Assembly (NCBI GenBank): GCA_947450115.1
Contig: CANFUE010000008.1
Coordinates: 1-64,000, forward strand
Direction of reading: 5' to 3'
Length of the DNA stretch: 64,000 nucleotides
Origin: Acidimicrobiaceae bacterium
GTDB taxonomy: Bacteria; Actinomycetota; Acidimicrobiia; Acidimicrobiales; Ilumatobacteraceae
Made by a program: the position numbers and the translations under genes. Positions 1-64,000 of the stretch are shown piece after piece. The notes below the pieces were generated by a model. It saw nothing but the letters and a program-made list of their open reading frames with translations, was not told where the DNA came from and searched no databases. The first letter of the stretch is position 1; every line of letters starts with the position of its first letter.

Positions 1-418
<418 letters not shown>

Positions 419-461
419 AGATACACGCTCGTGCTTGCTCTGGAGTCTTTGAGGGACTTCA

Positions 462-477
462 CCCGAATTTTTTCGGG
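462..477 (+). other. Hairpin in the 23S-5S spacer
   Basis: CCCGAA (462-467) and TTCGGG (472-477) form a 6-bp stem with a T-rich loop in the roughly 77-nt spacer between 23S and 5S. It may be part of a processing stem. It is too short to call a terminator. Confidence 0.35.
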
Positions 478-495
478 ATCCCCTTGACAACAATT

Positions 496-611
496 TTCGG
501 TGGCCATGGCGGTGGGGTCACACCCGTTCCCATCCCGAACACGGCAGTTAAGCCCGCCAGCGCCAATGGTACTTGGAGGTAGACCTCCTGGGAGAGTAGG
601 ACGCCGCCGAA
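496..611 (+). rRNA. rrf: 5S rRNA
   Basis: A 116-nt segment whose ends pair (TTCGGTGGC with GCCGCCGAA, one G-U). It contains the conserved internal tract CCCATCCCGAACACGG (529-544) and the GGGAGAGTAGGAC block near the 3' end, both diagnostic of bacterial 5S. Last gene of the rrn operon, followed at once by a strong hairpin terminator. Confidence 0.97.
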
Positions 612-622
612 TTAATCGAATC

Positions 623-652
623 AAAAGCCCCTCGCGAAAGCGGGGGGCTTTT
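623..652 (+). terminator. Intrinsic terminator of the rrn operon
   Basis: A 13-bp stem (AAAAGCCCCTCGC with GCGGGGGGCTTTT, one G-U) closed by a GAAA tetraloop starts 11 nt after the 5S gene and ends in a T-run. This is the clearest rRNA-operon terminator in the window. Confidence 0.93.
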
Positions 653-693
653 GTGTATCTCCGATCATCACGTTGCACTTGTCAGTGCAGCAG

Positions 694-699
694 TAACTT
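694..699 (+). promoter_or_regulatory. -10 hexamer (TAACTT) of marC, leaderless geometry
   Basis: TAACTT ends 6 nt before the ATG at 706 and no Shine-Dalgarno is present. This predicts a transcript that begins at the start codon. Confidence 0.6.
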
Positions 700-705
700 C
701 ACTGC

Positions 706-1323
706 ATGAACGCGCGTCTTTTCGGTGAGGTACTTGTGACAATGCTGGTCATTCTCGACCCACCGGGAAATGTTCCCATCTTTCTTGCGGTGACGCGTCA
801 ATTGAATAACAAAGAACGTCACCGCGCAGCTGCTTTAGCGATTTGCACAGCATTTTTCGTGATCATGCTGTTTGCTCTTGGTGGTCAAACCATCTTGGAT
901 TACCTGCATGTTTCTGTTCCTGCTCTGCAAGGTACAGGCGGCTTGTTGCTGTTGTTGGTGGCGATGCAGTTGCTGTACAACAAGGGTGGTGACGATGGTT
1001 TTCTGGAAGCAACACCCGAACAACGCACGTCAATAGCTCTCGTTCCGTTAGGAACTCCGTTGCTTGCCGGGCCGGGAGCAATTGTTGCAACCATTCTCTT
1101 TTTCAATCAAACACATTCATTTGGTGAGTGGATGAGTGTGTCGAGTGGAATAGCACTTGCTCTATCGGTGTCGTTTATCGCAATGCGCTTTAGCGGCATC
1201 ATTCAACGCGTAGTGCGTCCGATGGGCGTACTACTTCTTGCACGTGTTGCCGGAATGATTCTTGCTGCAATTGCTGTTCAGATGATTGCCGATTCTGTAA
1301 CGGCGTTTGTGCGTAACGCTTAG
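706..1323 (+). CDS. MarC-family integral membrane protein
   Basis: 205 residues, the usual length for MarC/YchE proteins. The N-terminus carries the family pattern ILDPPGNVPIFL (residues 16-27), followed by several hydrophobic spans (about 40-65, 72-92, 108-130, 140-160, 168-200), consistent with six membrane segments. The family was once linked to multidrug resistance, but its transport role is unsettled. It is the first gene after the rrn terminator and has its own TANNNT element 6 nt upstream, so it is probably a single leaderless gene. The substrate is unknown. Confidence 0.9.
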   Translation: MNARLFGEVLVTMLVILDPPGNVPIFLAVTRQLNNKERHRAAALAICTAFFVIMLFALGGQTILDYLHVSVPALQGTGGLLLLLVAMQLLYNKGGDDGFLEATPEQRTSIALVPLGTPLLAGPGAIVATILFFNQTHSFGEWMSVSSGIALALSVSFIAMRFSGIIQRVVRPMGVLLLARVAGMILAAIAVQMIADSVTAFVRNA

Positions 1324-1324
1324 T

Positions 1325-1636
1325 TCACTCCGCAGGGTTCACATTTTGCTGGGGGATTGGCCCATATGTTTTTTCGTAGCGATCTACGTTGTCGGCAATG
1401 GCCCGGGCGATTTCAAAAATCACTGATGTGGGTACTTTCACCCGTGCAACAACAGGAGTAGGTACAAATAGTTCCCCCGATGCATCGTGCTCCGGCATGC
1501 CAGCAACCCCAAAATCAAGAGTGAATTCGTAAGGGCCATGCCAAACAGCGGCGACATTGGCATAAACACCAGCCTTTTTGTCGTCGGCGATCTCCATACG
1601 CACTTGGGCTTGTTGCGGCACATTGTCATCAGTCAT
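1325..1636 (-). CDS. DUF3467-type small protein
   Basis: 103 residues, soluble. The pattern of YANVAAVWHGPYEFTLDFG (residues 25-43) and a proline/valine strand followed by PTSVIFEIARAIADNV matches the DUF3467 family, small proteins of unknown function found in bacteria and archaea. It is convergent with marC, with one base between the stops. TACGAT ends 6 nt before its ATG, suggesting a leaderless transcript divergent from the TPR gene. Confidence 0.75.
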   Translation of the reverse strand: MTDDNVPQQAQVRMEIADDKKAGVYANVAAVWHGPYEFTLDFGVAGMPEHDASGELFVPTPVVARVKVPTSVIFEIARAIADNVDRYEKTYGPIPQQNVNPAE

Positions 1637-1642
1637 AGAGGC

Positions 1643-1648
1643 ATCGTA
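1643..1648 (-). promoter_or_regulatory. -10 hexamer (TACGAT) of the DUF3467 gene
   Basis: On the minus strand TACGAT lies 6 nt upstream of the ATG at 1636. No Shine-Dalgarno is visible, which fits leaderless initiation. Confidence 0.55.
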
Positions 1649-1669
1649 CCGATTTTCAGGTGAGCAACG

Positions 1670-1675
1670 TAGAGT
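1670..1675 (+). promoter_or_regulatory. -10 hexamer (TAGAGT) of the TPR gene
   Basis: TAGAGT lies 8 nt upstream of the ATG at 1684. This supports that ATG over the in-frame GTG at 1660, which would place the promoter inside the coding sequence. Confidence 0.5.
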
Positions 1676-1683
1676 GTTGCCCT

Positions 1684-2745
1684 ATGCCGAACGATCGTCC
1701 GCGCCCTCCACGCTCACAGAGTTCTTCTGGGCGCAACGACCGATCAGAGCGTCGTCCGTCGCGTGGTCGCGATTCTGACGATCGTCGCCCCGTTCGTGGT
1801 CGCGATTCCGATGATCGTCGTCCGTCAAGAGACCGTGACTCTGATGAACGGCGTCCGGCACGCCCTGCGCTGACTGCTGCTGAGCAAAAGTCGCGCGAGG
1901 TGTATGCCCGTACCGGTGGACGTCGTACCGAAGGCACTGGAGCTCCCACTGCCCGGCCCGTGCGTAAAAAAGTGGAATGGGTCGATGAAGGTGCTGTGAA
2001 AAAAACAGCCCGAAAGGCAGTACAACGAGGTGCTACTCCACGTGGGCGTAGTCAAGGCGAGAATCGTGGCGAGAATCGGGTGCCTGGCATTCCTCGCAGT
2101 GATCGTCCCTTGCCGTCTGATGTTTCACGCGATGTGGAAAAAGGTGTTGGCGTTCGCCAATCACAGTCGACTACAGAACGTTTGCAAAAAGCAATTGATG
2201 CTTTTGAATATGAGCGTTACGAAGACGCCGCACGTTTGTTGCAAGTGTTGTCACGTCAATTGCCAGGTATGGCTCTTGTGCACGAGATGACTGGCCTGTG
2301 TGCATATCGCCAAGCAAAGTGGCGCACCGCCGTTAATGAACTTGAAGCAACTCGAGTACTTGATCCTTCTCGTACCACTGTGTTGCCAGTTCTTGCCGAT
2401 GCGTATCGCGCATTGCGTAGATGGAGCAAGGTCAATCAAATCTGGAGCGAAATCAAAGATTTGTCGCCACATCCGTCGGTACTTGCTGAAGGCCGCATCG
2501 TTGCTGCTGGCGCATTGTCTGATCAAGGAAAACTTGCTGAAGCTGTTCGTCTCTTTGACTCCGTGTTGAATGTTCCTAAACGAGTACAGGATTACCATTT
2601 GCGCCAGTGGTACATGGCTGCAGATCTGCACGACCGCTCTGGAAATATTGTTGAAGCCCGTCGTCTCTTTGCTCGTGTCATGCAATACGACGCAGAATTT
2701 GTCGACGTTGCAGACCGACTTTCCCATCTTGGGCCCGTTCGCTAA
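1684..2745 (+). CDS. TPR-like protein with Arg/Asp-rich N-terminal repeats
   Basis: 353 residues from the ATG at 1684. The first ~130 residues are highly charged and probably disordered, including three copies of an 11-residue unit of the form RGRDSDDRRP-x. The rest (about 160-350) is helical with TPR-like signatures: AIDAFEYERYEDAARLLQVL, WRTAVNELEATRVLDP and LAEAVRLFDSVLN. TPR folds mediate protein-protein contacts; the partner is unknown. The Arg/Asp tail could bind RNA or the nearby ribosomal machinery, but that is speculation. No signal peptide or membrane span. Divergent from the DUF3467 gene. Confidence 0.75.
   Translation: MPNDRPRPPRSQSSSGRNDRSERRPSRGRDSDDRRPVRGRDSDDRRPSRDRDSDERRPARPALTAAEQKSREVYARTGGRRTEGTGAPTARPVRKKVEWVDEGAVKKTARKAVQRGATPRGRSQGENRGENRVPGIPRSDRPLPSDVSRDVEKGVGVRQSQSTTERLQKAIDAFEYERYEDAARLLQVLSRQLPGMALVHEMTGLCAYRQAKWRTAVNELEATRVLDPSRTTVLPVLADAYRALRRWSKVNQIWSEIKDLSPHPSVLAEGRIVAAGALSDQGKLAEAVRLFDSVLNVPKRVQDYHLRQWYMAADLHDRSGNIVEARRLFARVMQYDAEFVDVADRLSHLGPVR
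1762..1860 (+). repeat. Three tandem 33-nt coding repeats
   Basis: Three in-frame 33-nt units (1762-1794, 1795-1827, 1828-1860) each encode an 11-residue block of the form RGRDSDDRRPV. Units 1 and 2 are nearly identical in DNA. Unit 3 uses different codons for the same kind of peptide (RDRDSDERRPA), so the peptide pattern seems to be kept under selection. Confidence 0.8.
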
Positions 2746-2825
2746 CACCCCTTCGTTACTCTCTTCATATTGAGCTTTGCTCCTTCTCATGTGGCACCTG
2801 GTGTCGCATCACAACAGTGAGAAAT

Positions 2826-2831
2826 GGAGGG
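2826..2831 (+). promoter_or_regulatory. Shine-Dalgarno GGAGGG deciding the SSB-like start
   Basis: GGAGGG lies 3 nt before ATG 2835. It argues for that ATG over the in-frame GTG at 2817, which sits upstream of the ribosome site. Confidence 0.6.
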
Positions 2832-2834
2832 AAT

Positions 2835-3170
2835 ATGAACGTCGTAGTCATTCGTGGTGTTGTGCTCAATACCCCAGTGGAAAGAGTTTTAGGGTCTGGC
2901 GAATTTGCCACTTCATTCGATGTTGTCACGGAAAGCGATGAAGGCAGGCTGACGGTTCCTGTTAACTGGGTCACAACGGTCAAGACACTTCTGCAAGAAG
3001 GAGAAGAAGTCATGGTCAGCGGAAGTGTCCGACGCCGTTTCTATCGCGCTGGTGGCGCAGTGCAAAGCCGTACCGAGGTGCTGGCAAAACAAGTACTCAA
3101 TACGCGGCGCAAAGTTGCCGTCAAAAAGAGTCTTGCCGAGATCCAAAAAGAGCTCACACACACCTGGTAG
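2835..3170 (+). CDS. Short single-stranded DNA-binding (OB-fold) protein
   Basis: 111 residues from the ATG at 2835. It opens with MNVVVIRGVVLNTPVERVLGSG and continues with FDVVTES, a VPVNW strand, and EGEEVMVSGSVRRRFYR, the strand pattern of an SSB OB fold (MNxVxLxGxL; GxxVxVxGxLxxR). It lacks the long glycine-rich linker and the acidic DDDIPF tip of the main replication SSB, so it is more likely an accessory SSB paralogue. The basic C-terminus (RRKVAVKKS) is unlike the usual acidic tail. It is followed by the aldolase gene. Confidence 0.7.
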   Translation: MNVVVIRGVVLNTPVERVLGSGEFATSFDVVTESDEGRLTVPVNWVTTVKTLLQEGEEVMVSGSVRRRFYRAGGAVQSRTEVLAKQVLNTRRKVAVKKSLAEIQKELTHTW

Positions 3171-3239
3171 CACCAAAACTTCTTGCCTGCGAGTGCAAAA
3201 TGGCTAGTGTTTTCAGAGAAGAACTTTGAAAGGCCAAAT

Positions 3240-4127
3240 GTGAACCAGCAGCAACTTACGCAAATGCGCACCGGTAAGGGCTTTATCGCCGCGTTAGACC
3301 AAAGCGGTGGAAGCACACCAAAGGCATTGAAGTTGTATGGCGTCGACGAATCTTCCTATTCCAACGAAGACGAAATGTTCGATGTCATTCATGCAATGCG
3401 TAGTCGTATGGTCATGAGTCCAGCATTCACTGGCGAGCGTGTTTTGGCCGCAATTTTGTTCGAAGGAACGATGGATCGCAGCATTGAAGGTGTGGGTAGC
3501 GCAGAGTACTTGTGGAACCGAAAGCAAGTCATCGCCATTTTGAAAGTCGACAAAGGTCTTGCCGATGAGGCCGATGGCGTGCAACTCATGAAGCCCATGC
3601 CTGAACTCGACGCTTTGTTGGCGAAGGCACGAACGAACGGGATCTTCGGAACGAAAATGCGTTCGGTGATTAAGGTCGCAAATGCAAAAGGTATTTCAGA
3701 AGTTGTCGCTCAGCAGTTCATTGTTGGTCGTCAAATACTTGCTGCAGGCCTCGTTCCCATCATCGAACCTGAAGTCGACATCAATAGCCCGAGCAAAAAA
3801 GAAGCAGAGGTGCTGTTGAAAGCCGCACTTCTCAAAGAGCTCGATGCGCAACCGGCCAATCAACCTGTGATGTTGAAGCTCACGTTGCCCGAAGACGACA
3901 ATTTCTATCTTGATCTTGTGAAGCACCCGAGCGTGTTACGTGTTGTTGCTTTGTCGGGCGGGTACTCGCGTGATGATGCCAACACAAAGCTCAGCAAAAA
4001 CAATGGAGTCATTGCGAGCTTCTCGCGCGCGCTGACTGAAGGTCTCTCCGCTCAGCAGTCAGATGCTGAATTTAATGCTGCGCTCGATAGTGCAATTGCC
4101 TCTATTTACGCAGCTTCAAATACGTAA
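3240..4127 (+). CDS. fda: Class I fructose-bisphosphate aldolase
   Basis: 295 residues from GTG 3240; a GAAAGG ribosome site just upstream and the family N-terminus (NQQQLTQMRTGKGFIAALDQ) choose this start over an in-frame ATG at 3183. ALDQSGGSTPKALKLYGV, ILKVDKGL (Schiff-base lysine region), GTKMRSV, LVPIIEPEVD and VALSGGYSRD are typical of the bacterial class I fructose-1,6-bisphosphate aldolase family, which cleaves FBP to DHAP and glyceraldehyde-3-phosphate in glycolysis and gluconeogenesis. The cytosolic, metal-independent type is less common in actinobacteria than class II. Its stop abuts that of the convergent DUF1015 gene. Confidence 0.92.
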   Translation: MNQQQLTQMRTGKGFIAALDQSGGSTPKALKLYGVDESSYSNEDEMFDVIHAMRSRMVMSPAFTGERVLAAILFEGTMDRSIEGVGSAEYLWNRKQVIAILKVDKGLADEADGVQLMKPMPELDALLAKARTNGIFGTKMRSVIKVANAKGISEVVAQQFIVGRQILAAGLVPIIEPEVDINSPSKKEAEVLLKAALLKELDAQPANQPVMLKLTLPEDDNFYLDLVKHPSVLRVVALSGGYSRDDANTKLSKNNGVIASFSRALTEGLSAQQSDAEFNAALDSAIASIYAASNT

Positions 4128-5342
4128 TTAGTCAACTGCTAACGGGCGCATTGCCAGCCCGGTGCGCAATTTCGGAGTAAAAAATGTCGACTTCGGCGGC
4201 ATGAGTAATCCTTCATCGGCCGTGCGGCGAATTTCTGCAAGAGATACGGGCCGAATGAGAACTGCACATTGAGCAAGTCCTGCCTGTAAAGCGTCATGCA
4301 CTTCGTGGGTGCCATGCTGGTAAGAAATGCCCGCCGCGTCGAGTGAACCAAGTGCAGAAGTGATTGCATGCTCAAGTCGGGCGCTGTCGAGAGCGCGAAC
4401 CTCAGAGAATTTCTCGACCTTTTCGGTGTACAGGGTTGTTGATCCGTCTGGACGCAAAAGGCAGATGGCTTTTTCTGAATTCATGAGACTCAGCGTTTGT
4501 TCTGACAGGGTGCTATCGCCGACACGCGTATAGAAGGCGTCCAGAATCTCTTCCATTTGTGCTGGGCTCACCGCAGCAATGAGGCGATGAATGGCAGCAA
4601 TGCTCAGTTGTTCTTCAACGAGTTCAGCCACATACGTCATGGTGAGGCCTGCTGCGGGTGCAAGTGGAGAATTGTCTGCACGCATTTCATCGCGGTAAGT
4701 GCGCGAAATGGCATAGCGGTGATGTCCGTCGGCAATGACCACGGGTGAGCTTCCAATTGCTGAGCGAATAGCCTCGATACGTTGTGCATCTGTGACGCGT
4801 TCGACGCGATGGACCACACCGTCTTCGTCGGTCATTTCGCCCATGAGTTCACCTGGTGCGAGAAGCACCTGGGTGAGCCCGTTGCACAGGGAGAGCCCCC
4901 ATACTGGCGACAAGTTGCATTGCGTTGCTCGGGTGAGGTCGAGTCGGTCGGTTTTTGCTTTAGGTGTGGTTTGCTCGTGGGGGAGAACTCCACCCGCTCC
5001 CACGTCGACTACTTCAAGGGCACCGATAACACCGACGGTATGACGATCGTTTCCGGCGGCATCACGAAAAGACATGCGGTACAGGGTGTACGAGGGTGTG
5101 GGGTCCAAGGTGAGCACTTTGTTCGAGATCCACTCTTGAATGGTTATAGCTGCTTTCTCGTAGCGCTGTGGCCCGTCGGCATCGAGAGGGCAATCGACAT
5201 GAACAATATTCCAGGGGCTTTGCGTCCCGTAGTGGGTGCGATCATCAGGGCTTAAGACGTCGTAGGGCGGGGAACTCAGCGCAAAGAGCTCAGAGGAGGC
5301 ATTGGTGTAACGAAGCGCTGAGAATGGTTCAAATTGAGGCAC
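4128..5342 (-). CDS. DUF1015 family protein
   Basis: 404 residues, typical for the family (COG4198). Key patterns: PPYDVLSPDDR near the N-terminus, NIVHVDCP, YRMSFRD, GVIGALEV, LPHEQTTPKAKTDRL, and VIADGHHRYAIS in the middle, all hallmark DUF1015 motifs. Function is unknown; the HHR region suggests a metal- or phosphate-handling enzyme, and family members often sit near serine or phosphate-metabolism genes. The start is GTG 5342. It is divergent from the HAD phosphatase gene and convergent with fda. Confidence 0.88.
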   Translation of the reverse strand: MPQFEPFSALRYTNASSELFALSSPPYDVLSPDDRTHYGTQSPWNIVHVDCPLDADGPQRYEKAAITIQEWISNKVLTLDPTPSYTLYRMSFRDAAGNDRHTVGVIGALEVVDVGAGGVLPHEQTTPKAKTDRLDLTRATQCNLSPVWGLSLCNGLTQVLLAPGELMGEMTDEDGVVHRVERVTDAQRIEAIRSAIGSSPVVIADGHHRYAISRTYRDEMRADNSPLAPAAGLTMTYVAELVEEQLSIAAIHRLIAAVSPAQMEEILDAFYTRVGDSTLSEQTLSLMNSEKAICLLRPDGSTTLYTEKVEKFSEVRALDSARLEHAITSALGSLDAAGISYQHGTHEVHDALQAGLAQCAVLIRPVSLAEIRRTADEGLLMPPKSTFFTPKLRTGLAMRPLAVD

Positions 5343-5360
5343 ACTCTAAGGGTGGCAGGT

Positions 5361-6224
5361 ATGGGTGCAACAAACAAAACCGTAGGGACGCAGGGCATTA
5401 TTTGGAGTGATCTAGATGGTGTCATTTGGCGCGGGGCTTCAGTTATTGAGGGCGTTCCCGAGAGCATTGCTGCAGTGCGGGAGGCGGGTTGGCAGGTCAA
5501 TTTCGTCACAAATAATTCTTCAACACGGCTCGCTGATCAAGAGCAAAAACTTTTCGACATGGGCATTCCTGCTGTCGGCAATGTGGTGACAAGTGCTCAG
5601 GCAGCAGCTTCATTAATTGCACCAACAGAAACGGTGTTGGCGTGTTCGGGCCCGGGAGTAATTGAGGCTCTGCAGCAACGTGGTGCTCGTGTGGTTGATG
5701 TTCGCCACGCGTTATTAGACGAAAATTTTCAACCCCGTCATGTTGATGCAGTCGTTGTTGGAATGCATCGAGATTTTTGTTTTGATTTTCTCCATGTCGG
5801 GCTCACTTGCCTGCTGGCTGGCGCCCGGCTCATTGGCACAAATGATGATGCGACATTCCCGACCGAATACGGAATAATGCCAGGAGGCGGGTCGCTCATT
5901 GCATCGTTCGCGTACGCGTCTCAGATGCGGCCCGTCATGGCGGGAAAGCCGCACGATGCGATGGCGCATCTCGTGCAATCGCTCGCTGGGTCAATTCCCA
6001 CTTCACGGCAAGTGATGGTGGGAGACCGACCCGATACCGATGGTGCTTTTGCACAGCTTCTCGGTATTGCTTACGCCCAAGTGTGGTCGGGTGTGCAAGA
6101 GAAGTGTGCAGGGCCTGTCGATGGGGTGCACTTCAACTACACGGGAAACACTTTTAGCGATATTGCAACGATGCTGTTGAATAACCCAATTGGAACAAAC
6201 GATCTTCGTCAGGTGTGCGAATGA
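5361..6224 (+). CDS. HAD-IIA family phosphatase (NagD/PGP-like)
   Basis: About 287 residues. WSDLDGVIWRG (motif I, nucleophile DLDG), FVTNNSS (motif II), AGKPHDA (motif III lysine) and MVGDRPDTDGAFA (motif IV) define a subfamily IIA HAD hydrolase, with the C2 cap between motifs II and III. Relatives dephosphorylate small phosphometabolites such as 2-phosphoglycolate or nucleotides; the substrate here is unknown. ATG 5361 is preferred because of an AAGGGTGG stretch before it; GTG 5352 is possible. It leads the tlyA-nadK-recN operon, as the HAD gene does in Mycobacterium. Confidence 0.85.
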   Translation: MGATNKTVGTQGIIWSDLDGVIWRGASVIEGVPESIAAVREAGWQVNFVTNNSSTRLADQEQKLFDMGIPAVGNVVTSAQAAASLIAPTETVLACSGPGVIEALQQRGARVVDVRHALLDENFQPRHVDAVVVGMHRDFCFDFLHVGLTCLLAGARLIGTNDDATFPTEYGIMPGGGSLIASFAYASQMRPVMAGKPHDAMAHLVQSLAGSIPTSRQVMVGDRPDTDGAFAQLLGIAYAQVWSGVQEKCAGPVDGVHFNYTGNTFSDIATMLLNNPIGTNDLRQVCE

Positions 6225-6991
6225 AGCAACGTCGTTCATTGGTGCGCGAGGTGTTGCATCGTGGCCTCTTGTCGAGCGCGGCCGACGTAGAAATTGCACT
6301 CGCCGAGAACCGCGTGCGGGTGAACGGTGCAGTAGTGAGCAATGCCGCCTCAATGGTGGCCGCAGGCGACACAGTTCATGTTGCCCCAGTAGCTAATCGA
6401 TTTGTGGGTCGGGGCGGAATCAAACTTGAAGGTGCACTTCAACACTTTGGTATCGCAGTGGATCAGGCATACTGCCTCGACATTGGCGCCTCAACCGGAG
6501 GGTTTACCGATTGTTTATTGCAACATGGAGCGTCCCATGTTGTGGCGGTCGATGTGGGCCGTGGTCAGCTGCACCAGAAAATGTTGACGCACGCGGCGGT
6601 CACTTCGCTGGAAAGCCAACACATTTCACAGCTATCGCCTGAAGACTTGCGCGCTCATTGGGGGCCAGGTCATAGTGGCCTTGCGCAAATAGTGGTAACC
6701 GATGTGAGTTTCACTTCACTTGCCCAATTGGTGCCCCACATCGTTGCGCTCTCAGGCAGCGGAGCTGAACTTATTCTTTTGGTCAAACCTCAGTTTGAAG
6801 CCGATCGTAGCGATGTGCCAGCAGGGGGAATAGTGGTGGACCCGCAAGTGCGACAAGATGCAGTAGATCGTGTTGCTGAGGCGTTAAACATGGCTGGTTG
6901 CCGAGTTCATGGCCAATATGAGTCGCCTATCTCTGGTGCGGGTGGCAATATTGAGTTCTTCCTATGGGCAACTGCGCACACCGATGAGTAA
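6221..6991 (+). CDS. tlyA: TlyA-type rRNA 2'-O-methyltransferase
   Basis: 256 residues. An N-terminal S4 RNA-binding domain (about 1-60, with EIALAENRVRVNG) is followed by a Rossmann methyltransferase: YCLDIGASTGGFTDCLL (SAM motif I, ~85-101), VDVGRGQLH, VVTDVSFTSL and LVKPQFEADR. The family methylates 16S and 23S rRNA ribose 2'-OH groups and sets capreomycin sensitivity in mycobacteria. The start ATG 6221 overlaps the upstream stop (ATGA), implying coupled translation. The in-frame GTG at 6215 is less likely. Confidence 0.93.
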   Translation: MKQRRSLVREVLHRGLLSSAADVEIALAENRVRVNGAVVSNAASMVAAGDTVHVAPVANRFVGRGGIKLEGALQHFGIAVDQAYCLDIGASTGGFTDCLLQHGASHVVAVDVGRGQLHQKMLTHAAVTSLESQHISQLSPEDLRAHWGPGHSGLAQIVVTDVSFTSLAQLVPHIVALSGSGAELILLVKPQFEADRSDVPAGGIVVDPQVRQDAVDRVAEALNMAGCRVHGQYESPISGAGGNIEFFLWATAHTDE

Positions 6992-7864
6992 AGATATGGG
7001 TATGGGTCTCGCACAACCACCATCTTTTCAATTGGGCTCCCTTTTGCTTGTGGTGAACCGTGAGCGCCCCGATGCATGCGAGGCTGCAATTCAAATTCAG
7101 GCATGGGGAGAAAAGCACAAAGTTTCTGTTGTGCATGCTGAAGATATGTCGAGCAAAGGTCGTGTGGTATCGCCCGATTTGGTGGTGTCACTTGGTGGTG
7201 ATGGCACCGTATTGCGGGCAGTGCAAATTTTGGGTGGCCAACACGTTCCGGTGCTTGGTGTCAATTTTGGAACACTTGGCTATCTCACCAGTGTTGAACC
7301 ATCGCAGTTGCTCGACGTTCTTGAGTCTTTGCGGGCGGGTGTTGTCCCTCTAGAGGCGCGTCTCGAGAATCGCATGATGCTCAAAATAGATGTGGCACAA
7401 AAAGATGGTGGTCGGCACACACTACGTGCATTGAATGAAGTCGTCGTAGAGAAAGTGGAGCCGGGTCACACTGTGCGCTTAGAGGTAGCAATCGATACAA
7501 GTGTCTTTGCCACGTATTCAGCCGATGGCCTGATCGTGGCAACACCCACGGGTTCTACTGCGTATTCGCTGTCGGCTCGTGGGCCTGTTTTATCGCCACA
7601 ACATCGCGCGATGGTGCTCACTCCGGTGTCACCACATATGTTGTTCGATCGGTCACTAGTTCTTGACCCTGCAGAAGAAGTGTCCATCACTGTGCGCGGG
7701 CACCGAGATGTCACCTTGTCGGTCGATGGTTTGCACTTTCTCGCATTGTGCCCAGGCGATGAGGTGCGCGTCGCGAGCGATGCTGCAACTGCGTGTTTTA
7801 TGCACGTAGGCCAACAGCGATTTCATCACATCTTGCGCCAGAAGTTTGGTTTAGGAGACGATTA

Positions 7865-7865
<1 letters not shown>
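6984..7865 (+). CDS. nadK: NAD kinase
   Basis: 293 residues from ATG 6984, which overlaps the tlyA stop; ATGs at 6996 and 7002 are alternatives. VSLGGDGTVLRAV (GGDG active-site motif, ~72-84), GVNFGTLGYLTSV, ALNEVVVEK (NE/D motif) and TGSTAYSLSARGPVLSP are diagnostic for ATP/polyphosphate-NAD kinase. The enzyme makes NADP+ from NAD+ in the cytosol. Its position between tlyA and recN matches the actinobacterial operon, and its stop overlaps the recN start. Confidence 0.95.
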
Positions 7866-11169
<3,304 letters not shown>

Positions 11170-11172
11170 AGC

Positions 11173-11742
11173 ATGGGCTTCGTCTCGCGTTCACGAAAAT
11201 CTTTGCATCGTTGGGCTGTGTGGACGCTCGTTGAAGACCACCTGGAGGATCCTGCAGGAATTGGATTTGTGCGTACATACGTCGACTCTCCGGGCGCAGT
11301 TGGGGTCGTGGTTTTGCATGTTGAATCTCTTGGCGTGCTCAAAGGTGCTGAACCATCACAGGTGAACACCACTTTGGTGCGCCAGTTCCGCGCGCCCTTT
11401 GGCGATGAGATGTGGGAGATCCCTGCCGGTATGCGTGATGTTGCTAGCGAACCCCCGGAGTTGACGGCACATCGCGAACTTGCAGAGGAAGCAGGTCTTC
11501 AGGCGTCGGTACTTGTGCGGCTGGGATCAATCGCTTCCGCTCCAGGTATCACCAACTCGATGGTCGAAATTTTTGCTGCTTGTGGATTAAGCGAGGTTCC
11601 TATTGATCGACATGGTCCAGAGGAACAGCACATGCAGATAAGAGTTGTATCGGTAGCTGATGCAATCGAAGAAGTCCGTCGCGGGGAAATTACCGATGCA
11701 AAAACTATTATCGGGTTGCAGTGGGCGAGGGATCTCCTCTGA
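11173..11742 (+). CDS. NUDIX hydrolase (ADP-ribose pyrophosphatase-like)
   Basis: 189 residues. VRQFRAPFGDEMWEIPAGMRD leads into the NUDIX box with HRELAEEAGLQ (about 111-121). The glycine-to-first-glutamate spacing is one residue longer than the consensus Gx5E. The pattern of FRAP...E-PAG before the box is typical of ADP-ribose pyrophosphatases, which hydrolyse ADP-ribose to AMP and ribose-5-phosphate. The gene lies between pyrG (3 bp) and xerD, as Rv1700 does in Mycobacterium. Exact substrate not shown. Confidence 0.87.
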   Translation: MGFVSRSRKSLHRWAVWTLVEDHLEDPAGIGFVRTYVDSPGAVGVVVLHVESLGVLKGAEPSQVNTTLVRQFRAPFGDEMWEIPAGMRDVASEPPELTAHRELAEEAGLQASVLVRLGSIASAPGITNSMVEIFAACGLSEVPIDRHGPEEQHMQIRVVSVADAIEEVRRGEITDAKTIIGLQWARDLL

Positions 11743-11753
11743 AGAATGTTGAA

Positions 11754-12674
11754 ATGTCCGACGTCGTCTTTCCAGAGGCTGCCGAGGAATTTTTTAATTG
11801 GTTAATTGTTGAACGCGGACGAGCAGCAAATACGGTTGAGGCGTATCGGCGCGATATTGCTCAGTACTTGTTGTACCTTCGTGATATTCGCAGCACATTG
11901 ATGAAGGCTCAAGTGCAAGATGTGGAAAATTTCCTCTCTCTGCGCTTGGAAAAAGGGGCAGCAAAGTCAAGCCTGGCACGTCAGTTCTCTGCATTGCGAA
12001 TGCTCCATCGTTTCATGGTGGAAGAACGCTTTCGTAAAGATGATCCTGCTGTTGTTGCAGAGGGAATCGGGAAACCTGCAGGCATACCAAAGCCGCTGAG
12101 TGAAGAAGAGATGACGATGTTGATTGGCTCTGTTGTTGGAGACGAACCACAACAGCTACGCGATCGCGCAGTACTTGAGTTTTTGTATGCAACGGGTGCA
12201 CGTGTCTCAGAGGTGTGCGGACTCAATTTGTCAGATCTCGACATGGAGTCGTCGCTCGTTCGACTCTTTGGAAAAGGATCCAAAGAACGTGTGGTGCCAT
12301 TTGGCTCTATCGCTCACGGTGCTCTTGCTCAATGGATTGCATCTGGTCGCCATGCGCTCATTCCACCGAAGTGGGTACACAGAGATGACTCGCAGGCTGT
12401 TTTTCTTGCCAGTCGCGGGGCGCGTATTAGCCGCCAGGTCATATGGAACATTGTTCGTGATGCAGGATTGCGGGCAAAGATCAATCGCGATATCTCACCT
12501 CATGCTTTGCGGCATTCGTGCGCAACTCACCTTTTGGATCATGGTGCAGACCTGCGTATTGTGCAAGAAATGTTGGGGCACGCTTCTATCTCTACGACTC
12601 AGGTGTATACCCGTGTATCGCAAGAGCGACTGTGGCAAGTTTATGGTGAGTCACACCCCAGGGCGAGGCACTAG
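11754..12674 (+). CDS. xerD: Site-specific tyrosine recombinase XerD
   Basis: 306 residues from ATG 11754. The N-terminal SAM-like DNA-binding domain covers about 1-90 (AANTVEAYRRDIAQYLLYL). The catalytic domain has the expected residues: Arg in ATGARVSEVCGL, Lys in GKGSKERVVPFG, His-x-x-Arg in SPHALRHSCATHLL, His in LGHASISTTQ, and the Tyr nucleophile in VYTRVS. With XerC it resolves chromosome dimers at dif. Position after the NUDIX gene supports XerD; XerC cannot be fully excluded by sequence alone. Confidence 0.9.
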   Translation: MSDVVFPEAAEEFFNWLIVERGRAANTVEAYRRDIAQYLLYLRDIRSTLMKAQVQDVENFLSLRLEKGAAKSSLARQFSALRMLHRFMVEERFRKDDPAVVAEGIGKPAGIPKPLSEEEMTMLIGSVVGDEPQQLRDRAVLEFLYATGARVSEVCGLNLSDLDMESSLVRLFGKGSKERVVPFGSIAHGALAQWIASGRHALIPPKWVHRDDSQAVFLASRGARISRQVIWNIVRDAGLRAKINRDISPHALRHSCATHLLDHGADLRIVQEMLGHASISTTQVYTRVSQERLWQVYGESHPRARH

Positions 12675-12676
12675 AG

Positions 12677-13132
12677 ATGTTGAAGAATATTGAGCACTTG
12701 TATCGGCGTTGGCGAGCGATGGGCGAGGGCTTAGGTTCTGTTACTTCAGATGATGTTGCAATGACGAAAGAGTTGTTGAGCGATGCCGAGTTTGGTTTAT
12801 GGCGCGCGATGTCGAGTGCAGATCAGGTGCATTCTGTGCAAGTCCTACGTATTTTTGAGAAGTGGGAGCCTGATGCAACTCGAGATGAAAAAAGTGCTGC
12901 ATTGCTCCACGATGTGGCTAAAGCTATTTCGCCAATGAGCCGAATGGCGCGAAGTGTGGCAACCATCTGTAGTTTTCGCCGAGAGCGATGGCGGTGGTAT
13001 CGCCATCACGAAGAAATGGGTGTAGAAGCCTTGCAGAGGGTTGGTTCGTCGAAGCGCACCATTGATCTCGTTCGGCGAAGTGCGCTTGATGCGGTTGCTC
13101 TGCGGCTATACGAAGCCGACGACTCGGTGTAG
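12677..13132 (+). CDS. Small HD-domain protein
   Basis: 151 residues. HSVQVLRIF (first His) and ALLHDVAKAISPMSR (HD pair), then RHHEEMGVEAL, give the H...HD...H layout of a minimal HD hydrolase without other domains. HD proteins are usually metal-dependent phosphohydrolases acting on nucleotides; the substrate is unknown. It follows xerD by 2 bp and so is probably cotranscribed. Its stop abuts that of convergent trpS. In Mycobacterium a parA gene precedes scpA in this area; none is seen here. Confidence 0.72.
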   Translation: MLKNIEHLYRRWRAMGEGLGSVTSDDVAMTKELLSDAEFGLWRAMSSADQVHSVQVLRIFEKWEPDATRDEKSAALLHDVAKAISPMSRMARSVATICSFRRERWRWYRHHEEMGVEALQRVGSSKRTIDLVRRSALDAVALRLYEADDSV

Positions 13133-14167
13133 CTATTCCGGCAAGAATCCGACAGCATTTTTGGCGCGAGCCACCGTTGCACTGGCAACTACACGGGCCT
13201 TTTCGGCTCCTACTCGCAAGAGGCGTTGTAGTTCTGCACGGTCATTCATGAGCTCGGAATAACGCTTTTGTATGGGGCTGATCATTGAGCAAATGGCTTC
13301 GCCGGCATCGACTTTCAGTGCGCCGTATTGTGTATAAGAATTCGCTAGTTCTTGTGGTTTTTGCCCGGTAGCTGCCGACAAAATATCGAGCAAGTTAGCA
13401 ATGCCAGGTTTGGTGTCGCGATCATAAGCCACTTCATTGTCGCTATCGGTCACAGCGCGCTTGAACTTCTTCATGATTGAGGCTGGGTCATCGAGAAGAT
13501 AGATGCAGCCTGCTTCATTGGTGGTCGATTTTGACATCTTGTTCGTTGGTTCTTGAAGGTCCATGACGCGCGCACCAAGTGCAGGTGTCACCGCCTTTGG
13601 CAAAACAAATGTTTCACCGAAACGATGATTAAAACGCATTGCTATGTCACGAGTAATTTCAATGTGCTGCTTTTGGTCATCGCCAACGGGAACTTCATCG
13701 GCGTCGTACAGCAATATGTCGGCTGCTTGGAGTGCTGGATACGTAAAGAGGCCTGCAGAAACAAATTCGGCCTCTCGTTTTTGTGACTTGTCTTTGAATT
13801 GCGTCATACGCGACAATTCGCCGTATGAGACAGTGCACTCCATCATCCAAGAAAGTGTGGTGTGTTCAACAACATGGCTTTGCACAAAAACTGTTGCAAC
13901 ATTTGGATCGAGGCCGACGGCAAAGAGCATCGCTGCTAATTCCAAGGTGTTTTGACCAAGCACCCCTGGTGATTCGGTCACAGTGAAGGCGTGGAGGTCG
14001 ACGATTCCATGAAATACGTCATTTTGATGTTGTCCATTGACCCACTGTTGGAGGGCTCCTAAGTAATTACCTAGGTGAACAGCGCCGGTTGGTTGGATGC
14101 AAGATAAGACACGAGCCACGGGCGGACTGTAGTCGTCGAAAGGGGTCTCTGGCGAGTATGTTTTCAT
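13133..14167 (-). CDS. trpS: Tryptophanyl-tRNA synthetase
   Basis: 344 residues, normal for a class I TrpRS. IQPTGAVHLGNYLGAL (residues ~24-39) contains the HIGH-type motif, and NKMSKST is the KMSKS loop. VDLHAFT and CTVSYGELSRMTQFKDKS are further TrpRS blocks. It charges tRNA-Trp in the cytosol. The start lies 2 nt from the divergent GTG start of scpA, so the two 5' ends are packed back to back. No T-box or other leader is visible; there is no room for one. Confidence 0.96.
   Translation of the reverse strand: MKTYSPETPFDDYSPPVARVLSCIQPTGAVHLGNYLGALQQWVNGQHQNDVFHGIVDLHAFTVTESPGVLGQNTLELAAMLFAVGLDPNVATVFVQSHVVEHTTLSWMMECTVSYGELSRMTQFKDKSQKREAEFVSAGLFTYPALQAADILLYDADEVPVGDDQKQHIEITRDIAMRFNHRFGETFVLPKAVTPALGARVMDLQEPTNKMSKSTTNEAGCIYLLDDPASIMKKFKRAVTDSDNEVAYDRDTKPGIANLLDILSAATGQKPQELANSYTQYGALKVDAGEAICSMISPIQKRYSELMNDRAELQRLLRVGAEKARVVASATVARAKNAVGFLPE
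14157..14162 (+). promoter_or_regulatory. Candidate -10 (TATGTT) of scpA
   Basis: TATGTT ends 7 nt before GTG 14170. It lies inside the first codons of the divergent trpS gene. It supports GTG over the in-frame ATG at 14158, which falls within the hexamer. Confidence 0.4.
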
Positions 14168-14169
14168 AT

Positions 14170-14949
14170 GTGAGTTATGACGTCTCCACGGCCGTATTTG
14201 AGGGCCCTTTCGACCTTCTCTTGCACCTCATTTTGAGGGAGCAGGTCGATATTCATGAAGTCTCGCTCAGCACCATTGTCGACGCCTATCTCACCGAAAT
14301 TGAGAAGATGCAGGACCTCGACCTCGATATTGCAACAGAATTTCTGCTCATTGCCTCCACGCTGGTGGAACTCAAGGCACGGCGCTTATTGCCCGGCAAA
14401 GAAAACATCGACCTTGACGAAGAATTCGCCTTGTGGGAAGAGCGCGATCTGTTGCTCGCCCGCCTTCTGGAATGCAAGACGTTTAAAGATGTATCGCTGG
14501 TGTTTCAGCAGTTAGCAGACCTGGCCGACAGGGCATTTCCTCGCACCACCGGGCCCGATGAGAGATTCTCACAGCTTCTGCCCGACTTGATGGAAGGAGT
14601 GACCCCACAAAAGTTGCACAAAGCAATGCTGAAGGCGCTTGCTCCGAAGCCAGAACCACACATTGACCTCTTCCACGTAGCACCGGTTCGGTTGAGCGTT
14701 TCTGAAGCCGTCAGTGAGTTAATGGATTCCTTGCCAAGTATGAAGGCAATTACGTTCCGCAATCTCACCCGTGGTCATGAAGTACGTCTTGAAGTGGTGG
14801 TGAGGTTCCTGGCCATTTTGGAAATTTATAAGCAAGGTTTCATCGAGCTCAGTCAAGACGACCGATTTGGCGATATTGAAATCCTTTGGATTGGCGATGA
14901 AGGTTTCGCTTCAGTCAATTCATTCTCCATCGACGATTATGAAGGTTAA
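14170..14949 (+). CDS. scpA: Condensin kleisin subunit ScpA
   Basis: 259 residues from GTG 14170, giving the family N-terminus MSYDVSTAVFEGPFDLLLHL. The N-terminal block FEGPFDLLLHLILREQVDIHEVSL and LLIASTLVELKARRLLP bind the SMC neck; a C-terminal winged helix (about 190-255) binds the SMC head. ScpA joins SMC and ScpB to organise and segregate the chromosome. ATG 14158 in the same frame is an alternative but would overlap trpS by 10 bp. scpB follows by 14 bp. Confidence 0.93.
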   Translation: MSYDVSTAVFEGPFDLLLHLILREQVDIHEVSLSTIVDAYLTEIEKMQDLDLDIATEFLLIASTLVELKARRLLPGKENIDLDEEFALWEERDLLLARLLECKTFKDVSLVFQQLADLADRAFPRTTGPDERFSQLLPDLMEGVTPQKLHKAMLKALAPKPEPHIDLFHVAPVRLSVSEAVSELMDSLPSMKAITFRNLTRGHEVRLEVVVRFLAILEIYKQGFIELSQDDRFGDIEILWIGDEGFASVNSFSIDDYEG

Positions 14950-14963
14950 GTAGAAAGTTTCAC

Positions 14964-15605
14964 ATGTCAGACGAATTGCTCAATATGAACGATGATGCTT
15001 CATTTATCACCCCTGAAATCATCCGGGCGATGGAAGGTATTTTGATGGTGGCAATTGAACCTGTACCTGCTGAATTGCTCGCGCAATTATTCGAAGTGTC
15101 GGTCTCCATTATCGAAGAAATGGCCGCTCAATTGAGCGCCGTCTATGAAGAAGCCGGACACGGCTTTCAGCTCATTGCGGTGGCCGGTGGATATCGTTTC
15201 CAAAGTCATCCAGCTGTTTCTGCTTACGTGGAACGTTTTGTGCTCGATGGACAACGAGCTCGTCTTTCGGCTGCGGCATTAGAAACTTTGGCAATTGTCG
15301 CATACAAGCAACCCATTTCTCGTTTGCAAATTGCTTCTGTGCGTGGTGTTGACCCCGATGCTGTTTTACGCACATTGCATTCCCGTGGCTACGTAGAGCA
15401 TCGTGGTAATGACGATGGGCCCGGCCAGGCGGTGCTGTGGGGCACAACACAACTTTTCCTCGAGAAGTTAGGCATTAACTCGCTGGGCGAGTTGCCACCT
15501 CTAGCGGAATTTGTTCCAGATGCGAGCGTTGTTGAGGCTCTAGAAAATACCTTGCGTATTTCTCCACTTGATGATGCAGGCTCTGCACCAGATCAAAATC
15601 TGTGA
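14964..15605 (+). CDS. scpB: Condensin subunit ScpB
   Basis: 213 residues. Two winged-helix units: AMEGILMVAIEPVPAELLAQLF with GFQLIAVAGGYRFQSHP, then LSAAALETLAIVAYKQPISR and VRGVDPDAVLRTLHSRGYVEHRG, the best conserved ScpB block. It dimerises and binds ScpA in the SMC complex. Stop overlaps the rluB start (GTGA), so the scpA-scpB-rluB unit is translationally linked, as in most Gram-positive bacteria. Confidence 0.94.
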   Translation: MSDELLNMNDDASFITPEIIRAMEGILMVAIEPVPAELLAQLFEVSVSIIEEMAAQLSAVYEEAGHGFQLIAVAGGYRFQSHPAVSAYVERFVLDGQRARLSAAALETLAIVAYKQPISRLQIASVRGVDPDAVLRTLHSRGYVEHRGNDDGPGQAVLWGTTQLFLEKLGINSLGELPPLAEFVPDASVVEALENTLRISPLDDAGSAPDQNL

Positions 15606-16372
15606 CAGAAATGTCAGATCATTCATCGCACGACGACACCGAATTGCACGAAGGCGAACGCTTGCAGAAAATTCTTGCTGCTTTGGGTTGGGGTAGCAGA
15701 AGAGTTTGTGAAGATCTCATCATTGAAGAGAGGGTGACGGTCAACAATGAGATCGCCATTCTTGGTCGTCGAGTCGACCCACTTGTCGACTTGATTTGTG
15801 TCGACGGAGCGCCTGTGGGGGCACGACCCGACTTTGTTTATTACTTATTGAACAAACCAAGTGGAGTGATATGTACGGCGAGCGACCCACAAGGACGTGA
15901 AACCGTGATCGACTTAGTGCCGAGTGAACCTCGCGTCTTTTCCGTTGGGCGATTAGATTTCGACACTGAAGGTCTGTTGTTGCTCACGAATGATGGCGAA
16001 TTAACGCAATTTCTCACTCATCCAAGCCAGGGCGTCGAGAAAGAGTATTTGGTGATGCTTCATGGTTCGCCACGTTTGTCCGATAAGGCACTGCACAAAT
16101 TACGCATTGGTGTTGAACTTGAAGATGGGGTGACCGCTCCAGCAAAAGTGAGCCAACGCAGCGACAACACCGTGACTGTTGTTATTCACGAAGGACGCAA
16201 TCGCCAGGTGCGGCGAATGTTTGAGGCTATTGGTGAAGAAGTGCAACGTCTTGTGCGTGTCCGTATAGGTCCGCTAGTTGACAACAAGCTGAAGCCCGGA
16301 GTGTGGCGTGACCTCACTCTTGCAGAGCGGAAATCGCTCAGTGAATTTATGTCGAAATCATCTCGGCGCTAG
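15602..16372 (+). CDS. rluB: 23S rRNA pseudouridine synthase RluB type
   Basis: 256 residues. An S4 domain (about 15-65, ERLQKILAALGWGSRRVCEDLI) precedes the synthase domain: LLNKPSGVICTASDPQGRETV, the catalytic block SVGRLDFDTEGLLLLTNDG (Asp in GRLD), KEYLV and HEGRNRQVRRMFEAIG. RluB converts U2605 (E. coli numbering) of 23S rRNA to pseudouridine. GTG 15602 overlaps the scpB stop; ATG 15611 is an alternative. Neighbourhood supports RluB over RsuA. Confidence 0.92.
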   Translation: MTEMSDHSSHDDTELHEGERLQKILAALGWGSRRVCEDLIIEERVTVNNEIAILGRRVDPLVDLICVDGAPVGARPDFVYYLLNKPSGVICTASDPQGRETVIDLVPSEPRVFSVGRLDFDTEGLLLLTNDGELTQFLTHPSQGVEKEYLVMLHGSPRLSDKALHKLRIGVELEDGVTAPAKVSQRSDNTVTVVIHEGRNRQVRRMFEAIGEEVQRLVRVRIGPLVDNKLKPGVWRDLTLAERKSLSEFMSKSSRR

Positions 16373-16385
16373 ATACCCCGATCGC

Positions 16386-16391
16386 TAGAGT
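16386..16391 (+). promoter_or_regulatory. -10 hexamer (TAGAGT) of tyrA
   Basis: TAGAGT ends 6 nt before GTG 16398; no Shine-Dalgarno. Leaderless geometry. Confidence 0.6.
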
Positions 16392-16397
16392 AGAGAC

Positions 16398-17450
16398 GTG
16401 TCGGTACAGCAAAGCGTCAATATTGTGGGTCTGGGGCTCATTGGCGGCTCAATTGCTGCACGCCTCACCCAGGAAGGCTTTCGCGTTCAGGGAATTGACC
16501 CGTTAGCGAGTCGTCAAGAGGAAGCACTTGATTTTGGGTACATTTCATCAGTAGGTCTCGATGTCGATGCGCACATCACCTTTGTATCGGTACCGGTTTC
16601 GCAACTCGCCACCGAAGTTGAATCGGCGCTGCGAGCAACCAAAGGGATAGTGACCGATGTTGGCAGCGTGAAGGCTCCCGTCGTGCAGGCAATATCTGAT
16701 GTCCGTTTCGTGGGTGGGCACCCGATGGCTGGTTCTGAGCTAGAAGGCATCCAAGGAGCAGACGCTGAGCTTTTTGAAGGCGCTACCTGGATCCTCACTC
16801 CCACTGACCTGACCGACGATCGAGTATTCGCGGAAGTGGCTTCCATTGTTCAACTCATGGGTGCAAATATTCTCGCAGTGTCGGCAGAGCACCACGATCG
16901 ACTCATCGCGGTGGTGAGTCATGTTCCGCATTTGGCGGCCGCGACTCTCATGAGTGTTGCCGATGCTCGGTCAGAAGAGCACGCATCGGTCTTGCGTATG
17001 GCTGCTGGAGGCTTTCGCGATATGACGCGAATTGCGTCGAGCAAGCCCGGTATCTGGCTCGATATCTGTCGGGAAAATCGTGCAGCAATTTTAGAAACTC
17101 TCGACGACTTCATCGCCGAATTAGTACAACTGCGTGTCATCATTGAGGGCACGAAAACAGTGGAGCTCGAAACGTTTCTCTCTAAGGCGAGAAAAGCAAG
17201 ATCGCATCTACCGGCTCGTGTTCGCTCGTTGGAAGACGTTGAGGAAATCCGTATTCCCATTCCCGACCGGCCAGGAGCCGCGGCAGAAATATTCACCCTG
17301 GCCGCCGCCCTCAATGTCAACTTGGCAAGTTTTGAAGTGGTGCACTCAGCTGAAGGCGAACGTGGTGTAGCCATCGTGCTTGTTGACAAATCTCAGGTCG
17401 AGCTGTTGCGAGGTGGCCTGATTGGTCGTGGCTTTAAGCCGGGTCGTTAG
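16398..17450 (+). CDS. tyrA: Prephenate dehydrogenase with ACT domain
   Basis: 350 residues. N-terminal NAD(P) fold begins IVGLGLIGGSIAARL (9-23). TDVGSVKAP, VGGHPMAGSE and SVLRMAAGGFRDMTRIASSKPGIW are TyrA-family blocks that bind prephenate. A C-terminal ACT domain (about 285-350, IPIPDRPGAAAEIFTLAA) is likely a tyrosine-sensing element. It oxidatively decarboxylates prephenate to 4-hydroxyphenylpyruvate in tyrosine synthesis. The gene has its own leaderless-type promoter and is followed 1 bp later by aroA, pairing two aromatic pathway genes. Confidence 0.93.
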   Translation: MSVQQSVNIVGLGLIGGSIAARLTQEGFRVQGIDPLASRQEEALDFGYISSVGLDVDAHITFVSVPVSQLATEVESALRATKGIVTDVGSVKAPVVQAISDVRFVGGHPMAGSELEGIQGADAELFEGATWILTPTDLTDDRVFAEVASIVQLMGANILAVSAEHHDRLIAVVSHVPHLAAATLMSVADARSEEHASVLRMAAGGFRDMTRIASSKPGIWLDICRENRAAILETLDDFIAELVQLRVIIEGTKTVELETFLSKARKARSHLPARVRSLEDVEEIRIPIPDRPGAAAEIFTLAAALNVNLASFEVVHSAEGERGVAIVLVDKSQVELLRGGLIGRGFKPGR

Positions 17451-17451
17451 T

Positions 17452-18753
17452 GTGGCCCATCTTCGTTTAGAAACAGCACGAGGACCGCTTCATTGTTCGG
17501 TGGAAGTTCCAGGTTCAAAAAGCATTGCGAATCGGGCGCTCATCTGTGCAGCACTTGCTGGTGAAGGTTCAACTGTTACAAATATCCCGGGTGGCGACGA
17601 CACCGTTGCAATGCTCGATGGTCTACGTGCACTAGGCCTCGTGATTTCTCAAGCGAACGAAACAGTTAGTTTTTCTTCATCGCTCGACCTAGAGAACACT
17701 GATGAGGTCAATATTCATGCTGCACTGGCTGGCACGTCATCGCGCTTTCTCACCGCACTCGGAGCGCTACGTAAGGGCAATACGTGCATCGATGGTTTTG
17801 AAGCCTTGCGAAAACGTCCGATGGAAGATCTCCATGTTGCTCTAGGGAATCTCGGTGCGAATGTGTCAAGTTCATTAGAGAAGTATTCGCTTCCCGTTGT
17901 AGTGAACGGTGCCGATGTCCACGGTGGAGAACTCACATTGTCGAGTTCTGTTTCCAGTCAGTTTTCCAGTGCCATATTGCTGATTTCGCCCTATCTCACT
18001 AGCGGTCTCATATTGAACATTGAAGGCAATCGCATCTCTGAGTCATACGTGATGATGACCATTGGCGTGATGTTGGCATTCGGTGTAGACGTCACAGTAG
18101 AGGAGCGCGATGAAAAGCTTTTACGAATTCGGGTTCGGCCAGGAAAATATGCAGCAACCCAATTTGCAGTCGAACCGGATGCTTCTTCTGCTTCATACCC
18201 GCTCGCTGCAATCGCAATCTGCGGGGGCGAAGTGTTCATACCCGGCATGAAGCAAGATTCTCTCCAGGGGGACACTGGGTTTGTTCCTTTGATGGAAGAG
18301 ATGGGTTGCATTACTCAATGGGTAAATGATGGTGTGAAATTATCTCGCGATCCTCAAGCAGTATTGCGGGGAGTCTCTGTTGACCTGAAAGATATGTCCG
18401 ATTTGGTTCCCACGGTTGCAGCTGTTGCGTTGTTCGCACAGGGAGCGAGCAGTATCTCAGGTGTTGGGTTTATTCGCAATAAAGAAAGCGACAGGTTGGG
18501 CGACTTGGCCTTTGAGTTGCGTAAATGTGATGCAGATGTGGAAGTTCTCGAAGATGGCCTGCGCATTTTGCCACGCCTTCTTTGTGGTGCAGATCTGGGC
18601 ACGCATCATGATCATCGTTTGGCGATGGCCTTTGGACTCGTTGCGCTCAAAGTGTCGGGGGTGACGGTTGAAGACCCGGAAGTCGTCTCAAAGAGTTGGC
18701 CGATGTACTGGGAGATGCGTGAGCAAATGTTACGGTCGTCAGATGGGCGATGA
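17452..18753 (+). CDS. aroA: 3-phosphoshikimate 1-carboxyvinyltransferase (EPSP synthase)
   Basis: 433 residues from GTG 17452, directly after the tyrA stop. Conserved blocks: VPGSKSIANRALICAALA (substrate site, ~20-37), AGTSSRFLTALGAL, ALRKRPMEDL, SSVSSQFSSAILL, PDASSASYPLAAIAI, FIRNKESDRLGDLAFEL and THHDHRLAMAFGL. It joins shikimate-3-phosphate with PEP. Usual partner genes cmk and plsC, often next in actinobacteria, are not here; a HAD gene follows instead, overlapping by 11 bp. Confidence 0.95.
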   Translation: MAHLRLETARGPLHCSVEVPGSKSIANRALICAALAGEGSTVTNIPGGDDTVAMLDGLRALGLVISQANETVSFSSSLDLENTDEVNIHAALAGTSSRFLTALGALRKGNTCIDGFEALRKRPMEDLHVALGNLGANVSSSLEKYSLPVVVNGADVHGGELTLSSSVSSQFSSAILLISPYLTSGLILNIEGNRISESYVMMTIGVMLAFGVDVTVEERDEKLLRIRVRPGKYAATQFAVEPDASSASYPLAAIAICGGEVFIPGMKQDSLQGDTGFVPLMEEMGCITQWVNDGVKLSRDPQAVLRGVSVDLKDMSDLVPTVAAVALFAQGASSISGVGFIRNKESDRLGDLAFELRKCDADVEVLEDGLRILPRLLCGADLGTHHDHRLAMAFGLVALKVSGVTVEDPEVVSKSWPMYWEMREQMLRSSDGR

Positions 18754-19432
18754 ACTAGCAAGTTCTTGGGTGGCGCAGGCGGGGTCAAATGCCTCTGTTC
18801 AAGCTGCAAATACCGTGGCTGCTTTCGACTTCGATGGCACCTTAACTGTGCGTGACACCGTATGGCCCTTTGTTTCGCTGTTGGTGTCAAAGCGAACGGT
18901 CTTGGAAGTATTTGCCTCAGACTTCGTTCGCAATGCGAAAGCAGTGGTCAAACGCGATCGCGACTTTTTGAAGCTAAATGTTCTTGCGAAATCACTCGCG
19001 GGAATGCCTGTGGAAAAGACGAACCGTATTGCCGAGAAATACGCGGATCATGTACTGAGACACTGGATGAGATCCGATACCTGCGCGAGGCTGAGGTGGC
19101 ACCAAAGAGAAGGACACACAGTTGTTCTTGTATCGGCTTCGTTTGAAAATTATCTCGCTCCGATAGCGAGCAAAATAGGGGTATCCCACGTGCTTGCTAC
19201 TCGTCTTGAAGTGTTTGAAAGCTCGACGGGTATTGAAATCTTGAGCGGGAATCTATTCGGTGAGAATTGTCGTGGGGTCGAAAAGGTCCAACGATTCCGT
19301 GAATGGGCCGCATCCCAACCAGGATCCGTCTTTCGTTATGCCTACGGAGACTCAGCTGGCGACCATGAGTTGCTGCAGGCATCTGGAGAAGCGATGTGGG
19401 TGAAACATGAAACCCTCCGTCCTGCGCCTTGA
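18743..19432 (+). CDS. HAD-IB family hydrolase (SerB-like)
   Basis: 229 residues from ATG 18743. Motif I is FDFDGTLTVRDT (about 32-43), motif II VVLVSASFENYL (~133-144), and motif IV YAYGDSAGDHELL (~203-215). The family includes phosphoserine phosphatases and lysophosphatidate-type phosphatases; the HAD-IB proteins next to aroA/plsC in actinobacteria have no settled substrate. It overlaps the aroA end by 11 bp and the DUF5522 gene by 26 bp, so it belongs to this operon. Confidence 0.8.
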   Translation: MGDELASSWVAQAGSNASVQAANTVAAFDFDGTLTVRDTVWPFVSLLVSKRTVLEVFASDFVRNAKAVVKRDRDFLKLNVLAKSLAGMPVEKTNRIAEKYADHVLRHWMRSDTCARLRWHQREGHTVVLVSASFENYLAPIASKIGVSHVLATRLEVFESSTGIEILSGNLFGENCRGVEKVQRFREWAASQPGSVFRYAYGDSAGDHELLQASGEAMWVKHETLRPAP

Positions 19433-19655
19433 CTTTTTGTTCAAACCGATTCCTGCTCGGTTGCCGCAAGGGAGCTCAGAACAAGCAGAGAAACTCCGAA
19501 TCACTATTCTTGAGGAGCATCGCAAGGCCGTTGAAAAGGGAGATCCGGTGTACATCGACCCCGTCACACGACGCAGTGTGATGACGGCCGCATTTTTGGC
19601 ATCACGAGCAACTTGCTGCACCAGCGGTTGTAGACATTGTCCGTACGAGCCCTAA
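19407..19655 (+). CDS. DUF5522 family cysteine-rich protein
   Basis: 82 residues. The C-terminal signature YIDPVTRRSVMTAAFLASRATCCTSG followed by CRHCPYEP matches the DUF5522 pattern (DPxTG...CCGxGCRHCPY), with four clustered cysteines that could bind metal. Function is unknown. The start overlaps the HAD gene by 26 bp, giving tight coupling. The conserved glycine after CC is replaced by Thr here (CCTSGCRHC). Confidence 0.7.
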   Translation: MKPSVLRLDFLFKPIPARLPQGSSEQAEKLRITILEEHRKAVEKGDPVYIDPVTRRSVMTAAFLASRATCCTSGCRHCPYEP

Positions 19656-19702
19656 ACGGCTACGTTTGTAGTGTCGCGCGGTAGAAGCCGCCTCATACAT
19701 TT

Positions 19703-19707
19703 AGGAG
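19703..19707 (+). promoter_or_regulatory. Shine-Dalgarno (AGGAG) deciding the phosphoribosyltransferase start
   Basis: AGGAG lies 5 nt before GTG 19713 and argues against the upstream in-frame start at 19671. Confidence 0.55.
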
Positions 19708-19712
19708 CAATT

Positions 19713-20210
19713 GTGTCGCAACAGCGAGAGATCCTCACGTGGGAAGGTTTCGGGGTCGCATCACATGATCTCGCACTCAAGATTGCTGCGAGTGGCTTTG
19801 AGCCCGACATGATTTTAGCTATTGCTCGAGGCGGATTATTCCTTGCCGGAGCACTTGGCTATTCACTCGCTGTGAAAAATACGTACACCATGAACGTTGA
19901 GTTCTACACGGGTGTGAATACGCGGCTTGATATGCCGATGATTCTTCCTCCCGTTCCCGATTTTGAAGAAGTGAAAGATGCAAAAATCTTGATCGTCGAC
20001 GACGTTGCCGATACGGGCCACACTTTGAAGTTGGTCAAAGAGTTCTGTAACGGCCGTGTCGCTGAATCGCGCATTGTTGCTCTCTACGAAAAGTCCCACT
20101 CAGTAGTCCATTGTGACTATGTGTGGAAGCAAACAGATGAGTGGATTAACTTCCCATGGAGCGACCGCGAGCCAGTGGTGAAGAAAGCGAACATGGTGCT
20201 CGACGCCTAA
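19713..20210 (+). CDS. Phosphoribosyltransferase (xanthine/hypoxanthine-guanine type)
   Basis: 165 residues from GTG 19713. The PRPP loop is AKILIVDDVADTGHTLKLV (about 90-108). An early block ILAIARGGLFLAGALGYSLAV forms the PPi-binding loop, and C-terminal DYVWKQTDEWINFPW resembles the base-binding hood of Gpt/Hpt-like enzymes. It likely salvages a purine base with PRPP in the cytosol; which base cannot be told. The stop shares a CTAA tetramer with the convergent oxidoreductase gene. Confidence 0.82.
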   Translation: MSQQREILTWEGFGVASHDLALKIAASGFEPDMILAIARGGLFLAGALGYSLAVKNTYTMNVEFYTGVNTRLDMPMILPPVPDFEEVKDAKILIVDDVADTGHTLKLVKEFCNGRVAESRIVALYEKSHSVVHCDYVWKQTDEWINFPWSDREPVVKKANMVLDA

Positions 20211-21784
20211 AGGTTGTTGAGCACTACCTGAGCCGCATTGCGTCCACTCGAGCCCCAAATACCTGCACCAGGGAATGTCGCTGCACCTGTGATGTACAGA
20301 TTCTTGATGGGAGTTGTGTAGCGCGACAATTCGGGTTGCTTTGAGAGAAATACCGACAGCGGACCACCGGAAAAACTCGTTGCATGACCCTGCGGAAGAA
20401 AGAACTCTTTTTCGTAATGAGCAGGTGTTTTCACACGCCACGCGGTGATACGAGGAGTGAGAGGTTCGGTCAGCAAAGTGTCGTAAAGCGACAGCCATCG
20501 CGACGGCTCATGGAGTGCATCCCATCCATCAACAAAATTGAATGGAGTAAATAGTGCTTCCAAGCTCAAAATGTGTGTTCCTCGTGGGGCAAGGGTGGAG
20601 TCGCTAAACGACGGAGTGTTCACTAGAAATGCAGGCTTTTCAAGTATGTGCCCCGTGGTCATCATTGAGTGGCCTTCGTGCAGTTCGGCTGTGTTTGGCG
20701 CAATGACAAAGGTGCAACCTTCGTTGCTGGTGAGAATATTTTGATAGCGATCATGCTGAAGGGCTTTGTAATGTATATCGCCTTGGAATATTGCATCAAT
20801 CTTTGATTCGTAACCTTGCGAATGTGGTGTGTCTCGCCATCTGTTAATGAATTCTTGAGCTGATGAGGGCGCACCTTTCAGCCATTTCATAAAAGTGTCA
20901 TGTGGATTACACGCGGAAATGACGGTGCGACTGCGAATAACGCGACCGTCAGATAGTTCTATGCCGACGAGTTTTTCTGCTTCGCAGACAATGGCTGAAA
21001 CCGCAGTGGAAAGGAGCAATTCTCCCCCAAAGGATTCGTATGCACTTTGCAGGGCGCGTGGAAGTGCGCCGCTGCCGCCGATAGGACGCCCTACCTGTGC
21101 TGCGTGGCGCATGGCTAGCGTGATTGCTCCTAGGCCTGTATTGGGTGTGTGCGGTGATACGCCCCACACTGTGGGCCCTTCAACAAGAGCGGGGCCAATG
21201 ATTTCTGGCGCATCGAAATAGGTGCCCAGAACTTCAGCAGCAGAGAGGCGACTCCATTGCAAAAGACGTATGAGACCTCGTCCACCGCGCCGTGCAGTAT
21301 TTGACATCAGCTTTCTTCGTGAAGGTATTTCATTCGCATTGTCCAAAATAAGTGAGATCACCGGGAGGGCATCTTTCACATAGCGACGGTAGTTTTTTAC
21401 CTCTTTGGGAAGAACTTGTGCAAGTGCTTCACAGGTTGTGTCGAGGTCATGAAATGAAGGCCACCACAAATCACTGTGCCATGAACCATTAATTTGAGCA
21501 GGGTCAATATCGATATATTGCAATCCGTGAAGGTGAAGGTCGAGTTCGTTGATGAGAGGGTTTGTTCTCACTGTGAGATGGTCGCAGTTGCAGATGTTCA
21601 CGCTGCAGCCCTCAAATAGCTCGCTCGACGCTGTTCCTCCAGCTGTATGACGGGCTTCAACAAGGAGAGTTTTCATGCCTGATTTGGCAAGATATGCCGC
21701 AGTGGTGAGTCCGTTATGTCCGGCGCCAATGACGATGGCATCGTAGGAAGTCTGAATATTTTCAGGTGATGTGTGCTGTGTCAT
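20207..21784 (-). CDS. CrtI/phytoene-dehydrogenase-like FAD oxidoreductase
   Basis: 525 residues. N-terminal FAD motif DAIVIGAGHNGLTTAAYLAKSGMKTLLVE (residues 15-43, GxGxxG) followed by GGTAS; the C-terminus YITGAATFPGAGIWGSSGRNAAQVVL is the second FAD-contact block. The family includes phytoene desaturases and the eukaryotic PYROXD2 group; this protein resembles the latter more (GHNGL, SPHTPNTGLGAI). There are no carotenoid genes around it, so a role in carotenoid synthesis is not supported. It is divergent from the creatininase gene across 36 bp. Confidence 0.8.
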   Translation of the reverse strand: MTQHTSPENIQTSYDAIVIGAGHNGLTTAAYLAKSGMKTLLVEARHTAGGTASSELFEGCSVNICNCDHLTVRTNPLINELDLHLHGLQYIDIDPAQINGSWHSDLWWPSFHDLDTTCEALAQVLPKEVKNYRRYVKDALPVISLILDNANEIPSRRKLMSNTARRGGRGLIRLLQWSRLSAAEVLGTYFDAPEIIGPALVEGPTVWGVSPHTPNTGLGAITLAMRHAAQVGRPIGGSGALPRALQSAYESFGGELLLSTAVSAIVCEAEKLVGIELSDGRVIRSRTVISACNPHDTFMKWLKGAPSSAQEFINRWRDTPHSQGYESKIDAIFQGDIHYKALQHDRYQNILTSNEGCTFVIAPNTAELHEGHSMMTTGHILEKPAFLVNTPSFSDSTLAPRGTHILSLEALFTPFNFVDGWDALHEPSRWLSLYDTLLTEPLTPRITAWRVKTPAHYEKEFFLPQGHATSFSGGPLSVFLSKQPELSRYTTPIKNLYITGAATFPGAGIWGSSGRNAAQVVLNNL

Positions 21785-21808
21785 GATGCGTGTTAAATCA
21801 TTTTCGTG

Positions 21809-21814
21809 TACTTT
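21809..21814 (+). promoter_or_regulatory. -10 hexamer (TACTTT) of the creatininase-family gene
   Basis: TACTTT ends 6 nt before ATG 21821; no ribosome site. It decides for that ATG over the in-frame GTG at 21806, which overlaps the hexamer. Confidence 0.6.
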
Positions 21815-21820
21815 TGGTGT

Positions 21821-22612
21821 ATGACTTCCGCCGACATTTCTACCTCACGTTTCTTTGGAAATCTACGTGCTCCGCAGGTTGCACATGCTCTTAACAATAC
21901 GGCAATTGTGGTGCAGCCGCTCGGAGCAATTGAACAGCATGGTCCACATCTTCCTTTAAGTACAGACTTAGTCATTGCAGACGCCGTAGCCAATGCTGCG
22001 GTGCAAAGAATTGGCGAAGACCTCAACGTTTGGGTTCTTCCTGCTTTGGCTTTTACGAAATCAAATGAACATGCATGGAGTCCAGGAACGATCTGGCTCT
22101 CGGCCGATACCTTGTTGCGCGTTCTCGACGACGTCGGGCGTTGTGTGGCCAAGGCCGGAGTTGAACGACTCGTATTCTTGAACGGCCATGGCGGAAATAG
22201 TTCGTTGGTATCGGTTGCCAATCGGGAACTGCGTTTGAAATATGGCCTCAAAACGTTCCTAGCGCATCCCGGCATTCCCGCTGATCAGGGCGGTTTGTCC
22301 CCGGAAAATGAATTGGGGATGGGAGTACACGCAGGAACCGATGAAACGTCAATCATGTTGCACCTGCGCCCAGATCTTGTCGATATGTCGCTAGCGGTGC
22401 GTCGAATTCCTGAAAAATTAGCGGCCAACAAGCATGTGAAATTCGGAGGCTCTGTGTCATTTGGTTGGATGTCGAACGATTTCAATGATGAAGGTTTTGT
22501 GGGTGATCCGACAGTGGCTAATGCTGAACTTGGCAAGACGTTATTTGAAGGGGCAGTAGATAACTTCTGCTCAGCACTCAAGGAAGTTGCTTCTTTTAAT
22601 TTTGGGAAATAA
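21821..22612 (+). CDS. Creatininase-family amidohydrolase
   Basis: 263 residues. VVQPLGAIEQHGPHLPLSTDLVIADA (about 28-53) supplies the metal ligands Glu and His of the creatininase fold; FLNGHGGNSSLVSVANREL and GVHAGTDETSIMLHLRPDLVD are the other conserved blocks. The family hydrolyses cyclic or linear amides (creatininase, the FAPy deformylase ArfB, MftE in mycofactocin maturation). No mycofactocin genes are near, so MftE is not supported. It faces the ABC transporter cluster across a bidirectional terminator. Confidence 0.85.
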   Translation: MTSADISTSRFFGNLRAPQVAHALNNTAIVVQPLGAIEQHGPHLPLSTDLVIADAVANAAVQRIGEDLNVWVLPALAFTKSNEHAWSPGTIWLSADTLLRVLDDVGRCVAKAGVERLVFLNGHGGNSSLVSVANRELRLKYGLKTFLAHPGIPADQGGLSPENELGMGVHAGTDETSIMLHLRPDLVDMSLAVRRIPEKLAANKHVKFGGSVSFGWMSNDFNDEGFVGDPTVANAELGKTLFEGAVDNFCSALKEVASFNFGK

Positions 22613-22646
22613 AAAAGGGGCGCAGATATGATCTGCGCCCCTTTTT
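22612..22646. terminator. Bidirectional intrinsic terminator
   Basis: GGGGCGCAGAT (22617-22627) pairs perfectly with ATCTGCGCCCC (22631-22641) around an ATG loop; an A-run precedes and a T-run follows. It can end the creatininase transcript on plus and the transporter transcript on minus. Confidence 0.92.
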
Positions 22647-22657
22647 AAATTCATTTC

Positions 22658-23851
22658 TTATTTCATAGCAATGGTGGTATCGAGATACTCGTTGGTGACG
22701 AGATCTGCTGCTGTAAGGCCTTCCTTGACCTTTGTACCGCTAGCGGTGTACACCGGAGTAGCTGTCGCGATGAATTTTGTGATGCGATCAGTATCAAATG
22801 AACCAAGAGTTCCATCTGGGCTATTTGCAACCAATTTGTCGGAAACTTGCTTCTCTACTGATGCAGCAGCCTGACCAGCGTCATACACCCAACCATTGTT
22901 GATTTGCTTCACAGCGTCGAGGATGACCGCATTGGTCTCATCTGGACTGGTGACATAATCAATTTGTGCTTGCTGGATGACGGGAACCAACTTCTTGAGG
23001 CAGTCAGCATTTTTGCTGATGCTGTCTGGAGTTCCAGCTAACGACTGGGCGTAAGCGGTCCATCCAGCGTCGTGGATGTACTGGTAAGCCACTGGCTTCT
23101 TCCACTCAGCAAGAACCTTCTCGTAGAAGTATGGCTCTGCGGTTCCAAAACCCTGCTGTGCGTCTTTTCCACCTGAGGCGATGAACGAAGCAGGCTTCCC
23201 ATCGTAAGAACCATCAACTTGTCCTTTGTCGAGGATTCCTGTTTGAGTGAAGTAATCCATGTATGCAGCGCCATCGAAGTAGCGAACTTTTACCTTGTCT
23301 GTTTTAAGGTCGGCAATAGTCTTGACATCTGGGTGGCTTGCTGGATCCCACATGATGATTTGTGGGTTGATGTTGTACGGAGCAACAACTGCTTTTGTAG
23401 GGAAGTCGACACTATGAGACACAGCCTCGTCTGTGCTCACGAAACCCAGCATGATGGTGGGATCTGAATACAAAAGTGCAGTTACTTGCTGGAATCCGAT
23501 AGCTGGACCGCCAGAACGAACTTCCACTTTCACGCCGGTATCGACGCCGCCGGAAACGAGGGGACCAGATACAGAAGCTTTTTTGGTGTCAACGGTGTAG
23601 CCATCACCAACGAGTTGGTATAAGAAACCGTGTTCTGCTTCAGGGTTCCAGTCGGTTTGGAATATGACGGTTGCCGGGCACACATCGGCCAGTGAAACAG
23701 CTGCACCAGGTGCTGCAGTATCAGTGGTGGCCATGGTGTCTGCAGTTGCAGCGGTATCGGTTGTCATCTCTTCAGATGACGAGTCACTTCCACATGAGGC
23801 GAGCGCCAACATGGAAACGGCTCCTAGTACTAATAGGGCTTTTCTTTTCAT
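22658..23851 (-). CDS. ABC transporter substrate-binding lipoprotein (NMT1/THI5-like)
   Basis: 397 residues. The N-terminus MKRKALLVLGAVSMLALASC is a lipoprotein signal with lipobox LASC, Cys20 being the lipid anchor. A Thr/Ala/Asp-rich linker (about 21-50) follows. The mature domain starts VIFQTDWNPEAEHGFLYQLVG, resembling the DW-P-x-x-H-G-x-Y motif of NMT1/THI5-like binding proteins that take pyrimidine precursors or other small N-compounds. It is last in a minus-strand order LLM, amidohydrolase, ATPase, permease, binding protein. An AAAGGA ribosome site precedes ATG 23851. The ligand is unknown. Confidence 0.85.
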   Translation of the reverse strand: MKRKALLVLGAVSMLALASCGSDSSSEEMTTDTAATADTMATTDTAAPGAAVSLADVCPATVIFQTDWNPEAEHGFLYQLVGDGYTVDTKKASVSGPLVSGGVDTGVKVEVRSGGPAIGFQQVTALLYSDPTIMLGFVSTDEAVSHSVDFPTKAVVAPYNINPQIIMWDPASHPDVKTIADLKTDKVKVRYFDGAAYMDYFTQTGILDKGQVDGSYDGKPASFIASGGKDAQQGFGTAEPYFYEKVLAEWKKPVAYQYIHDAGWTAYAQSLAGTPDSISKNADCLKKLVPVIQQAQIDYVTSPDETNAVILDAVKQINNGWVYDAGQAAASVEKQVSDKLVANSPDGTLGSFDTDRITKFIATATPVYTASGTKVKEGLTAADLVTNEYLDTTIAMK

Positions 23852-23893
23852 TGTGGTTCCTTTACTTGTTTGGTAGTGGTTTGAGGAGCAGAA

Positions 23894-24754
23894 TTAGTTG
23901 CCTCTGGTGGAGATATGCCATTTACCGGTTACTTTCTTGGCAATCCATCCAAAGACGAGAAAAACAGTAAGACCTAAGAGGCTGGCGAGGATGATGGCGG
24001 TGATGAGTTCGGGGCCCCATAAGCGTGCTCGGTAGACATCAATTTGAGCACCGATTCCGACAACTCCACCTTCGCGGAAGTAAAAATCTCCAACTACTGC
24101 ACCGATGACCGCTAGTCCTGCTGAAATGCGTAGGCCAACGAAAATATTGGGCAGTGCTGACGGTATTTGGAGCTTGGTCAGGCGCGTCCATCGAGATGTG
24201 TTGTGCAATGTGAATAACTCATGTTGACTCTTGTCGGCCGACAGTAAACCAAACAAGGTATTGCTCACAATGGGGAAGATGGCAATGAGCACAACCACCA
24301 AAAGACGTTGCTTGGTAGAACCGTCAATGAGGGCTCGTATGAGCGGAGTGAGAGCCAAAATGGGAGCACTCTGTACAGCGACAAGGTACGGCCATGTTGC
24401 GCGTTCAAACCAGCGGCGTGAACTCATCAAAATCGCCAGTGACATACCGATGATAATGGTGAGAATAAGTCCGATCAGAGCAATCTTTGCGCTGTCCCAC
24501 AGAGACATGAGAATGGGGTACAAGCCCCTTCGCGTTCCCGAATGCCAAACAAAAAAACCTTCGGTGAGCACTCGATGCGGACTGGGCAAAAGAAAACGTT
24601 TTTGTTTAGGAAGAACTACGTTTGATAAGAGATACCAAAGACCAATGAAGACTGCAAAAACTACGGCTGGGCCTAAATAATCTGAAAAGCGAAAGCGAAT
24701 GCTTGTCTCGCTGCTGTTCTCGTTTGTCGCTGTTGATTCAACTGACGAGCTCAT
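23894..24754 (-). CDS. ABC transporter permease (NitT/TauT type)
   Basis: 286 residues with about six membrane segments (residues ~30-50, 85-110, 120-145, 150-175, 215-240, 255-275). The cytoplasmic coupling loop FTLHNTSRWTRLTKLQIPSALPNIFVGLRISAGLAV matches the EAA loop of SsuC/TauC/ThiX permeases. It pairs with the ATPase encoded just upstream (ATGA overlap) and the downstream lipoprotein to form an importer. Substrate inferred only from neighbours, probably a small nitrogen heterocycle. Confidence 0.88.
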   Translation of the reverse strand: MSSSVESTATNENSSETSIRFRFSDYLGPAVVFAVFIGLWYLLSNVVLPKQKRFLLPSPHRVLTEGFFVWHSGTRRGLYPILMSLWDSAKIALIGLILTIIIGMSLAILMSSRRWFERATWPYLVAVQSAPILALTPLIRALIDGSTKQRLLVVVLIAIFPIVSNTLFGLLSADKSQHELFTLHNTSRWTRLTKLQIPSALPNIFVGLRISAGLAVIGAVVGDFYFREGGVVGIGAQIDVYRARLWGPELITAIILASLLGLTVFLVFGWIAKKVTGKWHISTRGN

Positions 24755-25524
24755 TGTTGTTCACCTCGCAAAGCATGAGAGATTTCTCCACAAATACGAG
24801 CGAATTCTGGCTCGTAACGCAGATCATGGGTGCGGGGAAAAGCGAACGGAATATCGAATGTATGAGTGATGCGACCTGGCCGAGCCGACATCACCATGAC
24901 GCGGGTCGACATGTACACGGCTTCTGAAATGGAGTGCGTAATGAACAAACCGGCAAAGCCCTCGTGTTGAAAGAGACGAAGCAGTTCATCATTGAGACGT
25001 TCACGCGTTATTTCATCGAGAGCGCCGAAAGGTTCATCGAAAAGGAAAACTTTGGGTTTGAGCACTAATGATCGTGCCAATGACGCGCGCATTTTCATAC
25101 CGCCAGATAATTGGCGAGGGTATTTTTCCTCAAATCCGGAGAGACCAACTAACGAAATTGCCTCTTGAACAAGTTGTGCTCGTGTTGGTTTGTCAATTTT
25201 GTGTAGTTCTGCGATGAGTTCGACATTTCGTTGAACTGTGCGCCATGGCATGAGAGTTGCATCTTGAAAGACGTACCCGATGCTGGACTCATCAATTGAG
25301 TAACTACCAGACGTGCATTCCTCAAGATGAGAAGCGATGCGTAGCAAAGTAGACTTTCCGCACCCGGAAGGGCCAACCACGGTAACGAATTCGCCTGGTT
25401 CTATGGAAAATGAAATGTCGTCAAGTGCTCGTGTTCCGTCGGGGAAAGTTTTCGACACACTGTTAAACGACAGGGCGGGATGCGCCATCATGGATTGATC
25501 GGTGGTCACAGGCTGAGTCTCCAT
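24751..25524 (-). CDS. ABC transporter ATPase (NitT/TauT type)
   Basis: 257 residues from ATG 25524, which has GGAG 8 nt upstream; an in-frame GTG at 25536 is possible. Walker A VVGPSGCGKSTLLRIA, Q-loop GYVFQDATLMPWRTV, signature RQLSGGMKMRASLARSL, Walker B KVFLFDEPFGALDE and switch His in FITHSISEAVYMS are all intact. Length and sequence match SsuB/TauB/ThiZ-type importers. Stop overlaps the permease start (ATGA). Confidence 0.9.
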   Translation of the reverse strand: METQPVTTDQSMMAHPALSFNSVSKTFPDGTRALDDISFSIEPGEFVTVVGPSGCGKSTLLRIASHLEECTSGSYSIDESSIGYVFQDATLMPWRTVQRNVELIAELHKIDKPTRAQLVQEAISLVGLSGFEEKYPRQLSGGMKMRASLARSLVLKPKVFLFDEPFGALDEITRERLNDELLRLFQHEGFAGLFITHSISEAVYMSTRVMVMSARPGRITHTFDIPFAFPRTHDLRYEPEFARICGEISHALRGEQQ

Positions 25525-25587
25525 CAGTATCTCCACGCCATCACATTACGGATAAAGATGACGCGGTTTAAGGCTTGTATGTTTATT

Positions 25588-26793
25588 TTATGTTTCATGT
25601 GTGTCATAAATCAGAACTCCATGACGGTAAACATGGCGAGGTTGATTGGCGAATGCAATGAATTCTCGTATCGACGCCGACGGGGTGAGGATGAAGTTCC
25701 CAGGGGATCCCGTCGTGAGGAATGGTGCGTCTCCAGCAATGCATTCATGAACCGAACTACTTACCGCAGAGTAGGCATCTTCCGGGAAATAATGACCCGC
25801 TGCAACCAAGAGTCCAGCGGCCTCAAGCGGGTCGGCACGCCCCAAGGGATTAAACGGATCTTGGAGATTATCTCCCCCTGCTACCACGGTGGCCCCAGCA
25901 ATGCGCAGGGCTGAAAGCGCAGTAAGAGCGCGTGGCATTGCTGATTGCCGATCACGTCCTTGGAGATAAAGATTTGTTTGGGGCAAGGTGACAACTGCAA
26001 TATTTGCGTCTGCAACCATCTGCGCTACCTGTTTTTGAACTTTTTCATTTTGCATGCCCAAGCTCACGCAATGTGATGCGGTCACACTAAACGAAGGTGC
26101 CTGCTTCATGACGCGTTGAGCGAGATCTCGTAACGAGAGCATGTCTGCATTCAATGTTTCGTCGACGTGCAGATCTAAGTTGCAATTGAGGTCTTTTGCT
26201 AGCGACAGGAATACTTTATTGGCGCCTTTTGGATCGGAGTCGAGATGAGGGCAACCACCAAGAAGGTCGGCGCCATCGTTACGTGCCCGCTCGGCAAGAA
26301 TGCGGCTGGGCTCACCTTCTTTTCCTGAGAGTGGCCATTGAACCAGTGCACAAATTTCTATATCGCAGATGTCTTTAAAGTTGTTGGCGACTTGCCGAAG
26401 TGCTCGCACTTGTAGCGTGGATCCGTCAAATGTGTCGGCATGTGATCGTATTCGTGAAACACCATTTTTAACATAGAGCATGACGGCTCGGGATGCCCGC
26501 TCAACGATGTCTTCAAACGTCAAGGTATGCGCATTTGCATGGACTGCATGAATTGCGCCAAGTAGATCACCGGTTGGGTTATGTATCCGTTCAGCCAGAA
26601 ATGCTTTGTCGAGGTGCGCATGTGGTTCGGCGAGGGTGGGAAGTAGAAGCTGGCCATCGGCGTCAATGTCGCCTGCACCAGGTGAATCGGTGGGTTGATG
26701 CAACACAGTTTTCTCAATGAGGCCTTCATGAAGGTGAACATCGATATGCGAGCCATCGATGAGACGCGCATTGCGAATGATATTCGAGGTCAT
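25588..26793 (-). CDS. Cytosine-deaminase-like amidohydrolase
   Basis: 401 residues, amidohydrolase superfamily close to CodA. Metal ligands: LAEPHAHLDKAFL (HxH, ~55-67), NLDLHVDETL (His plus catalytic Glu), SVTASHCVSLG (His) and VVAGGDNLQDPFNPLGRADPLEA (Asp). In CodA the last block reads GHDDVFDPW; here it is GGDNLQDPF, so the Asp that lines the cytosine pocket is Asn. That suggests deamination or ring opening of a substrate other than cytosine. It lies between the LLM enzyme (11 bp) and the ABC ATPase and is probably cotranscribed with both. Confidence 0.83.
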   Translation of the reverse strand: MTSNIIRNARLIDGSHIDVHLHEGLIEKTVLHQPTDSPGAGDIDADGQLLLPTLAEPHAHLDKAFLAERIHNPTGDLLGAIHAVHANAHTLTFEDIVERASRAVMLYVKNGVSRIRSHADTFDGSTLQVRALRQVANNFKDICDIEICALVQWPLSGKEGEPSRILAERARNDGADLLGGCPHLDSDPKGANKVFLSLAKDLNCNLDLHVDETLNADMLSLRDLAQRVMKQAPSFSVTASHCVSLGMQNEKVQKQVAQMVADANIAVVTLPQTNLYLQGRDRQSAMPRALTALSALRIAGATVVAGGDNLQDPFNPLGRADPLEAAGLLVAAGHYFPEDAYSAVSSSVHECIAGDAPFLTTGSPGNFILTPSASIREFIAFANQPRHVYRHGVLIYDTHET

Positions 26794-26804
26794 TTCGTCA
26801 GAAG

Positions 26805-27998
26805 TTATTTCAATGGCCCAGGAGTAGTTGTGGGTCGGCGATCCATCTTTTCTCCTAGTCGTGGCATTACCTCTTCGGCAACCAAGTGCAACTGTTCATT
26901 CATCTCGTCACGGCTTAAGCCTGGGAAGTCGAAGAAGATGCACAGGTGTTTGAGGTCGAGTAGTTCTCGCCAGTAGCCCAACGTGTCGACCGCATCATCG
27001 ATGGAACCAACGATTTGAATTTTCTGCTCAACGGATTGTTCGACAGTGGGATTGAAGTCAAAAGGAACTTTTGAACCGTCAGGATTTCGATACGAACTGA
27101 AGCGACCGTAAGGCGCGAGGAATTTAGTGAATTCGTCGTGTCCTGGACGCCCCCGACGCATTGCAGCTTCTCGTGTTTTACCTACGTGCATATTCATCAC
27201 CAAACAGCGGTCTTCACCTGGAGCAACTGGGTTGCCGATTTCCTCACGGATTTCTGCATAACGATCCCACTTTTGTTTTTGGCTTTCAGCATTTTGTAGC
27301 CAATACACAGCCTTGTGCCCAGCACGCGGTACATATTCAATGGTTTCCGGCGAAGTGATGGGCTGGTAAATATCTACGACGCGTTGAGGTTTGGGAATGA
27401 GTGTGAGGTCGTTCACCATGGATCCTCGATCGGGAATTCCATCGGCGGGGAAGACGAAATGCTTCCCACGGTAGGAAAATCTCTCTTCGTACCAGGCAAG
27501 TTTGATGACTTCCATTGCCTCTTCGAATGTCTCGCGATTAATGCGATCATGTTCTGCCGACATTGCGTTGTCGCCAGAGGCAACAACGGTACCTAGGCTC
27601 CAGGCTTCGCGAGGAACAGTTCCGCGACCAACGCCAATTTCCATGCGTCCGCCAGTGATGATGTCGGCAAGGGCAAAATCTTCGGCAAGCCGTAGCGGGT
27701 GCCATTGCGGCACAACGTTGAACATCTGGCCCAATCGCAGGTCTTTGGTGAGTCCAGCAAGATGCATGCCAAACAAGATGAGGTTGGGAAGCACTTCGTA
27801 GCCCTCAAATTGAAAATGGTGTTCAGTAAGCCACATGGTGTCGTAGCCAAGTGCGTCGGCCGACTTTGCCCAGTCGACAAGGTTTTTGTAGCACTCAACT
27901 ACGGCGTCGTTGTTGTACCTGCGACTCGTAGGGGCAATGCTGGGGTCTCCAGCATCAGGCATGGGTACGGTGCAGAAAAAGTTTGTATCGACGCGCAT
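26805..27998 (-). CDS. LLM-class flavin-dependent monooxygenase
   Basis: 397 residues, bacterial luciferase-like TIM barrel. MWLTEHHFQFEGYEVLPNLILFG (~55-77), LRLGQMFNVVPQWHPLRLAEDFALAD and GGRMEIGVGRGTVPREA are LLM blocks for FMN or F420. It is the first gene of the minus-strand transporter cluster and carries its own TAGGTT element 6 nt from the ATG. Together with the amidohydrolase and transporter it may attack an imported nitrogen heterocycle, as RutA does for uracil; this is inference. FMN versus F420 cannot be told. Confidence 0.83.
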   Translation of the reverse strand: MRVDTNFFCTVPMPDAGDPSIAPTSRRYNNDAVVECYKNLVDWAKSADALGYDTMWLTEHHFQFEGYEVLPNLILFGMHLAGLTKDLRLGQMFNVVPQWHPLRLAEDFALADIITGGRMEIGVGRGTVPREAWSLGTVVASGDNAMSAEHDRINRETFEEAMEVIKLAWYEERFSYRGKHFVFPADGIPDRGSMVNDLTLIPKPQRVVDIYQPITSPETIEYVPRAGHKAVYWLQNAESQKQKWDRYAEIREEIGNPVAPGEDRCLVMNMHVGKTREAAMRRGRPGHDEFTKFLAPYGRFSSYRNPDGSKVPFDFNPTVEQSVEQKIQIVGSIDDAVDTLGYWRELLDLKHLCIFFDFPGLSRDEMNEQLHLVAEEVMPRLGEKMDRRPTTTPGPLK

Positions 27999-28004
27999 GA
28001 AAAT

Positions 28005-28010
28005 AACCTA
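28005..28010 (-). promoter_or_regulatory. -10 hexamer (TAGGTT) of the LLM-transporter cluster
   Basis: On the minus strand TAGGTT lies 6 nt before the ATG at 27998. It sits in the 58-bp gap after the GDPD gene and probably starts the five-gene cluster. Confidence 0.55.
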
Positions 28011-28056
28011 CTAAATCAAATCAACTGCTGTGTAAGCCTGCCACGAGGAAGCATTT

Positions 28057-28839
28057 CTATTTCGTGAAGTTATTGTTTCGCCACGAATTGCGCGCAATGA
28101 GGACATCTTTCAAGACAGCGGGTTTATCGGTCATGATGCCATCGGCACCATTGTCGAGTAGCTCATTCATCTGTTCTGGAGAGTCGATAGTCCAATAGTG
28201 CACGGCAAGTCTGCTGCGATGAGCAACGTCGATGAATCTCTCAGATGCCAAAGGAATCGGACCTTGTTTTGCAGGAATCTGAGCGGCATGGATTCCTGAT
28301 GGAAAACGTAATGGCCTTCCGGCGGCTACCGCGAGAAGGAGACGGGCGACGCCCTTTGGCCCCAGCGAAGTTGCGTACTGTATTCCCAACTGTTCCCGTA
28401 ATTGCCGTAGTCGCCGATCGCTAAAAGCTCCTAAACACACTCGATCTGCCACGTTATTTTGTTTGAGTATGTGCACAAGAGGGGAGAGCGCCGAGTCGCT
28501 TTTGCAGTCAATATTCCAACGCGCTTCTGGCCATAGCGTCAAAAGCTCCTGAAGGGTTGGGATGTGCTCTGTTCCTTCTACCTTGATGTCTTTGATCTGT
28601 TCATACGTGAGCTCGCTGATTTTCCCCGGGTGATTGCAGGTGCGCTGCAAGTTGTCGTCGTGAAATGCCAAAAGCACCCCATCGCTTGTTGCATGTACAT
28701 CGGTTTCTAAATAGGTGTAACCCAAGTTGATCGCCATCTGAAATGCCGACACCGTGTTTTCCGGGGCATCGCTCGCGCCACCTCGATGGGCAAAAGCGTG
28801 TGTTGCGTCCCACTGGAAAAACGGATGGGTTGAAGTCAC
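28057..28839 (-). CDS. Glycerophosphodiester phosphodiesterase
   Basis: 260 residues, single GDPD TIM barrel. FAHRGGASDAPENTVSAFQMAI (~16-37, catalytic His and RGG), YLETDVHATSDGVLLAFHDDNLQRT (metal Glu/Asp and second His), WNIDCKS and GADGIMTDKPAVL are family hallmarks. It hydrolyses glycerophosphodiesters to glycerol-3-phosphate and an alcohol. No signal peptide, so cytosolic. The GTG start overlaps the acyl-CoA ligase stop (TAGTG), linking lipid turnover with fatty-acid activation. Confidence 0.9.
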   Translation of the reverse strand: MTSTHPFFQWDATHAFAHRGGASDAPENTVSAFQMAINLGYTYLETDVHATSDGVLLAFHDDNLQRTCNHPGKISELTYEQIKDIKVEGTEHIPTLQELLTLWPEARWNIDCKSDSALSPLVHILKQNNVADRVCLGAFSDRRLRQLREQLGIQYATSLGPKGVARLLLAVAAGRPLRFPSGIHAAQIPAKQGPIPLASERFIDVAHRSRLAVHYWTIDSPEQMNELLDNGADGIMTDKPAVLKDVLIARNSWRNNNFTK

Positions 28840-30392
28840 TAAATTGACCGACCTGCAGCTTGCCAGTATTCATCTTTCAGCAGTTTTTTATATAACTTTC
28901 CCGTCGGGTGACGGGGGAGTTCAGGGCGAAAATCAACACTACGTGGACATTTCAAATCGGCTAACTGGGTCTTGCAGAAAGCGATGAGATCCTTGGCGAG
29001 AGCATCTCTTTCTGAATCGCTCATTGGCATCACGTCGGGTTGAACAACTGCTTTTACTTCTTCGCCAAATTCATCATTGGGTACACCGAATACTGCAACG
29101 TCGACAACGCGAGGATGATTGATGAGTACGTTCTCGGATTCCTGAGGATAAATATTGACTCCTCCCGAAATGATCATGAATGCTTTTCTGTCAGTAAGGA
29201 AAAGAAAGTTATCTTGATCTAAGTAACCGACATCGCCCAGTGTTGACCATCCGCGACCTTGTGGGTCACGTGAAGACTTCGTCTTTTCTGGGTCGTTGTG
29301 GTATTCGAATTGTGTTTGACTCTCGAAAAAAATGGTTCCAGATTCGCCTTGGGGCTGTTCGTTGCCCTCTTCGTCGCAAATATGCAAAACACCCTGAATA
29401 GAGGTGCCAACTGTTCCTGGGTGAGCAAGCCACATCTCTGAGTTGCAGTAGACAAACCCGTTACCTTCTGTGCCTGCGTAGTACTCGTGGATGACAGGGC
29501 CCCACCACTCAATCATTTGCTTCTTCACTTGTATGGGGCACGGTGCCGCGGCATGTATTGCTACTTGCAGAGAGTAGAGGTTATAGCGCTGGCGCACTTC
29601 GACAGGCAACTTCAGCATTCTGACGAACATGGTGGGAACAAGTTGACTGTGGGTGATGTGATACTTCTCGACGTAGCGCAAATATTCTTCCGCGTCGAAG
29701 TGTTCCATAATGACCGACGTTGCCCCCGTGAACATCGTTGCGAGGTTAAAGCGCAGAGGAGCTGCGTGGTACAGCGGTGCAGGTGAGAGGTACACCGCAT
29801 CTTGTGTCATAGAAAAGAGCATTTGTGCAAGGTTCGCAACACCATTTTGCGTGGTGAGTTCTGTGCGCGGAAGCACGCCTTTCACGCCTTTGGGGCGTCC
29901 AGTGGTGCCACTTGAATAGAGCATGTCCATGCCGCTAATGCGCTCGGTGAGCGGTTCGATGCTGTGTTGTTGAACGGCGGCCTCATATGAATCGAAACCG
30001 GGAATTGTTCCGTCTACCATGAGTCGCAATGCGGCCTGTGGAATGTCGTTGATGATTTCGGCCGCTTGATCTGATTTGTACTTAGAGGTGATGTAGCCCT
30101 TCGCACCGCAATCGTTGATGATGTAGGAAAGCTCATCGCTGGTGAGCCTGCTGGAGCAGGCGGTGTAGATGAGACCCGCGTAGTGGCAGCCCCAGATCAC
30201 TTCGAAGAAACGTGGGTGATTCTCCATGCAAATGGCAATGTGATCGCCCACCTCGAAGCCACTTGCTCGGAGGAGATTTGCGAGCCGGTTAGCTGCATCG
30301 TCGAGCTGTTTGTAGGTGACAACTTCCCCAGTAGAGGCCATGATGTAGGCAGGTTTATTGGGTGTGGACTGTGCAAAATCTCCCGGGTACAT
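28839..30392 (-). CDS. Acyl-CoA synthetase (FadD-like AMP-binding enzyme)
   Basis: 517 residues from ATG 30392. LYSSGTTGRPKGVKGVLP (P-loop, ~160-177), YHAAPLRFNLATMF, HEYYAGTEGNGF (A5), WSTLGDVGYLDQDNFLFLTDRK (A7/A8 hinge) and HPTGKLYKK (A10 lysine) define the ANL superfamily. It forms acyl-AMP then acyl-CoA; the acyl chain is unknown. ATG 30392 is chosen because TACTTT lies 6 nt before it; the in-frame TTG at 30437 would extend it by 15 residues. It is divergent from the acyl-CoA dehydrogenase, suggesting a joint fatty-acid task. Confidence 0.88.
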   Translation of the reverse strand: MYPGDFAQSTPNKPAYIMASTGEVVTYKQLDDAANRLANLLRASGFEVGDHIAICMENHPRFFEVIWGCHYAGLIYTACSSRLTSDELSYIINDCGAKGYITSKYKSDQAAEIINDIPQAALRLMVDGTIPGFDSYEAAVQQHSIEPLTERISGMDMLYSSGTTGRPKGVKGVLPRTELTTQNGVANLAQMLFSMTQDAVYLSPAPLYHAAPLRFNLATMFTGATSVIMEHFDAEEYLRYVEKYHITHSQLVPTMFVRMLKLPVEVRQRYNLYSLQVAIHAAAPCPIQVKKQMIEWWGPVIHEYYAGTEGNGFVYCNSEMWLAHPGTVGTSIQGVLHICDEEGNEQPQGESGTIFFESQTQFEYHNDPEKTKSSRDPQGRGWSTLGDVGYLDQDNFLFLTDRKAFMIISGGVNIYPQESENVLINHPRVVDVAVFGVPNDEFGEEVKAVVQPDVMPMSDSERDALAKDLIAFCKTQLADLKCPRSVDFRPELPRHPTGKLYKKLLKDEYWQAAGRSI

Positions 30393-30398
30393 CCTCCC

Positions 30399-30404
30399 AA
30401 AGTA
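30399..30404 (-). promoter_or_regulatory. -10 hexamer (TACTTT) of the acyl-CoA ligase gene
   Basis: Minus-strand TACTTT lies 6 nt before ATG 30392. The intervening GGGAGG is directly adjacent to the ATG, too close to act as a ribosome site. Confidence 0.55.
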
Positions 30405-30454
30405 GCCGATCTTCGATCTGGCGGCTTCGTTTAGCAAGGGCTCTAACCGTGCGG

Positions 30455-30460
30455 TAACTT
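30455..30460 (+). promoter_or_regulatory. -10 hexamer (TAACTT) of the acyl-CoA dehydrogenase gene
   Basis: TAACTT then AGGGGG then ATG 30467: a 6-nt spacer. It is divergent from the ligase promoter about 50 bp away. Confidence 0.6.
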
Positions 30461-30466
30461 AGGGGG

Positions 30467-31666
30467 ATGTCCAGCACTACAACCGTCTCAGAAGAACTCC
30501 TCGTCACTCAACTCGTTGAGCAATTGCTGAGTGAATTCCCACCTAGTTCCACCGATGCTTTGACTTTTTTAGGAGCTCAATTCGATCTCGGTCTTGCATG
30601 GGTGCAATTTCCGGTTGGTCACGGCGGTCTTGGTCTGTCTCCTCGATATCAAAAAATTGTCAATGAATACACCGCAAAAGCAGGTGCTCCGAACCCGTAT
30701 TATCGCAACCCCATTGGATACGGCATGTGCGGACCCACCGTTGTTGAATGGGGTAGCGAAGAGCAAAAGAAGCGCTACCTTCGCCCCTTGTTCACTGGTG
30801 AAGAAGTGTGGTGCCAACTGTTTTCCGAGCCAGGTTCCGGGTCCGACTTCGCTGGTCTCTCGGCAAAAGGTGTTCAAGACGGTGAAGAGTGGATCGCCAA
30901 TGGTCAAAAGGTATGGACCACGCTTGCCCACCTGTCGCGTTTCGGGTTGCTCGTCGTGCGTACCGATGCCGAGGCCGTGAAGCACGCTGGTCTTACTGCT
31001 TTCGTCGTAGACATGCAGGCTCCTGGTGTGGAAGTGCGTCCGTTGCGTCAAATGACTGGCGAAGCAGAATTTAACGAGGTGTACTTCACCGATGTACGTA
31101 TTCCACATTCTGAAATGTTGGGTGGACCCGGCGATGGTTGGAGAGTAAGCCTCACCACATTGATGAACGAGCGAGTCTCTATTGGTGGAGCAGTGCCACC
31201 ACGGGGAACCGGCGTCATTTCTGGTGCGGTGAAACTGTGGAACGATTTGCCCAGTGATCGCAAAGACGATTCAACGCGCGATGAACTCATGAAGCTGTGG
31301 ACGCGCGCAGAAGTGTTGCGTCTCACCAATATCCGTGCGGGCCAATTACGCAAAGTTGGTGTACCAGGCCCCGAAGGTTCCATTGGTAAAATGGAAAGCG
31401 CGAATCTCAACAAGGATGTCTATGAATTCTGCATTCAGTTGATGGGTGCAGATGGCATGTTGTATGGCTCTTACGAAATGATTCGCCCCGAAACGGCGAT
31501 GGGATTCGAATACATGCAAAAGGCATTCTTGCGTAGCCGTGCAAACTCAATTGAGGGTGGCACTACCGAAGTGATGAAGAACATTCTCGGAGAAAGAGTG
31601 CTTGGTTTGCCTGGTGATGTACGCGTTGACCGCGATGTCGCTTGGAGTAAAGTGCCGCGCAACTAA
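30467..31666 (+). CDS. Acyl-CoA dehydrogenase
   Basis: 399 residues. CQLFSEPGSGSDFAGLSAKG (~122-141, FAD/substrate loop), NGQKVWTTLAHLSRFGLLVVRTD, FNEVYFTDVRIPHSEMLGGPGDGW and the C-terminal AFLRSRANSIEGGTTEVMKNILGERVLGLP are class hallmarks. The enzyme oxidises an acyl-CoA to the 2-enoyl-CoA using FAD. The catalytic base cannot be assigned with certainty by eye; GTTE placement suggests the subgroup that acts on branched or steroid side-chain acyl-CoAs, but this is weak. The stop shares CTAA with the convergent membrane gene. Confidence 0.9.
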   Translation: MSSTTTVSEELLVTQLVEQLLSEFPPSSTDALTFLGAQFDLGLAWVQFPVGHGGLGLSPRYQKIVNEYTAKAGAPNPYYRNPIGYGMCGPTVVEWGSEEQKKRYLRPLFTGEEVWCQLFSEPGSGSDFAGLSAKGVQDGEEWIANGQKVWTTLAHLSRFGLLVVRTDAEAVKHAGLTAFVVDMQAPGVEVRPLRQMTGEAEFNEVYFTDVRIPHSEMLGGPGDGWRVSLTTLMNERVSIGGAVPPRGTGVISGAVKLWNDLPSDRKDDSTRDELMKLWTRAEVLRLTNIRAGQLRKVGVPGPEGSIGKMESANLNKDVYEFCIQLMGADGMLYGSYEMIRPETAMGFEYMQKAFLRSRANSIEGGTTEVMKNILGERVLGLPGDVRVDRDVAWSKVPRN

Positions 31667-32073
31667 ACAGCGCTCGCCAGCAAGATTCCTAAGTAAAAAA
31701 CCACAAGCGCACTCAGGAGCCCGACGGCTCCTCCTATTGCCTTCACGCTCTTATTGGGTGAAGAACTATGAGCCAATGTGGCAAGTGCCCCTACTGCAAC
31801 AAGAACAATTTTGATTCCGAGTGTCGCCTGGTACGAAGTGTCATGCGCTGAGATGTCGGTATCAAAGATGTTCCAGAACCCCGTTACAACGAGTACGGCG
31901 AAAGCGGGCCAGGCAATGCGGGCAAAGCCTTGAGCGGTCGTAATAAGTGCCTCGGGATGCGATTTTCTCAATTTTGGAACCAGTCCACCCAGAACAATTT
32001 GTCCTCCTACCCAAATGCCTGCAGCTAAAAGGTGAAGAAATATTCTCAGCGAATCAAGGGTGGGGCTAATCAT
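31663..32073 (-). CDS. Small CopD-like four-helix membrane protein
   Basis: 136 residues from ATG 32073. Four hydrophobic spans (about 7-28, 47-65, 80-102, 112-134). SLRIFLHLLAAGIWVGGQIVLGGLVP resembles the first helix of CopD-domain proteins, with a His in the membrane. Those are linked to copper import or heme-like electron transfer; the role here is unknown. The start overlaps the ispH stop by 8 bp, so it is cotranscribed with ispH. The stop overlaps that of the acyl-CoA dehydrogenase. Confidence 0.68.
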   Translation of the reverse strand: MISPTLDSLRIFLHLLAAGIWVGGQIVLGGLVPKLRKSHPEALITTAQGFARIAWPAFAVLVVTGFWNIFDTDISAHDTSYQATLGIKIVLVAVGALATLAHSSSPNKSVKAIGGAVGLLSALVVFYLGILLASAV

Positions 32074-33169
32074 GGGAAGACGTACTTTCTTGTTGACGCA
32101 ATGCATCGAGAACGTTGCTAGCGGCGGTTTTTCGATCATCAATATTGCGTCGTTGTGCAGTTGGCACTCCGAGCATTGTGTAGCAGGCAGTTAATGTGCT
32201 TGATTGCAATTCACGAATATTACGTGGAGGAGGAAAATATTCATCTTCTTCAGTGACACGCACTTCTTCAATGCCATTGACTGGTTTGAGAAACTGAAGG
32301 ACCTCTTCCACGAGTTCCTCAGGAGCAGAGGCCCCTGCGGTGACTCCAACTTGCCCAAATAAATCACGGGGAAGTTCACTTGCGCTATTGATGCGCAGTA
32401 CACGTTTGCAGCCGGAATCGATGGCAAGGCGCTCAAGTGCCCTCGTGTTTGATGAGTTTGACGAGCCGATGACGATAATGCTGTCGCAACGTTGTGCCAT
32501 TTGCATGAGAGCGCTCTGACGATTCGTTGTTGCAAAACAGAGGTCGCTACGACCAGGCGACCAAACATTCTCAAATCGATCGTGCACTGCTTGTGCGACT
32601 CCTTCCCAATCACGGTGAGACAAAGTGGTCTGTGCGAGCAAAGCCAATGGCTGATCGAATTTTTGCAAAGCCTGTACATCGGCAATGGTTTCAACTCGCG
32701 AAATGGATTGTGGTGCAACAGCCATGGTTCCGACTGCTTCTTCGTGGCCTTCATGGCCAACATAAACTATGTGGTATCCCTTGGCTGAACGCACCTTCAC
32801 TTCATGGTGCACCTTCGTCACGAGAGGACAAACAGAATCCACCACGTAACTACCTCGTCGGCGCGCTTCTTCCACTACTTCTGGCGCAGAACCGTGGGCT
32901 GACAACATGATGGGCATGCCATGAGGTACATCTAAAATATCGTCAACAAAGACAACACCGAGATCTGTGAAGCGTTCAACGACTATCTGGTTGTGAACAA
33001 TTTCGTGATAGCAGTACACAGGTGCAGGGAATGTACGAACCATCCATGAAAGGGCCTTAATTGCCATTTCAACTCCTGCACAAAAACCGCGCGGTGCGGC
33101 AAGTAGCACGCGTTCCACACGCAGTTCAGATGTCATGACGCCTTGAGCATCTGATGGAGTAGGGGCCAT
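32066..33169 (-). CDS. ispH: 4-hydroxy-3-methylbut-2-enyl diphosphate reductase
   Basis: 367 residues, slightly long for the family because of N- and C-terminal extensions. The three iron-sulfur cysteines are in RGFCAGVEMAI, DSVCPLVTKVH and SDLCFATTNRQ. His residues in YCYHEIVHN and AHGSAPEV and the SSNSSNT motif bind substrate. IspH makes IPP and DMAPP in the last step of the MEP pathway. ATG 33169 is kept; ATG 33136 gives a start closer to other IspH proteins. A TAATGT element lies 9 nt before 33169. Confidence 0.95.
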   Translation of the reverse strand: MAPTPSDAQGVMTSELRVERVLLAAPRGFCAGVEMAIKALSWMVRTFPAPVYCYHEIVHNQIVVERFTDLGVVFVDDILDVPHGMPIMLSAHGSAPEVVEEARRRGSYVVDSVCPLVTKVHHEVKVRSAKGYHIVYVGHEGHEEAVGTMAVAPQSISRVETIADVQALQKFDQPLALLAQTTLSHRDWEGVAQAVHDRFENVWSPGRSDLCFATTNRQSALMQMAQRCDSIIVIGSSNSSNTRALERLAIDSGCKRVLRINSASELPRDLFGQVGVTAGASAPEELVEEVLQFLKPVNGIEEVRVTEEDEYFPPPRNIRELQSSTLTACYTMLGVPTAQRRNIDDRKTAASNVLDALRQQESTSSHD

Positions 33170-33201
33170 ACGTGTTCCACATTAGTACGCTGAGGCGCAA
33201 G

Positions 33202-33207
33202 TAGCCT
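33202..33207 (+). promoter_or_regulatory. -10 hexamer (TAGCCT) of the DUF512-der operon
   Basis: TAGCCT ends 6 nt before GTG 33214; no Shine-Dalgarno. Leaderless geometry. Confidence 0.55.
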
Positions 33208-33213
33208 CTCTAT

Positions 33214-34668
33214 GTGTCTGTTTCTACCGAGCTCACCGCCCGTATAGTGGCTGTTCATCAGGGCAGCCCTGCGTATCAGGCTGGCGTTCTGGTTGGCGAT
33301 GTGGTGATGAGTGTCAATGGCCAAGTGGTGCGCGACATCATTGAGTGGCACCATGCGGTAGACGAAGCAGCAATATCGCTCGATATCGATCGTGACGGTA
33401 TGCGTTTCGAATTTGACATCGACAAGAGGCCTGGCGAGCAGCTTGGGGTTGAAATTTCCAGTGCTGTTTTCGACAGGGTCCAGACATGTGACAACCATTG
33501 TTCGTTTTGTTTCATTTATCAGTTGCCTAAGAACTTGCGTAAGAGTCTCTACCTCAAAGATGATGATTATCGACTCAGTTTTCTTTTCGGGAACTTCACC
33601 ACTCTCACACGTTTTACCGAGGCTGACCTCGAGCGAGTCATAGACCAAAAATTATCTCCGCTCCATGTGAGTATTCATGTGAGTGACCCATGGAAGCGCG
33701 CCGACATGTTGCGTAACGAAAGAGGTGCAGTCAGCCTGCGTTGGCTAAAGGTGCTGCTCGAGAGCGGTATTGCAGTTCGCGGACAAATTGTGGTGTGCCC
33801 CGACCACAACAATGGTGACGACCTCGAACGAACTCTGATTGACGTGCTCGACCAGTTCCCGCAACTTGAGGCCGTGGCGATTGTTCCTCTAGGCCTCAGT
33901 CAATTCAATCCTGAAGCCGAATTACGTGTTCACACTTCAAAGGAAGCAGCCGATGTTGTTGTTCTCTGCGAGAAGTACCAACTGATTGCAGAGAAGCTCA
34001 TTGGAAAGAAAATGTTTTGGCCATCAGATGAGTTTTATCTGCTCGGCAATATGCAATTCCCGGAAGCTGTTTCTTACGGCGGATATCCAATGTACGAAGA
34101 TGGCGTGGGAATTGTTTCGTGCTTTATTGAGGAGTACTACGGTCGCAAGATTAATGACGATGAATCACTAGCCCAGCAAACGAGTGGTTTTTTTGCATCG
34201 GTCGATGGTGCAACACCTGGGGGGTATAGGTCCTTGCGCGACACCAGTATCCAGAATCCTGCGGGCGATACAGGTTTACGGGTGGTTCACAGTCAGCCAG
34301 TAGAGCTCACTCGTCGCACACGTTCAGCTTCCGTTCCTGTCGGCAAGGTAGGAATTTTGACGGGTGCGTATGCAGCAAGCGTTATTTCAGCAATTGTGAG
34401 TGAATATGGAGACCGAATTTCGGTTTTGCCCGTAGTAAATAACTATTTTGGGGGCAATACTGCAGTCTCGGGTTTGATGGTTGGCGAAGATATTCGTTCG
34501 GTCATGTTGTCTCATGTCGAATGTGGCGTGTTTCTTCTACCCGATGTGTGCTTGTCGGAAGGTCGCTTTCTTGACGGAATGACACTCGAGGACCTCCCGT
34601 CGTCGGTTGTGGTTCTCCCTACCGATGGTCATGCACTACGAAATTTTCTGGAAAAGGTAATGCAATGA
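33214..34668 (+). CDS. DUF512 protein with PDZ and radical-SAM-like domains
   Basis: 484 residues. An N-terminal PDZ-like domain (about 8-70: QGSPAYQAGVLVGDVVMSVNG) is followed by a radical-SAM-type cluster CDNHCSFCFIYQLP (~91-104) and the C-terminal DUF512 region (about 270-470), including VLPVVNNYFGGNTAVSGLMVG. The family is widespread in Gram-positive bacteria and cyanobacteria, next to der, and is of unknown function. Location beside a ribosome-assembly GTPase hints at rRNA or ribosome work. The der start overlaps its stop (ATGA). Confidence 0.86.
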   Translation: MSVSTELTARIVAVHQGSPAYQAGVLVGDVVMSVNGQVVRDIIEWHHAVDEAAISLDIDRDGMRFEFDIDKRPGEQLGVEISSAVFDRVQTCDNHCSFCFIYQLPKNLRKSLYLKDDDYRLSFLFGNFTTLTRFTEADLERVIDQKLSPLHVSIHVSDPWKRADMLRNERGAVSLRWLKVLLESGIAVRGQIVVCPDHNNGDDLERTLIDVLDQFPQLEAVAIVPLGLSQFNPEAELRVHTSKEAADVVVLCEKYQLIAEKLIGKKMFWPSDEFYLLGNMQFPEAVSYGGYPMYEDGVGIVSCFIEEYYGRKINDDESLAQQTSGFFASVDGATPGGYRSLRDTSIQNPAGDTGLRVVHSQPVELTRRTRSASVPVGKVGILTGAYAASVISAIVSEYGDRISVLPVVNNYFGGNTAVSGLMVGEDIRSVMLSHVECGVFLLPDVCLSEGRFLDGMTLEDLPSSVVVLPTDGHALRNFLEKVMQ

Positions 34669-35999
34669 AACCCCATGTAGTCATCGTTGGTCGTCCAAAC
34701 GTCGGTAAAAGCACTCTGTTCAACCGCTTCGTTGGTGGTCAAGTTGCCATTGTTGAAGACCGTCCCGGAATCACTCGCGACAGAAATACCCACGATGCCT
34801 CATGGCTAGGTCGTGAGTTCAGTGTTACCGATACCGGCGGATGGATGCCCGGTGGCAGTGATCTGGAAGAAAAGGTGTCACGCCAGGTAGAGCAAGCAGT
34901 GAAAGAGGCAAATCTTGTTCTCTTTATTGTTGATGCCTCTGTAGGTGCAACCGATGATGACGAGCGCATTGGCATGTGGTTGCGTAAATCAGGGGCAACT
35001 GTGCTTGTTGTTGCGAATAAGTCCGACAACGAACGACGTGAAAACGATCGCTGGAATTTCCTTTCCTTAGGTCTGGGCGAGCCATGGCCGGTTTCTGCTT
35101 TACATGGTCGCAGGTCGGGAGACTTGCTCGACGTCATCATTTCTGAACTAGGTCTCGATACTCAAGAGGCACCTGTGGTCGACGAAGTCGACAACTCGCA
35201 TCTCGAACCATCTGATCCTGCACTTAAGGGCATTCCACGTGTAGCCATTGTTGGTCGACCAAACGTGGGTAAGAGCACTTTATTCAACAAAATTGTTGGC
35301 GAAGAACGCAGTGTGGTGCACGACATGTCTGGCACAACTCGCGACGCCATCGACACTTTGATTGAAACTGAAGACGGAAAACTGATTTTGGTCGATACGG
35401 CTGGTATGCGTCGCCGCTCTAAAATTGATGACTCTGCAGAGTATTACTCACTTGTACGTGCCTTGCGTGCGGTAGATGAGTCAGACATTGCGCTTTTGGT
35501 GATTGACTCAACAGAAGGTATTACGAGCCAAGATCAACGTCTTGCAGAACGCATTGATGCAGCTGGTTGTCCACTCATTGTTATTTTGAATAAATGGGAA
35601 ATTCTCGATACAGAGCGCCGCGAGCAAGTGACTGCGGAAATGGCACGCAAGTTGTACTTCATTGGCGATGCGCCAATTTTGCGAGTATCAGCGCTCACCG
35701 GCAAGGGTGTTCATCGTTTGTTGCCGGTGTTGAAAGATTCCATAGAGCAGTACCACCGCCGCGTGCCTACTCGCGATGTAAACCGCGTGATGTCTGATGC
35801 GCAGCAAAAACATCCAGCAGCGGGCGGCGCACGTGTGCTTTATGCTTTGCAAGGAGCATCGGATCCTCCGACGTTTACACTGTTTGTCAACAGGGAACTA
35901 CCGGGTTCGTACTTGCGGTATCTCGAACGCTCCATTCGTGAGGCATTTAAGTTTGGTTCTACGCCCATCAAATTACGCGTTAGGCGTAGGGCGGAGTAG
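34665..35999 (+). CDS. der: Ribosome-assembly GTPase Der (EngA)
   Basis: 444 residues with two tandem GTPase domains. G1: VGRPNVGKSTLFNRFVGG (7-24) and VGRPNVGKSTLFNKIVGEE (~195-213); G3: DTGGW and VDTAGM; G4: NKSD and NKWE. A C-terminal KH-like domain covers about 360-440. Der is essential for 50S subunit assembly. It is translationally coupled to the DUF512 gene. In mycobacteria der follows rluB and cmk; here it is displaced by about 18 kb. Confidence 0.96.
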   Translation: MKPHVVIVGRPNVGKSTLFNRFVGGQVAIVEDRPGITRDRNTHDASWLGREFSVTDTGGWMPGGSDLEEKVSRQVEQAVKEANLVLFIVDASVGATDDDERIGMWLRKSGATVLVVANKSDNERRENDRWNFLSLGLGEPWPVSALHGRRSGDLLDVIISELGLDTQEAPVVDEVDNSHLEPSDPALKGIPRVAIVGRPNVGKSTLFNKIVGEERSVVHDMSGTTRDAIDTLIETEDGKLILVDTAGMRRRSKIDDSAEYYSLVRALRAVDESDIALLVIDSTEGITSQDQRLAERIDAAGCPLIVILNKWEILDTERREQVTAEMARKLYFIGDAPILRVSALTGKGVHRLLPVLKDSIEQYHRRVPTRDVNRVMSDAQQKHPAAGGARVLYALQGASDPPTFTLFVNRELPGSYLRYLERSIREAFKFGSTPIKLRVRRRAE

Positions 36000-36002
36000 G
36001 CA

Positions 36003-36251
36003 ATGCCGTGGTGTGAACCTTGTGCAAAATATTTCACCCCAACGGCAATGACCGCTGAAGGCGCCTGTCCTGATTGCGGTGATCAACCAGATTTACCCAA
36101 TGCCCATGGAAAAATTACGTCAAAAAATCTGAACCTGCGCGAACTCGCAGGGATGACGGAAGAGGAAGCAAAAGCTCCGTGGCATTTCAAAATGCTTTTG
36201 GGGGCTTTGGTTTTGTATCTCACTTGGAGGGTAATCAGCCTTTTCTCGTAG
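36003..36251 (+). CDS. Small zinc-ribbon protein with a C-terminal membrane helix
   Basis: 82 residues. MPWCEPCAKYF and GACPDCGDQP give two CxxC pairs for a zinc ribbon; LRELAGMTEEEAKAPWHFK is a linker, and MLLGALVLYLTWRVISLF is one membrane helix. The topology is probably a cytosolic ribbon with a tail anchor. It starts 3 bp after der, so it is likely cotranscribed. No known function. Confidence 0.65.
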   Translation: MPWCEPCAKYFTPTAMTAEGACPDCGDQPDLPNAHGKITSKNLNLRELAGMTEEEAKAPWHFKMLLGALVLYLTWRVISLFS

Positions 36252-36261
36252 ACTTGTAGCA

Positions 36262-36336
36262 CGGGCTGTAGCGCAGCTTGGTTAGCGCGCTTGTCTGGGG
36301 GACAAGAGGTCGTGGGTTCAAATCCCGCCAGCCCGA
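36262..36336 (+). tRNA. tRNA-Pro (anticodon GGG)
   Basis: CGGGCTG (36262-36268) pairs perfectly with CAGCCCG at the 3' end; the D arm is GCGC...GCGC; the anticodon arm is CTTGT-CTGGGGG-ACAAG with anticodon GGG; the T arm is GTGGG-TTCAAAT-CCCGC. The discriminator base is A and CCA is not encoded. It lies 10 bp downstream of the zinc-ribbon gene. Confidence 0.95.
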
Positions 36337-36389
36337 CAATTGGTTTTCGTGGGAACGCGAGAGTTTTCGAATTGAGGGGATTTTCACAG

Positions 36390-37106
36390 ATGAAAATTGC
36401 AGGTTCAGTTGTTTTAGTAACAGGAGCAAACCGAGGTCTTGGTGCTGAGTATGTTCGTCAATTGCTCGATCGTGGAGCGGCAAAGGTGTACGCCGCAGCG
36501 CGCAAGCCAGAAACAATCACTACTCCAGGAGTAGTGCCTATCAAGCTCGATGTAACGAGCGCTAGCGATATAGCTGCTGCCGTTGAGATGTGTGGCGACA
36601 TCACGATGCTCATCAACAATGCTGGGGTAGTTATTGGCGGTCGCATTATGGCAGATCATGCTTTAGAGAATGCCAAGACCGAATTTGAAACCAATGTCTG
36701 GGGCCCCTTCAACTTGTCGAAGTCATTTGCTCCCGCACTTGCTGTCAATGGCGGAGGTGTCATTGTGAATGTTTTGTCGGCAGTGTCGTGGCTCTCTATG
36801 AAAGAAGTTGCCACTTATGCGATGTCAAAGTCTGCAGCTTGGTCGATGACCAATGGTTTGCGCTTGGAGCTGGCACGTCAGGGAACGCTTGTTGTGGCTG
36901 TTCACCCGGCTTTCATTGATACCGATATGGCTGCCGGAGTCGATATGCCTAAGACATCCCCCCATCAAGTGGTGGAGCGTACTTTGGATGGCGTAGAGCA
37001 AGGTGTGCCTGAAGTGCTCGCCGACGATACATCGGTCTTTGTTAAAAACAGTTTGCCGAAGCACATCGAAACTTTCTATCCAAAAGTGGCAGCTCCTCGA
37101 CCTTGA
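36390..37106 (+). CDS. Short-chain dehydrogenase/reductase
   Basis: 238 residues from ATG 36390. GANRGLGAEYV (cofactor loop TGxxxGxG), INNAGVV (NNAG), and catalytic Ser...Tyr-x-x-x-Lys in VLSAVSW and YAMSKSAAW give a classical SDR of about 240 residues. YAAARKP after strand 2 suggests NADP preference. Substrate unknown. The overlap with the L,D-transpeptidase start (TTGA) implies coexpression, though no shared function is evident. Confidence 0.85.
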   Translation: MKIAGSVVLVTGANRGLGAEYVRQLLDRGAAKVYAAARKPETITTPGVVPIKLDVTSASDIAAAVEMCGDITMLINNAGVVIGGRIMADHALENAKTEFETNVWGPFNLSKSFAPALAVNGGGVIVNVLSAVSWLSMKEVATYAMSKSAAWSMTNGLRLELARQGTLVVAVHPAFIDTDMAAGVDMPKTSPHQVVERTLDGVEQGVPEVLADDTSVFVKNSLPKHIETFYPKVAAPRP

Positions 37107-37816
37107 GAGCTTCGGTAAAGATTGCCTTTTGCTTGGCGGTACTTCCGTCTCTTTTGCCAACAACGGCGCATGCCGATAACACGCCGGTTCTCAACATCAC
37201 AGAGAACCTTGTTGGCAATGCGCAACAATTAGTTGTGGTCGAAAACGCTGTGAAAGAGAGCTCATTTGCCGCGTTGTCTGTCTACATCAAGAGTGATCTG
37301 GGTTGGCGTAAACAATTCGGTTCCATCCTAGTTCGTATTGGCAGAAATGGCTTTTCTCAACATCATCGCGAAGGTGATGGCACCACGCCTATGGGCTCGT
37401 ATGGGATTCCGTTAGTTTTCGGTATCGTGCCTGTTCCGGAAAATGGTTTCCCTTTTATTCGCATTCGTGAAAACTACTGTTGGGTTTTGCGTCAAACGCA
37501 AAAAACATATAACACTCTTGTGAAGGGAAGTAAGTGCGCTAATGGCGACGAAGATCTTTATCGCATCGCTCATGGAGGCCCTTACAGGCGCGGCATCGCG
37601 CTCGACTTCAATATGAACCCTATTGTTCGGGGTCATGGCGGCGCGATATTCATACATTCACATTCTTACTACGCATCGGGTAACACAAAGCCAACTTCTG
37701 GGTGCGTCAGTATGACGAGTGCACAACTGCTACAGGTTCTGAAGCTCATTGATATCAAACTTCATACGAGAGTTATTTTGGGAACGAGAAATTATTTAAC
37801 CTCTTCAACTCGTTGA
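37103..37816 (+). CDS. Exported L,D-transpeptidase-like (YkuD) protein
   Basis: 237 residues from TTG 37103, which overlaps the SDR stop. The N-terminal RASVKIAFCLAVLPSLLPTTAHA is a signal peptide with cleavage after AHA. The YkuD catalytic block is FIHSHSYYASG then TPTSGCVSM-like KPTSGCVSM (His and Cys of HxnSxGC). Proteins of this class form 3-3 crosslinks in peptidoglycan or attach proteins. The fold starts with TTPMGSYGIPLVFG, also typical. It acts outside the membrane. Its end overlaps the convergent LLM gene by 44 bp. Confidence 0.8.
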   Translation: MRASVKIAFCLAVLPSLLPTTAHADNTPVLNITENLVGNAQQLVVVENAVKESSFAALSVYIKSDLGWRKQFGSILVRIGRNGFSQHHREGDGTTPMGSYGIPLVFGIVPVPENGFPFIRIRENYCWVLRQTQKTYNTLVKGSKCANGDEDLYRIAHGGPYRRGIALDFNMNPIVRGHGGAIFIHSHSYYASGNTKPTSGCVSMTSAQLLQVLKLIDIKLHTRVILGTRNYLTSSTR

Positions 37817-38567
37817 AGTGTTGTTGCTCCGTCGTGAGAAAGATCACCCGATCAATGCCTTGGTCGACAAGTGGGGTAATGGCATCCTGATTCTCTGTGT
37901 GCTCCATGTTCCAAGGCATCCATACCGAGATGTTTGCCTGAGCTCCACTTTTCTTGGCTTCGTTTCTATAAGCAGCAATGATGGCAGCAAGGTTTTCGTG
38001 ATTCCACCGAATATTGATGGCGCAGCTCATCTGTGCTGCCAAGAGAGCTAGCTGTGAACTGTTGACGCCAATCGTGACTGTCGGTTCCAGTGGGGGTGCA
38101 ACGATGAGTGGAGTCGTATGTGTATTGCGCTGCCATATTGAGCGAATTGTTTGAACGGATTCCACAAGGTAAGCGTGCCTATCGGCCATTTTCCTTTGCA
38201 ACTCGATCCCGAGGGAATGATGTTCTTCTGCAAATCGCGATGTTGGTGATGCTCCAGCACCAAGACCCAAAGTGAAGCGATTATTGCTCATGAACTGCAG
38301 TGATGTAGCGCCTTGAGCAAGTACGGCAGGACGCCTGTTCACGACGTTTGCTACGAGTATGCCGAGTTGAAGAGACTTTGTTTTGGCTGCTAAGGCACCG
38401 AGTAGTACAAACGGGTCAAGCATGGGGTTAGCTGCGGTCTCTTGAAGCGCAGCAAAATGGTCGAGCACCCACAGTGTTTGGAATGGGCCATCGTCAATTA
38501 CTTCAACTAATTCGCATAATTCTTCATAGGGAACAAGTGACTGATTGACATGAAGATCGAATATCAC
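37773..38567 (-). CDS. LLM-class oxidoreductase (short form)
   Basis: 264 residues. LWVLDHFAALQ, LQLGILVANVVNRRPAVLAQGATSLQFMSNNRFTLGLGAG are the LLM/F420-dependent blocks. At 264 residues it is shorter than the usual 290-350. The cofactor may be F420 or FMN. Start is GTG. It overlaps the transpeptidase end by 44 bp and is divergent from the SRAP gene. The substrate is unknown. Confidence 0.75.
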   Translation of the reverse strand: MIFDLHVNQSLVPYEELCELVEVIDDGPFQTLWVLDHFAALQETAANPMLDPFVLLGALAAKTKSLQLGILVANVVNRRPAVLAQGATSLQFMSNNRFTLGLGAGASPTSRFAEEHHSLGIELQRKMADRHAYLVESVQTIRSIWQRNTHTTPLIVAPPLEPTVTIGVNSSQLALLAAQMSCAINIRWNHENLAAIIAAYRNEAKKSGAQANISVWMPWNMEHTENQDAITPLVDQGIDRVIFLTTEQQHFNELKRLNNFSFPK

Positions 38568-38595
38568 AATTACATTCTGCCGTAGATGGAGTGTT

Positions 38596-38601
38596 TATAC
38601 T
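38596..38601 (+). promoter_or_regulatory. -10 hexamer (TATACT) of the SRAP gene
   Basis: TATACT ends 6 nt before ATG 38608; the best match to TATAAT in this set. The encoded Cys2 must be the first residue after Met, which fixes this start independently. Confidence 0.65.
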
Positions 38602-38607
38602 CGCCCT

Positions 38608-39306
38608 ATGTGTGGGCGATTGGTCATTACCAGTTCTGCTCTGGAGATTTCCGAACATTTTGGTTTCTCTGATGCTGATGCGCTGACGATTGAAAGCTCT
38701 GCGAATTTCAATGTTGCCCCCACCAGCCAACTGCTCTCTTTGCATCGCACAGGTGAAGATTCCATTTTAGAAGAAATGCATTGGGGGATGCAGCCATTAT
38801 GGCTTTCGCATCTCGAAGGTCGTACGCCTGTTATTAATGCCCGCGCAGAAACCATTACTGAAAAGCCAATGTTCAGAGATCTCACTGTTAGTGGGCGTTG
38901 TGTTGTTCCGGTGAACGGCTATTACGAGTGGCTCACTGCGCATCATGCACAACAAAAGATTCCCTATTTCATTTGCGCAAAGGACATGAATCTGATGAAC
39001 ATGTGTGCGCTGTGGCATACGCGGATCATTGGTGAAACCGCAATAAAAGAAGTTGCCATCATTACTGTGGCTGCCAATGAGGGTCTGTCTGTTGTTCATC
39101 ATCGCATGCCAGCAATTTTGGAGAATGCAAAGGTAGATGCATGGCTATCGGGTTCGGTCGATGAGTCGGTTCAACTATTGCAATCGTGGGCGGGTGATTC
39201 TTTGCATCTGCAGGAAGTTTCTACCAGGGTGAATGCCGTGCGTAATAATTCCTCAGACAATATTGCTCCGGTATCTACACAGGTGTTACCTACGTTGTTC
39301 GACTAA
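38608..39306 (+). CDS. SRAP-domain protein (HMCES/YedK type)
   Basis: 232 residues. The invariant Met-Cys2-Gly-Arg N-terminus, NVAPTSQLLSL, WGMQPLW, INARAETITEKPMF, CVVPVNGYYEW and VHHRMPAIL are the full set of SRAP motifs. Cys2 crosslinks to abasic sites in single-stranded DNA, with Asn, Glu and His helping, and so shields the lesion. It has a leaderless-type promoter. Stop overlaps the HIT gene by CTAA. Confidence 0.95.
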   Translation: MCGRLVITSSALEISEHFGFSDADALTIESSANFNVAPTSQLLSLHRTGEDSILEEMHWGMQPLWLSHLEGRTPVINARAETITEKPMFRDLTVSGRCVVPVNGYYEWLTAHHAQQKIPYFICAKDMNLMNMCALWHTRIIGETAIKEVAIITVAANEGLSVVHHRMPAILENAKVDAWLSGSVDESVQLLQSWAGDSLHLQEVSTRVNAVRNNSSDNIAPVSTQVLPTLFD

Positions 39307-39695
39307 AGCAATTGAGAAATTTTCTCAGCAAATTCGGCCAACTCGGCCTGGTTAACCGAAGCCGCAGCATTGCTGAAAGAAACGTCGTGCATTGAGGCGG
39401 CGGGAATGAGGTGAATGTGGCAGTGGGGAACTTCGAAACCAGCAATGATGAATGCAATTCGTTCGCAAGGAAAGATCTTCTTTTGCGCTGTGGCTATGCG
39501 GTGAGCTGTAGCAAATAATTGTTGCCGCGTTGTTTCGTCTACGTCAGTCCACTCGTCAACTTCTTGGTTAGGTATGACGAGTACGTGTCCTTTGGCAATG
39601 GGGTTAATGGTCATGATGGCGAAAATATTTTTATCTTCATACACGAAATGTCCGGGTATTTTCCTTTGCAGTATGAGGCTAAAGACAGAACTCAT
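39303..39695 (-). CDS. HIT-family hydrolase
   Basis: 130 residues. SLILQRKIPGHFVYEDKNIFAIMTINPIAKGHVLVIP and the histidine triad VPHCHIHLIPA (HxHxH) give a HINT/FHIT-branch nucleotide-binding protein. HIT proteins cleave nucleoside phosphoramidates or dinucleotides. Its start overlaps the SDR stop by 4 bp (ATGA), so it follows the SDR in an operon. Stop shared by CTAA with the SRAP gene. Confidence 0.88.
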   Translation of the reverse strand: MSSVFSLILQRKIPGHFVYEDKNIFAIMTINPIAKGHVLVIPNQEVDEWTDVDETTRQQLFATAHRIATAQKKIFPCERIAFIIAGFEVPHCHIHLIPAASMHDVSFSNAAASVNQAELAEFAEKISQLL

Positions 39696-40522
39696 CCTGA
39701 GTAGCCACCTGTGACACTGAATACTTCTCCTGTGCAGTAAGACGCCTTTGAAGATGCAATAAAGGAGACCATCTCGGCAATTTCATCATCTGTTCCTAAC
39801 CGACCGACGCCTATTTGGGAAACAATTGCCACCTTCATGAGTTCATTCATGGGGGCTAACAGTGGCGTATCGATATACCCAGGGCAAACAGCGTTCACGC
39901 GCACGCCCAATGGTGCGAGTTCTTGCGACTGAGACTTCGTCAAAGCAATGATGGCTGCTTTGGCGGTGGAGTAGTGAGGAGCCATGGCAGTTGGACGTAG
40001 ACCCAGCACTGAGGAAATATTGACGATGCTTCCTGAGCGTTGCGGAGTCATGTAGCGCGCAGCGGCGCGACAGCCATAGAAAGTTCCATACAGGTGTACT
40101 TTCAACATGTGGTCCCATTCTGCGTCGGTCATGTCGGTAATGACGTTGAGAGGAGTTGTCGCAGCGACATTGTCTTCTAACCGCAGCATCTGGTTGGCAA
40201 CAGCAGTGGCGAATCGCTCTTCGTTGGGAATGGGTGCGATGCCCGCGTTATTGATGAATACATCAATTTTTCCAAAAAGATTCACTGCATGTGCGGCCAG
40301 TGCATCGACATCTTCCGATTTGGTCACATCACATTTGATACTGGAGCCGTCGAGCGAGGTGGATAACTTGCGGGCAGCTTCCTCGGCGATGTCTCCAATG
40401 ACAATGTGTGCCCCACGCTGCGCAAATAAATGTGCAAAGCGAGCCCCCAGGCCCGATGCGCCACCTGTAACTACAACAACCTGTCCAACATGCTCTGTAT
40501 TGGTTTTCTCATTTGCCGTCAT
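39692..40522 (-). CDS. Short-chain dehydrogenase/reductase
   Basis: 276 residues from ATG 40522. VVTGGASGLGARFAHLFAQRGAHIVIGD (TGxxxGxG and Asp at the end of strand 2, so NAD preferred), INNAGIAPIP, NISSVLGL with HYSTAKAA (Ser, Tyr, Lys) and VCPGYIDTPLL are classical SDR motifs. An upstream in-frame start at 40705 would add 61 residues with no family match and would cover the pgsA promoter. TATTGT lies 6 nt before ATG 40522. Substrate unknown. Confidence 0.88.
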   Translation of the reverse strand: MTANEKTNTEHVGQVVVVTGGASGLGARFAHLFAQRGAHIVIGDIAEEAARKLSTSLDGSSIKCDVTKSEDVDALAAHAVNLFGKIDVFINNAGIAPIPNEERFATAVANQMLRLEDNVAATTPLNVITDMTDAEWDHMLKVHLYGTFYGCRAAARYMTPQRSGSIVNISSVLGLRPTAMAPHYSTAKAAIIALTKSQSQELAPLGVRVNAVCPGYIDTPLLAPMNELMKVAIVSQIGVGRLGTDDEIAEMVSFIASSKASYCTGEVFSVTGGYSG

Positions 40523-40528
40523 CTCGCC

Positions 40529-40534
40529 ACAATA
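40529..40534 (-). promoter_or_regulatory. -10 hexamer (TATTGT) of the SDR-HIT operon
   Basis: Minus-strand TATTGT lies 6 nt before ATG 40522. It decides for this start and faces away from the pgsA promoter 7 bp further. Confidence 0.55.
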
Positions 40535-40540
40535 GCGGTC

Positions 40541-40546
40541 TAATGT
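40541..40546 (+). promoter_or_regulatory. -10 hexamer (TAATGT) of the pgsA-gcvH operon
   Basis: TAATGT ends 7 nt before ATG 40554. The two divergent -10 elements lie only 6 bp apart. Confidence 0.5.
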
Positions 40547-40553
40547 CAGGGGT

Positions 40554-41147
40554 ATGTCAGAGCTCTTCACGAAGAAAAGTATGTTGACCTTTCCGAATCT
40601 CATTTCACTTGTACGGCTGCTGTGTCTTCCGGTCTTTTTGTGGGCACTTTTCGGGCGCGACTCGCGGTTGGCTGCGGGTCTTTTTCTCGGGGCTCTTGGT
40701 GCCACCGATTGGATCGATGGTTATGTTGCTCGGCGTTTCAACCAAGTGTCAGCCCTCGGAGCCATATTGGACCCAACGGTTGACAGGCTCTTATTCATCG
40801 TTGGTCTTGTGGCGCTCGGCATCAACGGAGCCGTGCCTTGGGTAATTGCCGGGCTTATTTTGTTTCGTGAGGCAGGTATCGGGCTTTTGATGGTGGTGGC
40901 AACTGCCTTTGGGATGGAACGTTTTTCTGTGTCCTATCTTGGCAAATGGGCAACTTTTATATTGATGTTTGCCGTTCCTGGCCTCACCCTCGGGCGAAGT
41001 GGTATTGCGGTGGACAATCTCTTCCTTGTCGTTGGCTGGTTACTCGTCGTGCCAGGGCTATTTTTGAGTTATCTCACAGCATGGCGCTACGTACCGGCTG
41101 TTGTTGAGCATCTCCGCGCCGGTAGAGCGGGGAGAAGTACCATATGA
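40554..41147 (+). CDS. pgsA: CDP-alcohol phosphatidyltransferase (PgsA-like)
   Basis: 197 residues, four to five membrane helices. The active-site motif DWIDGYVARRFNQVSALG plus DPTVDR matches D-x2-DG-x2-AR-x8-G-x3-D-x3-D. It transfers a phosphatidyl group from CDP-diacylglycerol, most likely to glycerol-3-phosphate for phosphatidylglycerol. Position before gcvH and garA matches Rv1822 pgsA2 of Mycobacterium. The gcvH start overlaps its stop (ATGA), so the lipid and glycine-cleavage genes are in one transcript. Confidence 0.87.
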   Translation: MSELFTKKSMLTFPNLISLVRLLCLPVFLWALFGRDSRLAAGLFLGALGATDWIDGYVARRFNQVSALGAILDPTVDRLLFIVGLVALGINGAVPWVIAGLILFREAGIGLLMVVATAFGMERFSVSYLGKWATFILMFAVPGLTLGRSGIAVDNLFLVVGWLLVVPGLFLSYLTAWRYVPAVVEHLRAGRAGRSTI

Positions 41148-41530
41148 AGATGAACATTCCTGAAGACCTCCGCTACAGCGCCGACCATGAATGGGCCAAG
41201 TTGAGCGGAAATTGCATTCGCATTGGCATCACCGACTATGCACAAGATGCGCTCGGCGATGTTGTTTTTGTCCAGATCCCAACAGTTGGGGCTGTTGTTG
41301 CTTCGGGGCAAAGCTTTTCAGAAGTAGAAAGCACGAAATCGGTCTCCGATATTTATGCGCCTTTGTCGGGAACAGTGTCTCAGGTGAACGATGCTCTCGT
41401 TCAGAACCCCGAGTTATTGAACTCCGATCCGTATGGAGACGGATGGATCTGCGAAATAGAACTGTCAGATTCTGCCCAATTTGAACAATTGTTATCTAGT
41501 TCCGCCTATCAAAATCTTATTGGCGGTTAG
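41144..41530 (+). CDS. gcvH: Glycine cleavage system H protein
   Basis: 128 residues. YSADHEWAKLSGNCIRIGITDYAQDALGDVVFVQIP and the lipoyl-lysine site SEVESTKSVSDIYAPLSG (Lys about 64) are invariant for GcvH. It carries the aminomethyl group between P, T and L proteins. Coupled to pgsA and followed 2 bp later by garA. The P and T genes are also in the window, the L protein is not. Confidence 0.95.
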   Translation: MKMNIPEDLRYSADHEWAKLSGNCIRIGITDYAQDALGDVVFVQIPTVGAVVASGQSFSEVESTKSVSDIYAPLSGTVSQVNDALVQNPELLNSDPYGDGWICEIELSDSAQFEQLLSSSAYQNLIGG

Positions 41531-41532
41531 TA

Positions 41533-42024
41533 ATGGCATACGTGTACTGCAACAGGTGTTCACACCGTAATCCACCCAAAGCAGCATTTTGCTCTGTGTG
41601 TGGTGCAGTGCTCGACAGCACTTCTGACCGAACAATCACCCTGACACGCGTAGATGCGCTACAAGAATCCTCATCACATAGTGATGACATTGTGTTTCAC
41701 ACCGCCGAGGTGCCCGTTGGGGGAGCAGTGCTTGTATCTCGCACAGGGGAGCAGTACGGCGATCGTTTTGCGCTTGTTGCTGGCTCCACCAATATCGGCC
41801 GCCATCCGCAGTCCGATATCCCACTCGACGACATCACGGTCTCTCGCCGTCATGCTCAAGTTATTTTCCATGAAGGTAAGTACAAAGTGAGAGACGTGGG
41901 TTCTTTGAATGGAACATACGTCAATCAACAGCGAGTGGACGAGGTTGTGCTCGCTCATGGAGATGAAGTGCAAATAGGAAAATTCCATCTCGTTTTTTTT
42001 GATCGGACAATGGAAAATGCCTGA
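41533..42024 (+). CDS. garA: GarA-like FHA protein with N-terminal zinc ribbon
   Basis: 163 residues. N-terminal YCNRCSHRNPPKAAFCSVCG is a four-cysteine ribbon (residues 6-23). The FHA domain (about 75-155) keeps GRHPQSDIPLDD, SRRHAQV and GSLNGTYVN, the phosphothreonine pocket. In mycobacteria GarA inhibits 2-oxoglutarate dehydrogenase and glutamate dehydrogenase until phosphorylated on an N-terminal ETTS motif. That motif is not present here; the stretch LDSTSDRTITLTR could be a replacement. Location between gcvH and ftsR supports orthology. Start overlaps are tight. Confidence 0.8.
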   Translation: MAYVYCNRCSHRNPPKAAFCSVCGAVLDSTSDRTITLTRVDALQESSSHSDDIVFHTAEVPVGGAVLVSRTGEQYGDRFALVAGSTNIGRHPQSDIPLDDITVSRRHAQVIFHEGKYKVRDVGSLNGTYVNQQRVDEVVLAHGDEVQIGKFHLVFFDRTMENA

Positions 42025-42928
42025 ACGAAACTATAAAAGCATCGGTGAAGTGCTCGGACTTCTTCTTGAAGAGTTTCCGAATGTCACAATTTCCAAGATC
42101 CGTTTTTTAGAAAGTCAAGGGCTTATTGAGCCTGAGCGGACTGCTTCTGGATACCGGAAGTTCTCTGACTCTGAAGTTGATCGTTTGAAATATATTTTGC
42201 GCGAACAAGAGACCAACTATCTTCCGTTGCGAGTGATACGCGATCGACTCGATGAATCAGGCGCAGTGCCGCGCGACCCCACTAACCCAGTGAGTCAACT
42301 TCCTCGTTCGCTTCGAGAGTCAAGTGTTACCGACGTCAGCCAAGACCTTCCTCGGGTGCGTGTATTGACAGCGGTCGACAGTGAGCACCGAAATCCCGGT
42401 GCTTCGAGCGATGTCGACGAAACGGGTGATTACGCCATCGTAGATCCGGAAGTAGTTGCTCAAAGTGAAAGAGCCCATCCCACCTCTCGGCGTCCGGCTT
42501 TACGTGTAGCTGAGACTCCCAAAAATGAGCAAATACATGATGCAATTGGTCCAATTTCACGAGAAGCATTGATGGAGTTCTCTGGTTTGTTAGCAAGTGA
42601 TGTAGATGCTTTAGAACAATTTGGATTACTGGTTTCTAAGCCAGTTGGTGGAGAGATCTTCTATGAAGGTAATGCACGCGAGGTCGCGACTATCGCTAAA
42701 GGTTTTCTCGATCTTGGTATTGAAATCCGGCATTTAAAGTCATGGCGATTAGCTGCGGAAAGGGAAGCAACTCTGTTTGAGCAGCGATTAATGCCTCTAT
42801 TGCGGCAGAGAAACCCTGCTGCGCGGGAACAATCTCTCGAGATTCTCGATGCGCTTGTGATGAACGCAGGGAATTTACGTGAAGTATTGGTTCGCCAGGC
42901 CATCCAGCAATTTATAGATCCGCGTTAG
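42017..42928 (+). CDS. ftsR: MerR-family regulator, FtsR type
   Basis: 303 residues from ATG 42017. The N-terminal MerR helix-turn-helix starts KSIGEVLGLLLEEFPNVTISKIRFLESQGLIEPERTASGYRKFS (about 5-48). A charged linker covers 80-180, then a helical C-terminal domain. The F/LEEFPxVTISKIRFLE pattern is specific to the Rv1828/FtsR family, which activates ftsZ in corynebacteria. The start overlaps garA by 8 bp. Confidence 0.88.
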   Translation: MPERNYKSIGEVLGLLLEEFPNVTISKIRFLESQGLIEPERTASGYRKFSDSEVDRLKYILREQETNYLPLRVIRDRLDESGAVPRDPTNPVSQLPRSLRESSVTDVSQDLPRVRVLTAVDSEHRNPGASSDVDETGDYAIVDPEVVAQSERAHPTSRRPALRVAETPKNEQIHDAIGPISREALMEFSGLLASDVDALEQFGLLVSKPVGGEIFYEGNAREVATIAKGFLDLGIEIRHLKSWRLAAEREATLFEQRLMPLLRQRNPAAREQSLEILDALVMNAGNLREVLVRQAIQQFIDPR

Positions 42929-42949
42929 GCAGACTCGTCAGGGCTCAGG

Positions 42950-42955
42950 TAATCT
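42950..42955 (+). promoter_or_regulatory. -10 hexamer (TAATCT) of the bifunctional nuclease gene
   Basis: TAATCT ends 6 nt before ATG 42962; spacer TTTCCC. Leaderless geometry. Confidence 0.6.
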
Positions 42956-42961
42956 TTTCCC

Positions 42962-43459
42962 ATGCAAGAGCTTGACGTTGTGGGTGTGCGAATTGAGATG
43001 CCTACGAACGCAACGGTGCTTGTATTGCGCGAGCAAATTGAACCTCATCGCGTGATGACTTTGTACATCGGTGGTCCAGAAGCCTCTGCAATTCATGCGG
43101 CTTTAGAAGGCATCGAACCCCCACGACCCCTCACTCATGATCTGTGTATCGCAATTATTGAAAACTTCGGTAGCGACATTGAAAAAGTGCTCATTACGGA
43201 AGTGAAAAATGAAACGTATTACGCCGAGATCCATTTTGTATCTCGCAGAGAAGTAGAGCCAGTCTCGGCTCGACCCTCAGATGCCGTAGCTCTTGCTTTG
43301 AGGGTCAATTGCCCAATCTACGTCTCAGATGACTTGCTGGAACAAGTTGGGAAGATTGTTGGTCAAGACCTTGCTGTGGAACAGGACAGCGAAAACGAGA
43401 TCATAGATGAATTCAAGGATTTCATCGAAAATGTCAGCCCAGAAGACTTCTTCGACTGA
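42962..43459 (+). CDS. Bifunctional nuclease domain protein
   Basis: 165 residues. VGVRIEMPTNATVLVLRE, YIGGPEASAIHAALEGIEPPRPLTHDL and ARPSDAVALALRVNCPIYVSDDLLE are the conserved blocks of the DUF151/BFN family (Rv1829). Plant relatives have DNase and RNase activity. The acidic C-terminus (EDFFD) is variable. It lies between the two MerR genes exactly as in Mycobacterium. Cytosolic. Confidence 0.9.
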   Translation: MQELDVVGVRIEMPTNATVLVLREQIEPHRVMTLYIGGPEASAIHAALEGIEPPRPLTHDLCIAIIENFGSDIEKVLITEVKNETYYAEIHFVSRREVEPVSARPSDAVALALRVNCPIYVSDDLLEQVGKIVGQDLAVEQDSENEIIDEFKDFIENVSPEDFFD

Positions 43460-43485
43460 CTGTTGTTGCATGCTGCAAGAGATCG

Positions 43486-43491
43486 TAGGCT
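43486..43491 (+). promoter_or_regulatory. Candidate -10 (TAGGCT) of the second MerR gene
   Basis: TAGGCT lies 8 nt before ATG 43500; no ribosome site is seen. Weaker than the 6-nt cases. Confidence 0.4.
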
Positions 43492-43499
43492 AGAGACCT

Positions 43500-43961
43500 A
43501 TGGCAGGGTTCAGCGGTACTAAGGCAGCTCACATTGTGGGCATTTCATACCGCCAACTCGATTACTGGGCTCGTACAAATTTGGTTGTTCCTTCGTTCAC
43601 CGCGGCAACAGGGAGCGGCACGCGTCGAGAATATTCTTACGGTGACCTTCTTGAACTAAAGGTTATTAAGAATCTTTTAGACGCTGGAATCAAGTTGGAA
43701 TCCGTACGTGAAGTTTTTCGGTACATGCGCAACAATTTAAATACCGATGTCGCTTCTGCACATGTTGTCATTAGTGGTTCGTCAGTTGTCTTTTGTGATG
43801 GCGAAAATCTCATCGACGTATTACGCAATGGTCAAGGTGTTCTCAACGTGCTGCCTTTGTCTGGAGTAAAAGATTCCATCGATACAGAAATTAAATCGAT
43901 GGGCTGGCAGGTCGTTGATGATGTTGCGGGTCCAATAACTACTCGTGTAGTTGGACTCTAG
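43500..43961 (+). CDS. MerR-family regulator (Rv1830-like)
   Basis: 153 residues. FSGTKAAHIVGISYRQLDYWARTNLVVPSF (2-31) is a MerR winged helix; SYGDLLELKVIKNLLDAGIKLESVREVFRYMR is the dimer helix region. VISGSSVVFCDGENLIDVLRNGQGVLNVLPLSGV is characteristic of the second MerR gene in the garA cluster. Target genes unknown; its neighbours include gcvT 14 bp downstream. Confidence 0.85.
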   Translation: MAGFSGTKAAHIVGISYRQLDYWARTNLVVPSFTAATGSGTRREYSYGDLLELKVIKNLLDAGIKLESVREVFRYMRNNLNTDVASAHVVISGSSVVFCDGENLIDVLRNGQGVLNVLPLSGVKDSIDTEIKSMGWQVVDDVAGPITTRVVGL

Positions 43962-43975
43962 AAGTTTGTCGTTGC

Positions 43976-45025
43976 GTGCGTAGTACTGCACTGATCGACG
44001 CGCATCGCAATCTTGGAGCCAAACTGGTTGAATTCGGTGGGTGGGAAATGCCTATTTCGTACCCAACCGGAACCATTGCAGAACATTTGGCGTGTCGGCA
44101 ATCGGTTGTTGTCTTCGATGTCTCACATTTAGGAACTGTTCGCGTTCAAGGTCCCGATGCGTTTGGCTCGCTGCAAAATATTTTGTCGAACGATCTTCGA
44201 AAAATCGCACCAGGTAAAACTCAATACACACATCTCCTTGATCCTGATTCTGGAGATGTTCTTGACGACATCATTGTGTGGTGGGTTTCAGAGGAGATTT
44301 TCGATGTAATGCCTAATGCTTCAAATACGGAACGCGTCGTAAAATATCTAGGCGGCACAGACACCACCGAGACGCGTTGTGTTATTGCACTGCAAGGACC
44401 ACAAGCACGCAAAACGATGAGAGCTATTTCTGATGAGGCAAGTGCAGTGGCCCGCAATCATGTGCAGTCAATCGAACTTATGGGAAGTAGTTGCGTTGTC
44501 GCTGGTACGGGATATACAGGGGAAGACGGAATCGAGATCGCAGTTCCACTCTCCGTCGCTTCAGAACTGTGGAACGAACTCATCGGTCATGGTGCCATAG
44601 CCGCTGGCCTTGGAGCCCGCGACACGCTGCGTCTAGAGGCTGGGCTTCCACTGCATGGTCATGAACTAGGTAACGGATGCACTTCGCTACAGGCCAATCT
44701 CGGATGGGTCATCGGATGGAATAAAGATCAATTTCAAGGCAGAGAAGCTGTGTTGAAAGAAAAGGAATCAGGCGTTGCCAAGAAGCTCGTTGGGATCGCA
44801 ACGCAAGGGCGACGTCCCCCACGCGAGGGTAGTCAGATCATCAAAAACGGATCCATTGTTGGTGTGGTGACGAGTGGAAATTTCTCACCCATGCTGGAAC
44901 ACGGAATTGCGTTGGGTTTTGTGGACCCTGGCATAGAACAAGGCGACAATATTTCAGTTGACGTCAGGGGCACCGAATTAGAGGGCTCGGTGGTTCCTTA
45001 CCCATTCTATAAAAGAACGCACTAA
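43976..45025 (+). CDS. gcvT: Aminomethyltransferase (glycine cleavage T protein)
   Basis: 349 residues. GAKLVEFGGWEMPISYPTG (~13-31, folate site), VVVFDVSHLGTVRVQGPDA, ALQGPQARKTM, GTGYTGEDGIEIAVP and LGARDTLRLEAGLPLHGHEL are GcvT hallmarks. It transfers the methylene group from the H-protein arm to tetrahydrofolate, releasing ammonia. GTG start. No riboswitch precedes it; only gcvP has one. Its stop shares CTAA with the minus-strand 70-residue gene. Confidence 0.95.
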   Translation: MRSTALIDAHRNLGAKLVEFGGWEMPISYPTGTIAEHLACRQSVVVFDVSHLGTVRVQGPDAFGSLQNILSNDLRKIAPGKTQYTHLLDPDSGDVLDDIIVWWVSEEIFDVMPNASNTERVVKYLGGTDTTETRCVIALQGPQARKTMRAISDEASAVARNHVQSIELMGSSCVVAGTGYTGEDGIEIAVPLSVASELWNELIGHGAIAAGLGARDTLRLEAGLPLHGHELGNGCTSLQANLGWVIGWNKDQFQGREAVLKEKESGVAKKLVGIATQGRRPPREGSQIIKNGSIVGVVTSGNFSPMLEHGIALGFVDPGIEQGDNISVDVRGTELEGSVVPYPFYKRTH

Positions 45026-45234
45026 CTGTTGGGTCGGAATTGTTGCGCAGTTTGCGCAAGAAAAGGCAGAACAGTTCGAAGCGGTTCTTCTATTTCATCA
45101 AGCAAGGAATTGATACGTGTTGCAGCACTGTTGATATTTTGCATCGTCTCGACAGCGCCCTCCATAGCGGAAAGGAGAAGTTGAAGCACTTGTTGTGCGG
45201 TACTCAGTAGTGCCGCAAAGTCTTCGTTTTCCAT
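45022..45234 (-). CDS. Unknown 70-residue helical protein downstream of gcvP
   Basis: 70 residues, acidic, mostly helical (FAALLSTAQQVLQLLLSAMEGAVETM, then INSAATRINSLLDEIEEPLRTVLPFLAQTA), a likely amphipathic coil. No motif recognised. It starts 13 bp after the gcvP stop on the same strand, with GAAAGG (45242-45247) as ribosome site, so it should be made from the riboswitch-controlled gcvP transcript. It could be a glycine-cleavage accessory; that is a guess. Confidence 0.6.
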   Translation of the reverse strand: MENEDFAALLSTAQQVLQLLLSAMEGAVETMQNINSAATRINSLLDEIEEPLRTVLPFLAQTAQQFRPNS

Positions 45235-45247
45235 ACAACGACCTTTC

Positions 45248-48139
45248 TTAAGATGACTGATAGTGGGCTTCAGCGTATTGCTCTAGTGGGGCGCAACTGC
45301 AGACGAGATTGCGATCTCCAGATGCAGCGTCGATACGCGAAACGGGCGGAAAATAGCTTCTGGCGAGTCCGGTGACGCTGGGGTAGAGGGCCGTACTGCG
45401 ACTGTATTGACGCGTCCATTCACCCGCAACATCAACAACCGTGTGTGGTGCAAATCGTAATGGTGAATCTTCGACGCTGATGAAAGCGTTCTCAATGTCT
45501 TTAATTTCTTGTCTGATGAGCAACATCGCATCACAGAATCTTTCTATTTCACAGAGCGATTCGCTTTCCGTTGGTTCCACCATGAGTGTTCCTGCGACCG
45601 GGAAACTGATGGTGGGAGCATGAAAACCAAGATCCATTAGTCGCTTAGCAACATCGTCCACAGTAACTCCTGTTGATTTAGTAAGTGGTCTGAGGTCGAG
45701 AATGCATTCGTGGGCCACTCGCTGGTTCTTCCCTGTGAACAAAACTGGGAAAGCATCACCCAATTTTTTGGCGATGTAATTGGCGTGCAATATGGCGCGC
45801 TCAGTTGCATAGCGCAATTGGTGCGGACCCATTGTGCTGATGTACATCCAGGGGATGGGCAATATCCCTGCAGATCCAAATGGTGCCCCAGAGACTGGCC
45901 CAACCAATGGGGTTTCTCTCGTTTTAGGCGAGTTGTATTGGTGTATTGCAGGCAAGAACGAGGCGAGATGACTTTTCACAGCCACTGGTCCTACTCCTGG
46001 GCCTCCTCCACCATGGGGTATGCAGAAAGTCTTATGCAAGTTGAGGTGGCTCACATCGGCGCCGAATTTTCCGGGTTGCGCCAACCCAACTAGTGCATTG
46101 AGGTTCGCACCGTCTACATACACCTGTCCACCGTGAGAATGAATAAGAGCACAGATGTCGGTGACTCCTGTTTCAAATACACCGTGGGTAGATGGATACG
46201 TAATCATGAGTGCTGCAAGATCATGTGAATATTGAATACATAGTTCTTCGAGGTGGCCTACATCTACGTTTCCTTCGTCATCGCACTTCACAACATGTAC
46301 CTTCATGCCTGCCATGACGGCGCTTGCTGCATTGGTGCCGTGAGCGCTCGAGGGGATAAGGCATATGTTGCGGTGGGATTCATTTCGTGAATGGTGATAT
46401 GCGCGGATAGCCAAGAGTCCTGCGAACTCTCCTTGACTACCAGCATTGGGCTGCAAGCTGATTGCGTCGTATCCAGTAATTGAACAGAGCCATTTCTCTA
46501 ATTGGTCAATGAGCTCTCGCGACCCCAACTGCGTGTGCACTGGGGCAAAGGGATGAATATTGGCAAATTGGGGCCAGGTAATGGGTTCCATTTGCGAAGT
46601 GGCATTGAGTTTCATGGTGCAAGAGCCGAGTGGAATCATGGTTCGATCTAGAGCGAGGTCTTTGTCGGCTAAGTGCCGCAAGTAGCGCAACATTTCATGT
46701 TCAGTTCGATAGTCGGTGAACGCGCGGTGGTTGAGGAATAAATCTTGGCGGATTTCTTTGAAACATGACTCGACTTCGGTCGACCAAAGATTCTGTATTT
46801 CTCCTGCACAGCCAAAAAAACCAGCAAGAGTATTGAGATCTTCAATAGTCATAGTTTCATCGATGGAAATCCCCACTTCATTTGGTGAGGTATGTCGTAG
46901 GAACCATTCATCTTTGGAAACGGTGGAAACAAGCGCAGCAGCATCACCGCCGCGTGGTACCACGGTTAATGTGTCGAACCATGTTTCGTTGGTAACGGTG
47001 TGCCCGGCACTCATGAGTGCTGTTCTCAAAACAGAAGTGTAAGAGTGAACGCGTAAGGCGATCTTTTGTAGTCCTTCTCTGCCATGCCAAGATCCGTAAA
47101 AGCCCGCAATATTGGCAAGGAGAACTTGAGCGGTGCAGATGTTCGATGTCGCTTTTTCTCTGCGGATATGTTGCTCGCGAGTTTGTAACGCAAGACGTAG
47201 CGCTGGTCGACCTTCGGTGTCGGTGCTGACTCCTACGAGTCGACCAGGCAACGAACGAGAGAATTCAGATTTTGTTGCAATAAATGCGGCGTGAGGGCCG
47301 CCCATTCCTAACGGCACTCCAAATCGTTGTGAAGTTCCAATGGCAATGTCGACACCGAGTTGTCCGACTGGCGTTGCGATACAGGAATACAGGAGATCAA
47401 CTGCAGCGATACTGACTGCTTTGTGTGCGGCCATATTTGCAGCGAAGGTGGCGATTTCCTCATCATGAAGAACATGACCACTGACGCCTGGAACGGAAAT
47501 GAGTCCACCAAAATACTCTTGTGATTGCGTGAGGTCGAGATTTCCAACTTGAAGTTTGATTCCTATGGGTTCAGCTCGTGTTTGCAATACAGCAAGAGTT
47601 TGTGGCAGCACGTCTTCATGAACGTAAAAGACATTCGATTCCGACAATGAAATACGGTGTGCCATCGCCATTGCCTCTGCTGCAGCAGTTGCCTCATCAA
47701 GCAGCGATGCATTGGCGATGTCGTATCCACATATTTCAGAAACCATTGTTTGGTAGTTCAGAAGCGCCTCGAGGCGACCTTGTGAAATTTCTGGTTGGTA
47801 GGGCGTGTATGCGGTGTACCAAGCAGGATTTTCTAAGACATTGCGTTGAATAACTGGTGGAGTGATGGTTCCGAAGTACCCCATTCCAATCGCGCTACGA
47901 CCCACTATGTTTTTGTTTGCTAGTTCCAATAATGCCTGAGTGGCGTCACGTTCAGATAGTGCCTCAGGAAGTTCGAGGGGAGTATGGAGAGCAATATTGT
48001 TGGGAACAATTTCCGCACAGAGGGCATCCAAACTGCTGCTTCCCACAGCATCGAGCATGACCCGTAGATTTTTTTCATTTTCAGAAATGTGGCGAAACGC
48101 AAAAATATCTTGCGCGAAATGCGACGGTGACAACTTCAT
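45248..48139 (-). CDS. gcvP: Glycine dehydrogenase (glycine cleavage P protein), fused form
   Basis: 963 residues from ATG 48139, preceded by a GGAG site. The open frame continues upstream to 48265 but that stretch is riboswitch RNA. FAFRHISENEK at the N-terminus, GYFGTITPPVIQRNVLENPAWYTAYTPYQPEISQGRLEALLN, LGSCTMKLNATSQM and the PLP lysine in SHLNLHKTFCIPHGGGGPG (~700-718) mark a full-length GcvP with both halves in one chain. It decarboxylates glycine onto GcvH lipoamide. Controlled by the tandem glycine riboswitch. Confidence 0.96.
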   Translation of the reverse strand: MKLSPSHFAQDIFAFRHISENEKNLRVMLDAVGSSSLDALCAEIVPNNIALHTPLELPEALSERDATQALLELANKNIVGRSAIGMGYFGTITPPVIQRNVLENPAWYTAYTPYQPEISQGRLEALLNYQTMVSEICGYDIANASLLDEATAAAEAMAMAHRISLSESNVFYVHEDVLPQTLAVLQTRAEPIGIKLQVGNLDLTQSQEYFGGLISVPGVSGHVLHDEEIATFAANMAAHKAVSIAAVDLLYSCIATPVGQLGVDIAIGTSQRFGVPLGMGGPHAAFIATKSEFSRSLPGRLVGVSTDTEGRPALRLALQTREQHIRREKATSNICTAQVLLANIAGFYGSWHGREGLQKIALRVHSYTSVLRTALMSAGHTVTNETWFDTLTVVPRGGDAAALVSTVSKDEWFLRHTSPNEVGISIDETMTIEDLNTLAGFFGCAGEIQNLWSTEVESCFKEIRQDLFLNHRAFTDYRTEHEMLRYLRHLADKDLALDRTMIPLGSCTMKLNATSQMEPITWPQFANIHPFAPVHTQLGSRELIDQLEKWLCSITGYDAISLQPNAGSQGEFAGLLAIRAYHHSRNESHRNICLIPSSAHGTNAASAVMAGMKVHVVKCDDEGNVDVGHLEELCIQYSHDLAALMITYPSTHGVFETGVTDICALIHSHGGQVYVDGANLNALVGLAQPGKFGADVSHLNLHKTFCIPHGGGGPGVGPVAVKSHLASFLPAIHQYNSPKTRETPLVGPVSGAPFGSAGILPIPWMYISTMGPHQLRYATERAILHANYIAKKLGDAFPVLFTGKNQRVAHECILDLRPLTKSTGVTVDDVAKRLMDLGFHAPTISFPVAGTLMVEPTESESLCEIERFCDAMLLIRQEIKDIENAFISVEDSPLRFAPHTVVDVAGEWTRQYSRSTALYPSVTGLARSYFPPVSRIDAASGDRNLVCSCAPLEQYAEAHYQSS

Positions 48140-48145
48140 ATAGAG

Positions 48146-48150
48146 CTCCA
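48146..48150 (-). promoter_or_regulatory. Shine-Dalgarno deciding the gcvP start
   Basis: Minus-strand TGGAG lies 6 nt before ATG 48139, supporting that start over the open frame that runs back into the riboswitch. Confidence 0.55.
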
Positions 48151-48185
48151 GTTTCAGCAGCGTGCTGTTCTTTTTAGGTACGTTA

Positions 48186-48209
48186 AAAACGGTGAACAGC
48201 CCCCGCTGT
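48186..48209 (-). terminator. Candidate riboswitch expression-platform hairpin
   Basis: Minus-strand ACAGC-GGGG-GCTGT (48209-48196) followed after 6 nt by TTTTT (48190-48186). The ACAGC arm is also the 3' strand of the aptamer-2 P1 stem, so glycine binding would break the hairpin. The stem is only 5 bp and the T-run is offset, so this is tentative. Confidence 0.4.
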
Positions 48210-48412
48210 CTGGGAACCTGAGAGCTTCGCGAAAATATTTCGCTTTCCCCGTCGGTGGTGAACATGCAATGTCTGCATGCACACTCTTTCCAGCGTGTGA
48301 GTTTCTCGCCGGTCCTTTGGCCTGAGAGGTTCCGGGGCGGTTGCTCCTTCGGCGACTCTTGAACCGCACATCAATGAGGTCCGATACAAGAATTCTCTCC
48401 CAGCGAGAGTGT
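48190..48412 (-). promoter_or_regulatory. Tandem glycine riboswitch upstream of gcvP
   Basis: Read on minus, aptamer 1 begins CTCTCGCTGGGAGAG (near 48412-48395), has GCCGAAGGAGCAACCGCC and ends CTCTCAGGCCAAAGGACCGG (near 48328-48308). Aptamer 2 begins CGCTGGAAAGAGTG (48295-48282), has CACCGACGGGGAAAGC, and ends GCTCTCAGGTTCCC-AGACAGC (48225-48205). These are the gcvT-motif (glycine) consensus blocks, twice, with a short linker. Distance to the gcvP ATG is about 50 nt. Such elements usually switch gcv genes on when glycine is high. Confidence 0.93.
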
Positions 48413-48432
48413 GATTAAGTTGTGAGATCAAC

Positions 48433-49590
48433 CTAGTTGATGCGTTCTGATTTCTCGTGCTCATAAGCAGCAATTGCGTTCAATTGTGCACCCAGGGTGG
48501 CATCGACCCAACGTGAGCCTGCCCCGACAATTTTGTCGTAACTTTGCTGCGGGGTGCGTAATTGATCTTGGAAGTGTGGCATCACGCTCTCGGCGAAGAG
48601 TTCGTAACTGCGCTTGGTAGCTCCCCAATCGGCGAGATCAGCACCTAAAAACAGGTAAGTGCCGAATCCGCCAGTTTTCTCTTCCAGACGTGCGAGTTGT
48701 GCAATTGCCATCTCTGGCGTTCCGATCACCATGCGACCTGTCTCATTGGCAAAGGTAACGAAATCGTCGAAGTCGCTCGGTGGAGGAGGATCGTTGGGGT
48801 CGCCTATGGGGATGATGTGAGAGAGATACTCAAAGACCCATTGCAATCCATAACGACAGTTCTCGCGAGCTTGCTTTTCGGTCTCAGCAATATGCATCGG
48901 ACCCATGAGGCGCCATTGGTCTCGGGTAACAGAATGTCCGTGACGTGAGGCTTCATCTTGCCAAACGGAGTAGTTGTAATCGAGAACTTGAAACGCCGCT
49001 GGCTCGGTAGCGGCAATAGAAAGAAGTCCAGTACCGTATTTTCCTGCAAGTTTTGACCCAGAAGGCGAAAGTGATGAAGCGACAGCAACGGGGAACTGTG
49101 AGTAGGGCTTCATCTGCAGTACGGCTTCTTCACAAGTAAACCAGTCGGTGTGCTTCGTAACTGTTTCTCCGGCGAACAAGCGCATCATTACATCGAAGGC
49201 TTCCTCCATACGTGGGCGCTGGCGATCGGCAGGTATGCCCAACATGGCTGCGTCGCTTGTTAGTTGTCCTGGCCCAGCACCAAACATCATTCGACCACGA
49301 GTGAGATGATCGAGCATCACGATGCGATCAGCAAGAATGAATGGATGGTGGTAGGGAAGTGAATTGACACCAGTGCCCAATTTGATGTGTTGCGTTCGTT
49401 GACTTGCAGCAGCAATGAACACCTCAGGTGATGCAATGAGTTCCGAACCCGCTGAATGGTGTTCGCCGATCCACGCCTCGTCGTAGCCAAGGGCATCGAG
49501 CCATTGCACAAGTTCAAGATCTCGATGTAATAAAAGAGTGGGGTTGATTCCCGTGCGGTGCATTGGTGGTAAAAAGATGCCAAATTTCAT
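48433..49590 (-). CDS. LLM-class flavin-dependent monooxygenase
   Basis: 385 residues. MKFGIFLPPMHRTGINPTLLLHRDLELVQWLDALGYDEAWIGEHHSAGSELIASPEVFIAAASQRT and IKLGTGVNSLPYHHPFILADRIVMLDHLTRGRMMFGAGPGQL are luciferase-like blocks, resembling limonene 1,2-monooxygenase and alkane-type LLM enzymes using FMN. AGAGGA ribosome site before ATG 49590. It ends just before the gcvP riboswitch begins; no terminator is visible between. Substrate unknown. Confidence 0.82.
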   Translation of the reverse strand: MKFGIFLPPMHRTGINPTLLLHRDLELVQWLDALGYDEAWIGEHHSAGSELIASPEVFIAAASQRTQHIKLGTGVNSLPYHHPFILADRIVMLDHLTRGRMMFGAGPGQLTSDAAMLGIPADRQRPRMEEAFDVMMRLFAGETVTKHTDWFTCEEAVLQMKPYSQFPVAVASSLSPSGSKLAGKYGTGLLSIAATEPAAFQVLDYNYSVWQDEASRHGHSVTRDQWRLMGPMHIAETEKQARENCRYGLQWVFEYLSHIIPIGDPNDPPPPSDFDDFVTFANETGRMVIGTPEMAIAQLARLEEKTGGFGTYLFLGADLADWGATKRSYELFAESVMPHFQDQLRTPQQSYDKIVGAGSRWVDATLGAQLNAIAAYEHEKSERIN

Positions 49591-49620
49591 TGCTTCCTCT
49601 TTTCGGATGGAAAAAGATCT

Positions 49621-50889
49621 CTACACAGAACCGTAGGGGAGAGGGGCCTCGAAGGCAGAGTCTGACGAACGCAACAAGGCTCTTTCTACGGCTTTTTTGA
49701 GGTCATTAATGAACTCATCCACCTTATTCTCGTGCACAACATTGACAGTGAGATGCAGGGAATCGGGTGGTGTTTGCTCGTCGACGAACCATCCGAACTC
49801 TCGTAGTTCGCGGGCCACTAAAAAAACCGAAAGAAGATTCGGATTTTGAGCCCCGATACACAGCAGCGTTGTGTCGGGCTGTGTGCGTAAAACGAGTTCA
49901 GGTATCAATGAAATTTGATGCGCCAATTCGAGTGTTGTCTTGCGTGCCGTCAAGGCGAGTGTACGGTATCCATCGACCCCAAAATATTGGACCAATGCCC
50001 AAGCCGAAGCAATAGGTCCTCCGCTTTTTGTTCCCAAAATTCCCGATGACCCGTACATACCTCCAAGCCAGTTCGTGGTGAGAAAGGTTTGATGCTGCCG
50101 CAGTTCTTTATTGGCGTAAACAATCACTCCGGCACCCTTTGCGCTGTATCCATATTTATGTAAATCAACAGACATCGATGTCACTCCTGAAACAGAAAAA
50201 TTCCATGGCATATCGCGAGGAGCAATAAAGGGGAGAAGCATGCCACCCATGCAAGCATCGACATGGAAGGGGATATCGCGCCGCTGTGCCTCTTTGCCGA
50301 TGAACTCCATGGGGTCGACCACGCCTTGGGGGTATTGTGGAGCAGAGCACACTAGAAGAATTGTGTTTTCATCGCACGCTGCGATCATCGCTTGCTCATC
50401 GGCTCGCCAGTCTGCACCCACCGGTACGCGGCGGCTTTCAATGTTGAAATATGTACAGCCTTTCTCGAGTGCGGCATGGGCTGAAGAGGGAAGGACCACA
50501 TTGAAACCTTGCTCATTGAGCCTTTCAGGGCCACGCTGAGCGATGGCACGCTGGAGGGCGCCATAGACCACGAGAATGAGACTTTCCGTCCCTCCAGAGG
50601 TCATGAAGCCTGCTCCTGATGCAGGAGCTTGTAGCAGTTGCAGCACGAAATCGAGAACATCTTGCTGCATTCTTTTGAGGCTGGGAAAGGCGCCCACGTT
50701 CAGCGCATTTTCATGAGAGAACATGCGATACGCGGTCTCTGAAAGTTGCTGAGCTTCGTCTGAGGCGCTGTAGGTCAAACTGAATGCTTTTCCGTCGCGC
50801 CAACGAACATCATTGACTCGCAATTGCTCTAAGTTGCTCAGAATCATTTGAGCTCTGACACTTAGAGGTTCCTCATGGGGGTTGCTCAT
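49621..50889 (-). CDS. PLP-dependent group II decarboxylase/lyase (S1P-lyase-like)
   Basis: 422 residues. GFMTSGGTESLILVVYGALQRA (~94-115), PFHVDACMGGMLLPF (Asp contacting PLP) and SMSVDLHKYGYSAKGAGVIVY (PLP lysine in DLHKYG) match fold-type I group II decarboxylases and bacterial sphingosine-1-phosphate lyases. The N-terminal membrane anchor of S1P lyase is absent. It could decarboxylate an amino acid or cleave a phospho-amino alcohol; unresolved. TAACCT lies 6 nt before the ATG. Confidence 0.8.
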   Translation of the reverse strand: MSNPHEEPLSVRAQMILSNLEQLRVNDVRWRDGKAFSLTYSASDEAQQLSETAYRMFSHENALNVGAFPSLKRMQQDVLDFVLQLLQAPASGAGFMTSGGTESLILVVYGALQRAIAQRGPERLNEQGFNVVLPSSAHAALEKGCTYFNIESRRVPVGADWRADEQAMIAACDENTILLVCSAPQYPQGVVDPMEFIGKEAQRRDIPFHVDACMGGMLLPFIAPRDMPWNFSVSGVTSMSVDLHKYGYSAKGAGVIVYANKELRQHQTFLTTNWLGGMYGSSGILGTKSGGPIASAWALVQYFGVDGYRTLALTARKTTLELAHQISLIPELVLRTQPDTTLLCIGAQNPNLLSVFLVARELREFGWFVDEQTPPDSLHLTVNVVHENKVDEFINDLKKAVERALLRSSDSAFEAPLPYGSV

Positions 50890-50895
50890 GAGCGC

Positions 50896-50901
50896 AGGTT
50901 A
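50896..50901 (-). promoter_or_regulatory. -10 hexamer (TAACCT) of the PLP lyase gene
   Basis: Minus-strand TAACCT lies 6 nt before ATG 50889. No ribosome site. Confidence 0.55.
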
Positions 50902-50956
50902 GTGGCGACATTACCCATGGTTTTATTTCGTGGATCCTTATTTTACATAAGATTTA

Positions 50957-51337
50957 TTATGGGCGCAGACGCAGAGAACCAATAGGTTCGGCACATTCCA
51001 AAATCCACGTCAACATGTCTCGTAACTCCCGGGCGCTGGGCTGCCTGTTGTCGGCAAGATCCTTCTGAACATCATGAACAGCGCAAGACAATACGTACAA
51101 CGCATCGTGGATGTCATTGAGCTCTTCTCGAGCCATCACCAATTGCTCATCGCTGAGTTGAACTTCGCGGGCCCGTTGGCGTGCCACCCAGTCCCATTGT
51201 CGACACGGCTGGCTGCAATACGCGCGGGGTCGACCAGGGCCAGAGCGTTCCTGGAGCACCCGTCGACACCACCGACAGCGTGGTCCGTCGGGTGTTGCCT
51301 TGCGCTGCCACTGCTGGTCACGGGGTAATTTCGTCAT
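50957..51337 (-). CDS. Small actinobacterial zinc-motif protein with GPGRPR hook
   Basis: 126 residues. Basic N-terminal half has PRCRWCRRVLQERSGPGRPRAYCSQPCRQ: two CxxC/CxxxC pairs around an AT-hook-like GPGRPR core, then a helical QWDWVARQRAREVQ. The C-terminal half (60-126) is helical. The Cys4/GRPR arrangement is common in small actinobacterial proteins of unknown role and suggests nucleic-acid binding. A CATAAT element lies 6 nt upstream. Confidence 0.6.
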   Translation of the reverse strand: MTKLPRDQQWQRKATPDGPRCRWCRRVLQERSGPGRPRAYCSQPCRQWDWVARQRAREVQLSDEQLVMAREELNDIHDALYVLSCAVHDVQKDLADNRQPSARELRDMLTWILECAEPIGSLRLRP

Positions 51338-51384
51338 GACGAAATTATGGCATATTTTTCAAAATATTTGAGAGACTGATCAAG

Positions 51385-52482
51385 ATGTCTTCTCCATTCG
51401 CCACCACTCGAAGTTTTGCCTCCGACAATTTCGCTGGCGTGCATCCAGCGGTCATGGCGAATCTGCAAGCGGCAAACCTAGGCCACGCCGTTGCCTATGG
51501 CGGCGATGTTTTCACCTCCGATGCTGAAGAACAATTCGAGAGAATTTTTGGTGCCGGCACTAAAGCTTTTTTTGTCTTTGGTGGAACTGGTGGAAACGTT
51601 TTTGCGTTATCTAGTTTGTGTGGTCCAGGAGATGCGGTTCTTTGCAGTCAATGGTCGCACTTGCATATTGATGAAACAGGTGCACCTGAACGTGCGGGAA
51701 TAAAATTATTGGCCGTTCCCAGTGCAGATGCAAAAGTAACGACGAAAGACATTGAACGAGTTGCCGGTGATTTGGGCGTGATGCACCATGCTCAACCTCG
51801 TGTGGTGTCTCTTACCCAACCCACGGAGTTAGGCACGCTCTATACCCCAGAGGAAATTGAGCAGTTGTGCTTGTGTGCTCATGAGCATGGCTTGCTCGTG
51901 CATATGGATGGTGCACGTATTGCAAACGCAACTGCGGCATTGGGCGGAATTGCATCGGTGCGCTCATTCACCGTCGATGCAGGTGTAGACGTGCTCACTT
52001 TTGGTGGAACTAAGAATGGATTGATGTACGGAGAAGCAGTTCTTTACTTTCCTCAAGGAGCAGCGCGCGCACATACATACAAAGATTTTTCACAGGAAAA
52101 TGCTCTGCGGGCTTTGCGGTACGCGCCCTATGCGCGCAAGCAAACCACACAGCTACCTTCTAAAATGCGTTTTGTTTCCGCCCAATTTGCCGCAGTGCTG
52201 AACAATGACCTGTGGGTGCAACTAGGTGCATCGGCCAATGAAGCTTCAGCCTCTTTGTTCGAAGCTGTGCATGCAATTACGTCATTGGGTCTCACTCACT
52301 CACCTGGTGTAAACAGCCTCTACCCCACTGTTGCTCCTGAGCACGCCGACCAATTGCGAGAGGTTTCGTTTTTTTGGGACTGGGATACAACGCAACATCG
52401 CGTGCGCTGGATGACCTCGTGGGACACCGAGCAAAGCGATGTGGGTGCCTTCGCTGAAGCCGTTTACCGAATAGTAACTTAA
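51385..52482 (+). CDS. Low-specificity L-threonine aldolase family enzyme
   Basis: 365 residues. SFASDNFAGVHPAVMANLQAAN, FFVFGGTGGNVFALSSL, HLHIDETGAP, RVVSLTQPTELGTLYTPEE, VHMDGARIANA (Asp of PLP) and DVLTFGGTKNGLMYGEAVLYF (PLP Lys in GGTKNG) are the beta-eliminating lyase/threonine aldolase pattern. It splits L-threonine or allo-threonine into glycine and acetaldehyde. Glycine could feed the cleavage system encoded nearby. Sequence alone cannot exclude a related aldolase. Confidence 0.85.
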   Translation: MSSPFATTRSFASDNFAGVHPAVMANLQAANLGHAVAYGGDVFTSDAEEQFERIFGAGTKAFFVFGGTGGNVFALSSLCGPGDAVLCSQWSHLHIDETGAPERAGIKLLAVPSADAKVTTKDIERVAGDLGVMHHAQPRVVSLTQPTELGTLYTPEEIEQLCLCAHEHGLLVHMDGARIANATAALGGIASVRSFTVDAGVDVLTFGGTKNGLMYGEAVLYFPQGAARAHTYKDFSQENALRALRYAPYARKQTTQLPSKMRFVSAQFAAVLNNDLWVQLGASANEASASLFEAVHAITSLGLTHSPGVNSLYPTVAPEHADQLREVSFFWDWDTTQHRVRWMTSWDTEQSDVGAFAEAVYRIVT

Positions 52483-52497
52483 TGCGCAATGACTTAA

Positions 52498-52526
52498 TTG
52501 ACTGTTGAGTTAGATGTGGGTACACT
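52498..52526 (+). promoter_or_regulatory. Sigma-70-type promoter of whiB
   Basis: TTGACT (52498-52503), a 17-nt spacer, then TACACT (52521-52526). It is the best -35/-10 pair noticed. The transcript would start near 52533 with a leader of about 30 nt before ATG 52565. Confidence 0.7.
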
Positions 52527-52564
52527 CTCGGAGTGGAGTTTGGCACTACATCGGGGGGTGTGTG

Positions 52565-52870
52565 ATGGCGGCAGTGGAATCATATTCGCGGCGAGATTTT
52601 GCTGTTGAAAAATGGATGAACGAAGGCGCATGTCGAGGACTCACTACGGTGTTTTTCCCTCCTGCAGCTGAACGACCACAATCGCGTTTGCGCCGTGAGT
52701 CAATGGCTCGAGAAGTATGCAAATCGTGCAACGTCCTCGACACGTGTCGTAGCTTCGCGCGAGAGAATCATGAATACGGTTTCTGGGGCGGGGAATCTGA
52801 AGAAGAGCGCCACGCAGCTGGTTTTCACCTCATTGCGCCAATAGGTGTTCGTTCACGCGCTGCAGGCTGA
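52565..52870 (+). CDS. whiB: WhiB-family iron-sulfur regulator
   Basis: 101 residues from ATG 52565. Four cysteines in the WhiB order: GACRG, VCKSCNVLDTC, then the G[I/V/W]WGG turn as YGFWGGESEEERHAAG. These bind a [4Fe-4S] cluster and the family contacts the primary sigma factor. WhiB proteins exist only in actinobacteria and their phages. Which member (WhiB1 to WhiB7) is not clear. In-frame starts upstream (52514) would cover the -10 box. Its 3' end overlaps prmA by 41 bp. Confidence 0.93.
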   Translation: MAAVESYSRRDFAVEKWMNEGACRGLTTVFFPPAAERPQSRLRRESMAREVCKSCNVLDTCRSFARENHEYGFWGGESEEERHAAGFHLIAPIGVRSRAAG

Positions 52871-53735
52871 CTGCAACCCACCCGTCTATTTCTCTCCTGG
52901 CGATATAACGAAAACCAATTTTCTCATAGCACGAAATGATGTCGGACTCCCGCGTTGTGGTGAATCCACTTAAGAAGAGATAACCATTTTCGTGAACTGC
53001 ATCACCGATGATGACAGACCCTTCAAGTAATACCGGGGCCAAGATATTTGCCAAGACGTGCAAATAGGTGCCAGTGATGCACTCAAGACCACCTTGCTGA
53101 CAAGTAAATAATTCTTCTACCCCATTGAGTTGAGCATTGAAGTTGCTGGCTTCAATCGCGGTTGCTGCGAGATCAATCCCATGGGCGGATCCACCCAATT
53201 TTTTTAACAACGCAACGCTGAGTACGCCCGAGCCACAACCGATATCAAGGATGTGAGGAAAATCGCCGGTCATCTTCAAATTGTCGAATGCCAAGTTGAG
53301 AGTTGCTTGAGTGGTGGGATGATCTCCCATACCAAATGATCCATACGGCTCGATGAAAACAGGCAGGAGTGACGGATTCGAATGATCAAATTGATCCCTC
53401 TTCCACTGTGGAATGAGCGCAATGGTTTCAACAACTGTCGTTGTGGCGAATTGGCGCCAGGTGTTCGCAACGTCTGCTTGCTGGACGTACAAACGCACGG
53501 GCCATACGTGTAACTTATTTGCTTCAGTTCCGTATTGCTCTGTGTGCGCTTTCCATTGGCTCACGGGGTCTACACCGAGATGCGTGCGAACGATAGGTGT
53601 GAGGTCACCCTCTAATACTTCAACTGCCTGGGCGCCGCAAGACCACAAAGCATCACTCACAATTTCGATAAATTCTTCGTCTACTAAAATCTCAAGAAGA
53701 ATGTTTTCATCCGTTCGTGACGAAGACTCACTCAT
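52830..53735 (-). CDS. prmA: Ribosomal protein L11 methyltransferase family
   Basis: 301 residues. PYGSFGMGDHPTTQATLNLAFDNL (~128-151), ILDIGCGSGVLSVALLKKLG (SAM motif I), GIDLAATAIEASNFNAQLNG and VLANILAPVLL (N-I-L-A) are PrmA blocks. It trimethylates lysine/amino groups of L11. The family GTG at GxHPTT reads GMGDHPTT here. Convergent overlap with whiB; the gamma-CA stop overlaps its start by 8 bp. Confidence 0.88.
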   Translation of the reverse strand: MSESSSRTDENILLEILVDEEFIEIVSDALWSCGAQAVEVLEGDLTPIVRTHLGVDPVSQWKAHTEQYGTEANKLHVWPVRLYVQQADVANTWRQFATTTVVETIALIPQWKRDQFDHSNPSLLPVFIEPYGSFGMGDHPTTQATLNLAFDNLKMTGDFPHILDIGCGSGVLSVALLKKLGGSAHGIDLAATAIEASNFNAQLNGVEELFTCQQGGLECITGTYLHVLANILAPVLLEGSVIIGDAVHENGYLFLSGFTTTRESDIISCYEKIGFRYIARREIDGWVAVSLQRVNEHLLAQ

Positions 53736-54249
53736 CGATGCGGCGGAGTTCTTTACGAAAGCGATGACCCTTTGCTACGTATGAGGCAACACCCATTGCA
53801 ATGTCGGACGACCGAGCGCGATCGAGCTTGATTGTTGCCGGAGCACCCACAGCCAATGCCCCGCTGGGCACTTCAGTTCCATTGAGTACGACGGCATTGG
53901 CTGCAACAATGGCACCTGAACGCACAACCACCTGATGTAAGACGATGGCGCCAGAAGACACTTGAGCATTGCTTTCAATAGTGCAACCTTCTAAGTGCAC
54001 GATGTGGCCAATCACGCAATCGTCTCCAACGGTTGTTGGATACATCGGAGTGGTATGAATGACGGTTCCATCTTGAATGCTGGTGCGGGCTCCAATGACT
54101 ATTTTGCCATCGTCACCACGCAGCACCGCCCCCGCCCAAATAGTGGACTCCGGACCGACGGTAACGCTCCCAATAATTACAGCATCGGGATGAACGTAGG
54201 CAGTGGGGTCAATTGCAGGAACCTGGGTTCCCAGAGCGTAAATAGGCAC
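53728..54249 (-). CDS. Gamma-class carbonic anhydrase family protein
   Basis: 173 residues, left-handed beta helix with hexapeptide repeats (VHPDAVIIGSVTVGPESTIWAGAVLRGDDGKIVIG). The three metal histidines are in GTVIHTTP and GHIVHLEGC. Members bind zinc or iron at trimer interfaces; many lack proven anhydrase activity. It is cotranscribed with prmA. GTG start with TAGCAT 6 nt upstream. Confidence 0.88.
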   Translation of the reverse strand: MPIYALGTQVPAIDPTAYVHPDAVIIGSVTVGPESTIWAGAVLRGDDGKIVIGARTSIQDGTVIHTTPMYPTTVGDDCVIGHIVHLEGCTIESNAQVSSGAIVLHQVVVRSGAIVAANAVVLNGTEVPSGALAVGAPATIKLDRARSSDIAMGVASYVAKGHRFRKELRRIDE

Positions 54250-54255
54250 ATCAAC

Positions 54256-54261
54256 ATGCTA
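54256..54261 (-). promoter_or_regulatory. -10 hexamer (TAGCAT) of the gamma-CA/prmA operon
   Basis: Minus-strand TAGCAT lies 6 nt before GTG 54249; no Shine-Dalgarno. Confidence 0.55.
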
Positions 54262-54340
54262 CTGAAGTTGAAAGTCGCGCTCTTGCCAATGTCGCATGAA
54301 CAGCAAAATATGGAGAATTTGCCGTTAGCGTTGCTTGCCT

Positions 54341-55648
54341 ATGTCTCGCAGGATTGAAATTGAACTCACCAGTAGTCGCCCCGATGGATCGTGGACATGG
54401 AGAGCAGCCGGAGCAAAGAACCCTAAAGGGGTACTTGACGGATCAATTCTCTCTTCTGCTCACAAAGTAGGCGACGTTGTCAAAGCCGATGCCGATTTCG
54501 ATATCGATGGCATTTCCATCTTGTCGGTTGTTGCAGGAAAGCAACGCGTTGAAAAATTGGAGAGAATAGAAATCCTTCCTTCAGACAAACCATTCCAAGC
54601 AGTGATGGAAACGAAAGCTCCTCGTTCTGAGCGTTCGTTTTCCGGAGACAAGCGCAATGGCCGTCGTAACGATAAACCTGGCGAAGGCAAACCTGGAGAC
54701 AAAGGCGCTCGTCGTCCGCGTCGTGAAGATGGAGCAAAAGAAGAAGGCAAAGCACGCGAGCCCCGCCGCGAAGGCCAAGAAACTCGTCGTCGTCCTTCCT
54801 TCACTCCTCCACCAGATCTGCCACAGCGTCCACGTGCAAAACGTCTGAAGCCAGGGCGCGTGCATCGCAACACCATCTTGGCCAATTTGCCAGAGGCTCA
54901 AAGCGCCATTGCAGAACGCGTGTTGTCGGGTGGAATACCCGCGGTACGTACAGCAATAGCTGATCAGAATAAAGTTTTAAAACAAGAGGGCAAAGAGCTC
55001 ATTCCTGCCGACGGTCTCATCACGATGGCAGAGAATCTCTTGCCAAAATTACGAGTTGCAGAATGGTTAGATCGTGCAGATGCTGCCCTAGCAGATCTCG
55101 ATACTCTCGATTTGCGTGACCTACGTTCCGTGGTCACTTCAGGAGACGACCCTGCTATTGCTCGCGATGAAACGACACGCACTGTTGCCAAAGCTCTTCG
55201 CGAAGGACTCGTAGCACGTCAAGAAAAAGATCAAAGGGAATGGCTGAGCGATATTGATGCAGCATTGAAAGTTGGTCGTATTGTTCGCGCGCTGAAGTTG
55301 TCTTCACAGCCGCCTAAGGCAGGCGCCCCATTCCCTTCTGAACTCGGATCTCGTCTTGCTGCTGCTGCTTCGCAGAATCTTGAAGCAGATGCACCAAGTG
55401 ATCGTTGGATAGCCGTATTAGAAGCAGCCGCTTTTAGTCCGGTGAGGTCTCAACTGGTGGCCCCTGCGCCGCCTAATGCCGTCACCCCCGAATTGGCAAC
55501 CACAATCACTCGTCTCGCTCCTTCTATTCCTCAGATCGCAGCATTGTTCAGCATTGTGGTGACACCGGGAACCGCTATGCCTCGTCCATTGCGCCCTACA
55601 CGGCCTGTAGACAAGAAAAAGCCGCTGAAGACGACTACTGAGTCATAA
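54341..55648 (+). CDS. Unknown protein with charged linker
   Basis: 435 residues from ATG 54341. The N-terminal ~80 residues look like a small beta domain (IEIELTSSRPDGSWTWRAAGAK; VGDVVKADADFDIDGISILSV), followed by a Lys/Arg/Glu-rich linker (about 95-170, GDKRNGRRNDKPGEGKP) and a helical C-terminal domain (180-400). No family recognised. The basic linker and KPGRVHRNTILANLPEAQ suggest RNA contact. It may be a lineage-specific protein. Confidence 0.7.
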   Translation: MSRRIEIELTSSRPDGSWTWRAAGAKNPKGVLDGSILSSAHKVGDVVKADADFDIDGISILSVVAGKQRVEKLERIEILPSDKPFQAVMETKAPRSERSFSGDKRNGRRNDKPGEGKPGDKGARRPRREDGAKEEGKAREPRREGQETRRRPSFTPPPDLPQRPRAKRLKPGRVHRNTILANLPEAQSAIAERVLSGGIPAVRTAIADQNKVLKQEGKELIPADGLITMAENLLPKLRVAEWLDRADAALADLDTLDLRDLRSVVTSGDDPAIARDETTRTVAKALREGLVARQEKDQREWLSDIDAALKVGRIVRALKLSSQPPKAGAPFPSELGSRLAAAASQNLEADAPSDRWIAVLEAAAFSPVRSQLVAPAPPNAVTPELATTITRLAPSIPQIAALFSIVVTPGTAMPRPLRPTRPVDKKKPLKTTTES

Positions 55649-55673
55649 ATTCCTCAGAATCAACCAAGCGTTC

Positions 55674-55679
55674 TAAGAT
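55674..55679 (+). promoter_or_regulatory. -10 hexamer (TAAGAT) of the crotonase gene
   Basis: TAAGAT ends 6 nt before ATG 55686. Leaderless geometry. Confidence 0.6.
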
Positions 55680-55685
55680 GTCTCT

Positions 55686-56471
55686 ATGTCAGACATCGTC
55701 CTTTTTGAAAAGCGTGGCCGCATTGGAATCATCACGCTGAATCGTCCAGAAGCCCGCAATGCCGTCAATGGTGACGTCGCCAGCGGAGTTGAAGCAGCAC
55801 TCGACAAGATCGAAGCTGATGACGACATCTGGGTCGGAATCGTTACTGCAAATACCGCAGGTCAAGAAAAGCCGGTCTTTTGCGCCGGAGCAGACCTCAA
55901 GGCAATTAATTCGGGTAACGCTGGTGGATTAAGCACAAAGCGTGGAGGTTTTGCCGGTATCGCCTATCGCGAACGTCGTAAACCAATCATTGTTGCTGTC
56001 GACGGTTTAGCAACTGCGGGCGGTTGTGAAATTGTCTTGTCTTGCGACCTTGTTGTAGCAAGCAATAGGTCATCGTTCGGACTCGCCGAAGTAAAGCGCA
56101 ATCTCATTGCTGGAGCAGGTGGACTCTTTCGTCTTCCACGCGCAATTGGGCGCAGTGCTGCACTGGAAATCATTCTCACAGGTGAACCTCTAGCAGCACA
56201 ACGGGCCTACGAGCTTGGTCTTGTGAACCACGTTGTGGCGCCAGATCAGGTGATGCCAAAGGCAATTGAAATAGCCGAACGCATTTGTGCAGCCGCTCCA
56301 CTTGCAGTGTGGGCTAGCCGCAAAGTGGTACTCGCCTCTGCGTATGAAAATGATGAGAATCTCATCAACATGACGAATGCCGAATTCGGAGCCATCATGG
56401 CCTCTGAAGACACCAAAGAAGGTTTGACAGCCTTTATTGAGAAGCGACTTCCCAACTGGAAAGCGCGCTAA
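55686..56471 (+). CDS. Enoyl-CoA hydratase/isomerase (crotonase family)
   Basis: 261 residues. ITLNRPEARNAVN, VFCAGADLKAINSG (oxyanion hole), KPIIVAVDGLATAGGCEIVLSCDLVVAS (second oxyanion Gly and the first Glu site, here CEI) and FGLAEVKRNLIAGAGG are crotonase motifs. The second catalytic Glu of hydratases is at LAEVKRN. Acts on a CoA thioester in fatty-acid or steroid degradation. Stop shares CTAA with the GNAT gene. Confidence 0.88.
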   Translation: MSDIVLFEKRGRIGIITLNRPEARNAVNGDVASGVEAALDKIEADDDIWVGIVTANTAGQEKPVFCAGADLKAINSGNAGGLSTKRGGFAGIAYRERRKPIIVAVDGLATAGGCEIVLSCDLVVASNRSSFGLAEVKRNLIAGAGGLFRLPRAIGRSAALEIILTGEPLAAQRAYELGLVNHVVAPDQVMPKAIEIAERICAAAPLAVWASRKVVLASAYENDENLINMTNAEFGAIMASEDTKEGLTAFIEKRLPNWKAR

Positions 56472-56926
56472 GGCGTACCGGCAAATATCAGTTGAGCGGG
56501 AAGCCCCGCTTGCTCGCATAAGTTTTTTAGTTCACGCTGACCCGGCAAGACGCACACAAGGGTTTCCTCAACCGTGGTCTCGAGCTGTTGGGCACAAGTG
56601 AGAAGCAGTGCACCGATTCCCAGTGAGCGGCATTTCTCTTGAACGTAAATAGCAGTGATAACGCAGCGCTTGTCGATAATGCATCCAGATACAAAACCGA
56701 TGGTGATGTCATCGACTTCGCTCACCAAAGTAAACTGTTTATTCGTTGGTGTTTCGCGGAGTATTGAAGTTAAAAATGTGTAACTAGATATTCCCCGCTG
56801 AGTAGTGGCGTTTGCGGCAGCGGTAGTTCTTAAAGAGCCAAGGCCCTCATCGGAATCTGCTACTTCGAATATGTTGAAGTGCAGTGAACCCACGAGATGA
56901 GATGCAAGCGCTACTTCCCTACGCAT
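56468..56926 (-). CDS. GNAT-family acetyltransferase
   Basis: 152 residues. ITIGFVSGCIIDKRCVITAIYVQEKCRSLGIGALLLTCAQQLET (about 72-116) has the acetyl-CoA loop in RSLGIGALL (Q/RxxGxG/A). Substrate unknown. Its start overlaps the upstream gene by 8 bp, so it is in one operon with the 113-residue gene and perhaps the acidic protein. Confidence 0.72.
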   Translation of the reverse strand: MRREVALASHLVGSLHFNIFEVADSDEGLGSLRTTAAANATTQRGISSYTFLTSILRETPTNKQFTLVSEVDDITIGFVSGCIIDKRCVITAIYVQEKCRSLGIGALLLTCAQQLETTVEETLVCVLPGQRELKNLCEQAGLPAQLIFAGTP

Positions 56927-57260
56927 TGCTTGGACTAGCCGCTTTCAAGATGGTTCTGCGCTGGCGATGTTCATTTTCATAGTTGAAGACTTCGAGCACT
57001 TGTGATGGTGGACACCCTTTAAGAGCTGTCACAATCTCCATGGCGGTGAGTGAATCGTAATTTGGCATCGGCATCTTGTTTGAAGGCTCAGTAGCGTTGG
57101 TTTGCACAGAGTCAACTTTGGGTGATGCGCCTTTCGAACTACTGCACATCTGCTGCATCTTTTTTTGTGCCATGTCGACAGAAAGCTTTCCGATAAAACG
57201 CGCATTTTTTACGTGCTGTTCAATGCGAACTGACAGATCTTTCGCCGAAGGTGTTGGCAT
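56919..57260 (-). CDS. Unknown helical protein
   Basis: 113 residues. Basic helix KDLSVRIEQHVKNARFIGKLSVDMAQKKMQQ, a Ser/Pro linker, then a compact block NYDSLTAMEIVTALKGCPPSQVLEVFNYENEHRQRRTILKA. That last block looks like a short helical module seen at the C-terminus of several small actinobacterial proteins, some called lipid-droplet associated. Function unknown. Starts 10 bp after the acidic gene stop. Confidence 0.6.
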   Translation of the reverse strand: MPTPSAKDLSVRIEQHVKNARFIGKLSVDMAQKKMQQMCSSSKGASPKVDSVQTNATEPSNKMPMPNYDSLTAMEIVTALKGCPPSQVLEVFNYENEHRQRRTILKAASPSNA

Positions 57261-57270
57261 AATGCGCCTT

Positions 57271-57789
57271 TTACTTCACAGCAAAAATGGGACAAGCGTC
57301 GTCGCCAACGGGACAATTTGGTGCACTGCGTCGTACGAGAAGAAAGCACTGGGAACATAACTCTTCTCCGGCTTGCCTTGGCTGTAAGCGGTCGCCGTCT
57401 GTGTTGCGATCATCAACTTCATTTTCGTCGTCATCGTCTTCAACGGGTACGTCGTCGGCAGCAACAAGTCGGTCTTTCAAAATTTTGTCGAGGTCTTCTT
57501 CAACATCATCTGGAGTGGTGAGGTCGTCGTCATCTTCGTCTTCGCTTGCAGCGGCTCTGCGAGATTTAGGTGTTACGTCATCCGAGTCGTCTTCGTCATC
57601 GGTCTCTTCGGCAACAAAGTCATCATCCTCAAGAAGTGGTTCTTCCTCTAGATCTTCTGCAAGATCATCGGGGTCTAGCTCATCAACGAGAGCAATGTCA
57701 TCTATTTCATCGCCCTCTTCAACTTCAATCACTTCGTCTTCAGGGTCAATTTCTATTTGTTTAGCTGGCTTCTTTTTGCTGCTGGCCAT
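57271..57789 (-). CDS. Acidic DUF4193-like protein
   Basis: 172 residues with about 120 very acidic ones (EEGDEIDDIALVDELDPDD and similar). The C-terminus DLDKILKDRLVAAD then RLQPRQAGEELCSQCFLLV matches the end of DUF4193 proteins, actinobacterial only, with a Cys pair for metal. A further Cys pair (NCPVGDDAC) follows. The long acidic tract is longer than in mycobacterial members. A ribosome-like GAAAGG lies upstream of ATG 57789. Function unknown. Confidence 0.7.
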   Translation of the reverse strand: MASSKKKPAKQIEIDPEDEVIEVEEGDEIDDIALVDELDPDDLAEDLEEEPLLEDDDFVAEETDDEDDSDDVTPKSRRAAASEDEDDDDLTTPDDVEEDLDKILKDRLVAADDVPVEDDDDENEVDDRNTDGDRLQPRQAGEELCSQCFLLVRRSAPNCPVGDDACPIFAVK

Positions 57790-57953
57790 GAACCGAAACC
57801 TTTCGTTATTGCTTTGGGGGCGAGCGAACTGTAGACAATCTGTTCACCTTCAGCGCGTACCATAGGTGCTGAGGAGTGCTTCTGTGCAAATCGTACGAAT
57901 TTCTCAGAGAAATTCTGTGATTTCACCCTATTTTTGTCTACTTGTGAAGGCGG
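57790..57953. other. 164-bp gap between the acidic gene and the ThyX gene
   Basis: Both neighbours are on minus. It holds the 5' region of the acidic gene (GAAAGG site near 57800). TTTCTCAGAGAAA (57910-57922) is a short inverted repeat; no convincing terminator or RNA is seen. Confidence 0.4.
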
Positions 57954-59552
57954 TCACCCGTTGCGCTTCGCCTCTGCACGACGTTCAGATTCCAGGCGCT
58001 CTAACTCAGGTACTTCCGTCGTCATGTGGCTCATTGCTTCAGCAATAGCCTTATGGCCAGCTTGGTCGCGAATAAGAGCATGCATATCGAGGGCTACCTT
58101 GCGATATGCCGGATGTCCTTGTGGGCTTGAACGGAGCTCAAGCATGTGCATTGCTTCACGTGCATTGAATTGCATGACATAGCGAATGCGATACGCCATT
58201 GAAACGGCATACGGAGCCTGCGCAGGATACTCAGGTAGCAACAGATCATATAGATCTGCTGATTTCTCCATTACTTCATCGAAGGCTGATGTCTGTAGTG
58301 CCTCATCAACAATGTCGGGACGAACATAACCATGATTCGGAGTTAATGGTTGCCATTCAATGGTGAGCATGCGATGTCGTTGCATATCGCGAAAAGCTCC
58401 GTAGTCAGAGAGTACGTCAAAGCGATAGTCGGTGCGCTCAAAAGCGCGACCTGGACGGTGGCGCCTATTGGTGCGGTCACCAACGTAAGTACGAATGAGT
58501 CGTACTTTGTCGTCGTGGCTCATCTGTTGCACTTTTTTGAAAATTTGTGCTTCGCTTTGAGTTGTTTGGCTGTAACAGATGGCCGCCAAAAGTTTGTCTT
58601 CACCTTCAGGGTCAAAGTCACTTAAGACAACAGATTCTGCCGGCGCAACTTCTTCTTTGGCAAAGAGCTCATGCACAATCTGCTGTGTGTTGGTAGATGT
58701 GTCTGACAAATATTGCGACCAGCGACCACCGCGGTCTGGTTGATCTACTCGGCGCAAGAAACTAGGTACGACCTTGCGTAGTTCTGTGAGCATCAAATCG
58801 GCATAGAGACGGGCTTCAGGAAGTGGGTTCGATCGCATCCTGAGCAACAAGGCTTCATATGCCTGTCCACTGCCGTAGATGCCTACATTGGAGAGCGCCG
58901 AAGCTGGCAGCACCCCGCGCACGGCATCGAGCGCTTTTGCTCGTGTTGCTTGCCTATAGATGAAATCTGAGTCTTTTGGCCCTTGGGGAACAACCTTGCG
59001 CACATGCGTGGTGAGAGAGTCCACAAGACCGCTGTAGGAATCAAACATGCGGTCCATATCGCCGACGTACCTTGTTCCAAAACGGCCGGAGAGGACATCG
59101 GGGTCACGGTAGAACCTGTATCTGCCGCCAAGACGGTTGTCATAAGAGATGTAGCGCGTACTTTGCTCGAGGTAGCTCATCAAGCGACCCCATTCGAGAA
59201 TCTTCGTTAATAAGTTCGATGCTTGCTCACAAGCGAGGTGTACCCCACCTAATTGTGCTACCGAGTCATCGCCATATTCCACAAAAACTTTTTCATAAAG
59301 GTCTTCAGCACGTTCGACGCCAATTGTTGCATCGAGGGTTGCGTCGCCTTGTACGTCTAGTTCGTTTACGAATTCATCAAGAAAAAGCCTCCGCAGGCTT
59401 TTAGCGCTGCGGCTGTAACGAGCAAAAAGTGCGCCCTTCACCACTTCTGGGAGATTAACGAGAGCAAATACAGGAGAATCGAGATTGGTAAAATACCGTT
59501 TCAAGATGTCAGATTCAGCGGGAGTGAACTCCTCGGGTACATAGACCGTCAC
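57954..59552 (-). CDS. thyX: Duplicated ThyX-like FAD-dependent thymidylate synthase
   Basis: 532 residues, about twice a normal ThyX (220-250). The N-half has WGRLMSYLEQSTRY (121-134), a variant of the ThyX motif RHRxxSxxExSxR that keeps the final Arg of RHR and S-E-S-R but loses the first Arg and His. The C-half has QRHRMLTIEWQP (391-402), which keeps RHR but loses S-E-S-R. Both halves then carry a conserved tail: VLPASALSNVG in the N-half, QFNAREAMHMLELRSSPQG in the C-half. A TAACAT element lies 8 nt before the GTG start. ThyX makes dTMP with FAD and methylene-THF; activity of this form is not proven. Confidence 0.85.
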   Translation of the reverse strand: MTVYVPEEFTPAESDILKRYFTNLDSPVFALVNLPEVVKGALFARYSRSAKSLRRLFLDEFVNELDVQGDATLDATIGVERAEDLYEKVFVEYGDDSVAQLGGVHLACEQASNLLTKILEWGRLMSYLEQSTRYISYDNRLGGRYRFYRDPDVLSGRFGTRYVGDMDRMFDSYSGLVDSLTTHVRKVVPQGPKDSDFIYRQATRAKALDAVRGVLPASALSNVGIYGSGQAYEALLLRMRSNPLPEARLYADLMLTELRKVVPSFLRRVDQPDRGGRWSQYLSDTSTNTQQIVHELFAKEEVAPAESVVLSDFDPEGEDKLLAAICYSQTTQSEAQIFKKVQQMSHDDKVRLIRTYVGDRTNRRHRPGRAFERTDYRFDVLSDYGAFRDMQRHRMLTIEWQPLTPNHGYVRPDIVDEALQTSAFDEVMEKSADLYDLLLPEYPAQAPYAVSMAYRIRYVMQFNAREAMHMLELRSSPQGHPAYRKVALDMHALIRDQAGHKAIAEAMSHMTTEVPELERLESERRAEAKRNG

Positions 59553-59560
59553 GACGACCC

Positions 59561-59566
59561 ATGTTA
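59561..59566 (-). promoter_or_regulatory. Candidate -10 (TAACAT) of the ThyX gene
   Basis: Minus-strand TAACAT, 8 nt before GTG 59552. The spacer differs from the 6-nt set, so weaker. Confidence 0.35.
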
Positions 59567-59599
59567 GAAGTCGCGGGCGCCAGGTTGAGGGATCATCAA

Positions 59600-60817
59600 C
59601 TAAATAAGTCCGACGGGTGGTGGACCAATACGGGCAAACTCCGCTGCCGTTTGCGCTCCTACCCTGTCGTCCAATAAGGCATCGAGCGCTGTGAGGGCCA
59701 GTATCTTTGCTCCGTCAATAACCGCTCTATCGCCTTCCTCGGCGCGGGCATATTGAGCAAATCGTGGTGTGTGAATGGGTACTCCATGAGGGGCAACTTG
59801 GATCATTGGATGGATTGACGGCGCAAGGTAACTTACGTTTCCCATGTCGGTCGACCCCACAACGGCAGAGTCGCTTGTTGGGCGTTGCGGTGAACGACCA
59901 ACAAGTTCAGCATTACGTAAGTACAGATTCAACAGTGATTCTGAATCACGCATGTCGGCGTAAGCATGATTTTCCCATTCGACATCGACAGTGCAACCAG
60001 TACTGAGAGCAGCGCCGTGAAAGCAGGCCTCCACGCGTTCTTTTAATGGTTGTAGCGAGTCGAGCGAATCGGACCGTACGTACCATTGCTGAGCAGCGAA
60101 GTGAGGAACAATATTTGGCTTATCGCCTCCGTGAGTAAAAATGCCGTGAATGCGCTCAGATGGCTTTATGTGCTGCCGTAAAGCACCAATTGAACCGTAG
60201 GCCTGCACCGCAGCGTCGAGGGCGTTATTCCCTAAATGAGGCGCCGCAGCGGCGTGTGCAGCTTTGCCATGAAATCGTGCACAGCACTCCTGGATGGCGA
60301 TGGCTTTAATACTGGTGAGATCAAAATCGGCAGGATGAACCATCATGGCGGCATCAATATGATCGAAGGCTCCTTGGCGTGCCATGGCAATTTTTCCGCC
60401 GCCACCCTCTTCAGCCGGTGTACCAAATACCAGAAGTTCGCCGGGGAGAGCCTTCATAAAGGGTTGCAACGCGAGCGCCGCACCAAGACCTGCTGCTGCG
60501 ATGACGTTGTGCCCACATGCGTGACCTATCTCTGGAAGTGCGTCGTATTCACAAAAAATAGCGACCCTTCTGGATCCTGGCGCCGATGAGCCACTTGATT
60601 GAGCTGCGAAAGCTGTTTCCAAACCGTAGGCACTGCGCTGCAAAGTTGAGAATTGAGAACTCAAAGCGTCTGTTAGCAATTGGTGAGCATGTACTTCTTC
60701 AAAATTTGTTTCTGGGTGTGCATGGATGTCGTGGCTGATATCCAAAAGTTGTTCAGATAATTCATCTACCCGCAGTGTTATTTCACTCTTTAATTGCGCG
60801 ATATCAGAAATGTTCAT
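59600..60817 (-). CDS. M20-family amidohydrolase (M20D type)
   Basis: 405 residues. Metal ligands in IGHACGHNVIAAAGLG (Cys/His of HACGHN, ~97-112), PAEEGGGGKIAMARQ (Glu pair) and MMVHPADF (His). FHGKAAHAAAAPHLGNNALDA is the dimer-domain histidine region. It resembles p-aminobenzoyl-glutamate or N-acyl amino acid hydrolases of M20D. Cytosolic; substrate unclear. GAGGAGA ribosome site before ATG 60817. Confidence 0.87.
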   Translation of the reverse strand: MNISDIAQLKSEITLRVDELSEQLLDISHDIHAHPETNFEEVHAHQLLTDALSSQFSTLQRSAYGLETAFAAQSSGSSAPGSRRVAIFCEYDALPEIGHACGHNVIAAAGLGAALALQPFMKALPGELLVFGTPAEEGGGGKIAMARQGAFDHIDAAMMVHPADFDLTSIKAIAIQECCARFHGKAAHAAAAPHLGNNALDAAVQAYGSIGALRQHIKPSERIHGIFTHGGDKPNIVPHFAAQQWYVRSDSLDSLQPLKERVEACFHGAALSTGCTVDVEWENHAYADMRDSESLLNLYLRNAELVGRSPQRPTSDSAVVGSTDMGNVSYLAPSIHPMIQVAPHGVPIHTPRFAQYARAEEGDRAVIDGAKILALTALDALLDDRVGAQTAAEFARIGPPPVGLI

Positions 60818-60837
60818 CGTGGTCTCCTCGAAAGAAA

Positions 60838-61443
60838 TTACTTAGGATCGCTAGGTATGTAGATGTTAATGGCATCTGCAATGACAGAAATTCTCAATGC
60901 ATCTGTGGTTCCTCGTTTTTTTCCATCAACAAAAACGGGCAGGGATTGATGAAAACGCAGATATTCATCGGTAATTTGCCGACTACTGAGGTGGGGATGA
61001 GGTAAGTGGCTCCCCTTGCGTGCTCTCATGAGAGCGAGCAAACGTTGCCGAAGTTTCATTTCGCGGTTAATGGTTAAAACTTCGACCTTTGCATCATTTG
61101 GATGCGACTTGGCAAAAACTCGAAAGCCTTTGAAATAAGCGACATTGCAAAAAAGATAACATTCACCCCACAAAAGGTGCCCTACGCGGATGTGTGCAGC
61201 AGCTTGAAAAATATGTCCGCGTATATCAATTTGAATGATGTCTAGTGGTAGGCGGTGCCATTCCTCTCGGCTTTTAAGTACGGCGACCTCAGATCGCTTC
61301 TGAAGTACGCTCCCAACGGTGCGCGCGATGTCGCCTTTGATTGGAGAGGCTGTATTTAAAAAAACCTCGCGATCATGCCGAGTGCAAACAATGCCTTTCT
61401 CGTGCACATGCTCACCCCAATCTTCACCCTTTGAAATCACCAT
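60838..61443 (-). CDS. Protein with a diacylglycerol-kinase-like C-terminal domain
   Basis: 201 residues. The C-terminal part VEVLTINREMKLRQRLLALMRARKGSHLPHPHLSSRQ and LPVFVDGKKRGTTDALRISVIADAINIYIP matches the C-terminal domain of YegS/DAGK-like lipid kinases. The catalytic GGDGT motif and N-terminal domain are missing; the N-terminus (KGEDWGEHV) is unlike them. It sits directly behind helY (start shares one base with the helicase stop), so it is cotranscribed. Function unknown. Confidence 0.6.
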   Translation of the reverse strand: MVISKGEDWGEHVHEKGIVCTRHDREVFLNTASPIKGDIARTVGSVLQKRSEVAVLKSREEWHRLPLDIIQIDIRGHIFQAAAHIRVGHLLWGECYLFCNVAYFKGFRVFAKSHPNDAKVEVLTINREMKLRQRLLALMRARKGSHLPHPHLSSRQITDEYLRFHQSLPVFVDGKKRGTTDALRISVIADAINIYIPSDPK

Positions 61444-64000
61444 TAGAGCGCCTCGTTGCCGACAACTATTCCTCTAAACATTGCTTCTCCAGCAATGCGG
61501 GCCGACTCTCTGAGTGTTTGGTCGAGACCTACCCGTTCTATTTGGCGCAATAGGTCGACAATTTGGCGAATCGTCCGTACAAAATCTCCCGGACTCATTT
61601 CGGGAACCGTGTCGAGAACAGTAGTGAGACTTTTTCCAGAAGCCCACAGAGCAGCACATTGCGCAAAATTGGGATCGGGAAAGCGGTGGACTGGCAGACC
61701 ACTAGCAGTTTGTATGTCTTGGATCTCCATGCTGAGATCTTCCACACGTTCAACAACTTCCCTGCACTTATTGGATGGATAAGGGAGATCATCTTGGTCG
61801 CTATTACGACGTTCATAAACGACACATGACACAGCTGCTGCTAAGTCGACGGGTTTAAGCCCATCGAAAAGACCTTGTGAAATCGCTTCTGCAATGAGGA
61901 TGTCGCTCTCATGAAACACCCCGGCGAGAACAGAACCCTTTGCTGTCAAACGCCAAGATTCGATGTATTCCATTTTGCGCAACAGTTCTAATACCCGGTC
62001 AAAGGTGGCTCCCACTGATTGCTTTTCATTTTTGAGATGTCGTTCTAAGCGTTCTATGTCGTTGCGAATACGATCAGCTGCGTCGGCATGCTTCAACAAA
62101 ATGGAGATCAAGGGGTCGTTTGCTACATTCTCTGCGAGAAGAGCATCATCGTCACCTGGCCTATTGAGTCCTTCATCAGCTTGATGGGAAAACACCCAAT
62201 TGCACTCATTGATCAGCCGCGAGACTTCGCGTAATGCTCCTGGGTTCCATTGTGAGAAATCTGAGTTGAGGTCTATATGTTTGATGAAGATCGGTTCACC
62301 GACGAGATCTTCATAAAGAATGCCACGTACAGACTGTGCTGCATCGGCGGCTGTGATTTTTATACCTCTGCGTCGATTAGATGTGGCGAGAACCATAAAT
62401 TTTTGGTACGGACTACTACGTGCATTGATCTGTTCATCAGTCTTCAATGCGATGATGTCACCAGGCCGAAAAGTGTTCCATATTTGTATGGAGTCGTTCG
62501 CAGGCTTCATCTCTCCTTTTTGTCGTTGAATTCCGTGGATGCGTCGATAACTCCAAATATCTCCGTATTGAGATTGAGCTTTGTCTTCCTCAATGCGTAG
62601 TTGGTCTTTCTTCTTTTCAATAGTTGCCTGCATCGTTACAACACCGGAATTTGCCTGGTACTGGGCAAAGGAGAGGTTGAGGAGATGGCGAACTTCTCCT
62701 TCTGAGTGGCTATTGACCAAGTTGACCGTCATGTTGTAGGTCGGGCGAAATGCTGAAGTGAGATTGAAGCTTTTATTTAGCGCAAAACGACATACTTCAT
62801 CAAAGCCAACAAAAGGACTCCACAAGGTGACCGCGTGTCCAACGTCGTCTATGCCTCTGCGCCCTGCTCGTCCTGTTAGTTGTGTGAAGTCTGATGGCTT
62901 CAAAGGCACATGGTTCTCACCGGTAAACCTAGTGAGCTTGTCAATCACCACAGTGCGGGCAGGCATATTGAGGCCAACCGCGAGTGTTTCAGTAGCAAAC
63001 ACAACTTTCAACAGACCCAAAGTAAAGGCTTCCTCAACGATCTCTTTAAAAATCGGGACCATGCCAGCGTGATGTGCAGCTACGCCGGTAGCAATCAACG
63101 ATAAAAACCCTTCGAAGTCGAGAGCGTTTTTCTCGTCTGAAGAAAGAGTCTGAGCGCGGTCCTGTGCGATTTTTCGGATCTGCTCAGATTCATTTTTGGT
63201 TGCGAAAGAGAGTGAACTGCGCCGCACTCCACGCGCAGCGTCGTCGCATTGATTACGGCTAAATATGAAAAATATAGCTGGCAACATGTTTGCATTTGCC
63301 AATGCTTCAACTACTTCGTTGCGGTTAGGTGGTCCGAATCGACTCTCGGAAGTATGACGACTCTTTTTGTTTTGATTGTTATTGCGGGAAGAACCACCGT
63401 GCTTATGATCTTGCACCGCAAAAGCTTTTTTGGCGCGCGGATTCATTTGATTCTCAACGAGCGTTGGATACATCACCGTGTCGCCCGTGGCCTTATCGAA
63501 AGCCATATGGTGATGCTCGAGGTTCACCGGACGTTTAGTTTCAATTATTGCTCGGGTGTCACCACGAACGGTAGTGAGCCACTCGCTTACCTCAACCGCG
63601 TTAGATACAGTTGCTGACAAGCAAACTAGGGTTACCTCGAGCGGGAGATGAATAATTACCTCTTCCCAAACAGGACCACGATATTGATCTTGAAGAAAAT
63701 GAACTTCGTCGAGAATGACAACGGAAAGATTCTCTAGCGAGCGTGATGATGCGTAAATCATGTTGCGCAGCACTTCCGTCGTCATCACTAAAATTTTCGC
63801 ATCGGAGTTAATGCTTGTGTCTCCAGTGAGCAGCCCTACATTCTCAGATCCATAAAGTTCTTGAAAGTCATGAAACTTCTGGTTAGAGAGGGCTTTGATG
63901 GGAGCGGTGTAGAACGACTTCATTCCCTCCTTCAAAGCCTCTGAAATTGCATGCTCGGCAATGTACGTTTTTCCCGAACCTGTTGGGGCTGCTACTAAAA
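61443..64000 (-). CDS. helY: Ski2/HelY-type DEAD/DEVH helicase (5' end outside window)
   Basis: Over 850 residues are visible; the start lies beyond base 64000. Walker A VAAPTGSGKTYIAEHA is at the window edge, followed by YTAPIKALSNQKF (Ia), VMTTEVLRNM, DEVHFLQD (DEVH box), CLSATVSNAVEVSEWL (motif III), IFFIFSRNQCDDAARG, VVFATETLAVGLNMPARTVV (motif V) and QLTGRAGRRGIDDVGHAV (motif VI). The C-terminal arch-like region is typical of Mtr4/Ski2/HelY helicases. It is an ATP-dependent RNA/DNA helicase. Stop shares one base with the next gene. Confidence 0.92.
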   Translation of the reverse strand, partial: LVAAPTGSGKTYIAEHAISEALKEGMKSFYTAPIKALSNQKFHDFQELYGSENVGLLTGDTSINSDAKILVMTTEVLRNMIYASSRSLENLSVVILDEVHFLQDQYRGPVWEEVIIHLPLEVTLVCLSATVSNAVEVSEWLTTVRGDTRAIIETKRPVNLEHHHMAFDKATGDTVMYPTLVENQMNPRAKKAFAVQDHKHGGSSRNNNQNKKSRHTSESRFGPPNRNEVVEALANANMLPAIFFIFSRNQCDDAARGVRRSSLSFATKNESEQIRKIAQDRAQTLSSDEKNALDFEGFLSLIATGVAAHHAGMVPIFKEIVEEAFTLGLLKVVFATETLAVGLNMPARTVVIDKLTRFTGENHVPLKPSDFTQLTGRAGRRGIDDVGHAVTLWSPFVGFDEVCRFALNKSFNLTSAFRPTYNMTVNLVNSHSEGEVRHLLNLSFAQYQANSGVVTMQATIEKKKDQLRIEEDKAQSQYGDIWSYRRIHGIQRQKGEMKPANDSIQIWNTFRPGDIIALKTDEQINARSSPYQKFMVLATSNRRRGIKITAADAAQSVRGILYEDLVGEPIFIKHIDLNSDFSQWNPGALREVSRLINECNWVFSHQADEGLNRPGDDDALLAENVANDPLISILLKHADAADRIRNDIERLERHLKNEKQSVGATFDRVLELLRKMEYIESWRLTAKGSVLAGVFHESDILIAEAISQGLFDGLKPVDLAAAVSCVVYERRNSDQDDLPYPSNKCREVVERVEDLSMEIQDIQTASGLPVHRFPDPNFAQCAALWASGKSLTTVLDTVPEMSPGDFVRTIRQIVDLLRQIERVGLDQTLRESARIAGEAMFRGIVVGNEAL

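Follow-up and report, generated by a model that had tools for sequence, protein, structure and literature searches.

Leduc in 2004 reportedly placed the active site of ThyX, the flavin-dependent thymidylate synthase, where three monomers meet. In the Mycobacterium tuberculosis enzyme, three subunits build one active site: subunit A brings Arg95, the first Arg of the RHR triplet at 95-97, together with Arg199; subunit C brings Gln103, Ser105, Arg107, and the lid residue Tyr108; and subunit B brings S71 and R190 (PMC6514825). The ThyX tetramer has 222 symmetry (PMC3498832). Mutation of S88, R90, or Y91 strongly impairs the enzyme, in which R174 serves to activate dUMP (PMC8316439), R78 faces the flavin, and H53 is supplied by a third monomer (PMC11940539). 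A domain duplication, left uncharacterized, is mentioned for Chloroflexi ThyX by Valas and Bourne 2009 (PMC3224940).

The window analyzed here is a stretch of 64,000 nucleotides from an Acidimicrobiaceae bacterium (GenBank assembly GCA_947450115.1, contig CANFUE010000008.1, positions 1 to 64,000). An earlier note on this DNA, made from the letters alone, had placed two ThyX folds in one chain at 57954-59552. The coordinates are right, the gene lies on the minus strand (59552→57954), and profile similarity confirms the reading of a single open reading frame as two ThyX (Thy1) domains. The gene encodes 532 amino acids plus a stop codon from a GTG start, and both the start and the length are conserved among relatives. 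Pfam Thy1 (PF02511) matches the protein in two stretches (119.4 bits against a gathering cut-off of 24.8), and the search of the organism's own genome located Thy1 twice within a single open frame, at 58062-58613 and 58761-59318. The N-half comprises residues 1-300 (58653..59552, minus strand) and the C-half comprises residues 301-532 (57957..58652, minus strand). When the N-halves and the C-halves were each aligned separately and compared with canonical ThyX by hhalign, the probabilities were 99.0% and 99.1%; because each half's profile matches canonical ThyX at this level, we assign both as ThyX domains. The N-half alignment profile reached M. tuberculosis ThyX (E 9e-7) and the C-half profile reached Thermotoga maritima ThyX. 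Such a profile was needed to reach the ThyX sequences of the PDB, since a phmmer search of PDB sequences with the window protein by itself returned a sole, unrelated match (E 0.9).

Three-dimensional modeling bears on the C-half. The predicted C-half superimposed on solved ThyX structures with Z scores of 11.5-15.0 over 167-191 residues. In the AlphaFold2 model of the full chain, the N-half was poor (pLDDT mostly <50 at residues 27-135), and the N-half modeled alone gave a pTM of 0.39. Given this low confidence, the fold comparison uses the C-half model only, and the assignment of the N-half to ThyX is one of profile similarity. An assembly artefact was considered and rejected, the same open reading frame occurring as near-complete matches of at least 61% identity in 59 of 61 relatives; a decaying pseudogene was likewise rejected, there being no internal stops and strongly conserved sites.

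The complete RHR-x7-S-x-R motif is present in neither half: the N-half is without RH, and the C-half is without S-x-R-Y. The N-half motif, from W121 to Y134 (WGRLMSYLEQSTRY; 59151-59192, minus strand), keeps the equivalents of E86, S88, R90, and Y91 and has Gly in place of H79. Both motif strings of the earlier note proved exact. The C-half motif (QRHRMLTIEWQPLTP; 58338-58382, minus strand) contains R392-H393-R394, which align with R78-H79-R80 (58371..58379), and has lost the S88, R90, and Y91 positions in the segment T-I-E-W-Q-P-L-T-P (58338..58364). The division extends to other minus-strand positions. R212 (58917..58919), the equivalent of T. maritima R147, is absent from the C-half, and the stretch from R465 to R474 (58131..58160), equivalents of R165 and R174, belongs to the C-half. 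S97 (59262..59264) aligns with T. maritima T55 and M. tuberculosis S71, a third-subunit FAD contact. N-half residues A44-R45-Y46-S47-R48 (59409..59423) lie close to where canonical ThyX has its folate loop, in a region of uncertain canonical alignment. Over the whole chain, E86, S88, R90, Y91, R147, and T55 are represented in the N-half and R78, H79, R80, R165, and R174 in the C-half; H53 is found at its position in neither half of the window protein, Asp95 and Pro367 standing there instead.

We compared 67 diverse tandem proteins (19-95% identity) from actinobacteria, Bacillus/Paenibacillus plasmids, jumbo phages, and cyanophages. Fifteen of the 532 positions are invariant among them: A44, R48, S97, E129, S131, R133, R212, and P216 in the N-half and R392, H393, R394, L473, R474, R484, and R519 in the C-half. 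Eight of the fifteen are active-site residues, E129, S131, R133, and R212 corresponding to T. maritima E86, S88, R90, and R147, and R392-H393-R394 and R474 corresponding to R78-H79-R80 and R174. N-halves have Ser at the T55 position, keep Y91 in 66 of 67 cases and R80 in 59 of 67, and never keep H79, mostly having Gly there; in C-halves, the positions of S88, R90, Y91, and R147 are not conserved. Because both motifs are conserved down to ∼20% identity, the partition is not a matter of chance.

Canonical ThyX proteins (n = 26) carry all key residues at the motif, R147, R165, and R174 positions in one chain, the sole variation at these positions being Q/E at E86 and Y/F at Y91. Among 31 N-halves, E86, S88, R90, and R147 are kept in every one and H79 in none; in all 31 C-halves, R78, H79, and R174 are kept and R147 is not conserved. 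The earlier note had described the C-half as keeping RHR and losing S-E-S-R, which agrees with the full set (RHR in 67/67) and with the exact motif string. Its description of the N-half, with S-E-S-R kept and the His lost, also stands; the loss of the first Arg that it reported there is real in the window protein (W121) but is not fixed, Arg occurring at this position in 24 of 67 relatives. The partition is wider than the residues it listed, with R147 confined to the N-half and R174 invariant in the C-half.

In light of the canonical subunit roles, the partition acquires a pattern. The C-half keeps the subunit-A set of M. tuberculosis ThyX and the N-half keeps the subunit-C set. Because these two sets come from different subunits of one canonical site, the alignments support the view that the halves are specialized by subunit role, a division that the mutational record on S88, R90, Y91, R174, and R78 fits. 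The earlier note had proposed a working site built jointly by both halves, and the match of the kept sets to two subunit roles (PMC6514825) supports it. Two chains would probably pair to form a pseudo-tetramer resembling the canonical homotetramer of ThyX in shape. Each working site would then combine a C-half, holding the flavin and activating dUMP through the equivalents of RHR and R174, with an N-half, binding dUMP and closing over it through the equivalents of E86, S88, R90, Y91, and R147; a third contribution, in the role of T55/S71 and H53, probably comes from an N-half too. Given 222 symmetry and a site that needs a C-half in the A role and an N-half in the C role, a dimer of chains should have two complete sites in place of the canonical four. 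Either of two compatible chain arrangements would give the same count and would leave the other two sites without both sets. Between the two options of the earlier note, one working site or half the sites, symmetry thus points to the latter. We consider it highly probable that the two fused, specialized domains form a flavin-dependent thymidylate synthase with shared sites, two per pseudo-tetramer.

The genomic context was examined for other sources of thymidylate. The earlier note had regarded an intact thyA or thyX elsewhere in the genome, together with a failure to complement, as evidence against its reading; searches of the organism's own genome, which is 89.9% complete, detected neither a second Thy1 nor ThyA or thymidine kinase. 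The tandem ThyX is therefore the only thymidylate synthase detected in this organism, and another could be missing from an assembly of this completeness. Of the 108 good genomes of the class, 99 match Thy1. All nine without such a match (G071, G090, G097, G100, G103, G133, G137, G184, and G190) have ThyA, and ThyA was matched in only three of the 99 Thy1-bearing genomes, weakly in one of the three (Fisher p 6e-11 for exclusivity, uncorrected for shared ancestry). Both states, tandem ThyX and ThyA, occur within one family (f38), and the reduced 1-Mb genomes (g64) mostly have a single-domain ThyX instead of the tandem. Given that the division of residues between the halves recurs in about a third of sampled actinobacterial genomes and in several phages, it is very probable that neither half works without the other and that jointly they are the only thymidylate source of the cell.

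ThyA needs DHFR; ThyX chemistry does not, and a tandem enzyme of the ThyX type would not need it either. Ten of 146 genomes had DHFR: six of these have only ThyA, two have both ThyA and the tandem, and two have the tandem without ThyA; a DHFR match was absent from three ThyA genomes. We argue that DHFR follows ThyA and not the tandem, the pattern expected of a working flavin-dependent synthase. In genome G067, the ThyA match falls in two pieces ∼1 kb apart (contig C39, 1968-3886), perhaps an interrupted gene; this genome also has the tandem ThyX, and a DHFR nearby. In genome G162, thyA adjoins folA (contig C8, 48396-49669) and the tandem is retained, possibly an exchange in progress.

Other explanations must be weighed against this evidence, beginning with the half that fills the third role. 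The third-subunit set is split in the window protein, with S97 in the N-half and R465 in the C-half, and H53 is replaced by Asp95 and Pro367 in actinobacterial forms, so that this assignment is uncertain; the same replacement suggests that the folate-stacking histidine has been substituted or is dispensable. The composite site could be as proposed with its third contribution drawn instead from a second C-half, through R465 and R369, the C-halves pairing around two flavins. Such an arrangement, which we rate as possible though on the unlikely side, fits the retention of R465 in 59 of 67 C-halves, where the N-half has Gln, and the presence of R369 at the T55 position of the C-half in 60 of 67. 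It fits less well with the invariance of S97 in N-halves and with the most distant members, since the H53 position is His in eight of 67 N-halves, distant phage and Bacillus/plasmid forms among these, and not in their C-halves. Since S97 is invariant and most distant members retain H53 in the N-half, the alignments favor the N-half as the probable source of the third contribution.

The fate of the incomplete sites and the role of the enzyme as a whole invite further alternatives. Complementary loss may have converted a four-site homotetramer into a two-site hetero-site enzyme whose two silenced sites have found a new use, such as an allosteric or reductant-docking surface, an idea that we think unlikely. 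We find it distinctly unlikely that the degenerate sites, rather than being empty relics, now serve for regulation or for NADPH/folate docking: the H79 position of the N-half is mostly Gly, the H53 position is Asp in actinobacterial forms, and C-half R484 and R519 are invariant though outside the known catalytic set, all of which would suit new docking surfaces, but the S88-Y91 segment of the C-half is variable, which hints that this region has no conserved use. The protein might also resemble ThyX yet act on another substrate or in another role, as do PolB, a UMP/dUMP methylase, and Corynebacterium glutamicum ThyX, which is not required for thymidylate; thymidylate would then be made some other way. 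Such paralogues are among the solved structures (4p5b and 3ge9), and the window protein misses the NCBIfam TIGR02170 thyX equivalog cut-off (41 against 87.9 bits). We nevertheless regard this as very unlikely, since the own-genome search for known synthases and thymidine kinase found nothing else and ThyA takes the place of the tandem in part of family f38. Most improbable of all is that one half is a mere structural scaffold and the other has complete sites by itself. The N-half does keep R80 in 59 of 67 proteins, and 54 of the 67 have Arg where R174 would align; however, S88/R90 and H79 occur together in neither half, and the set kept by each half is invariant. A synthase with shared sites, built by both halves, accordingly remains our preferred reading.

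The tandem open reading frame is widespread. Of 109 good genomes in the class, 92 carry it, and the N-half profile matches 122 of 396 sampled genomes of the phylum; discounting five weak matches to single-domain ThyX, the tandem is present in ∼117 of 396, or about a third of the actinobacterial genomes sampled. No free-standing N-half was found in the 396 genomes save for fragments at contig ends, the open reading frame being otherwise long enough for both halves. Named carriers include Ilumatobacter, Euzebya, Miltoncostaea, and Parabacteroides distasonis, and distant tandem proteins (19-25% identity) are encoded by Bacillus and Paenibacillus plasmids, Tunturiibacter and Vibrio jumbo phages, and Microcystis and Microcoleus phages. 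The tandem genes of a Vibrio mediterranei phage (L220, 2366-3751) and a Microcoleus phage (L226, 1902-3413) are annotated as hypothetical. Viral scans with the window protein, Tunturi_5, and the Vibrio phage proteins returned no loci, and a scan with the family alignment returned one.

A tree of the halves and canonical ThyX gathers the 31 N-halves in a single group (100/98) and is compatible with a single group for the C-halves (65/62). Several pairs (for example, L220/L227, L225/L226, and L203/L208) recur in both subtrees, indicating that the halves have mostly travelled together. With several very long branches, the tree is compatible with an origin of the tandem by one duplication or by fusion of two ThyX lineages. 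Other rearranged ThyX genes were seen. Five genomes (G241, G230, G202, G263, and G342) of families f64 and f79, in which tandem ThyX is otherwise the form present, have ThyX-like open reading frames in circularly permuted order (L246-L250), with an NTHR(A/V)FSRNS(A/S)SSRAIP block first and an HWSP(L/M)EHVATP block last; the one scanned, L247, matches PHROG 85, and descent through a tandem intermediate is conceivable. In genome G497, a 563-residue ThyX open reading frame (L245 and L252) is split by a ∼300-residue insert with intein-like ends directly after RHRVGW of the catalytic motif.

The tandem ThyX offers a clean natural division of labor within a multisubunit active site, in bacteria as well as phages. 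Because its two residue sets can be mutated separately in one gene, the contribution of each subunit to the ThyX active site can be tested directly. For many actinobacteria, thymidylate synthesis would rest on an enzyme that scores poorly against family models and is built unlike canonical ThyX. Among known proteins, the top structural match of the C-half is Thermus thermophilus Thy1 (6j61; chain of 270 residues), a ThyX with extra C-terminal sequence that we take not to be a second Thy1 domain. The thymidylate synthase of cyanophage Ma-LMM01 (PHROG 36506) is a 491-residue tandem with the same partition (QERSTRY in the N-half and NRHR in the C-half), but it is only ∼25% identical to the window protein and is annotated simply as a thymidylate synthase. 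Double-length ThyX was already noted in Chloroflexi in 2009, in passages that make no mention of active-site residues or complementary loss (PMC3224940). The open-licence literature yielded no description of a complementary active-site division in tandem, fused, or heterotetrameric ThyX, and an earlier mention is possible. Canonical ThyX (T. maritima TM0449 and the M. tuberculosis enzyme) shares the PF02511 superfamily with the tandem and, when the halves are summed, nearly the same catalytic residues, H53 excepted. Unlike it, the tandem has two diverged domains per chain, each without part of the motif, and would be expected to have two sites per pseudo-tetramer rather than four.
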